IMG/VR virus record: IMGVR_UViG_3300035070_002527
Location: 1 to 32,705 of that record
Length of the DNA stretch: 32,705 nucleotides
Origin: a virus
Strand: one strand, 5' to 3'
Shown in pieces: positions 1-32,705 of the stretch. Both the position numbers and the translations under genes were made by a program. Positions within the stretch are counted from its first letter, which is position 1; every line of letters begins with the position of its first letter. The notes under the pieces are model-generated. The model was not told the DNA's origin. It saw only the letters and a program-made list of their open reading frames with translations, and did no database searches.

Positions 1-89
1 AACAGCAACTTGCAGTAAATAAAGATGCTTTTATTAGATTACTGGAAGAGTCTATTGCTAAGTCTAGTGAGGAGTCTAAAGAAGGATAA
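1..89 (+). CDS. C-terminal end of an unidentified protein (5' partial)
   Basis: The frame is open from base 3 and ends at the TAA at 87-89, giving 28 residues that end in a Glu/Ser/Lys-rich helix (IAKSSEESKEG). The stop overlaps the next start as TAATG, so it belongs to the same operon. The fragment is too short to assign. If the genome is circular it could lie just downstream of the tail fibre that leaves the right edge, but the window cannot show that. Confidence 0.55.
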   Translation, partial: QQLAVNKDAFIRLLEESIAKSSEESKEG

Positions 90-379
90 TGATAGTCCGT
101 CAATGTGCCTATGATCACAATGTGGTTATTCATAAAAACACCAAACCAAATATGGTAAAGTCTATTGTAAGATCAGATGGAACAGTTACAACTGTTACCT
201 ACCCCAATAGCAAAGACTATTTCCTTTGGGTTGATGATGAAATAGTAAAAACAAGTGATTCTTTTGAAACTATTGAAAAAGCCTATGTTGCTGAATGTGC
301 TAAAAGACATTCAGATGGTCATGGGCGTATTGACATTGTAAACCATAAAATTGTAAATAATAAGGTGGTAGATAGATGA
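89..379 (+). CDS. Hypothetical protein, 96 aa
   Basis: I do not recognise this protein. It is a small mixed-charge protein without a signal peptide or membrane segment. It has a YFLWVDDEIVKTSDSFETIEKA stretch that reads like a small alpha/beta fold. The ATG overlaps the previous stop (TAATG). It lies just upstream of the lysis-type cassette and is read in the same direction, so a late accessory role is possible but unsupported. Confidence 0.6.
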   Translation: MIVRQCAYDHNVVIHKNTKPNMVKSIVRSDGTVTTVTYPNSKDYFLWVDDEIVKTSDSFETIEKAYVAECAKRHSDGHGRIDIVNHKIVNNKVVDR

Positions 380-412
380 ATAAAATAATAAAGAAAAAAA
401 AGAACGGAGATT

Positions 413-649
413 TTGAAGTTGTTAGTACAAGTTATAATATCGCTATTAACTATTCTTATGTTGAGTAGTTGTAACAATGGTTGGTCAATAGGTGATTTTG
501 AACCATCACCAAGAGATACAATGTATGATTTTGTAGAAATATTAGATCAAGATTCTACTTTACATTTCTATGCCGATAATGTAAGAATCGATTCAGATAA
601 CTGGTGTTTTACACATAATCAATGGGAATCAGTTAAGGAACATGAGTGA
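413..649 (+). CDS. Small lipoprotein, possible outer-membrane spanin
   Basis: The predicted product has 78 aa. It begins with a short positive start and a hydrophobic stretch (VIISLLTILML), ending in a lipobox L17-S18-S19-C20, so it should be exported, lipidated at Cys20 and anchored to a membrane. The rest is acidic and hydrophilic. The start is not ATG: a TTG at 413 follows GGAG at 406-409 with a rather short gap, and TTG at 419 is an alternative that loses the N-terminal lysine. A small lipoprotein at the head of membrane/coiled-coil genes and an endolysin fits an o-spanin, but Rz1-like proline richness is absent. The gene could instead encode a superinfection-exclusion or other surface lipoprotein. 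It overlaps the next gene by 8 bases. Confidence 0.6.
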   Translation: MKLLVQVIISLLTILMLSSCNNGWSIGDFEPSPRDTMYDFVEILDQDSTLHFYADNVRIDSDNWCFTHNQWESVKEHE

Positions 650-959
650 AGTTAAAACTGCTAGGAGTTATCGAAGTGGCATTGTGGATGATAATGCTGT
701 CATTAGCCTCAATCTTAAATGGCTTGGACAAATTTGTGTACTTGCTACAATCATTGGTTGGAGTGGATATAAATTACTCGATAGGCTGGAAGAGCTTGAA
801 GCAGAAATGGTTGAAGCAAATGCAAAAATTGGAAGTTTACTTGATAAACATATACATGAGGAGAAGATAAAAAGAGAAGAATTAGAAGAAAAAATTTCAT
901 TTTATGAAAAAGAATTTAATATTAATCCTTTAAGCTGGGGTAAGAGGAGAAAGAAATAG
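642..959 (+). CDS. Membrane-anchored coiled-coil protein (holin or i-spanin candidate)
   Basis: The 105-aa product has one hydrophobic segment at about residues 27-43 and then a long charged heptad-like helix (about 44-92) ending in a basic tail (WGKRRKK). An N-terminal anchor followed by a coiled coil is the plan of inner-membrane spanins and of some accessory holins. The start at 642 is preceded by AAGGA and lies inside the end of the lipoprotein gene, so the two are translationally coupled as spanin pairs often are. I recall similar proteins (VEANAKI...H..EE...FYEKE.NINPLSW) from marine phages, but their function is not established to my knowledge. Confidence 0.7.
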   Translation: MSEVKTARSYRSGIVDDNAVISLNLKWLGQICVLATIIGWSGYKLLDRLEELEAEMVEANAKIGSLLDKHIHEEKIKREELEEKISFYEKEFNINPLSWGKRRKK

Positions 960-1282
960 TGGACATGATGGCAATATATGGCGAAGCTGGAATGATAGGT
1001 ATATGTGGAGCATTGCTTGTTTATTTAGTAATGAGCTTATCTAAAAAATCAGAAGCACAGCAAGAGTCTTTAAAAAATTTAGAAGTAGAAAACAAAGGTC
1101 AATCTGAAAGCATTAACAATATGGAAGGAATGATCATCAAACTAATTAATAGATGGAATGAATCAGATGCCGTACGAGATAGGCGATATGAACAGATGAT
1201 GGAAGCTATTAGTGATTTAGAAAAACAGTTATCAAGAATGGATGGTATTATGAGCCGTATGAACGGAAATGGAAGGCACTAA
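959..1282 (+). CDS. Membrane-anchored coiled-coil protein, BhlA-like holin candidate
   Basis: The 107-aa product starts at a GTG that shares its G with the previous TAG stop. It has an N-terminal membrane segment at about residues 9-27 (MIGICGALLVYLVMSL) and then a long, polar, heptad-rich helix to the end. This resembles BhlA/XhlA-type holin accessory proteins. It follows a protein of the same general plan and precedes one with the reverse plan. The role in lysis is inferred from topology and position near the M15 endolysin. Confidence 0.65.
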   Translation: MDMMAIYGEAGMIGICGALLVYLVMSLSKKSEAQQESLKNLEVENKGQSESINNMEGMIIKLINRWNESDAVRDRRYEQMMEAISDLEKQLSRMDGIMSRMNGNGRH

Positions 1283-1494
1283 TGAATAATGAAGATTTAA
1301 GAACACACCTTACAAGGCATGACGAAAGACTTAGAAATATATATTCTACATTAAATAGGATAGAAAAACATTTAGAAAGACTTAATGGTAAAGTAGATAG
1401 GCACGAAACCGATATTGCTAAAGTACAAGTATGGGGTGGAGTAGCTTTAGTAAGCTTTCCAATAATCGTAAACATAATAATGAGGTTTGTATAA
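1282..1494 (+). CDS. XhlA-like membrane protein, holin candidate
   Basis: The 70-aa product has an N-terminal amphipathic coiled coil (residues about 5-48) and one C-terminal membrane segment (about 51-68, WGGVALVSFPIIVNIIM). This is the layout of the haemolysin XhlA family, which acts with a holin and endolysin. The ATG overlaps the upstream TAA and the stop overlaps the next ATG, so it sits in an unbroken overlapping chain. The holin role is inferred. Confidence 0.65.
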   Translation: MNNEDLRTHLTRHDERLRNIYSTLNRIEKHLERLNGKVDRHETDIAKVQVWGGVALVSFPIIVNIIMRFV

Positions 1495-1670
1495 TGTTAA
1501 AGAAAATGATAGCAGATGAATTACTAGGAGATTCAACAAAAGATGAGTTAATTGATGAAATTAATAGGAATGTTGATATACCAATTATATCTGAAAAAAC
1601 AGAAAAAGCAATATTAGAAGCTCTATGGAAAGTAATTAAAAAAGTATTGCTTTCTAAGCTAGGTGTATAG
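1494..1670 (+). CDS. Small amphipathic protein, 58 aa
   Basis: The product starts MLKKMIADELLGDS and ends in a hydrophobic/lysine-rich helix (ALWKVIKKVLLSKLGV). No clear membrane span is present, but the C-terminal helix is strongly amphipathic and could lie on a membrane. I chose the ATG at 1494 over an upstream GTG at 1431 because 1494 overlaps the previous stop (TAATG) and has TGAGG upstream. Function is unknown; its place between holin candidates and the basic proteins suggests a late accessory role. Confidence 0.6.
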   Translation: MLKKMIADELLGDSTKDELIDEINRNVDIPIISEKTEKAILEALWKVIKKVLLSKLGV

Positions 1671-1960
1671 TGCCTGCTAAAAGAGACTCTAGGTTAGCAA
1701 GGTTTGGATTAAAGGGGTACAATAAACCAAAGCGTACCCCTAATCATCCAAAAAAGTCTCATGTTGTGCTTGCACGATCTGGGGGTAAAACCAAATTAAT
1801 ACGATTTGGACAGCAGGGAGCAAAAACAGCAGGTAAACCAAAGAGGGGTGAATCTGCTAGAATGAAAGCAAAAAGAAAAAGTTTTAAAGCAAGACATCGT
1901 AAAAATATAGCTAGGGGTAAACTCTCAGGAGCTTATTGGGCAAATAAGGTAAAGTGGTAA
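1670..1960 (+). CDS. Very basic phage protein (SHVV...IRFGQQG family, probably DUF6321)
   Basis: The 96-aa product is rich in Lys and Arg and carries the blocks RTPNHPKKSHVVLA, KLIRFGQQG, KRKSFKARH and AYWANKVKW. I recall these blocks as a conserved domain of unknown function in many marine phages. The start is a GTG overlapping the preceding TAG. A protein this basic should bind nucleic acid or another polyanion, but no function is known to me. It is followed immediately by two more very basic proteins and then by the endolysin. The DUF number is from memory and is less sure than the family resemblance. Confidence 0.7.
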   Translation: MPAKRDSRLARFGLKGYNKPKRTPNHPKKSHVVLARSGGKTKLIRFGQQGAKTAGKPKRGESARMKAKRKSFKARHRKNIARGKLSGAYWANKVKW

Positions 1961-2358
1961 TGGCTAAAACTGCTACAAAAACAAAACCAGCATTATGGAA
2001 AAGAATTGTATCTTCTGTTAAGTCTGGGAGTAAAGGTGGTAGAAGAGGTCAATGGTCTGCTCGTAAAGCTCAAATTGCGACAGCTAGGTATAAAAAAGCT
2101 GGTGGAGGATATAAAGGTAGGAAGTCTACAAAAAACTCTTTATCTAAATGGACTAAACAAAAATGGGGATATGTTACTAAAGGCGATGCTAAAAAACCTA
2201 GAAGAAAAAGAGGTAGATACTTACCAGAGAAAGTAAGAAAGAAACTTACGCCAAGTCAAAAAGCATACACGAATCGTAAGAAAAGACAGGCTACTGCTAA
2301 AGGTAAGCAGAGAGCAAAGTACACAAAGAAAACAGCAAGAAAAGTAAGGAGAGCATAA
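1960..2358 (+). CDS. Very basic DUF5872-like protein
   Basis: The 132-aa product has the conserved order ALWKRI.S.VK.GSKGG, GQWSARKAQ, YK..GGGYKG..S..NSL.KWT, WGY and RYLPEKVRKKLTPS. I recognise these as the DUF5872 type found in marine phages and large algal viruses. Nearly a third of the residues are Lys or Arg, especially in the last 50. A GTG lies two codons upstream, but the ATG at 1960 overlaps the previous stop (TAATG) and is preferred. It may act in DNA binding or condensation; this is inference from charge only. Confidence 0.75.
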   Translation: MAKTATKTKPALWKRIVSSVKSGSKGGRRGQWSARKAQIATARYKKAGGGYKGRKSTKNSLSKWTKQKWGYVTKGDAKKPRRKRGRYLPEKVRKKLTPSQKAYTNRKKRQATAKGKQRAKYTKKTARKVRRA

Positions 2359-2441
2359 TGCCAAAGGGAAAAGGATATGGTTTTGGCAAAGCAAAGCCAA
2401 AGAAGAAAAGAAAGTTAATGAAAGGCAAGAAGAAGAAGTAA
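2358..2441 (+). CDS. 27-residue Lys-rich micropeptide
   Basis: This very short frame reads MPKGKGYGFGKAKPKKKRK and ends in further lysines. About half of its residues are Lys. It is joined to both neighbours by TAATG overlaps (2356-2360 and 2439-2443), the same coupling used throughout this operon, which supports translation. The content matches the run of basic proteins before it. It could be a nucleic-acid or peptidoglycan-associated peptide; no family was recognised. Confidence 0.5.
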   Translation: MPKGKGYGFGKAKPKKKRKLMKGKKKK

Positions 2442-2833
2442 TGTATCGTTTTGGGAAAAGAAGTCGTGCAAGATTGAAAGGCGTAGATTCTAGGCTAGTC
2501 AATGTACTTAATGAATTAATTAAAATTATGGATGTTGCGATTATCGAAGGAGTTAGGTCAGAGGAAACTCAATATAAGTATTTTTTAGATGGCAAGAGTA
2601 AGCTAGATGGGAAAAACAAGAAGAGTAAGCATCAGTTAGGGAAGGCAGTAGACCTAGCTCCTTACCCAATCAATTGGAAAGACAACACTAGATTTTATTA
2701 TATGGGTGGCATGATTAGAGGTATTGCCAAACAATTAAATCTTAAAGTTCGTTGGGGTGGAGATTGGGATAGTGATGGTGAAACTAAAGACCAGACATTT
2801 ATGGACTTAGTTCACATAGAAATATTAGATTAG
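2441..2833 (+). CDS. Endolysin, M15 (VanY-like) L-alanyl-D-glutamate peptidase
   Basis: The 130-aa product matches the small zinc peptidases that cut peptidoglycan stem peptides. The family motif SKHQLGKAVDLAP gives zinc ligands His64 and Asp71, and DLVHIEI near the end gives Asp122 (catalytic position) and His125 (third ligand). The spacing D-x-x-H is that of the T5 endolysin. Length is normal for a single-domain enzyme. There is no signal peptide, so it should need a holin to reach the wall, consistent with the membrane proteins encoded just upstream. Substrate specificity is inferred from the family. Confidence 0.9.
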   Translation: MYRFGKRSRARLKGVDSRLVNVLNELIKIMDVAIIEGVRSEETQYKYFLDGKSKLDGKNKKSKHQLGKAVDLAPYPINWKDNTRFYYMGGMIRGIAKQLNLKVRWGGDWDSDGETKDQTFMDLVHIEILD

Positions 2834-2884
2834 GCGATAATTACTATTGCATAAAAAAGGTTTAAGTTATAAATTAGGAGAGTT

Positions 2885-4072
2885 ATGGCATATTGCACAA
2901 ACAGAGATTTAAAAGATGTATTCCCCTCAATAGATGAGTTTGATACTAAAACTCCTTTATATGGCTGGGTAGAACTATTCTCACATGGAGGATATAAACT
3001 TTACGAAGCATTTAATGTTGGATTAGTAAGCAATTTATATCAAAATGGTGAAGATTTAACTCCATACAATAAAGTAGAAAATTACTCAGACTCTACTGCT
3101 AATACAGATGAGGCTGTTGATATTATTGAAACAGCTATTGATGTAACTGATGGTTCTGTATTTGGATATGGAGACATTATCAAAATAGATAATGAAAGTA
3201 TGTTAATAACTAATATATCTTCAAATACCTTAACAGTAAAAAGAGGATTTTTAGGCACAACTACAGCTACTCACAATACTGGAGTTGATATTTATATTGG
3301 TGTAGAATGGTCAGAGCCAAAACAATGGTTGTATAGTGCTGGTAATGATTCTGTATTGCTTTATGAGGATAATGCAGTAAATCCTAACGATAATTTAATA
3401 GAATCTGGAGATGATTGGGAAACATTAAGGAGTCGTTACATTGATAATGCAGGAAAGTATTTAGATTCAAGATTAGATGGCAAATTGCCTAGAGAACAAT
3501 TTAAAGACCAAGATGGTAACTACGACTACATTATAGTCAGAACTACAGCTTTATTAGCGTGTAGCTTTTTAATTCGTGCATCTCAACCCACATCTGAAAT
3601 AGCAGATGCTTTATTTGAAGAGTCAGAAAAGAACATACTATCGTTGAATGAAGGAAGTACGAAACTATCTTGGCAAGTAACTGGTGATTCATCTCAAGGA
3701 GTAATTAGAGAAATCTCTGTAAGTGGTAATCTTCGTATTGTAGATACAAGAGGTCAATACCACGATATTTATGATCGTATTGGAGTAAAGATTACAACAG
3801 CAGGAGCTTTAGGAACTGCTAAATACTCTGTATGGTTAAAAGATGGAGATAATTTAGGTGCTGAAAGAATGAATAACAGCGAAGATGCAGACTATGTAGA
3901 TGTTATCAATGGGCAGTATCAAACATTAGCTAGTGGAGTTGATATTCGCTTTGCAGGAGATACAGCAGATACAGCAACTTTAAATGATAAATGGGAAATA
4001 GAGTTTTTTGGAAAAAATGAATCTGTACTAGATGCAGGGATGCCTTTCTCTATAAGGATGTCTCGTAGATAA
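2885..4072 (+). CDS. Head-tail connector/adaptor candidate with extra beta domains
   Basis: The 395-aa product starts YCTNRDLKDVFPSIDEFD. At about residues 185-260 it has a helical block (YIDNAGKYLDSRLDG...YIIVRTTALLACSFLIRA) that resembles DUF1320/gp6-type head-tail adaptors. A beta-rich insert lies between these parts (about 85-140, including GDIIKIDNESMLIT), and the C-terminal 130 residues look like a beta-sandwich. Typical adaptors are only 100-150 aa, so this is an enlarged version. It is first in the tail operon, just before the tail-terminator candidate, which fits a neck role. An AGGAG site precedes the ATG. Confidence 0.6.
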   Translation: MAYCTNRDLKDVFPSIDEFDTKTPLYGWVELFSHGGYKLYEAFNVGLVSNLYQNGEDLTPYNKVENYSDSTANTDEAVDIIETAIDVTDGSVFGYGDIIKIDNESMLITNISSNTLTVKRGFLGTTTATHNTGVDIYIGVEWSEPKQWLYSAGNDSVLLYEDNAVNPNDNLIESGDDWETLRSRYIDNAGKYLDSRLDGKLPREQFKDQDGNYDYIIVRTTALLACSFLIRASQPTSEIADALFEESEKNILSLNEGSTKLSWQVTGDSSQGVIREISVSGNLRIVDTRGQYHDIYDRIGVKITTAGALGTAKYSVWLKDGDNLGAERMNNSEDADYVDVINGQYQTLASGVDIRFAGDTADTATLNDKWEIEFFGKNESVLDAGMPFSIRMSRR

Positions 4073-4506
4073 TGCCTATAACATTTGTTAATATTTGGGA
4101 AACAAAGATACTGGATACAATTCGTTCTTTTTTAAATGCAGAGTTTGCAGGAAGTATTCCAGTATATACAGGAGATTTTAAAGACATGGGTAGCCAATCA
4201 ATTAGGCTTAACCCAGTAGGATCAGATTTAATTGAATACAATGCTACAGCAGAAACAAGAGAATATATTCTGGATGTTTCGTATACTTTTAAAGAAAAAA
4301 CAGTAAAAAAGGATACTTGGGAACATATACTTCGTCAAGTATCACACATAGAAGCTCTCTTCTTTAACAATCAAAATAACATCTTTTTTAATGGAAGATT
4401 CGATACGGCTAGAATTAATGAAAAACAAGAAGCCGAATCTGCTATAGAAGGACTTAATGTTATTAGATGGGAATGGAGAGGGATGTATTTAGGTAACATA
4501 TCTTAA
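4072..4506 (+). CDS. Tail terminator / tail completion protein candidate
   Basis: The 144-aa product has an N-terminal helix (IWETKILDTIRSFLNAEF) and then alternating strands, ending VIRWEWRGMYLGNIS. Size, fold pattern and position between the connector candidate and the tail tube match gpU/HK97 gp10-neck type proteins that cap the tail tube. The ATG overlaps the previous stop (TAATG). No catalytic motif is visible. The assignment depends largely on synteny. Confidence 0.55.
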   Translation: MPITFVNIWETKILDTIRSFLNAEFAGSIPVYTGDFKDMGSQSIRLNPVGSDLIEYNATAETREYILDVSYTFKEKTVKKDTWEHILRQVSHIEALFFNNQNNIFFNGRFDTARINEKQEAESAIEGLNVIRWEWRGMYLGNIS

Positions 4507-4524
4507 AGTAATAAGGGGATAGGT

Positions 4525-4695
4525 ATGAAAGTAAAGCTGAAAAATAAAAAAAATCTTTTATCATCTAAAAATTCACATTGTGAGTTATCTTATGATAATT
4601 GGTTTAATTTAAATAATGGGAAAACAGTTGAGTTAAATGCTATTCCTAAACTCATTAAAGAACAATTAACTGAAGTTAAAAAGGAGAGTAAATAA
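4525..4695 (+). CDS. Small basic protein before the tail tube, 56 aa
   Basis: This short frame (MKVKLKNKKNLLSS... ending KEQLTEVKKESK) is preceded by AAGGGG, and its stop overlaps the tail-tube ATG as TAATG. It carries KTVELNAIPKLI, the kind of short segment seen in small proteins encoded next to tail-tube genes. A role in tail assembly is possible. No membrane segment is present. Confidence 0.6.
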   Translation: MKVKLKNKKNLLSSKNSHCELSYDNWFNLNNGKTVELNAIPKLIKEQLTEVKKESK

Positions 4696-5687
4696 TGGCA
4701 ATAGATGCAACAACTTTTTCACCAAAAGAGTTTAGAGTATGGATTAAACAAGAATCTGTTAATAGTGGCACATCTGCATTAGCAACTACTGGAATGTATC
4801 AATTAGATGTAGACTCTGTAGGTTTTCCATCACTCAATGTTAATCAAGTATTGGATGTAAGAACTGGTGCTGGAAGAACATTAAAAAGTCAAGATTTTTT
4901 TCAAGATAATACAATGAGAGTAGTAGAACTTTCTATAAGTGGTACTTTGCATAATGATGCTGGTCATAACTTATTATTGCAAAATATTACCAATAATACT
5001 AGTGATCCAATAATATTAGCAAGTGGATATACTCCTCCAGACATTGCATACAATCCATCAGTTCCTGATACTAGTGGAAAAACATTTACCATAGTTATTT
5101 CTCCACCAGATCATACTGATGGAAATACTATAGAAATGTTTGGATGTGTCTGTACGAGTTTTAATTTTTCAGCCGATACAGGAACTGAAGGTGGAAGATA
5201 TAAATTTAATGCTACTGTTAAAACAGGATTAAAACCAGACTTAGCTGAGGCTACTGATCTTGCTGGGGATAATGCATATGCTAATACTACAGATATGTTT
5301 TTAAGTGGTGCTAGTGTTAAGCAAATAAAGGGTGAAGATGTTGTAATGGATTCATTTGGAGTTACTATTGAAAACGATGCTGTATTTTCAGGATTTTCTA
5401 CTTCTGGATATGAGGTCGTTAATAGAGTATCTGAGGCTATGGTAACTGCTGAGGCTGTAGTAAAATATGATGCTAATACTAAAGCCTTTGCTCATGACTT
5501 TAATACTCAATCAGCTCCATTTGCTAGTGCTTTTACATTAACTAATACTGCAAAGTATGGTGTATTAATTACAAATGGAGTATTTACAGATGTTTCATAT
5601 AATGAAGGTGATTATATGCAAGTAAATGTAGCATTAAAATCTGTTGATAATGGATCAGATTCTCTGATTGCTGTGGATATTGCATAA
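4695..5687 (+). CDS. Major tail tube protein
   Basis: The 330-aa product is rich in Ser, Thr, Asn and beta-strand sequence, with typical blocks ELSISGTLHNDAGHNLLLQN and GRYKFNATVKTG. It lies between the terminator candidate and the tail-assembly chaperone pair, the invariant place of the tube protein in siphoviruses. It is expected to stack as hexameric rings around the tape measure. No Ig-like extension is obvious. A strong AAGGAG site lies nine bases before the ATG, consistent with high expression. Confidence 0.8.
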   Translation: MAIDATTFSPKEFRVWIKQESVNSGTSALATTGMYQLDVDSVGFPSLNVNQVLDVRTGAGRTLKSQDFFQDNTMRVVELSISGTLHNDAGHNLLLQNITNNTSDPIILASGYTPPDIAYNPSVPDTSGKTFTIVISPPDHTDGNTIEMFGCVCTSFNFSADTGTEGGRYKFNATVKTGLKPDLAEATDLAGDNAYANTTDMFLSGASVKQIKGEDVVMDSFGVTIENDAVFSGFSTSGYEVVNRVSEAMVTAEAVVKYDANTKAFAHDFNTQSAPFASAFTLTNTAKYGVLITNGVFTDVSYNEGDYMQVNVALKSVDNGSDSLIAVDIA

Positions 5688-5941
5688 TGAAACTTAAATC
5701 TGGAATAGAAGTAGAACTTAAAGAGATGTCAGTAGATGATATTGATTTCTGTAATGATTTACCTCAAATGAGATACGAAGGTAATGAAATTGTGGCTATT
5801 ACTAACTTAGCAAAAGCAAGAACAGCTTGGATTCGCAAAGGTGTAGAAGGTGCTGATGATAAATTCATTAAAGGACTTAGCGATGATGATAAGAATGAAT
5901 TATCTTTGGCAGTTCAAGAGTTTCAACGCTTGGGGGAGTAG
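5687..5941 (+). CDS. Tail assembly chaperone, short form (gpG-like)
   Basis: The 84-aa product is small and acidic (MKLKSGIEVELKEMSVDDID...) and ends QEFQRLGE. It sits directly after the tube gene and before the tape measure, the place of lambda gpG and its equivalents, which coat the tape measure during tail assembly. The last sense codons are TTG GGG GAG before TAG, with five G in a row at 5932-5936. A -1 slip there leads into the next reading frame (see the long form). The start overlaps the tube stop as TAATG. Confidence 0.75.
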   Translation: MKLKSGIEVELKEMSVDDIDFCNDLPQMRYEGNEIVAITNLAKARTAWIRKGVEGADDKFIKGLSDDDKNELSLAVQEFQRLGE

Positions 5942-6375
5942 AATCCCTTACATTAGAAAGTAACTTCCTAATTGAGAAACAATGTGAGGGATGTATGTAT
6001 CATACATACCCCTATAAAGCTCAAATTCCTGTCTTAATCGAGGGAAAATATGAAACACGAACCTTTACATCAAAAGATGATGTTTGGGAGGTTATTGACT
6101 TAATAATAGCAGAAACAAAAGAAGAGAATGAAAAGGGTAATAGTTTCAATATCGCAAGTTCGGTAATGGCACAGTTACCCTTTTTTGCTTGTAGTAATGT
6201 AATTATGGATCAAAAAGCACAAAAAGATATATCAAGATTTATGTATGTAAGGAACTTTAATGTGCCTGCATATAAAGGCTCTTATGGAGAACAGCCTAAG
6301 AAATGGGTTGAAAAGAGCTTTTTACTAAATAATTTAATAGAGAGACAAAAAGCAAAGGCAATGAAAAATGGCTAA
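5687..6375 (+). CDS. Tail assembly chaperone, long form by -1 frameshift (gpGT-like)
   Basis: Reading changes from the 5687 frame to the -1 frame at the G-run 5932-5936: the tRNA on GGG 5933-5935 can re-pair perfectly on GGG 5932-5934. The next codon is then GGA 5935-5937, and the frame stays open through GVESLTLESNFLIEKQCEG to the stop at 6373-6375. The fused product would have 229 aa (83 + 146). The downstream part could instead start by itself at ATG 5995 (126 aa) or 5991, with GTGAGGG just before. Position and frame relation (exactly -1) match the conserved gpG/gpGT system. The heptamer is not a perfect X-XXY-YYZ site. The coordinates include the slip. Confidence 0.65.
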
Positions 6376-8425
6376 AGATATAATTGAAATAGAATTTAAA
6401 CCAAAAGGTGATGGAACTTTAGTAAAAGCTATAGAAAAACTTGATGAGGCTACTAAATCTTTAGTGAAATCTCAATCTAAATTAGTTGCAGAAGGTAAAA
6501 AAGTTAAACAAACTAATGAAAAGTTAAATAAAACAAAAAAGAAACTTACACAAAGAACTCGTATATTAGGTGGAACATTTGCAGTATTAAGATCAAAGTT
6601 ACTTTTATTCAACTTTGCAATGGGTTTAGGTATTAGACAATTAGGAAGATTTGGATCAGCTAGTGCTAAGGTAGACTCAATGTCTAGGGCATTTAAAACA
6701 TTGTCTGGTGGTACTGACAGTGCATCTATGGCATTAGGTAAATTAAAAAAAGCAACAAATTCTACGATGTCTGAATTTGATTTATTTCAGCAAGCTAATA
6801 ATGCTATGATTTTAGGAGTAACTAAAAACTCTGATGAAATGGCTGAAATGTTTGATATTGCTCAAAGACTAGGTAGGGCATTGGGTAGAGATACTGCAAG
6901 TTCTGTTGAATCTTTAATTACTGGTATAGGTAGACAATCAAGACTTATGTTAGATAATATTGGTATCATTGTTAAAGCAGATGAGGCTTATGAAAGTTAC
7001 GCTAAGGAAATAGGTACAACAGCAGATAAATTAACTGATGCCCAGAAAAAACAAGCATTTCTTGAAGCTACTATGGAATCAGCTAGAGCAAAAGTTACAA
7101 CATTAGGTGATGAGGTGCTAACTGTACAAGATTCATATGATCAACTATCTACTGCTAGTTCTAACTTAGCAAGTGCTACTGGATCATTTTTACAACCAGC
7201 TATTGGATTTTTAGCAATATCTTTTACATCAATAGCAAAAAGTGCAACTAATTATTTAAACACATTAACTAATTCAAGAAAAACTATATCTGAAGTTACA
7301 AATTTAGAGGAAAAAGAAGAAGCAATATTAGCAAAAATAGCAGTAAATAAAAATACAATAAGAGGTTTAGATGGATTTTTTGCATCTAGTATTAGCAAAA
7401 GAAATACATTGCAAGCTGAAAATTTAGAATTAGAAACTAATCTTTTAGAAGTTAGAGGAGAAATAGTTGAACAAAGACTAAAAGGGTTTAAGGTAGAAAA
7501 AGAAAAACTTAAATTAGATAAAGAAGCTAAAGATGAATTAGCAGAAAAAAATAAAAAAGAAAAAGAAGCAATTGAATTAGCAAAACAAAAAATAGAACAG
7601 GCAAAAGCAGAAGCTGAAACTCATAAATTAAATTTTGAAGCTATAAGAGAAATCGAAAATGCCAAAAGAACACTTTATGAAGATAATTTAAATTTTCAAT
7701 TAATGTCAATTGATCTTCAAGCTGATAAATTTAGAGAGATGAAGTTAAATGAAGCAGACATAGTTAAGTTTGTAGAAGAAAGCAAAAGAGATGCCGTAAT
7801 ATCTAATCTTGAAGAAACAAGTGCATTATACAGAGGTGCATCAGCAACTTACGATCAGTTTATCCAAAGCCTTGTCGATTTAGAAATGACAGGAAAAGAT
7901 CGTAGAGAAAAAATATGGTCAGCTACAAGATCATCATTTATAGTATTTTTAGGAGAATTAGTAAAAGATAAAATTAAACAATTAATAGCAGAAAAATTAA
8001 TAGCTACTTCAGCACAAGCTAGTTCAATAGCAAGTGCTAAAGCTACTGGGTTAGCAATTGCTCAAGCCTATGCTGTTCCAGCTTCTTTAGCATCAACTGC
8101 CTCATTTGGTGGTGCTTCTGTTGCTGGTCAAGCTGGAATAACAGCAAGTATTTTAGCTACAAAAGCATTAGCTACATTTGAAGATGGTGGATTAGTAGGT
8201 GGTCGTAGACATTCACAAGGTGGTACAATTATTGAAGCAGAAAGAGGTGAGTTTGTAATGTCAAGAAGTGCTGTACAATCTATAGGTGTAGAAACATTAA
8301 ATCAAATGAATCAAAGTGGTGGTGGTGGAATTACACTTAATATATCTGCCCCATTAGTAGATGAAACAATAGTAGATACAATTATTCCAGCAATACAAAA
8401 AGCACAAAGGATGAATTTAGCATAA
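6368..8425 (+). CDS. Tape measure protein
   Basis: The 685-aa product sets tail length. The N-terminal third has a charged helix and then the typical block FAMGLGIRQLGRFGSASAKV plus SVESLITGIGRQSRLMLDN, which is common in phage tape measures. Residues about 315-430 form a Lys/Glu-rich coiled coil, and about 560-610 are Ala/Ser-rich and hydrophobic. The C-terminus has GGLVGGRRHSQGGTIIEAERGEFVMS, a conserved ending in many tail proteins. At roughly 0.15 nm per residue the tail would be near 100 nm. The start lies inside the end of the chaperone gene, so translation is coupled. Confidence 0.9.
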   Translation: MAKDIIEIEFKPKGDGTLVKAIEKLDEATKSLVKSQSKLVAEGKKVKQTNEKLNKTKKKLTQRTRILGGTFAVLRSKLLLFNFAMGLGIRQLGRFGSASAKVDSMSRAFKTLSGGTDSASMALGKLKKATNSTMSEFDLFQQANNAMILGVTKNSDEMAEMFDIAQRLGRALGRDTASSVESLITGIGRQSRLMLDNIGIIVKADEAYESYAKEIGTTADKLTDAQKKQAFLEATMESARAKVTTLGDEVLTVQDSYDQLSTASSNLASATGSFLQPAIGFLAISFTSIAKSATNYLNTLTNSRKTISEVTNLEEKEEAILAKIAVNKNTIRGLDGFFASSISKRNTLQAENLELETNLLEVRGEIVEQRLKGFKVEKEKLKLDKEAKDELAEKNKKEKEAIELAKQKIEQAKAEAETHKLNFEAIREIENAKRTLYEDNLNFQLMSIDLQADKFREMKLNEADIVKFVEESKRDAVISNLEETSALYRGASATYDQFIQSLVDLEMTGKDRREKIWSATRSSFIVFLGELVKDKIKQLIAEKLIATSAQASSIASAKATGLAIAQAYAVPASLASTASFGGASVAGQAGITASILATKALATFEDGGLVGGRRHSQGGTIIEAERGEFVMSRSAVQSIGVETLNQMNQSGGGGITLNISAPLVDETIVDTIIPAIQKAQRMNLA

Positions 8426-10569
8426 TGGCTTATGGAACAGAAATAGAATCAGCAAGTATTAATGAAAATTGGTTATTTGAAATAGCAGGAACAAGTAGTC
8501 TTACTTTAAGATTTTCTTTTGCAGATTGTGTAGTATCTGGAAACTTTTATCATGGAGTTATTCTAAATAATCCTTCTATAAGAGAATCAATTAATTTAAA
8601 AAATTCTACTGCTAAAACATCTAATATTTCAATAGATATTCCAGACTTCCAATATAATGACACTTTAATAAGTGAAGTTCTTTATGGTGGTTCTTCTTAT
8701 TTTATTAATAGAGTTGTAACTGTAAAATCTATGATTAATAATGCCACTCCTAATATAATAGGATATTTTAGATTAACAAATATTTCTAGGACTACTGAAA
8801 CAATTTCATTGGAAATGGCAACACATAGACCTTGGGATTTTGTGGATCATCCACCTAGTAAAACAGCAAGAAATAATTATGTTCCAGTAGCTTATGGAAA
8901 CTTTGTTAAAAATCCGAATACATCGTATTCTTCTCCTCAGTTTGAAACAGACTTAGATGGCTCATTATACTATCCATGTCCTTATGAACAAAGTAGAGCA
9001 GGCAGGCAAGAATTTAATGTTGCTATTATAGATAGGGATGTAGATGCAGAGTTAGCTTTTTACGATAAAGGATTAGATATTTTTATTCCTTTTACTACTC
9101 CTATATCTAATACATTTGCCAGATTATCTGAAAACTTTGTTTCTACTTGTGAAAAGTATTTTAGGCGTGGATTTGCATATAGAGCAGATGGGCATACTGA
9201 TAATCATAATGTTTGGGCAGATGAAACAAATGCTTATGATACCAATACAGCTACATTTTCCAGATACGATGTAACGGCTGATTTAACTAATGATAATGGT
9301 GGGGTTTACAATATATCTAAAGATAATACAGATATAGATTTTACATTTCCAAAACCAGATGGCAAGTTAAATAATGCAGTTATAAAAATAGAAATAAAAC
9401 TATACACATTACATGGATCAAATTTTGCTCAAGGAAGTGATGATTTTAATTTAAGAATTTATGTAGATTGGGATGGTGGAACTAATTTTGGTACTGAGTT
9501 ATTTCATAGAGCAGATAATACAAATAATGGAGTTGAAGAGTCTATTACATTGTCAAAAACATATACAATTGATGATGATGCTAGTTTTCCAGATACAATT
9601 AAAATGGCAATACAATGGAATGCTCAAGATGTATCAGGTTTTGGTAGTCCAAGCTCTCAATGGGATCAACAAGTAAGAGTAGATATAAAAGATGTTAATG
9701 TTACTGCTGAAGTAATAACTGAAGAAGCAGATATAGAATTTGCTTATGTGGGTGCAGATGGATTGCCAGCTACTGGATGGAATAGTGGTAATGCTATTAC
9801 AGAAATACACGAAGCACATAGAGATATATTGTATAGATTTGCAGATATGACTGTTGCCTCTGGAAGTATTGATGGATGGAGCAGTTTAAATAGTACAAAG
9901 GATTGGTTAATACGATATTGGAATTATGATTTAATATCATTAAAAGATGTGCTTGAGAAATTACAATATGAAGGTGGTTTTATTTTTAGATTTAAACAAG
10001 GAAATACATCAACTCCCCAATATATTCACATTAAAGATAGTTATAGCAGTTCTGATATAGATTATACTTTAACTAAACATGATATAAACTCTACAACATT
10101 TAACCTTACTCCATTAGCTGATTTAGTAACAAGGATGAATATAAACTATAGAAAACATCCTACAGGAAAAAGATATGGCTTGAAAAAAACAGCATCTTCT
10201 ACAACAGCAAGAACTAATTATAACATTAACTCAAAAGAAAATGTATTAGATATAAATTTAGATGCCTATATTAATCCAGTTATAACAGAATATGATAGCA
10301 GTACGCTTGTTGAAAATGCTAATCCTAATGATAATTTTTTTGCCTATTATTACAATATTATAGGAGTACCAAAAATAGAAATTAGTGGGAATATAGTAAA
10401 TACTAAATTTTATAATATTGATGTAGGTGATTTGGTTAATTTTTCTAATATGTATCCTAAAAAAGTTTTCAATGAGGCTTATACAAATAAAGTATTTATG
10501 ATTACCTCTATTAACAGAAAAGTAGGAACTTTAAAATTTAAAGCAAGAGAAATAGGCGTAATAAGTTAA
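8425..10569 (+). CDS. Tail tip / baseplate hub protein, 714 aa
   Basis: The product follows the tape measure directly (TAATG overlap), the usual place of distal tail and hub proteins. The N-terminal 140 residues (WLFEIAG...LRFSFADCVV, then SIDIPDFQYND) look like a hub-type beta domain. The C-terminal part (about 510-714, with VTRMNINYRKHPTGKRYG and YNIDVGDLVNFSNMYP) resembles the end of gp27/gpJ-like hubs. A beta-sandwich-like insert lies at about residues 310-430 and could bind carbohydrate. The exact family is not recognised. Confidence 0.65.
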   Translation: MAYGTEIESASINENWLFEIAGTSSLTLRFSFADCVVSGNFYHGVILNNPSIRESINLKNSTAKTSNISIDIPDFQYNDTLISEVLYGGSSYFINRVVTVKSMINNATPNIIGYFRLTNISRTTETISLEMATHRPWDFVDHPPSKTARNNYVPVAYGNFVKNPNTSYSSPQFETDLDGSLYYPCPYEQSRAGRQEFNVAIIDRDVDAELAFYDKGLDIFIPFTTPISNTFARLSENFVSTCEKYFRRGFAYRADGHTDNHNVWADETNAYDTNTATFSRYDVTADLTNDNGGVYNISKDNTDIDFTFPKPDGKLNNAVIKIEIKLYTLHGSNFAQGSDDFNLRIYVDWDGGTNFGTELFHRADNTNNGVEESITLSKTYTIDDDASFPDTIKMAIQWNAQDVSGFGSPSSQWDQQVRVDIKDVNVTAEVITEEADIEFAYVGADGLPATGWNSGNAITEIHEAHRDILYRFADMTVASGSIDGWSSLNSTKDWLIRYWNYDLISLKDVLEKLQYEGGFIFRFKQGNTSTPQYIHIKDSYSSSDIDYTLTKHDINSTTFNLTPLADLVTRMNINYRKHPTGKRYGLKKTASSTTARTNYNINSKENVLDINLDAYINPVITEYDSSTLVENANPNDNFFAYYYNIIGVPKIEISGNIVNTKFYNIDVGDLVNFSNMYPKKVFNEAYTNKVFMITSINRKVGTLKFKAREIGVIS

Positions 10570-10594
10570 AACTTAAAAAATTAAGGAAAATAAA

Positions 10595-11659
10595 ATGAGT
10601 TATAATAGATTTGCAACACCAAGAGCTTATATGGATTTAATAAGCTATACATTAGCAACTGGATGGAAAGACTTAGATGATATTATTACTATACAAAATG
10701 ATAATTCTACAGCAGTAACTTTTGATGCAGGAAGTGAGGGAAGTATGTTTGACCTTAAACCAGCTAATTATGCTCAAATTGCTAACACTAATCAATCATT
10801 TCATATAACATTTAATATGGGTTTAAATGGAGCTTTAGCAGAATCTAATTATTTAGCTATACTAAATCATAATTTTCATGATGCTGATGTATTTTTTAAA
10901 GTGCAAGTTTCCAGTTCTTCTGATTTTTCGTCTAATGTAACAACAGTTTCTACAAGTGGCAATCATACTAAAGTTGTAAACTGCGGATCAAATGCTGGTG
11001 GTGGTAATGCAGATTTTTTAGATGTATCAAGTAATGGATGGACTCTTTTAACTTGGGGTACTGTAGAATCTAATAATAGGTATGTAAGGATAACATTTAA
11101 AGATTCTGGTGGTGCTAGTGTTAATTTTAATGAAGATGTAATTATAGGAAGTATAATGATGGGGGAATATCTAGACTTCCCTCAAAGTCCAGAACTAGAG
11201 ATAAAAACAACTATTGATTATGGTGGAAATATAATAAAACAATCTTTAGGTGGAAATACTTATTCATCGTCTACTCATTTAGGACAGCCAACATGGAGTC
11301 ATGTAACTCCTTGGAATAATAGCACACTAGCAAATCAAGAAACATATAGCTTTGCACAAAGACATGGAAGGATTAATCACTCATTAAACTTTAAGTATTT
11401 AGACGAATCAGAAGTTTTTAGTTCAAATGCTGGTTCTGTAATAGGAGATTTTTCAGGTTGGTTTGACTCAGATAGTTTACACAATGCTTTTTATAATAGA
11501 ATACTAGGGCAAAGACTACCTTTTCTTTTTTGTACTGATGGTGCATCTGCTATTATTTCAGATTACGGATTATTTAGATTAGGCAGTAGTGACTTCACAG
11601 CAACTCAGGTAGCAAATAGAGTTTACGATGTTAGTATGAGTTTAACTGAAACTTGGTAA
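10595..11659 (+). CDS. Tail structural protein, probably tail tip
   Basis: The 354-aa product has an N-terminal segment (RFATPRAYMDLISYTLATGW), a middle jelly-roll-like region rich in Ser, Asn and Gly, and a C-terminal part with DFSGWFDSDSLHNAFYNRILGQRLPFLF. It is last in the tail operon. AAGGAAAATAAA precedes the ATG. The 3' end runs 18 bases into the convergent NinB-like gene with no room for a terminator. The structural role is inferred from position and composition. Confidence 0.6.
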   Translation: MSYNRFATPRAYMDLISYTLATGWKDLDDIITIQNDNSTAVTFDAGSEGSMFDLKPANYAQIANTNQSFHITFNMGLNGALAESNYLAILNHNFHDADVFFKVQVSSSSDFSSNVTTVSTSGNHTKVVNCGSNAGGGNADFLDVSSNGWTLLTWGTVESNNRYVRITFKDSGGASVNFNEDVIIGSIMMGEYLDFPQSPELEIKTTIDYGGNIIKQSLGGNTYSSSTHLGQPTWSHVTPWNNSTLANQETYSFAQRHGRINHSLNFKYLDESEVFSSNAGSVIGDFSGWFDSDSLHNAFYNRILGQRLPFLFCTDGASAIISDYGLFRLGSSDFTATQVANRVYDVSMSLTETW

Positions 11660-12004
11660 AGACTTTGGATCAGGTATAACAATGCCTAAATCAATAGCAG
11701 ACCATCTTATAATTTGCTCTATTAACTTAGAAAATTCTTTTGTACTGAGTGTTTTTGTACTCTCTACATTAAAGTGATTTTTAAGTGTTGAGTGCATTTC
11801 TTGTTCAGTATAACCTAGATCATCGGCAAGTATATTAACGATCTTCCAGTAATAATTGTTTTGTTGAGAGGATCGAACCCCTGCTTCTTTCAGCTCTATA
11901 TAGTAGTTGCCACTTAATTTATCAATGGCATTATCAAACTCTTGTCTATCTACAAGAGTCATTTTACCCTCTTTAATTATACAAGGGAATCGCAGTTTGG
12001 ACAT
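11642..12004 (-). CDS. NinB-like recombination protein candidate
   Basis: The 120-aa product has a small N-terminal beta part, then RSSQQNNYYWKIVNILADD, LGYTEQEMHSTLKNHF, TLSTKEFSKLIEQII and AIDLGIVIPDP. This order matches the phage family commonly labelled NinB (lambda Orf), which loads recombinase on SSB-coated DNA. It is the last gene of the early arm, in the same operon as an HNH (NinG-like) protein and downstream of the SSB-like gene, which fits recombination. The start overlaps the zinc-ribbon gene before it by 28 bases. Confidence 0.55.
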   Translation of the reverse strand: MSKLRFPCIIKEGKMTLVDRQEFDNAIDKLSGNYYIELKEAGVRSSQQNNYYWKIVNILADDLGYTEQEMHSTLKNHFNVESTKTLSTKEFSKLIEQIIRWSAIDLGIVIPDPKSLPSFS

Positions 12005-12222
12005 ATTTTAGCATCCCATAATTTAATATCTCTGGAACTCCACACTTTACCCTCATACCAGTTCCATTTCTTTTTACATTCAGGGCACCACCATAAATCC
12101 TCATCTGCCCTGATGCTCTCAGTTCTGTGATTCTCTCTATAATCTTTGTCTATTAAATCGTTACCAAGAGCATCAATAACCCATTGAATAGAGTCATACT
12201 TTCTCGTTTCGCCTTTCTTCAA
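11977..12222 (-). CDS. Small zinc-ribbon protein, 81 aa
   Basis: Two Cys pairs, CPEC (about residues 46-49) and CPNC (about 74-77), are spaced as in a zinc ribbon, with a Trp-rich loop between. The start is a TTG at 12222 with GGTGG five bases before; no in-frame ATG is available near the N-terminus. It overlaps both neighbours, by 29 bases upstream and 28 downstream. It is likely a nucleic-acid or protein binding adaptor; function is unknown. Confidence 0.6.
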   Translation of the reverse strand: MKKGETRKYDSIQWVIDALGNDLIDKDYRENHRTESIRADEDLWWCPECKKKWNWYEGKVWSSRDIKLWDAKICPNCDSLV

Positions 12223-12514
12223 TTATACCACCTAATAATAATAAATAATTTCTTGCATCGTGGATTCTGCCCATAATATCTTCGTCACTCGATTCTCTGC
12301 CATGTAATACATAATTGCGAATAGAGTCCATATGCTTTAATAAATACACAAGAGCTACAACTTCAGCTTTAAGGTCTATTCTTTCCCCAATACTTTTAAA
12401 GTTTTTAAACTTATCATTATTGGATACAGTATACTCTTTACCTTTTTCAAGCATTATTTTATTTTCTTGAAACTGCATATCTCCTGCCCATTTAATAAAG
12501 TCTTTAACTGTCAT
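12194..12514 (-). CDS. Hypothetical helical protein, 106 aa (DUF1599/DUF6378-like layout)
   Basis: The helical product has KGKEYTV...KFKNF followed by VVALVYLLKHMDSIRNYV and a C-terminal IMGRIHDARNYLLLLGGII. This pattern of an N-terminal Lys-Glu-Tyr motif followed by two helices with His/Asp and Asp-Ala-x-Asn-Tyr resembles phage proteins of the DUF1599/DUF6378 type, which are distantly MazG-like. The resemblance is from memory and weak. The start lies inside the end of the small membrane gene upstream. Confidence 0.6.
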   Translation of the reverse strand: MTVKDFIKWAGDMQFQENKIMLEKGKEYTVSNNDKFKNFKSIGERIDLKAEVVALVYLLKHMDSIRNYVLHGRESSDEDIMGRIHDARNYLLLLGGIIEERRNEKV

Positions 12515-12650
12515 ATCTATATTCCATTACTTTGCTTACGGCTTCATTTAGCACAAAAAACAGTAAGGCTATTGATATAACCCAAAAGAAAACACCAAGT
12601 CCTAATATAAGAACATTGGCAATCCATTCTGCAATATCAAACATAATCAT
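12504..12650 (-). CDS. Small membrane protein, 48 aa
   Basis: The product has a single strong membrane segment (about residues 12-35, VLILGLGVFFWVISIALLFF) and a short charged tail. The ATG at 12650 overlaps the stop of the next small membrane gene as TAATG; a second ATG at 12644 is possible. The C-terminal end overlaps the 106-aa gene by 11 bases. No family is recognised. The pairing with another micro-membrane protein is notable for an early operon. Confidence 0.55.
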   Translation of the reverse strand: MIMFDIAEWIANVLILGLGVFFWVISIALLFFVLNEAVSKVMEYRYDS

Positions 12651-12793
12651 TACTCAGCATCCCAATCAAGTTTTGCTTCTATTTTATTTAACCTAATAGT
12701 CATTAAAGTCCATAACAATACCCAAAAAAATGTATTCAATAACACATCAAATGCCTGAGTTTGTAATGCTTCCCATATATAGTAACTTGTCAT
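12650..12793 (-). CDS. Small membrane protein, 47 aa
   Basis: The product starts MTSYYIWEALQTQAFDVLLN and has one membrane segment (about residues 16-32, LLNTFFWVLLWTLM), followed by a charged tail. It has a good ribosome site (AGGAG, seven bases before the ATG). The stop overlaps the start of the following small membrane gene, so the two are coupled and might form one complex. Candidate roles include superinfection exclusion or inner-membrane tethering; neither is supported beyond topology. Confidence 0.55.
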   Translation of the reverse strand: MTSYYIWEALQTQAFDVLLNTFFWVLLWTLMTIRLNKIEAKLDWDAE

Positions 12794-12805
12794 ATTTACT
12801 CCTAT

Positions 12806-13015
12806 TTAATTAAATTTCAAAGGAAGGGAGAGGACAATGAATAAACCTCTCCCTTTTACTACGCTAACCACTAAATTAAATGCCTTGCTAAACTCCTTAG
12901 TGCCAACCGAGATAGTTTCATTCATCATTCTTTTAAAGGTCATTGACCTTTTAGTATTAATCTTTCCTACGCTTAATGCGATAGTTGGACAAGAATGATA
13001 CTTAATACAAGGCAT
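12806..13015 (-). CDS. Hypothetical protein, 69 aa
   Basis: The start overlaps the preceding stop as TAATG, which is the main support. The sequence (MPCIKYHSCPTIALSVGK... GRGLFIVLSLPLKFN) is basic and has no recognisable domain. Its last part is encoded by a perfect 10-bp inverted repeat (12824-12855), so the 3' end may serve mainly as an RNA hairpin. Confidence 0.45.
   Translation of the reverse strand: MPCIKYHSCPTIALSVGKINTKRSMTFKRMMNETISVGTKEFSKAFNLVVSVVKGRGLFIVLSLPLKFN
12824..12855 (-). promoter_or_regulatory. Perfect 10-bp hairpin inside the 69-aa gene
   Basis: AAGGGAGAGG at 12824-12833 pairs fully with CCTCTCCCTT at 12846-12855 around a 12-base loop. In this AT-rich genome a ten-pair GC-rich stem is unlikely by chance. 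On the minus strand it precedes the two small membrane genes. No long T-run follows on the minus strand, so it looks more like an attenuator or RNA-processing site than a classic terminator. Confidence 0.45.
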
Positions 13016-13275
13016 TATATCTTTTGTTCCATCTCATTCAAGCAAGGTTCACACATGGAAACCTGATCTGATTCACAGCTTGAACAAGTATAATTTCTTG
13101 AGGTTTCTATTTCTGTAGATATTTCTACTACTAAATCATTTACCTCTCTACTAACGGCATACAATTGCTTTTTAAGTCCAGACCTAGATAAATCATCTAA
13201 CTCCATTTCTGTATGTTGCCAAATGTTTGATATTTTATTTCTTAAATCTTTTAATCTGTTAATATTTGTTTTCAT
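13015..13275 (-). CDS. Small helical protein with Cys pairs, 86 aa
   Basis: Residues 1-55 form a charged helical region and are followed by CSSC (about 65-68) and CEPC (about 75-78), a compact zinc-binding arrangement near the C-terminus. It is the first gene after the promoter 13330-13302, whose -10 ends 27 bp before the ATG. An AAGGAAAC ribosome site is present. Function is unknown; such early Cys-pair proteins often bind host proteins or nucleic acid. Confidence 0.65.
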   Translation of the reverse strand: MKTNINRLKDLRNKISNIWQHTEMELDDLSRSGLKKQLYAVSREVNDLVVEISTEIETSRNYTCSSCESDQVSMCEPCLNEMEQKI

Positions 13276-13301
13276 TGTTATTGTTTCCTTTATCTATACA
13301 G

Positions 13302-13330
13302 ATATTACTATAAATATTTAATAAAGTCAA
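13302..13330 (-). promoter_or_regulatory. Early sigma-70 promoter (TTGACT-N17-TAATAT)
   Basis: Read on the minus strand, TTGACT (13330-13325) is followed by 17 bp and TAATAT (13307-13302), 27 bp before the ATG of the 86-aa gene. The TGA within the -35 hexamer is also the stop codon of the HNH gene (13329-13327). It is one of six promoters in this arm with identical spacing. Confidence 0.7.
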
Positions 13331-13683
13331 ATCTTTTTTTTATTTATTTTTTCCAGTAAACCATCTACATCAAAATCAGAAAATTTAGTCATACAGTTCT
13401 TTCGTTCTTTTAAATCCTCATACCATTGGATGCCACGCTTTTCAATTGCCCATTCTACAAATTCAGCAGGGGTTTTATGAGCAGAGAAAGAGGAAGAGAA
13501 TACATGGCATCCAACACAGAGACAAAAACCGTTATCTACATCCCAACGAACTGCTCTAATAGATCGTGAGTAAAAGTGATGTGCATTTAATCTTTTAGTC
13601 TTATGGCAGACCTCACACATTCCATATTCACGAACTTTCTTAGACCAAGCATTGTCGAGTTTTTTAGATAAGGTTTTTTTCAT
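13327..13683 (-). CDS. HNH-type nuclease, NinG-like
   Basis: The 118-aa product has Cys23-x-x-Cys26, then LNAHHFYSRS with His35-His36, an Asn51 in DNGF, and CLCVGCH with Cys56 and Cys59-His60. This is the beta-beta-alpha metal fold of HNH endonucleases, with structural zinc Cys residues. The AHHFYSRS...DNG.CLC..CH pattern is typical of NinG/Rap-like phage recombination nucleases. It follows the SSB-like gene, consistent with a role in recombination or DNA processing. The lone HNH could also be a homing-type enzyme, but it lies in an operon and shows no sign of insertion. Confidence 0.75.
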   Translation of the reverse strand: MKKTLSKKLDNAWSKKVREYGMCEVCHKTKRLNAHHFYSRSIRAVRWDVDNGFCLCVGCHVFSSSFSAHKTPAEFVEWAIEKRGIQWYEDLKERKNCMTKFSDFDVDGLLEKINKKKI

Positions 13684-14208
13684 TTAGAAGGGAAAATCAT
13701 CCTTAGTATTACTATCAACCACAATCTCTTCAGCATTAACTTTTTGACTACTTGTTTTCTCTAGGATATTTAGTAGATGATTCATGTTTGCATCTACAAT
13801 AACCAATTGAGCATCTGTAATAATTCCATCTACTTTACCTAACATCTCGATAGCTAACTTTAAACATACTTGTTTATGAATATCGTGTGTTCTATTATCT
13901 ATATGCTCATTAGCACTATTTTGAGGAGCAGGAGCAGACGGCTTAATTGTTTTAAGTGAAGTTACTTTCCATGCAAACTTGTTAGGAGAGTATTCTTCTT
14001 TTGTCACACTTAACTTAGAACCCTTACCGAATCCTGATAATTTCTTATGCAAATTTGAAGTAGCAAAGAAACTAACCTCTTGCTGATCTTTTTTAACTCC
14101 ATACAAAAACCATTCTCCATAATTATTTGTACCAGTTTTTGGTTGATCGTATAGAAGTTCTATTACATTCTCCGTATCAGGAGAAAGTTTGATTGTATTA
14201 CTTTCCAT
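13684..14208 (-). CDS. Single-stranded DNA-binding protein candidate
   Basis: The 174-aa product ends KDDFPF, which matches the acidic tip of bacterial SSB (DDDIPF type) that recruits partner proteins. The N-terminal 95 residues are strand-rich with aromatic positions (NYGEWFLYGVKK, SFFATSNLHKKL), as in an OB fold. A flexible Pro/Asn linker (SAPAPQNSANEH) and a helical part follow. It sits with HNH, NinB-like and primase-helicase genes. The tip plus the context support SSB; the fold itself cannot be verified here. AGAGGAAA precedes the ATG. Confidence 0.7.
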   Translation of the reverse strand: MESNTIKLSPDTENVIELLYDQPKTGTNNYGEWFLYGVKKDQQEVSFFATSNLHKKLSGFGKGSKLSVTKEEYSPNKFAWKVTSLKTIKPSAPAPQNSANEHIDNRTHDIHKQVCLKLAIEMLGKVDGIITDAQLVIVDANMNHLLNILEKTSSQKVNAEEIVVDSNTKDDFPF

Positions 14209-14449
14209 TTATTTCCTCTGTTGTTTGTTTAATAAATTCTTGTGCTATAGCCGTAATGTCCACTTCAATATTATCTACATCTTTGGATGCAGATTCTATA
14301 TAAGGCGATCTATTTTTAAACCTATCCATATAATATAAAAGATCATCAAGTAAATCATTTAAGCTATATCTATGAATAGTATATTCACCTTCAGTGTATT
14401 CATCATACCCATCCCAAGCTATCGTGCCGTAATAAATTTCTTTAGTCAT
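14198..14449 (-). CDS. Hypothetical acidic protein, 83 aa
   Basis: The protein is Tyr- and Asp-rich (YYGTIAWDGYDEYTEGEYTIH, then LNDLLDDLLYYMDRF). No domain is recognised. Its 3' end overlaps the SSB-like start by 11 bases and its start overlaps the preceding small gene, so the three are one unit. Its strong acidity suggests a protein-binding or DNA-mimic role, which is only a guess. Confidence 0.6.
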   Translation of the reverse strand: MTKEIYYGTIAWDGYDEYTEGEYTIHRYSLNDLLDDLLYYMDRFKNRSPYIESASKDVDNIEVDITAIAQEFIKQTTEEINGK

Positions 14450-14573
14450 CTTGTCTAATCACCTTACATTGATTACGTTCCAGTAAGCGAATCAACTGCT
14501 CTTGTATTTTAAGTATGTCTGCCTGAGTCATTGATTCTGGAAACTCTACTTTAAATCTTCCTTGTGTAAACAT
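14442..14573 (-). CDS. Small protein, 43 aa
   Basis: The frame reads MFTQGRFKVEFPESMTQADI and ends in a helix (QEQLIRLLERNQCKV). GGGAG lies six bases before the ATG at 14573. An upstream in-frame ATG at 14585 lies at or before the expected start of transcription, so 14573 is preferred. The stop overlaps the next start by 8 bases. Function is unknown. Confidence 0.55.
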   Translation of the reverse strand: MFTQGRFKVEFPESMTQADILKIQEQLIRLLERNQCKVIRQDD

Positions 14574-14596
14574 TTTTTCTCCCATTTCTTATCCTT

Positions 14597-14625
14597 AAAT
14601 TAACTATAATTATTATAAATGTCAA
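14597..14625 (-). promoter_or_regulatory. Early sigma-70 promoter (TTGACA-N17-TAATTT)
   Basis: On the minus strand, TTGACA (14625-14620), 17 bp and TAATTT (14602-14597) lie 24 bp before the ATG at 14573. It would drive the 43-aa, 83-aa, SSB-like and HNH genes. It begins three bases after the stop of the phosphoesterase gene. Confidence 0.75.
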
Positions 14626-14628
14626 GTA

Positions 14629-15393
14629 TCAACCTTTGATTACTTGCCCCCATAGTGATGTTCTACCATTGACAATCTGAACTAGATGTACAGTAAAATA
14701 TCCAGTATGGTAGAAATCAACAATAGCAAAGGCGTGTTGCCAGTTGTGTTGCCTATTTCCTAACCATTCATTTTTATCAGGAGTCATATCTTTTAAACAT
14801 CCTATAGACCAAGCTGATTTAACACCATCTATATGAGTGACGCTAGATTGTTGTATGTCGTGATGATGTCCATACATAACATTCCCACCGAGACGTATGA
14901 GATGATTACGAGTATGATGAACACCAGCGAAATGATGTCCATGATAAAAGTTGAGTTTTCCGATTTTGAGCATTTTTCCAAGTCTGTGATATTTATAACC
15001 TCTCTCCTTTAATTTAAGTGCATTAGGTACAAGAAAATCCTTAGCTAGGTAGGGGTTTTCTTCTACAAATCTATTAAGCCAATCCTCATGGTTACCCTCA
15101 ACAAAATGTCGTTCCTGAACATTTGCCTTATCTAAGGATTCATCAATTATGTCCATCCCTTTATTTACTTCTTCAATCTCCTTGCATACAAAAGGAAGTT
15201 GATATTCCAGAGGTGGTCTTTTCTTTTTCTTCCATTGCCAATGTGATACTGATTCCCATTCTCCAGTATCACCTAGATCAATATAACCATCAGGTTTTAT
15301 AATCTCTATTGCCTGACATACTACACTTACCGCTTTCATATCTGCCATAGGAAAGTGTTTATCAGGTGTTACAACGTATCTTTTAACTTTCAT
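14629..15393 (-). CDS. Calcineurin-like metallophosphoesterase
   Basis: The 254-aa product carries the five metal motifs in order: D11-x-H13 (TPDKH), D39-L-G-D42, G100-N-H-E103, H151 in FYHGHH and the G-H-H-H block at 175-178. It should bind two metals and cleave a phosphomono- or diester; the substrate is unknown. An ATG at 15414 is in frame, but the ATG at 15393 is preferred: GGAG lies seven bases upstream and it overlaps the previous stop as ATGA. It is encoded just after the primase-helicase, so nucleic-acid or nucleotide substrates are plausible. Phage enzymes of this type include RNA/DNA phosphatases and nucleases. Confidence 0.85.
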   Translation of the reverse strand: MKVKRYVVTPDKHFPMADMKAVSVVCQAIEIIKPDGYIDLGDTGEWESVSHWQWKKKKRPPLEYQLPFVCKEIEEVNKGMDIIDESLDKANVQERHFVEGNHEDWLNRFVEENPYLAKDFLVPNALKLKERGYKYHRLGKMLKIGKLNFYHGHHFAGVHHTRNHLIRLGGNVMYGHHHDIQQSSVTHIDGVKSAWSIGCLKDMTPDKNEWLGNRQHNWQHAFAIVDFYHTGYFTVHLVQIVNGRTSLWGQVIKG

Positions 15394-15608
15394 ATTAACT
15401 CCGAGTTTAACCATTTATCTAAAGCAGTTTCCCATTCTTTGAATGTCGCTTTTCCTTCTCTATGTTTAATCCAAACTTCATCAAACTCATCTTGATTCCT
15501 TTGAACCATTTTTCGGATTCCATAGTCCATATTTTTTCCTGCACTTTCAGGCATTGCATATATCTTATCCAAATAGATTTTCTTTAACTTCTTCGAAGTA
15601 TTCTCCAT
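15390..15608 (-). CDS. Hypothetical charged helical protein, 72 aa
   Basis: The protein has a Lys-rich N-terminus and ends with the segment FKEWETALDKWLNSELI. I place the start at ATG 15608, eight bases after AAGGAG; a GTG at 15617 almost touches the same ribosome site and is less likely. The 5' end overlaps the primase-helicase 3' end, and the stop overlaps the phosphoesterase start (ATGA). It may be a partner of either enzyme; no family is recognised. Confidence 0.6.
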   Translation of the reverse strand: MENTSKKLKKIYLDKIYAMPESAGKNMDYGIRKMVQRNQDEFDEVWIKHREGKATFKEWETALDKWLNSELI

Positions 15609-17235
15609 ATCTTCCACTCCTTATGTCATAGCTTAATTTAGCTTTGTTTGGTTTACCATTTTTATATTGAAAACGAATCTTATGTACATGAACTCCAACA
15701 TAATCGTGATCATCACTTTTATGTCTATGAATTGTAATTGCATTATCGCATTTATTATACCAATTAGCACTTCCTGATATATCGTATGGATTTGGCACTA
15801 AAGGTTTTCTATTGAGATCATTCTCCATCTTTTTAGGATGTGCTACTACCCATATATGCAATTCATTTACCTTTGCAAAAGCATTTAACTGAGCCAATAC
15901 CCTAGATACATAATTGGTTTCATTTTCTCCATCCCTGAATTTATGTTCTAGTGTATTCCAAGGATCAATAACCAATCCATTTAAGCCGTATCTATAAGTA
16001 AGTATCTTTGCTTGTTCCAGTATAGTTTCTATACTAACAGAATCTTCTTGAGTACCAATGAATTTTATATGTTCATTCATAACTCTCATACTGGCTCTTG
16101 CAGTTTGACTATCCATTTTGTCATCACCCCAAAAAGGTTTACCATTAAATTTACTAACCAATTTTAGCAAATGGTGTTTTACTGGAAAATTCTCAGCAGA
16201 GAATATACCAAACTTCCATGAATGATGTTGTATCATATTAATCATTAAAGCATCCATCCATTCAGACTTACCCATATTAGGAACACCAGTAACCACAGTA
16301 ACTTCAGATGGACTAACTCTATATGTGCCATCTAAAGCCACCCAACCAGTAGATAAGCCAAGATGCTCAGGTTTCTCCAGTAAATCAATAGCATCATCTT
16401 CAATATCATTGATAGTAACCACGCCCTCAATAGGATAGGGATGTGTATTACTAACTATATCTAATATACACTCCTCGCCATGCTTAACCAAGACCTCATT
16501 CATATCCTTACAATCTTCAGGGTAAGTTACACGATAACATTTTTCACGACCTATACGCCTTGATAATTCATCTCTTAAATGATTTCCTGCACCATCATTA
16601 TCAGTACATAATATAACAGTTTTAGCATTCATTAAATGTTCTTCTGCTGATAATAAATAACTAAACTTACGATCACTTGGTTTTGAGTTTGGTGCTGTTG
16701 CTCCATCAGGAACACTAACAACATTCGTAAACCCTGCCTGAACCAAAGATAAGGTATCCATCTCGCCTTCAGTTATAATAATGGTTTCCATACCTTTCAT
16801 ATGATCAAATCTATAAAAACATTTCTCTGCATTTTTAGATTGCATAAACTTTTTATCTGCCGTTCTTGATTTGATATTAACCACCTCACCATCTTTATAA
16901 AAAGGAAATTGAATCCACCTATTATTATAACCTATCTTTTCAGCATCTACTACATCCTGAGATATACCACGATCCTCAAACCATTTATAAACTTTCTCAG
17001 GTATGTCTGTTGTGGGTGGTTTAGGTTTTATGACTTCTTTAGGTTTATCCATTTTAGTTACTTTATTCAATGAACCCTTCCACCCACAATGATGACAATG
17101 CCATACACCCTCGTCTATATTTACTGATAAACAAGGATCAGAGCCTTTTCTTCTGGTATGTGAACACTTTGGGCATTGAGTTTTTTCTTGCCCACTTGTA
17201 TTTCTTACTGATATTCCATTCTCACCAAATGACAT
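15565..17235 (-). CDS. DNA primase-helicase (T7 gp4-like architecture)
   Basis: The 556-aa product has an N-terminal zinc ribbon (Cys21, Cys24, Cys47, Cys50), a TOPRIM core (EGEMD at 156-160 and DND at 212-214) and a RecA/DnaB-type helicase with Walker A GVPNMGKS (317-324), Walker B LVID (421-424) and VVAHPKK as the sensor-like motif. It would unwind DNA as a hexameric ring and prime the lagging strand. Because the zinc and TOPRIM parts are present, it may be an active primase, although some relatives use only the helicase. No phage polymerase is seen, so it probably works with the host replisome. It is encoded just after the initiator. Confidence 0.9.
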   Translation of the reverse strand: MSFGENGISVRNTSGQEKTQCPKCSHTRRKGSDPCLSVNIDEGVWHCHHCGWKGSLNKVTKMDKPKEVIKPKPPTTDIPEKVYKWFEDRGISQDVVDAEKIGYNNRWIQFPFYKDGEVVNIKSRTADKKFMQSKNAEKCFYRFDHMKGMETIIITEGEMDTLSLVQAGFTNVVSVPDGATAPNSKPSDRKFSYLLSAEEHLMNAKTVILCTDNDGAGNHLRDELSRRIGREKCYRVTYPEDCKDMNEVLVKHGEECILDIVSNTHPYPIEGVVTINDIEDDAIDLLEKPEHLGLSTGWVALDGTYRVSPSEVTVVTGVPNMGKSEWMDALMINMIQHHSWKFGIFSAENFPVKHHLLKLVSKFNGKPFWGDDKMDSQTARASMRVMNEHIKFIGTQEDSVSIETILEQAKILTYRYGLNGLVIDPWNTLEHKFRDGENETNYVSRVLAQLNAFAKVNELHIWVVAHPKKMENDLNRKPLVPNPYDISGSANWYNKCDNAITIHRHKSDDHDYVGVHVHKIRFQYKNGKPNKAKLSYDIRSGRYGEYFEEVKENLFG

Positions 17236-17440
17236 GGGTTTCTAACTCCCTTTTATTTAAAATCTCACATAACTCTGATAAATCATTAAACTCTACTTTT
17301 TCAATAATATCATTATCGGTATTCAATCCATTCATTTCCCATTCCTCTATTTTTTGACGAAGTGATTTAACTGAAGTGCTGTATTCAATCGTTTCTCCAT
17401 CTGTGTTATCAGCATAATATGTTAATTTATAAATAATCAT
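17222..17440 (-). CDS. Hypothetical protein, 72 aa
   Basis: The protein begins MIIYKLTYYADNTDGETIEYST and is acidic, with a short strand-strand-helix pattern. It is linked to the initiator by TAATG and its end overlaps the primase-helicase start by 14 bases. It may be a small helper of replication; no family is recognised. Confidence 0.6.
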   Translation of the reverse strand: MIIYKLTYYADNTDGETIEYSTSVKSLRQKIEEWEMNGLNTDNDIIEKVEFNDLSELCEILNKRELETHVIW

Positions 17441-18243
17441 TACTTACCCCCTTTATCAATGTAACTTGCATACATATTTGTAAACTTTGCTTGACCATTG
17501 GGTGCCTTATCCCTTAGGACTCTCAAAGAATAGCATTTAGATGCCCAAAATGTATCCCTAACGAGCCAATCTATTACCCCCCTAACCTTACCCTCACCCC
17601 ACTTATCAATCGTTAGTAAATCGAATATTACATTGATACTACCATTAGTTAAATTAGTATCTTTATGCCAATCCGATTTTATAATTTCAGGGTAGTTTTT
17701 ATTCTGAGTAGTATAAAAATTATTAACTATTCTTTTTATAAAAACCAATTGATCTTTATTAATCTTTTTATTTAATGCTACTTTATTTTTTGGGATACTA
17801 TAAATATATTGTATATTATTATTACTATGTAATAATGTATCGGAGATTTCAGCACCCTCAACATCAGTTTTAGGCACTACATCAATATCAGAGCCATTAC
17901 CCCCTACTGAATTTTCAGCATAGGGTATATGGATATTATGATCTACCCCTACTGAGATTTCGGGTAGGGTAAGCATAATATATCTATTTATAAACTTGTT
18001 AGAATCTTCTTCATTTTCAATAACAACTTTTATAAGATTAAATCTTCTTAACTTAGTTATACAAGAACTAATTGTTGATGCTGAAGAGCCTAAAACCCTA
18101 GCAAAAAACGAGTTCTTTTTCTTGCAATAACCTTGTTCTTCTATGTTAGCAGTTATCTCTGCATATACTAATTTAGTAATGGCATTTAAATCAGGATGAT
18201 GCCTAATATAAGCAGGAATATAACCTATATGTCCAAATTTCAT
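17440..18243 (-). CDS. Replication initiator / replisome organizer candidate (winged helix)
   Basis: The 267-aa product has an N-terminal winged helix-turn-helix (residues about 18-75: TKLVYAEITANI, then SSASTISSCITKLRRFNLIKV) as in phage replisome organizers. A poorly conserved middle follows, and a C-terminal block (VRGVIDWLVRDTFWASK, then KFTNMYASY) resembles the helicase-loading tail of DnaD/O-like proteins. The helicase is encoded just downstream. Initiators of this type often bind repeats within their own gene or nearby. The leader before the ATG can fold into a stem (18261-18302). Confidence 0.7.
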   Translation of the reverse strand: MKFGHIGYIPAYIRHHPDLNAITKLVYAEITANIEEQGYCKKKNSFFARVLGSSASTISSCITKLRRFNLIKVVIENEEDSNKFINRYIMLTLPEISVGVDHNIHIPYAENSVGGNGSDIDVVPKTDVEGAEISDTLLHSNNNIQYIYSIPKNKVALNKKINKDQLVFIKRIVNNFYTTQNKNYPEIIKSDWHKDTNLTNGSINVIFDLLTIDKWGEGKVRGVIDWLVRDTFWASKCYSLRVLRDKAPNGQAKFTNMYASYIDKGGK

Positions 18244-18260
18244 TGTTTCTCCTTTATAAA

Positions 18261-18302
18261 AGTGGAGGGGAGAAAAGGAAACAACCCCCCTATGAATCCA
18301 CT
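18261..18302 (-). promoter_or_regulatory. Leader hairpin before the replication initiator
   Basis: AGTGGA at 18261-18266 pairs with TCCACT at 18297-18302, and the neighbouring GGGG 18267-18270 pairs with C-rich 18285-18290, leaving one bulge. On the minus-strand RNA this stem lies 18 bases before the initiator ATG, near its ribosome site. It could limit translation or end part of the upstream transcript. Confidence 0.4.
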
Positions 18303-18344
18303 TATTAATATTTTATCCTTTTTAGGCATAAGAAGATAACACAA

Positions 18345-18563
18345 TTATATCTTATCTGCAATAGGTTTTACACATCTATTGTAATAATTGCATTCTTTCC
18401 CATCTGCCACTAAACAAGGTTTACCTTCTAGTTCAGAATCAACCTTTTGTTGAAGTTTGCCACCAATTATAACACCGATACATTTATAACCAACATCATA
18501 ATTAGCACAATGCTTACGAACTTTGCCTTTATCTGAATTATCAACTTTGTTTAGTTTCAGCAT
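18345..18563 (-). CDS. Small Cys-rich protein, 72 aa
   Basis: Six cysteines (Cys19, Cys28 and Cys50 among them, with CNYYNRC near residue 58-64) suggest a metal-binding or disulfide fold. The sequence ends CVKPIADKI. No family is recognised. It overlaps the 46-aa gene before it by 23 bases and is followed by the hairpin-containing gap before the initiator. Confidence 0.55.
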   Translation of the reverse strand: MLKLNKVDNSDKGKVRKHCANYDVGYKCIGVIIGGKLQQKVDSELEGKPCLVADGKECNYYNRCVKPIADKI

Positions 18564-18681
18564 GGAATTTAGCCTTTATTTTCTCTTTAACTAATTTATT
18601 AGTTTTCTCATCTAATCCTACTACTTCAATATGAGTATCAAACCAATCTTTCTTTTTATTTTTCTTCATTGGATATGGCAT
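18541..18681 (-). CDS. Small basic protein, 46 aa
   Basis: The frame starts MPYPMKKNKKKDWFDTHIEV and ends KAKFHAETKQS. The start overlaps the winged-helix gene stop as TAATG, with AAGGGG as ribosome site, and its end overlaps the Cys-rich gene. Charged and soluble; no domain is seen. Confidence 0.55.
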   Translation of the reverse strand: MPYPMKKNKKKDWFDTHIEVVGLDEKTNKLVKEKIKAKFHAETKQS

Positions 18682-18983
18682 TATAAACCCCTTAAATCGT
18701 CTGCATCTGTTTTAAGTCTCCAAAGATGTTCGGGTTTCCCATATATACCCCTAGTAGTATCATTAGTTTTTATAAGTTTATTATCTAGTGTAAGATTCGT
18801 TACTGCTCTTCTAATAGATGTTATGGGGCAATTAAGACCTAATTTATAAAGAATCATTGAGGGACTCAATGGCTTTTTATAATCTAAGAAGCAATTATAA
18901 ACCAATGACTCTTGGCTTTCTGCTCTCTTTTTATATGCTATTAATTCATATCCTTTTATTTTAGTTGTATTATAATAACTCAT
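18681..18983 (-). CDS. Winged-helix DNA-binding protein, 100 aa
   Basis: Residues about 25-92 fit a winged helix: a first helix (SLVYNCFLDYKK), SPSMILYKLG, a recognition helix PITSIRRAVTNLTLDNKLIKT and a wing ending GIYGKPEHLWRL. It should bind DNA, perhaps as an early regulator or an aid to replication. AGGAG lies close to the ATG, and the gene is in the same operon as the initiator. No dimerisation or ligand domain is present. Confidence 0.7.
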   Translation of the reverse strand: MSYYNTTKIKGYELIAYKKRAESQESLVYNCFLDYKKPLSPSMILYKLGLNCPITSIRRAVTNLTLDNKLIKTNDTTRGIYGKPEHLWRLKTDADDLRGL

Positions 18984-18984
18984 T

Positions 18985-19323
18985 TTAGTCTCCTATTTGT
19001 TCGTAGCATACTATGTTTCCATACATACTTTTTTTGTAGTTACTGCCATCACATTTTAGGCAATCTTCTTTTTCTTTTCCATAACTTGGAAAATCTTCAT
19101 AAAATATAACAACACGATTCTTAGCAACATAATTTCTAAGTATAGTTTGTTCATAACAAGTATTACACTTAGTACAATACTTAATGTTTTCATCTGCTAA
19201 TTTAGAATCGTAGTTTACTTTTTTACGCTCTGCTACTGCCTCAACTTGATGATAATAAAAATAATCACTATCATTTATAAAGGCATCATAATCATAATCC
19301 ATTGATAATTTAGTTCTGCTCAT
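18985..19323 (-). CDS. Small zinc-binding protein, 112 aa
   Basis: The N-terminal half is Asp/Tyr-rich (MDYDYDAFINDSDYFYYH). The C-terminal half has CTKCNTC and CLKC pairs that can hold one zinc ion. The ATG follows GGAGAGAAA within the end of the preceding 46-aa gene. No family is recognised. Zinc pairs of this type are common in small early phage proteins. Confidence 0.6.
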   Translation of the reverse strand: MSRTKLSMDYDYDAFINDSDYFYYHQVEAVAERKKVNYDSKLADENIKYCTKCNTCYEQTILRNYVAKNRVVIFYEDFPSYGKEKEDCLKCDGSNYKKSMYGNIVCYEQIGD

Positions 19324-19450
19324 TTTCTCTCCTTTTTTTTTTAATCTTGTTTAACTCTTCTGTTATATAATTAATTCTATTTATGAGTCTTGTTAAAGTA
19401 TCAAGAACATCATGCTCTAAGTCAACAAGTTCTTCAATTATGTGTTTCAT
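19310..19450 (-). CDS. Small helical protein, 46 aa
   Basis: The frame reads MKHIIEELVDLEHDVLDTLT and continues as a single heptad-rich helix ending KKKRRENEQN. It starts just after the stop of the membrane-anchored gene before it, with GAGG upstream. Its 3' end supplies the A-run and GGAG ribosome site for the next gene, overlapping it by 14 bases. Probably a coiled-coil peptide. Confidence 0.5.
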   Translation of the reverse strand: MKHIIEELVDLEHDVLDTLTRLINRINYITEELNKIKKKRRENEQN

Positions 19451-19618
19451 TTATTTACCTCTTTCTATATAAGCACGAAGATGATTGAGTCTTACTGCTT
19501 TGTCTCTATAAAAATCTAGCTTATAATTAGTGATGTTCAGTTCTGTTTTAAGTTTTGCTACCCATAACATAGGTAGGCAAAATATAAGACCTAATATAAT
19601 TGTAAGTATAAAACTCAT
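19451..19618 (-). CDS. Membrane-anchored small protein, 55 aa
   Basis: The product has an N-terminal membrane segment (FILTIILGLIFCLPMLWVA) followed by a charged helix (KLDFYRDKAVRLNHLRAYI). ATG 19618 is chosen over 19645 because GGAGAG lies just before it and it overlaps the previous stop as ATGA. The plan resembles other micro-membrane proteins in this genome. Confidence 0.6.
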   Translation of the reverse strand: MSFILTIILGLIFCLPMLWVAKLKTELNITNYKLDFYRDKAVRLNHLRAYIERGK

Positions 19619-19782
19619 TTGCTCTCCTTTATTGTAAATACCCAATTACCACCATTTTCTACAAACATACTTGGGTTATCTTTTACTGTTTCTTTTACGC
19701 TATCAATATGATAGTAATATTCATAACCTACAATATCACTTTCATATTTTCCAAGATTTATGTTAAATAGTATAAACTCCAT
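19615..19782 (-). CDS. Hypothetical protein, 55 aa
   Basis: The frame begins MEFILFNINLGKYESDIVGY and ends NWVFTIKESK, a mix of strands and aromatic residues. It is coupled at both ends: TAATG with the Cys-pair gene before it and ATGA with the membrane gene after it. No family is recognised. Confidence 0.55.
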   Translation of the reverse strand: MEFILFNINLGKYESDIVGYEYYYHIDSVKETVKDNPSMFVENGGNWVFTIKESK

Positions 19783-19988
19783 TAATTCTCCTTTTGTTTT
19801 TTAAATCTATTATTTAAACATGGATCGCATAACCAATCATCCTCAGTAAATAAATTATTCATCCATTTATCATCATAATCATGTACTTTATTTAAACTGC
19901 CATATAATTCATCCATATCTTTTATTTCAAAGCAATCTGTACATTTTGCCTTACCCTCTTCATATAAATAAATATCTGTTTTTAACAT
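19782..19988 (-). CDS. Small Cys-pair protein, 68 aa
   Basis: CTDC (about residues 16-19) and CDPC (about 54-57) form a likely zinc site in an acidic protein. I place the start at ATG 19988, after GAGGAG and 23 bp after the promoter -10; the longer frame from 20039 would begin upstream of the promoter. First gene of its unit. Function is unknown. Confidence 0.65.
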   Translation of the reverse strand: MLKTDIYLYEEGKAKCTDCFEIKDMDELYGSLNKVHDYDDKWMNNLFTEDDWLCDPCLNNRFKKQKEN

Positions 19989-20010
19989 ATTATCTCCTCT
20001 AGTTAATTTT

Positions 20011-20039
20011 AAATTAAATATACTAAATATAATAGTCAA
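20011..20039 (-). promoter_or_regulatory. Early sigma-70 promoter (TTGACT-N17-TAATTT)
   Basis: On the minus strand, TTGACT (20039-20034), 17 bp and TAATTT (20016-20011) lie 23 bp before ATG 19988. The spacer closely matches that of the promoter at 20416-20388 (both contain TTATATTTAG). Confidence 0.75.
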
Positions 20040-20065
20040 GCTATTTATAAACCCTTTATTTTCCT

Positions 20066-20362
20066 TTATTGTTTAAATGTATGATTTAATATATCGGTTA
20101 TTTTTCTTAGCTTTTTACTTTTTTTCTTATATTTTCTAAATAAATTACTTACTTCATTACTAAGACTATTATTTAATTCATCAAATATATCTAAATCAAT
20201 GTCTCCATAAGTACGTTTTTTGTAATTTTTCATAATAAATGACAATTTATCTTTCTTTTTTTGAATTAGCCTACAATTATCACTTAGTGCTTTAGTTTCT
20301 ATTCTTAACATCTTTTGTTTATAAAATAGCAATTTGAATTGTTGCTCTTCGTTAAATATCAT
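20066..20362 (-). CDS. Lys-rich helical protein, 98 aa
   Basis: The product is a highly charged helical protein with coiled-coil character (MIFNEEQQFKLLFYKQKML...FRKYKKKSKKLRKITDIL). The ATG at 20362 has AGAGG eight bases before it and lies 26 bp after the promoter -10. A longer frame from 20416 would overlap the promoter itself. It appears to be a single-gene unit. No family is recognised. Confidence 0.6.
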   Translation of the reverse strand: MIFNEEQQFKLLFYKQKMLRIETKALSDNCRLIQKKKDKLSFIMKNYKKRTYGDIDLDIFDELNNSLSNEVSNLFRKYKKKSKKLRKITDILNHTFKQ

Positions 20363-20387
20363 ATTATAACCTCTTAATTTGAATTTG

Positions 20388-20416
20388 AAATTAATAACCC
20401 TAAATATAAATGTCAA
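20388..20416 (-). promoter_or_regulatory. Early sigma-70 promoter (TTGACA-N17-TAATTT)
   Basis: On the minus strand, TTGACA (20416-20411), 17 bp and TAATTT (20393-20388) lie 26 bp before ATG 20362. The TGA of the -35 hexamer is the stop codon of the 67-aa gene upstream (20415-20413). Confidence 0.75.
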
Positions 20417-20616
20417 GAGAAATATAAAGGGTTAAATCTACATAAGTAATTATACCTGCCGATCATAGCACTAAAAACTTCAGTTTTACCATCATAGCAT
20501 TTATAAAAACCATCAGTAATTTTTTCAACTTTTATACCATTATTTCTTAAATCTTTTAAGATTCCTTGTGTATTTTTTTTAGTTAAAATTCGTACTTTTA
20601 AAGATAATTCATTCAT
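20413..20616 (-). CDS. Hypothetical protein, 67 aa
   Basis: The basic product (MNELSLKVRILTKKNTQGIL, later FYKCYDGKTEVFSAMIGRY) looks like a small alpha/beta protein. The ATG follows directly after the previous TAA, with AGGGGG upstream. Its stop lies within the -35 of the next promoter. No family is recognised. Confidence 0.6.
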   Translation of the reverse strand: MNELSLKVRILTKKNTQGILKDLRNNGIKVEKITDGFYKCYDGKTEVFSAMIGRYNYLCRFNPLYFS

Positions 20617-20784
20617 TTATAACCCCCTATTTATAACGGCATATAAAGTATTAGGTCTATTATAAACCCTCCATTCAACAGGCTCTAAATTATTTAAAAT
20701 CCACTCTTTACACTCACTAAAACCACCATCAAACCATTTATAATAATGAGTATCATTTTTATTATTGAAAATATAAACTTGCAT
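20617..20784 (-). CDS. Small Trp/Tyr-rich protein, 55 aa
   Basis: The frame reads MQVYIFNNKNDTHYYKWFDG and contains SECKEWILNNLEPVEWRVY. GGAGG with a spacing of about eight bases precedes the ATG, which lies two bases after the previous stop. No family is recognised. Confidence 0.55.
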   Translation of the reverse strand: MQVYIFNNKNDTHYYKWFDGGFSECKEWILNNLEPVEWRVYNRPNTLYAVINRGL

Positions 20785-20785
20785 A

Positions 20786-20959
20786 TTATAAACCCTCCAT
20801 TTCTAAAGCCTGTTCTAAATTACGCCATCCTGTTCTAACTCTTAAAATAGCATTTAGGCTTTCTAAATTATAACCCATTATATTAGTGACTAAGATAATC
20901 TCATCATCAGTAGCAATCCCATTATCCACTAAGTATTCGTATGTTTTTGTTGTATCCAT
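20786..20959 (-). CDS. Small helical protein, 57 aa
   Basis: The frame reads MDTTKTYEYLVDNGIATDDE and continues as two or three short helices. It is the first gene after promoter 21013-20985, 26 bp from the -10, with AAAGGAAAA as ribosome site. The sequence resembles small phage regulators in length, but no helix-turn-helix is clear. Confidence 0.6.
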   Translation of the reverse strand: MDTTKTYEYLVDNGIATDDEIILVTNIMGYNLESLNAILRVRTGWRNLEQALEMEGL

Positions 20960-20984
20960 TGTATTTTCCTTTGTTAGTTAGTTG

Positions 20985-21013
20985 ATATTAAAAACAATTT
21001 TTAAAAATGTCAA
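20985..21013 (-). promoter_or_regulatory. Early sigma-70 promoter (TTGACA-N17-TAATAT) beside tandem repeats
   Basis: On the minus strand, TTGACA (21013-21008), 17 bp and TAATAT (20990-20985) lie 26 bp before ATG 20959. Four 13-bp repeats begin 5 bp upstream of the -35, so this promoter is the one most likely to be controlled. Confidence 0.8.
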
Positions 21014-21018
21014 GCAAA

Positions 21019-21070
21019 ATTATAAACTAAAATTATAAACCCAAAATATAAACCCATATTATAAAAACCA
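21019..21070. repeat. Four tandem 13-bp repeats (iteron-like)
   Basis: Copies begin at 21019, 21032, 21045 and 21058, each exactly 13 bp after the last. The unit is ATTATAAACYAAA, with small changes in the third and fourth copies. They lie in non-coding DNA directly upstream of the -35 of promoter 21013-20985. They may be initiator-binding iterons or operators; an AT-rich stretch follows. Confidence 0.65.
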
Positions 21071-21277
21071 ACTACTAAAATGTACTTATTGAGATTCATT
21101 ATCAATTGTTATTGAGACTCAATCTCATTAAGGTATTTCTTTAAAAATTGCCTAAAATCAGCCTTTTTATTTTTAGGTAAGGTTATGTATACCTAAGCTA
21201 AAAATCTATCGAATTTCGGCTATTTTAAAGCTTTTTAAAGCTAAATTATCAAAAAACTAGTAATTTAAAACAAGATC
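21071..21277. other. AT-rich non-coding control or origin region
   Basis: Apart from the paired dyads (21086-21131), this gap holds dyads TTAGGTA/TACCTAA (21173-21179 with 21190-21196, loop 10) and repeated TTTAAAGCT (about 21223-21251). No open frame with a ribosome site is seen. Position between two early units, with iteron-like repeats beside it, suggests an origin or regulatory region; this is inference. Confidence 0.4.
21086..21131. promoter_or_regulatory. Two operator-like dyads, 23 bp apart
   Basis: TGAGATTCATTATCA (21090-21104) and TGAGACTCAATCTCA (21113-21127) match at 12 of 15 positions and each is a 7-1-7 imperfect palindrome. The identical lead-in TTATTGAGA starts at 21086 and 21109. 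Two matching dyads about two helix turns apart suggest cooperative binding of a dimeric regulator. The first also resembles a Fur site. Confidence 0.55.
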
Positions 21278-21305
21278 AAAAAAAAAGCCCTTAAAAAAGG
21301 GCTTT
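21278..21305 (-). terminator. Intrinsic terminator
   Basis: AAAGCCCTT (21284-21292) pairs with AAGGGCTTT (21297-21305), nine pairs with a four-base loop. On the minus strand it is followed by a run of nine T. It lies just after the 26-aa membrane peptide gene and ends the first early unit. Confidence 0.85.
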
Positions 21306-21308
21306 AAT

Positions 21309-21389
21309 TTAAAAGATTAATCTTATTGCCAGACTTAATAAAAAAATGTAAGTGCAGTAAAATTCAAGAACCTTGAAAAATATTTTCAT
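21309..21389 (-). CDS. 26-aa hydrophobic micropeptide
   Basis: The frame reads MKIFFKVLEFYCTYIFLLSL and ends AIRLIF: one membrane segment after a basic start. It overlaps the stop of the 47-aa gene as ATGA and ends four bases before the terminator stem. Translation is suggested by the coupling; no independent ribosome site is obvious. Confidence 0.4.
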   Translation of the reverse strand: MKIFFKVLEFYCTYIFLLSLAIRLIF

Positions 21390-21529
21390 TGAATCGCCTC
21401 TAAAAAGGTTTTTTTGTTAAAAAGTGGGTTTTCAGCTTCAAAATATTTAATTAAACTTGTTACAAGTTCTTTTTTATTTTTTGTTTCTTTAATCATTTTA
21501 GCAATATTTACAAGATGTTTTTTTGTCAT
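21386..21529 (-). CDS. Small protein, 47 aa
   Basis: The frame reads MTKKHLVNIAKMIKETKNKK and ends NPLFNKKTFLEAIQ. The pattern MTKKH...A..I...and ENP.F....FLEA resembles short proteins I recall from many phages and plasmids, without known function. AAGGAA lies about ten bases before the ATG. Confidence 0.6.
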   Translation of the reverse strand: MTKKHLVNIAKMIKETKNKKELVTSLIKYFEAENPLFNKKTFLEAIQ

Positions 21530-21567
21530 TGTTTTTGATTCCTTTTTAATTAGTTCTTATACCCAAA

Positions 21568-21587
21568 AAGCCCCATTCAAGGGGCTT
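21568..21587 (-). terminator. Intrinsic terminator after the 117-aa gene
   Basis: AAGCCCC (21568-21574) pairs with GGGGCTT (21581-21587) around a six-base loop. On the minus strand a TTTTT run starts at the base of the stem. It lies about 20 bases after the stop of the 117-aa gene. It is weaker than the one at 21278 and may allow read-through into the 47-aa gene. Confidence 0.65.
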
Positions 21588-21607
21588 AAATTGAGTTATT
21601 TGAGGCT

Positions 21608-21961
21608 TTACCCTATGAATTGAGTTGCCCCCCTTGTTAATGCTATTGCTTCCTGTCTAAACAATTTAGCAAGGCTTTTTAATTGGCTTAAATCAAGGTA
21701 GTTTTTTGTACTAAAAACCCATGTGCAATTATCTTCTTTAATTCCGTTCCACTTTCCAGAACCCTCAGAGTTTACGAATATCTCTGAATTATGACTTTCA
21801 ATGAATGAATTTATGGCGGATTGGAAGCCCTTCCATTTATGATTCGGTAATGGTGTTTTATTTACATTTCTACCAATTGTCAATGTGTATGTTTTAGGGC
21901 TTTGATATTGTCCTTTTAAGCCATTTTTGTTTATGTGTTTTATTGTGTTTAAATCGTACAT
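21608..21961 (-). CDS. Hypothetical protein, 117 aa
   Basis: The basic soluble product contains SPKTYTLTIGRNVNKTPLPN and CTWVFSTKNYLDLSQLKSLA, which suggests an alpha/beta fold. AAAGGAAAAT lies before the ATG. It is the last main gene of the first early unit, followed by a terminator. No family is recognised, and no catalytic motif stands out. Confidence 0.65.
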   Translation of the reverse strand: MYDLNTIKHINKNGLKGQYQSPKTYTLTIGRNVNKTPLPNHKWKGFQSAINSFIESHNSEIFVNSEGSGKWNGIKEDNCTWVFSTKNYLDLSQLKSLAKLFRQEAIALTRGATQFIG

Positions 21962-21966
21962 TGTTT

Positions 21967-22149
21967 TTATTTTCCTTTTTTATCTATTATTTGATAAGTT
22001 TCTACCACTTTCTGTAATGTTTTTTTACATTCAATTAGGTATTTTAATTCATTATTTAAGATTTCTTTATGTTTTTTTATCTTTTTTATATTCCCTAATA
22101 CTTCATCTAATTCATATTTTAAAAAGATTATTGAATTTTTATTTTTCAT
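21967..22149 (-). CDS. Coiled-coil protein, 60 aa
   Basis: The product is Lys/Glu/Leu-rich (LKYELDEVLGNIKKIKKHKE) and nearly all helix. AAGGAAAAT precedes the ATG as in its neighbours. It probably oligomerises. No family is recognised. Confidence 0.6.
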   Translation of the reverse strand: MKNKNSIIFLKYELDEVLGNIKKIKKHKEILNNELKYLIECKKTLQKVVETYQIIDKKGK

Positions 22150-22164
22150 TTTTTTATTTTCCTT

Positions 22165-22434
22165 TTATTTATATTCGTTGCGTATGTTGTAATTAAAAGG
22201 TATTGCGTGGATAGTAGCATTTACTTCAGTATCATAATCATCTATCATTTCAACAGCATAATTATACACATCTTTTAATTCTTTACATACTTTACTATAA
22301 CTAACTACTTTAAAATTATTTTCTTCTGCGGTGCGTTTAACATATTCTGAAGCCTCTTCGTATGCCCCTTTTTTATTTCCATATACGCCAAGGATTCCAT
22401 CTTCGCTCCCTGTTACTACATAAACTATTTTCAT
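22165..22434 (-). CDS. Hypothetical alpha/beta protein, 89 aa
   Basis: The product starts with a strand, MKIVYVVTGSEDGILGVYG, and has a helix NKKGAYEEASEYVKRTAEEN, then SYSKVCKELKDVYNYAVEM. The pattern is like a small ferredoxin- or Nudix-sized domain, but no motif is decisive. AAAGGAAAAT precedes the ATG. Confidence 0.65.
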   Translation of the reverse strand: MKIVYVVTGSEDGILGVYGNKKGAYEEASEYVKRTAEENNFKVVSYSKVCKELKDVYNYAVEMIDDYDTEVNATIHAIPFNYNIRNEYK

Positions 22435-22459
22435 TTTATTTTCCTTTTATTTAGTTAAT

Positions 22460-22714
22460 TTAATATGTTATGTTTAATTTATCCATTATTGAATCTATTT
22501 TATCTTGAATTGTTCCTTGTTTGTCTTCTAGCTTATATATTTTGTCATCAATTCTATTAATTCTGTTAATGTATTTAATACTTGAATTATAATTCATTTG
22601 GCTCAATTCTTCGTAAAAAAATCTTTTATTCTCTAACTCCTCAATTTGTTTATATATATTTGAAAACTGAAGCTCTAAAGACTGTCTTTTAATTTCTAAT
22701 TTATTTAAATTCAT
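22460..22714 (-). CDS. Coiled-coil protein, 84 aa, first early gene
   Basis: The product is a long charged helix (MNLNKLEIKRQSLELQFSNI, later INRIDDKIYKLEDKQG), likely a coiled coil. The ATG lies 27 bp after the -10 of the promoter at 22769-22741, making it the first gene of the early arm. AAGGAT is the ribosome site. No family is recognised. Confidence 0.6.
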   Translation of the reverse strand: MNLNKLEIKRQSLELQFSNIYKQIEELENKRFFYEELSQMNYNSSIKYINRINRIDDKIYKLEDKQGTIQDKIDSIMDKLNITY

Positions 22715-22740
22715 AATGTATCCTTATTTTAAGTTGATAA

Positions 22741-22769
22741 AATGTATTACTAATATATTTAAATGTCAA
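22741..22769 (-). promoter_or_regulatory. Early sigma-70 promoter (TTGACA-N17-TACATT)
   Basis: On the minus strand, TTGACA (22769-22764), 17 bp and TACATT (22746-22741) lie 27 bp before ATG 22714. Small dyads (ATGG/CCAT at 22801-22811 and ATCTG/CAGAT at 22810-22823) lie upstream and could be operators. Confidence 0.7.
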
Positions 22770-23193
22770 TAAATATTTAATTTATTTTAATATTTATTTA
22801 ATGGTTGCCATCTGAATCCAGATTAAAACTTTCTATAATAGCTAGTACAAAACTAATATTTATTTTCTGGCATTGTTTTTTAAATTCTTTTTTGGGTTTT
22901 TTGGATTGGTATTTTAAATTATATAACTTTCTACCCCTTATAAAACAAGTATTTTATATTACTTTAATAGGTAGTGATAAGATTCTAATTAATGGGGTGG
23001 GAGGGGATAAAATCTTTAATAAGGTATTCAACAGCCATTCCTCATAAAATAAACGAAAACAAAGTCTTAAATCGGTCTCAGAAAAAAAATTTTGAAAAGA
23101 AAGTCCGATAAAGCTAACGCTTTATTATTGTATATCGTATAGTAGTAATTCTGCCTTATTTGGATTTAGATGCGATAATGGTAATAAAGTCTC
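22770..23193. other. Non-coding gap between the early arm and terS
   Basis: No frame here has both a ribosome site and convincing protein sequence. It holds a G-rich tract (22994-23006: GGGG, GGG and GGGG separated by single bases) and a hairpin ATAAAGC/GCTTTAT with a four-base loop (23108-23125). As it borders the small terminase gene, it is a candidate for a packaging site; this is inference from position. Confidence 0.4.
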
Positions 23194-23223
23194 TTGTACA
23201 AAAGTACCAAATGGTTGTATAAT
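23194..23223 (+). promoter_or_regulatory. Promoter of the small terminase gene
   Basis: TTGTAC (23194-23199) and a perfect TATAAT (23218-23223) are 18 bp apart, 28 bp before the terS ATG. A short palindrome GTAC-AAAA-GTAC overlaps the -35 and might be an operator. Confidence 0.65.
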
Positions 23224-23251
23224 ATACCATAACTTAAAAGGACTATACGAA

Positions 23252-23914
23252 ATGAGTGTAAATCTGCCAACAAACTGGAAACCAGAAAAAGCAAGAGCAA
23301 TTGACATACTTGTCACTAATCCAAGTTGTAAAATTCAAGAAATATCGCAAGAAATAGGGGTATCTAAAAACACAATTCGCAATTGGATGAAAGAACCTGA
23401 ATTTGTAGAGATATACTATCAGAAGTATATGGTTACATTTGGAGCGAAACTGCCTACTGTATTACAGAGTATGATACGAGAAGCAGAGGCTGGTAATGTG
23501 CAAGCTGGTAGATTAGTGTTAGAACACTCAGGTAAACTAATTAAACGAGTAGAAGTAGCAAATAATCAGAGTCCATTTGAAAAGTTTTTAAATAATCAGG
23601 CATCGGATATGCAGGAAATTGACACAATTGATGCAGAAGTCGAAGAGATCGAACCTGAGTTCAAAGTATTGCCTGAACGCCCTGTAGTACCCCCAAAAAA
23701 CGCTTCAAAAGCACAGCAACTCAGGGAACTAAAAAAGAAAGAAGAGAAAAATCGTAAGCGTAGAGAAGCTAGGCATTGGAGAGAACGAGCAGAAGCCGTA
23801 GGGGTGGATAAACCAGAACGAGGTAGACAAACAAAAGCTCAAAGAAAAATGTGGCAGGACAAAGTAGTAGCAAGAGAAAAAGCATTAAATGTTACCCCCT
23901 ATACCGAAAAATAG
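23252..23914 (+). CDS. Terminase small subunit candidate
   Basis: The 220-aa product has an N-terminal helix-turn-helix (residues about 13-48: KARAIDILVTNPSCKIQEIS then GVSKNTIRNWMKEPEF), as in TerS proteins that recognise the packaging site. A helical oligomerisation part (about 65-100, LQSMIREAEAGNVQAGRLVL) follows, then an acidic linker and a Lys/Arg-rich C-terminal helix that may contact TerL or DNA. The NVQAGRLVLEHSGK pattern is common in phBC6A51-type small terminases. It lies on the opposite strand from TerL and about 3.5 kb away. AAAGGA precedes the ATG. Confidence 0.75.
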   Translation: MSVNLPTNWKPEKARAIDILVTNPSCKIQEISQEIGVSKNTIRNWMKEPEFVEIYYQKYMVTFGAKLPTVLQSMIREAEAGNVQAGRLVLEHSGKLIKRVEVANNQSPFEKFLNNQASDMQEIDTIDAEVEEIEPEFKVLPERPVVPPKNASKAQQLRELKKKEEKNRKRREARHWRERAEAVGVDKPERGRQTKAQRKMWQDKVVAREKALNVTPYTEK

Positions 23915-23929
23915 GGTGGGGTATTTTTT
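23895..23929 (+). terminator. Intrinsic terminator overlapping the terS stop codon
   Basis: CCCTAT (23897-23902) pairs with ATAGGG (23911-23916), extended by CC/GG across a one-base bulge, and is followed by TTTTTT (23924-23929). The TAG stop (23912-23914) lies within the stem. Confidence 0.6.
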
Positions 23930-24026
23930 AAAAACTGCCATAGAATGTATTTAAATGCCTATAATTAAATTTTAGGGTACTGAGATTTCCGATACATATA
24001 TATTACATATATATAATAGATATATC

Positions 24027-24194
24027 TTATACACTATGCTGAGATTTTGGCATGGGTAGTTTCAATGCTGTTTTTACAGTAAATGACTTACATTCAGGGC
24101 ATTGTTCTTTTTCAGAATCAAACTTAACAGATACTACTTCCCAAAACCAATTACAGTTTTTACACAAGCATTGCCTAATCTTATATTTTTTCAT
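24027..24194 (-). CDS. Small zinc-ribbon protein, 55 aa
   Basis: The frame reads MKKYKIRQCLCKNCNWFWEV and has CKNC (residues 11-14) and CPEC (32-35), a classic zinc ribbon. It lies at the 3' end of the packaging operon on the minus strand. Such proteins may bind nucleic acid or act as adaptors. The ribosome site is weak. Confidence 0.6.
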   Translation of the reverse strand: MKKYKIRQCLCKNCNWFWEVVSVKFDSEKEQCPECKSFTVKTALKLPMPKSQHSV

Positions 24195-24200
24195 GGCAGT

Positions 24201-24461
24201 TTAACTTTCTCCCCAGATACCTAAATCACCTGAATGTCTAATTAATTCCTCCCATACTTCTATATTTACCTCTGTTTGTGTTTTTTTACTTGTTTTTTGT
24301 ACTGGAGCTATAGTTTTTGCTAAAAATCCTAATATTTCATTATTCATTAAGTTAATTTCTGTAGAATCAACTATTTTATTATCTAGTTCTTTAATTGAAG
24401 ATTCTAGCATTTCCATACATTGCAACAACAACTGTAAGTAGTATTCTTCTGTTTTTTCCAT
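24201..24461 (-). CDS. Hypothetical helical protein, 86 aa
   Basis: The acidic product is mostly helical (MEKTEEYYLQLLLQCMEMLE then INLMNNEILGFLAKTIAPVQ). It lies between the gp10-like gene and the zinc-ribbon gene in the packaging operon. It may be a small head or neck accessory. No family is recognised. Confidence 0.6.
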   Translation of the reverse strand: MEKTEEYYLQLLLQCMEMLESSIKELDNKIVDSTEINLMNNEILGFLAKTIAPVQKTSKKTQTEVNIEVWEELIRHSGDLGIWGES

Positions 24462-24470
24462 CTTTAATCC

Positions 24471-24899
24471 TTATTTTCTAAGTGCTTTTTTTATATCTTC
24501 TGAAAATTGCTTATCTAATTTGTCTTTATTTTTAGCTGTAGTAGCTATAAATGGTCTTGCAACAGCAAATACACCGAATGGAGGCTGAAAGCCATCATTT
24601 TGTTGCTTTCCATACTCTTTCATGGATAAAATATTGTCTTTGCTTTTGATACTGTTATATAAAGCACCAGTTTCAAATAAAGGTTCTACGCTATTATTGC
24701 CTTTTGCTTTTCTCAATGCTAAGGTACTACTTCTTAAGGGGGTTAATGCCTTTCCATCTACCCCAATGCCATTATCTATATTATTTTTTGATCCTTCTTC
24801 AGCACCTTTTGCATAATTAGAAGTATATTTTTTAATTGCTTTTGGCAATTCTCTTGCAAGTTTTCCAAAATCAAAATTAACTTTTACTTTAATTTCCAT
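24471..24899 (-). CDS. Virion morphogenesis protein, HK97 gp10-like
   Basis: The 142-aa product has the family marks: an N-terminal helix (FGKLARELPKAIKKYTSNYA), DGKALTPL in the middle and ETGALYNSIK followed by GVFAVARPFIATT. HK97 gp10-like proteins act in head-tail joining or tail completion. The ATG overlaps the portal stop by 11 bases. It is odd that this gene is on the minus strand with portal and TerL, while the other neck and tail genes are on the plus strand. Confidence 0.75.
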   Translation of the reverse strand: MEIKVKVNFDFGKLARELPKAIKKYTSNYAKGAEEGSKNNIDNGIGVDGKALTPLRSSTLALRKAKGNNSVEPLFETGALYNSIKSKDNILSMKEYGKQQNDGFQPPFGVFAVARPFIATTAKNKDKLDKQFSEDIKKALRK

Positions 24900-26169
24900 T
24901 TGGTTGCTCTATTACTTCCATATCATTTTGATCTTTGTTAGTATCTATAATATTTTGTGCTTGATCTAAAGTAATATCTTTATTATCCCTAACCATAATC
25001 TTAGCTCTGGTTGTAAGATTGTTTTTAAGATCAAATTCATCTTTAAGTATCTGGTCTTGAACTGTTTTAGGGTATTCTACTTCTTGAAAATCAACTCCAA
25101 ATTCTTCTGGTAGTGCTATTCCATTATATTCTGCTATAACACGTTCTACTCTGTAAAAATCTTGCTCATAAAGTCTCCATAAAGCAATATCATCATAATA
25201 ATCTTCTTTACGCTCCATATCTTTAATCATCAAAGATATACCACTAGGAACTTCACCACCACTTTCTGCCCATTGCATCCACAAGTGATTATTTGATGCT
25301 ACAAGCTCTATTTGAAATTTTATATTGTTAATAGCCTCTTCTATGTTACCATTTGGACTTGTAATATTGTAGGCACCTTCTTCACCCATGTCTAGTATAG
25401 TATTTGACCCTGCTCTAAGCATACTTTGATCTGCTCTTAATCCAGTAACCCAAGGCTGTCCAAACATATTAAATCTCATACCTAAGTTCATTTCAGTTAA
25501 GGCAATATTTACTTGTTCATTACAATTTACAATATCAGATGCTCCTTCAACATAAAAAGAATCAATTTGATCTTCTCTGTGTGTAAATACGAATGGCAAA
25601 ATTCCATACGGATTCTCCATTTCTTCTATCATTTTACCTTCTTCATTTAGTATTCCGTAACTATCAGCATCCCAATATTCCCATTGAAGATTATCTGAGT
25701 TAGCTAAATCTGCTGTACTATTTAGTAAAGGATAAACAATTGCCTCTGGGACAAAAGGATCATCACCAAAATAGGTTTCAAAATAGTAAATAGGTCGATA
25801 ATCAAATGATTCCCCTCTCCAATGAACACGATTAGCAACCGTTCCTAATAACCTAGTCATTCTTTCAGAATGTTTCATTCTAACATCTTTTGTAGGTGTT
25901 AAAAGTTCATAACGCTCAGTCATATTGCCTAAATTTCTTTTAGCACCTAAGCTGTATATTCTGCTAATCTTATTAATAAATTTTCTAGTAAAATTAGTTA
26001 AACTAGGTGGTATTTCTGAAAAAGCATCACCACTAAAGTAATGACTAATATAACTTCCTGTAGATGTACTGGAGTAATAATCAAGATATTTCCGTATCTC
26101 ATTTCTCCTATCGTGAGACATCATAAGTTTAGTTTCAAGTAATTTATCTTTCATCATTTGATCTATCAT
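24889..26169 (-). CDS. Portal protein
   Basis: The 426-aa product forms the ring through which DNA enters the head. It is adjacent to TerL, and the regions expected of portals are present: an N-terminal helical part, YYFETYFGDDPF and GILPFVFTHRED in the wing, NCNEQVNIALTEMNLG in the long stem helices and KTVQDQILKDEFDLKNNLTT near the C-terminus. Length is normal for siphovirus portals. It starts as ATGA with the TerL stop. The family is inferred from order and these blocks. Confidence 0.85.
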   Translation of the reverse strand: MIDQMMKDKLLETKLMMSHDRRNEIRKYLDYYSSTSTGSYISHYFSGDAFSEIPPSLTNFTRKFINKISRIYSLGAKRNLGNMTERYELLTPTKDVRMKHSERMTRLLGTVANRVHWRGESFDYRPIYYFETYFGDDPFVPEAIVYPLLNSTADLANSDNLQWEYWDADSYGILNEEGKMIEEMENPYGILPFVFTHREDQIDSFYVEGASDIVNCNEQVNIALTEMNLGMRFNMFGQPWVTGLRADQSMLRAGSNTILDMGEEGAYNITSPNGNIEEAINNIKFQIELVASNNHLWMQWAESGGEVPSGISLMIKDMERKEDYYDDIALWRLYEQDFYRVERVIAEYNGIALPEEFGVDFQEVEYPKTVQDQILKDEFDLKNNLTTRAKIMVRDNKDITLDQAQNIIDTNKDQNDMEVIEQPNGN

Positions 26170-27479
26170 CTTTGAATCCTTTTCATTTCTGTGTTTTTCA
26201 TTGGAAATCTATTAATAATAAAATACCGAAAGGCATCATTGCCATGATCGTGGTATCCATCCTTAATAGGTTCTTCTTTTATAGGCTTTCCATCTTCGCT
26301 TTCAGGATACCTATACTCTTCAAAATCTTCTATTACGTCTAGACATCGTTTATCAACATGGATTCTTCTAATGCCGTTAGCACTTTCAAAGAAACCTCTT
26401 GTGTATGCAACACTAGCTACAATATTCCTACTCATTCTGTCTCTAGTTGATATTACTCTAATTCCACTACGCCTAAATATTTCCATATCTCCTGCACCAC
26501 TCTGCCCTTGAATATTAGCACCAGCAGGATCACCATAATAACTAGCTACAGGATAGCCTTTAGTTTTAATCATTTTAATTAAATCTTCTGTTTTAACATT
26601 TTGTTTATGTAAAATTGAATCAAAAATTCTAATATGTTCAACATTATCTTCCCAATAAGTTTGACAAAACATTACAGCAGGCATACGATAACCAAAGTCA
26701 ATTGTACAATAAGTAGGTAAGTTAGGATTGTATGGAAAATCTCCTACGTCAAGATCACGATGGAAATCCCAAACCTTACCTTCGAATACTGAGAACTCTG
26801 CCCCAAACTCTTGACCAAATAGTTCTTTTGACATATTTCTTTTTCTTTCTATAATGGCAGGATCATCTAATCCTTGTGGAAATTCATATTGATTTACCCA
26901 TGATGGTGATGAATGACTTACCCACAATGGATCAGTAGCACCTAATTTAAACAAATCATATATCCAATTTCTACCTTCTGGTGTTGTAATAAAAATAACT
27001 TTTCCTTTTCTTCCTGCTACTGTTGGAGATAAATACATATCCCAAATCTTTTTATTCATTTTGGCTACCTCATCAATAACCAAAAGATCACAACCTTCAC
27101 CTACAAGAGAATCTGGATTATCTGCCGACATTCCCTCAACAGTAGTACCCCATTTAAAACGAATGTACATATCTTTTTCAGATGCTTTGTCTACATCTTC
27201 ACCATGACCAATAACCATTCGTTGCCAAACCTCTCTAAAGATTAGTCTAGCTTTTCTATAGGACATACCTACAAGCCAAATACGCTTATTAGGTTGAGAT
27301 GCAACAAATGTTGCTTCCATAGCACTTGCCCAAGTTTTACCAAATCTTCTACCACATACCACAACTTGAAATCTGGCATGTTGTTTTTTTGGGTAATGAA
27401 GTGCTAATTGCCCATTATGTGGTTGATACCCTAAGTAGTCAAACCATTTTCTTTTAAATTCGTAATTTTTTTCTTGCAT
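26166..27479 (-). CDS. terL: Terminase large subunit
   Basis: The 437-aa product is the packaging motor. The ATPase part has Walker A CGRRFGKT (42-49), Walker B LLVIDE (132-137) and the coupling motif ITTP (164-167). The nuclease part has TIDFGY with Asp261 and a C-terminal DGYHDHGNDAFRY that supplies further metal ligands. Length is typical of complete TerL. It is the first gene of a minus-strand operon with portal and gp10-like genes, whereas the small subunit is on the plus strand. Confidence 0.93.
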   Translation of the reverse strand: MQEKNYEFKRKWFDYLGYQPHNGQLALHYPKKQHARFQVVVCGRRFGKTWASAMEATFVASQPNKRIWLVGMSYRKARLIFREVWQRMVIGHGEDVDKASEKDMYIRFKWGTTVEGMSADNPDSLVGEGCDLLVIDEVAKMNKKIWDMYLSPTVAGRKGKVIFITTPEGRNWIYDLFKLGATDPLWVSHSSPSWVNQYEFPQGLDDPAIIERKRNMSKELFGQEFGAEFSVFEGKVWDFHRDLDVGDFPYNPNLPTYCTIDFGYRMPAVMFCQTYWEDNVEHIRIFDSILHKQNVKTEDLIKMIKTKGYPVASYYGDPAGANIQGQSGAGDMEIFRRSGIRVISTRDRMSRNIVASVAYTRGFFESANGIRRIHVDKRCLDVIEDFEEYRYPESEDGKPIKEEPIKDGYHDHGNDAFRYFIINRFPMKNTEMKRIQR

Positions 27480-27565
27480 TAGATTACTTTTATAACTTAC
27501 ATTATACTATCTATTTAATGCAAGGTTTATTCTTGCAAATTAACCAACTCACTGAAGAGGTAAAA
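27480..27565. promoter_or_regulatory. Divergent regulatory gap between terL and the scaffold gene
   Basis: A minus-strand TATAAT (27506-27501) and a plus-strand TATACT (27503-27508) overlap, as in back-to-back promoters, but -35 matches are poor. A dyad TGCAAG/CTTGCA (27519-27524 with 27532-27537, loop 7) lies beside them. A phage late activator might be needed here. Confidence 0.4.
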
Positions 27566-28069
27566 ATGTCAGAAGAACAAACCATCGAGCCAGATGTAAA
27601 ACAGGAATCCGTCACACAAGACGCTCACAATGTACCATTAACAAGGCTTAACGAAGTAATAACTGAACGTAATGAATTACGAGATCAGATGAAAGCCTTT
27701 GAAACTAAAGAGGAAGAACAGAGAAGAGCAAAGTTACAAGAAGAAGAAAAATGGCAAGAGTTAAACTCTGAGCTAATGAAAGAAGTAGAATCCTACAAAG
27801 GTTATAAGGAAAAGTGGGAAGATATGGATAGCAGACTTCGTGAAACAGCTCTAGCTAGACTTCCTGAATCTAAAAGAGAAAAATTTGCTAGTGTTGATAC
27901 TGATATACTTCTTAACATCGTTGAAGAATTTTCTGAAGTAGAAAAGCAAAACCCACCAGATAGAAAAGGAACTGTACCATCAGGTACTCCTGCTGATTGG
28001 GTTGCTATGCCAGATGAACAACGAAGAAGTAATTGGCAAGCAATACTAGATTCATACATTAAAAGGTAA
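27566..28069 (+). CDS. Capsid scaffold protein candidate
   Basis: The 167-aa product is very acidic and charged, with a coiled coil at about residues 22-85 (RNELRDQMKAFETKEEEQRR) and a helical C-terminus. It lies just before the major capsid gene, the usual place of scaffolds. I chose ATG 27566 because GAGG lies just upstream; an in-frame ATG at 27518 would cross the control region. Confidence 0.75.
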   Translation: MSEEQTIEPDVKQESVTQDAHNVPLTRLNEVITERNELRDQMKAFETKEEEQRRAKLQEEEKWQELNSELMKEVESYKGYKEKWEDMDSRLRETALARLPESKREKFASVDTDILLNIVEEFSEVEKQNPPDRKGTVPSGTPADWVAMPDEQRRSNWQAILDSYIKR

Positions 28070-28074
28070 AATAA

Positions 28075-28971
28075 ATGGCAAAACATTATCAAGGTAACCC
28101 AGTTACCACTACAACAGATCAGCATTTTATTCCAGAAATCTGGGCAGATGGTATTTATAAATTCTTTGAAAGAAAAAGTGTATTCAGAGGATTAGTAGAT
28201 GACTACTCAGCATTAGTGGGATCAAAAGGCTATGGAGATGCAATTAATATTCCAGAAATGAGTTTAATTAGTGCTTCAGATAAATCAGCAGGATCAGATG
28301 TATCCTATGATGCAACTGCAACTACTACAACTCAACTAGCAATTAATAAGCACAAGTATGTCGCAAAGTTATTTGAAGATATAGCTTTAATTCAAAGTGA
28401 GGCTGATTTAGTAGCTAAGTATTCAAGAATGATGGGTGAAGCTCTTGCTCGTCAAGTTGATGCCGATATTTGGGGTGAGTTAGATGGATTAAATGACTCT
28501 CAAGCATTATCTGCTGATGATACATTAACAGCCTCTGTATTTGAGTCTGCTCTTGCTACTTTAGGTGAGGCTGATATTCCTTACATGGATGGTGAATGTG
28601 CTATGGTTGTCAATCCAACTTTATTTGCAGATATACTTAACCCATCTGCTGGTATAGCACAGTATTTCATTCGTAATGATGCTGTCGGTGAAGGAAATCG
28701 TGGACTAAGATCAGGAATGGTTGGATCATTATACGGAATTGACGTATATATGAGCAATACAGTTGCAAGTGCTGGTACAAGTTCTACAATCCCAGGTGCA
28801 ATCTTTCATAAATCAGCTTGTGTTTTTGCTTCACAACAAGAAGTAAGAGTGCAATCAGAATATTCCATTGATGCTTTAGGTACAAAAGTTGTATCTGATT
28901 TATTATATGGAGTTAAATTGATTGATGATTCTGATAATAAGAAAGGTGTTAAGTTTACTAACGTAGACTAA
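28075..28971 (+). CDS. Major capsid protein, HK97-fold type
   Basis: The 298-aa product begins with a flexible part and then has the usual order: FIPEIWADGIYKFFERKSVF (N-arm), GDAINIPEM, AINKHKYVAKLFEDIALIQS and the long helix QVDADIWGELDGLN (spine). MVVNPTLFADIL follows (A domain), then GIDVYMSNTV. This matches HK97-fold capsid proteins of short, unprocessed type. It follows the scaffold candidate, with AAGG before the ATG. A strong hairpin follows the stop. Fold assignment is from pattern recognition. Confidence 0.87.
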   Translation: MAKHYQGNPVTTTTDQHFIPEIWADGIYKFFERKSVFRGLVDDYSALVGSKGYGDAINIPEMSLISASDKSAGSDVSYDATATTTTQLAINKHKYVAKLFEDIALIQSEADLVAKYSRMMGEALARQVDADIWGELDGLNDSQALSADDTLTASVFESALATLGEADIPYMDGECAMVVNPTLFADILNPSAGIAQYFIRNDAVGEGNRGLRSGMVGSLYGIDVYMSNTVASAGTSSTIPGAIFHKSACVFASQQEVRVQSEYSIDALGTKVVSDLLYGVKLIDDSDNKKGVKFTNVD

Positions 28972-28986
28972 TAACCTAGTTTAAAT

Positions 28987-29011
28987 TGGGGGTAGGTTTT
29001 TCCTGCCCCCA
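28987..29011 (+). terminator. GC-rich hairpin after the major capsid gene
   Basis: GGGGGTAGG (28988-28996) pairs with CCTGCCCCC (29002-29010), nine pairs including one G-T, plus a T-A pair, with a loop of five T. No T-run follows, so partial termination or mRNA protection of the capsid transcript is more likely than full stop. Confidence 0.5.
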
Positions 29012-29027
29012 TTAAATTGGAGATTTT

Positions 29028-29228
29028 ATGCAATATTGGTTTAAAAATGGAAGAATAGAAAGACTTGAGGATGAATTACTTAAAAGGCATCCTGAAAAAT
29101 TAGACGAGTTAAAAGCTAAAGGCTATTTTCGTATAATGAGTGAGAACGACTATTCTCCGTTTAAGAAAAAGACTGTAAAGTCAGTTGCAAAAAAACTTGT
29201 TAAAAAAGTGAAAAAGAAAAAGAAATAA
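29028..29228 (+). CDS. Small basic head-region protein, 66 aa
   Basis: The product starts MQYWFKNGRIERLEDELLKR and ends in a long Lys-rich tail (KKLVKKVKKKKK). GGAG lies before the ATG. It follows the capsid gene; the basic tail could contact DNA or a negatively charged surface. No family is recognised. Confidence 0.6.
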   Translation: MQYWFKNGRIERLEDELLKRHPEKLDELKAKGYFRIMSENDYSPFKKKTVKSVAKKLVKKVKKKKK

Positions 29229-29282
29229 AGACTAAGACGATCTCATTCACGCTTTAGTCATTAGCTTAGAGAGGAAGAAAAA

Positions 29283-29627
29283 ATGGCAGACCTACATACA
29301 TATTCAGTACAAGAAGCATTAAACACAACAACTGGTGGAGGTTGGACAGTTGCAAGTGTTGGAACTGCTGGAAGTTCAGCAGATGTCGCTAATACAATTC
29401 ATAAATCATTATTAAGTAATACTGGAACACTAGGTATTTATAGTGCAGTAGAAATTTATTTTAACTTTACAACAGCAGAAGCTAATGTAAATGCAAGTAA
29501 TGATTTAATTATTCCAAAGAATACAATGGTATTTATTACAGTTCCTAGAGGACTAGGAAACACAATTTATTTTAACTACAATTCTACCAGTACAACAACT
29601 GGTTCAGTTAGATTAGTGGAGTGCTAG
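29283..29627 (+). CDS. Structural protein candidate, 114 aa
   Basis: The product is rich in Thr, Ser, Ala and Asn with beta pattern (YSVQEALNTTTGGGWTVASV and IIPKNTMVFITVPRG), like a head decoration or fibre-base protein. GAGAGGAAG is the ribosome site. It is followed without a gap by the tail-fibre gene. The role is inferred from composition and place. Confidence 0.6.
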   Translation: MADLHTYSVQEALNTTTGGGWTVASVGTAGSSADVANTIHKSLLSNTGTLGIYSAVEIYFNFTTAEANVNASNDLIIPKNTMVFITVPRGLGNTIYFNYNSTSTTTGSVRLVEC

Positions 29628-32600
29628 ATGCAGAGTTCTATGATTAAATCTATTACTGAGGACTTTGGTAATGGAGGAACAATAGATGGTGACCTTACTA
29701 TATCAGGAGATTTACAAGTAAGTGGAGGTGGTTCACTTAGCTTTGATGAGATAGTTCAAGGTACACAAGTAATTGACGTAACCAATACAGAAGCCTTATT
29801 AGTTCGCAAGAATGATGATGGTGGAGATGTCTTTATTGTAGATACTACTAATTCACGAATAGGTATAAATTCTACGCCAAGTAGAACATTTCAAGTGGAT
29901 GGAACTGCTAGTGCTACAACTGCCACTGGTTATTTTTATACAAATGCAATTCATACTGGTGTAGATACTCAATCAGTTGTTTCTATTCGTTCTGATAATG
30001 CTAGTTCAACTGGAAATGTACTTCATGTACAAGGCGATGGAACTGGCAATCTACTTACTTTAAGCAAAGATGGTTCAGATAAATTAACTGTTACTCACGA
30101 AGGTAACGTAGGTATCGGAACTGCATCTCCAACTTCTAAACTATCTGTTAGTGCTGGAAGAGGTGCTAACACTGGGTTGGAAATATTAGATAGTGCTGAT
30201 TCTAATAATAAAAGAATTGATTTAAGATTAGATGCTGATGGTGATGGATACCTCAGTTTAGTTGATGCTAGTGAAACTACTAAAGTTCAATTATACTCAA
30301 ATGGTGTTTCTTATTTTAATGGTGGCAACGTAGGTATAGGAGTTACATCTCCAACACACAATTTAAATGTATACAATGGTAGTGGTGCATCAAACATGAC
30401 AATTGGTAAATATGCTTCAGGCAAAACAGTTGCTCTTCTTGGCACGAGTGCAGATACCTCTGGTTATTTTCAAATACAATCTTATGCTAGTCAAGGCTCT
30501 ACGTTTGGCAATATAGTATTGAATGCTCAAGGTGGAAACGTAGGTATCGGAACTACATCTCCAACAAGGCAACTCACTTTGGCTGGAGCTGGTTCTGCTA
30601 TAAAAATTGATTCAAGTGATAATGCTTACATTGAAATTGATAGAGGTGCATCTAGTGATGTAGGTCAATTAAAGTTTATGACTGGTGGTTCAGCAAAATG
30701 GTATGCTGGTATGGCTGATAGTGGTTCGACTGGTTTTGATGGTACTGAATTTTTTATTGGTGAAGGAAGTGGTGGAGCAAGTGATGCTCATTTAGTAATA
30801 GATGCCTCAGGTAATGTAGGTATAGGAACAACTTCTCCATTACAAGGTCAATCAACACCAATTTCAAATGTAAAGCTTGATGTTCTTGGTAATCAAATGC
30901 TTTCAAATCTATCTACTACTAATACAGACCAATCAAAGTTATTCTTTTTTAGGTCTGATGGTGCTGTATCCTCTCAAGGTGTTGTCCCCGATGGTTTAAA
31001 AATGGGTGCTATTGAATGGGATGCTTTGACTTCAGGTGATAATAATAACTCTATAGCTTCTGCACGAATTGAAACAGAAGCAAGTAACACTTGGAGTAGT
31101 GCTTCAGTGCGAAACGCTGATATAACATTTAGCACAATTGGTGCAAATTCATTAACTGAAAAAATGAGGATAGACAATTCAGGTAATGTAGGTATAGGAA
31201 CTGCAAGTCCAACCACCAAACTTACTGTTTTGGGAAGTATGGATGATAATATTATTAAATTTGGAGCTGGTTCTGCGCAAAATATTGCTCTTGGTGTTAC
31301 AAATGATAGGGATGCGACCAGAGTTGATTTCTTTCTTGCTACAGAATATGGAGCAGAATCATGGTCAAAGAGGGTAACTGTTACAAATCAAGGTAAGGTA
31401 GGCATTGGAACTACTTCTCCATCAGGTATTTTATCAATCTTTAGAAATGATTCAAGCACAGTTGGTACTAATGATGTAGTAATTGAAAATGATGGAAGTG
31501 GTGACGCTAGTTTAAAATTTAGCTTAACTGGTGCAACAGATTGGTATGCTTATGTAGATAATTCAGACTCAGATAAATTTAAAATACGAAGAAGTACAAC
31601 AGACCACTTTAGTATTGATGAGTCAGGCAACGCTACATTTTCTGGTAATGTACAAGTTAAAAATTCAGGATTTGTTTTTTCTGCTGGTGCTATAACTATT
31701 CAATCTGGAAGTAGTACAAATGTAGTATTAGATGCTGGAGCTGGTGCAGATGAATTTACGCTTTCAGATTCAGCTTTAAATATTACAGTTCCAACCACAT
31801 TTTCTGGTAATGTAACAAGTAATGGTAATATACTTTCTCAAGGTGCATCTGCTCCAAGTATAAGTGTATTAGATACTACTAATAATGCATCAATTCAGAT
31901 GAGAGCATTAGATACTGAAGTAAGATTTGGCTCAACATCTAATCATCCAGTTAAAATTGGTACAAATGATAGTTATGATGTTCTTGTTTTGGGGACAGAC
32001 AAATCAGCCACATTTGGTGGTGATATAACAGTTTCTTCTGCAACAGATACCAAGCCTATTTTAAAATTAGAACAAACTGGTAATAATGTAAATGGTGGTC
32101 AATTTATTTTTCTTACAAGTGGTACTGCAAACGATAATGACCTTTCAGGTGTAATAAGATTTAAAGGAATGAACGATGCTGGAACGCCTGAAGAAATTGA
32201 ATATGCCACGATTTATGCAAAAAATACAGATGTGTCAGATGGTTCAGAAGATGGAGAACTACACTTTAGAACAATGAGTGCTGGTTCACTAGATTCAAGG
32301 CTCACACTTAGTTCTTCTAACGCCACATTTTCTGGAAGTATTAACACCCAAGATATTACAGCATATAATATGATAACTATTGAAAGTGCTGATATTAGTA
32401 ATGGTGAAAATAATGGATTGAGATTAATAAACACAAGTGGTACAGACCATTATTGGCATATTACTAATGGACAAACTGGAGTAAGTAATGAAAATTTTAC
32501 AATTAGAGATGGTACAAATAACAGAGATATTGTAGTTTTAGAAACATCTTCAGGAAACGCTACTTTTTACAATAGAATAATATTAGGTGGTGGAATAACA

Positions 32601-32705
32601 TTTCCAGCAAGTCAAAATGCAAGCTCAAATGCCAATACTTTAGATGATTACGAGGAAGGTACTTGGACACCAACTTATGCTTGTAGTAGTGGTTCTTTTA
32701 ATACA
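29628..32705 (+). CDS. Tail fibre with GNVGIGT.SP repeats (3' partial)
   Basis: The frame begins at ATG 29628, just after the stop before it, and stays open for 1026 codons to the edge. It carries six repeats of G(N/K)VGIG(T/V).SP at residues 159, 233, 303, 395, 519 and 589, and one degenerate copy near residue 77. Further on there are several ATFSG/ATFGG units. The last residues, LDDYEEGTWTPTY, are a common marine-phage fibre motif before a receptor-binding end. The fibre is likely trimeric and beta-rich. The 3' end and the true tip lie outside the window. Confidence 0.85.
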   Translation, partial: MQSSMIKSITEDFGNGGTIDGDLTISGDLQVSGGGSLSFDEIVQGTQVIDVTNTEALLVRKNDDGGDVFIVDTTNSRIGINSTPSRTFQVDGTASATTATGYFYTNAIHTGVDTQSVVSIRSDNASSTGNVLHVQGDGTGNLLTLSKDGSDKLTVTHEGNVGIGTASPTSKLSVSAGRGANTGLEILDSADSNNKRIDLRLDADGDGYLSLVDASETTKVQLYSNGVSYFNGGNVGIGVTSPTHNLNVYNGSGASNMTIGKYASGKTVALLGTSADTSGYFQIQSYASQGSTFGNIVLNAQGGNVGIGTTSPTRQLTLAGAGSAIKIDSSDNAYIEIDRGASSDVGQLKFMTGGSAKWYAGMADSGSTGFDGTEFFIGEGSGGASDAHLVIDASGNVGIGTTSPLQGQSTPISNVKLDVLGNQMLSNLSTTNTDQSKLFFFRSDGAVSSQGVVPDGLKMGAIEWDALTSGDNNNSIASARIETEASNTWSSASVRNADITFSTIGANSLTEKMRIDNSGNVGIGTASPTTKLTVLGSMDDNIIKFGAGSAQNIALGVTNDRDATRVDFFLATEYGAESWSKRVTVTNQGKVGIGTTSPSGILSIFRNDSSTVGTNDVVIENDGSGDASLKFSLTGATDWYAYVDNSDSDKFKIRRSTTDHFSIDESGNATFSGNVQVKNSGFVFSAGAITIQSGSSTNVVLDAGAGADEFTLSDSALNITVPTTFSGNVTSNGNILSQGASAPSISVLDTTNNASIQMRALDTEVRFGSTSNHPVKIGTNDSYDVLVLGTDKSATFGGDITVSSATDTKPILKLEQTGNNVNGGQFIFLTSGTANDNDLSGVIRFKGMNDAGTPEEIEYATIYAKNTDVSDGSEDGELHFRTMSAGSLDSRLTLSSSNATFSGSINTQDITAYNMITIESADISNGENNGLRLINTSGTDHYWHITNGQTGVSNENFTIRDGTNNRDIVVLETSSGNATFYNRIILGGGITFPASQNASSNANTLDDYEEGTWTPTYACSSGSFNT

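Follow-up and report, generated by a model that had tools for sequence, protein, structure and literature searches.

We propose that the centre of the head module of this virus, comprising the genes for TerL, portal, neck and a small conserved protein, was probably inverted once, in place, in an ancestor of a large group of uncultured marine phages, and that the gap between TerL and scaffold would now serve as a divergent late control region. The window, that is, the whole stretch of DNA analyzed here, is a virus record of 32,705 bp (GC 0.32), in which a megablast search with positions 22000-32000 against 50,697 phage records yielded no match. The initial annotation had assigned TerS to the plus strand, TerL, portal and a gp10-like gene to the minus strand, and scaffold and capsid again to the plus strand; re-reading of the open reading frame (ORF) positions bears out this assignment (Table 1), with the gp10-like gene probably encoding the neck1/tail-completion protein. 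Reading from the early arm, TerS is followed by five minus-strand ORFs (Zn-ribbon-like, small gene, neck, portal and TerL) and then by scaffold, and TerS stands alone on the plus strand, with a minus-strand block on either side. The left edge originally given for the block, 24027, is the stop of the extra Zn-ribbon-like ORF. Elsewhere, the left end of the window encodes endolysin, tape-measure and tail-like genes and its right end scaffold, capsid and tail fibre, all on the plus strand, whereas the genes for NinB, NinG, a primase-helicase and a replication initiator occupy the minus strand within 11.6-18.2 kb. Given that nine near-complete relatives keep an identical circular order of detected genes despite contig ends that differ in position, the two plus-strand parts of the window can be regarded as a single arm.

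Table 1. Features of the head region of the window, with the evidence for each
Feature	Position	Strand	Evidence or description
Candidate TerS promoter	23195-23235	+	TGTACA-17-TATAAT, then ATACCATAACTT; 10/12 consensus matches
TerS (terminase small subunit)	23252-23914	+	phrog_2538, E 2e-11 (PHROGs)
56-aa Zn-ribbon-like ORF, last in the inverted block	24027-24197	-	Zn_ribbon_8, E 4e-4, under the curated cut-off
Small conserved gene, block tail	24201-24461	-	Likely counterpart between neck and scaffold in colinear relatives
Neck1/tail-completion protein	24471-24899	-	phrog_26, E 2e-6 (PHROGs)
Portal	24889-26169	-	Structure model and matches to solved portals
TerL (terminase large subunit), first gene of the inverted block	26166-27479	-	phrog_2, E 1e-42; Terminase_6N, E 2e-9
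Near-palindromic core of the candidate control region	27473-27524		CTTGCATTA over the TerL start codon ... TAATGCAAG
TerL/scaffold intergenic region, 86 bp, candidate divergent promoter	27480-27565		Conservation
Candidate scaffold-leader hairpin (TGCAAG-n7-CTTGCA)	27519-27537	+	MFE -9.9 (z -1.5)
Scaffold	27566-28069	+	Place before capsid, sequence character (by eye), conserved SD and ATG
Major capsid protein	28075-28971	+	phrog_267, E 3e-44 (PHROGs)

Three of these assignments call for comment. The portal of the window has no match in PHROGs or Pfam, but an AlphaFold model built with colinear homologues (mean pLDDT 78) retrieves phage portals and connectors as the best matches in PDB (best E 5e-10, TM-score about 0.45-0.55), and the L196 homologue of this protein matches the phrog_145 portal (E 5e-4); a first model, with near relatives alone as input, reached a pLDDT of 38 and was unusable. 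The scaffold likewise has no match in PHROGs, and its colinear homologue in L177 shows a weak match to phrog_4866 head scaffolding (E 0.014). Its start is most likely the conserved ATG at 27566, which follows AGAGGT, rather than the mechanical start at 27518. The small gene is recognizable by its C-terminus, which, as judged by eye, reads FMGI(A/S), FMAI(A/S) or FMGVA in the colinear copies, FMGIA, as in those copies, in L187 and L196, two deep divergent phages, and W-G-x-S/A in most core members printed, L158 being different. In 45 contigs, we also observed matches to a cysteine-bearing protein of 154-156 aa (175 aa in L196) that is absent from the window and has no family match in our search; we take it to resemble Mu gpF-like proteins. 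All 41 assessable contigs have a further ORF, at least 70 aa long, nested whole inside this outer gene; in the 25 printed cases, the nested ORF is identifiable as the small block gene, read in the +1 frame and beginning 22-28 nt past the outer start, the distance being 19 nt in L196 (for example, L017:3795-4262 and 3820-4080 on the plus strand).

The sample consists of 258 distinct IMG/VR contigs recovered by homology scans, after removal of repeat-contig loci. Among the matches listed, 143 contigs have TerL on the strand opposite to scaffold or capsid, 59 that belong to other lineages are colinear, and 56 are without a call; of the 113 contigs in which both TerS and TerL were called, 102 have the two genes on opposite strands and 11 on the same strand, with no call in 145 of the 258. 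Because the contigs come from homology scans, three of which retained the best 80 loci each, these counts are not frequencies in nature. Contigs from the capsid queries were opposite in 43 of 54 cases, with nine lacking a call and L177 and L190 colinear by TerL; L173, also a capsid-query contig, is colinear by its portal. A query with the L196 portal returned only the contig of L196 itself, no cultured relative was matched by the portal of the window, of L177 or of L190, and a search of genome contigs for a host gave a single match, at 32% over part of TerL. The content of the block and its margins shows some variation among divergent phages: by eye, a Zn-ribbon-like ORF occupies the same place in 9 of the 12 divergent loci printed and is absent from L187, L189 and L196. 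In one divergent phage, TerS and the inverted block are separated by a gene for a small heat-shock protein, Hsp20 (E 1e-19; L158:1437-1892, minus strand).

The initial annotation had held that an order common to all relatives, as a stable ancestral design, would argue against an inversion. Such uniformity does hold for all callable near relatives, that is, contigs from the window-TerL or L072-portal queries, 100 of 111 of which are opposite among the matches listed, the other 11 giving no call, but it breaks down in distant lineages, which are colinear. The latter were reached using an alternative capsid type as the query, given that some divergent phages carry this type, and their portals were then used to find more. 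This led to L190, with TerL 52% and portal 43% identical to those of the window, and to L177, with a portal 29% identical; the groups of both have homologous TerL, portal, scaffold and capsid genes, and neck where detected, with the head genes on one strand. In the L190 group, the genes run TerS, TerL, portal, neck, scaffold and capsid wherever all were detected, with a small gene ending in FMGIS and variants, as judged by eye, between neck and scaffold. The order in the window is that of the L190 group with the TerL-portal-neck-small gene block reversed in place. Moreover, three colinear contigs of this group, one of them read over 39.5 of 40.5 kb, have a two-arm layout like that of the window except for the block, in which the head and tail genes share one strand and almost all other genes are on the opposite strand, which implies that it was the block that turned and not its surroundings. 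A tape-measure homologue was found in seven of the eight colinear contigs searched, in all seven on the head-gene strand. The primase-helicase of the window, used as a query, matched 10 of 10 core relatives and was not found in any of the eight colinear contigs or in L196.

Two further observations concern these contigs. In several divergent phages (L012, L073, L158 and others), TerL is 82-94% identical to that of the window whereas the capsid is only 20-29% identical; this alternative capsid, in L012, is 90-91% identical to that of the colinear phages L177, L173 and L180, and the joint seemingly lies inside the scaffold gene, the first residues of which are clade-specific (by eye). Furthermore, boxes resembling TTAACGT are seen by eye before TerS in the colinear L216, L221-L223 and L225 and before scaffold in L225 and L226, and are possibly the late operator of that colinear lineage.

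With respect to the direction of change, a tree of TerL and portal (50 rows, with the L177 group as root and partial portals in two of the divergent rows, L192 and L195) joins 24 of 24 divergent rows by one branch (94/90, not starred), nests them among colinear lineages and needs one change; the colinear order is thus most likely ancestral, and one inversion suffices. Together with the internal order of the block, which the colinear sisters keep, this lends good support to the earlier suggestion that the block was inverted as a unit. In the tree of TerL alone (62 rows, one short row left out), which needs two changes, a starred clade unites 29 of the 30 divergent rows, and the remaining one, L196, shares an unresolved fork with colinear rows. 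This separation, the lack of mirrored arms in L196 and its two extra plus-strand ORFs after TerS would fit two origins of the divergent order, one in the L196 lineage and one in the rest; we nevertheless consider this unlikely, given that the combined tree joins L196, a long branch, with the others and that identical genes are inverted in the identical place. It is still less probable that the divergent order is old and that the colinear relatives are re-inversions. The constancy of the divergent order among near relatives would agree with such a history, but the L177 outgroup and HTVC111P are colinear, and, since three colinear lineages (the L190 group, L225-L226 and L227-L228) branch outside the divergent clade in the rooted tree, a single change would not suffice.

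Under the single inversion that we favour, a marine-phage ancestor would have carried TerS, TerL, portal, neck, small gene, scaffold, capsid and tail genes in this order on one strand. The segment from TerL to the small gene would then have flipped once, in situ, between TerS and scaffold, with the order kept since. The gap 5' of scaffold, already present in the colinear relatives, would thereby have come to lie 5' of TerL too, and could function as a divergent late control region, driving the motor, portal and neck genes leftward and scaffold, capsid and tail genes rightward, with TerS left as a separate unit that probably has its own promoter. Recombination scars, which it had been suggested might mark the block ends, were sought as inverted repeats in 23850-27700 and not found. 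This interval contains 55 inverted-repeat pairs, with complementarity of 73-93% among the 25 longest. The two sides of the block are linked by I1 and I7, both imperfect pairs, which were rejected as scars, being inside coding sequence and off the block ends.

A divergent layout of this kind is already known from phage P2 (NC_001895) and is, accordingly, less unusual than the initial annotation held. In P2, as in the window, TerL and portal (P and Q, from pP) are leftward and scaffold and capsid (O and N, from pO, with M and further genes) are rightward, and both P2 promoters share an annotated activator site in the control region between TerL and scaffold. In the core clade, the corresponding gap has the conserved mirrored element. 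The P2 TerS gene (M), however, lies 3' of the capsid gene, whereas that of the window starts at 23252, beyond the inverted block. In a report on two Pseudoalteromonas phages, an inverted TerL-portal pair is counted as a P2-like feature (PMC10612066). The similar layout and shared activator site of P2 could prompt the view that the block is a head module imported from P2-like phages (Peduoviridae) and not inverted at all. This we consider highly improbable: TerL and portal of the window are 51-68% and 43-69% identical, respectively, to those of the deep divergent phages and the colinear L190, and hhalign against single P2 sequences gave probabilities of 0.14 and 0.34% for gpP and gpQ, so that no homology is detected, in a comparison of few-sequence profiles with single proteins that is compatible with distant homology. 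Furthermore, the clade of the window, unlike P2 in this comparison, has known colinear sisters, which indicates a divergent layout of its own origin, apart from P2. HTVC111P (MN698245), a Pelagibacter phage of similar size with TerL 28.5% and capsid 30% identical to those of the window and otherwise a single weak match (to the ORF at 22460, E 0.004), has TerL, portal, scaffold and capsid on one strand, as in a standard colinear head module, and the window does not. Finally, an assembly artefact or chimeric contig can be regarded as refuted by the occurrence of the same order in 143 distinct contigs, with agreement of all nine near-complete relatives.

As for the control of the inverted block, the initial annotation had postulated a promoter of its own near 27500. 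Anatomy favours this part of the proposal, because TerL can be transcribed only from the gap or by readthrough on the strand antisense to scaffold, which makes a leftward TerL promoter in the 86-bp gap (a length that presumes the scaffold start at 27566) likely. The 'early polarity' ascribed to the block holds for strand orientation only; early timing is unsupported, and TerS sits between the block and the early genes. Across 118 unique rows (of 132) of the core clade, mean column homozygosity in the gap is 0.81, a value somewhat inflated by AT content and alignment, compared to 0.51 at four-fold sites of TerL. The near-palindromic core has 23-nt arms, 74% complementary and 6 nt apart. Mirrored CTTGCATT/ATGCAAG arms, 43-45 bp apart, or about four helical turns, and with the CTTGCATT arm overlying the TerL start codon, are present in 59 of 59 distinct core gap sequences (135 contigs); the pair, a pattern picked post hoc, occurs once in the window and in none of 100 shuffles. 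The element is established for the core clade only, which we separate from deep members at 82% TerL identity, given that the deep members do not keep the exact pair of arms. Below this cut are eight contigs (six distinct), where the exact pair occurs only in L106, itself of the core type, and not in L187, L189, L191, L195 and L196; by eye, the arms are seen in altered form in L187, L191 and L195 and not in L189 or L196.

Other signals in the gap are less distinctive. Matches to a -10-like element are loose (42 and 39 of the 59 distinct core sequences), a perfect 9-nt inverted repeat appears in 256 of 5000 shuffles of the AT-rich gap, and a dyad of at least 6 arises in 17% of shuffles. In the candidate leader hairpin, 93% of cells are paired, against at most 68% when the pairing is slid, with no two-sided change, and the shuffle control is uninformative as one arm hardly varies; these data point weakly to a hairpin in the scaffold mRNA leader. 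We infer the inversion event, the divergent promoter activity, its late timing and the control by an arm-bound protein. A more specific scenario, which we advance tentatively and with less than even confidence, is that the core clade evolved, after the inversion, a single near-palindromic switch in which overlapping promoters would fire both operons together under one arm-bound regulator. According to Warman et al. (2026, PMC12825309), pseudo-symmetrical bidirectional promoters are ubiquitous in prokaryotes; these share with the window a near-palindromic region between divergent genes, the symmetry in the window being imperfect, at 74%.

Upstream of TerS, an ATACCAT-type motif is found in the window and in nine of nine near-complete relatives, and none was seen by eye in L158, L178, L187 and L189. 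Promoter-like matches in 20000-32705 are rarer than in shuffles (44 compared to a mean of 64). A promoter motif common to TerS and scaffold was considered and rejected: this post hoc pattern occurs twice in the window, where 0.33 matches are expected and two are reached by 3 of 100 shuffles, and it precedes scaffold in no more than 4 of the 10 genomes. A candidate TerS terminator lies at about 23893-23930 in the window; we do not claim it for the clade because our scan detects a terminator at only 5 of the 80 distinct 3' ends of divergent TerS genes, compared to 0 of 9 colinear ends and 13 of 3000 random segments. The 537 bp 5' of TerS (22715-23251) contain a G-rich patch, GGGGTGGGAGGGGAT from 22994, which might be a candidate packaging site.

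The order TerS-TerL-portal-scaffold-capsid is commonly taken as the backbone of tailed phages and is used for annotation and synteny. Here, an inversion of the centre of the head module can be placed on a tree, colinear and inverted relatives occur in one collection, and the inverted form is present in many metagenome contigs. In the literature searched for such an inversion, chiefly open-access, this clade is not evidently described. The layout, known from P2, occurs here on proteins without detected homology to those of P2, providing a second, apparently independent divergent arrangement of motor and shell genes. These phages offer a testable setting for how motor and shell genes are kept in step without a common transcript. 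If the single switch is real, the divergent head control of P2 would have been re-invented in these phages, and the clade, along with its colinear and deep divergent relatives, would show the stepwise flip and rewiring of a packaging operon.
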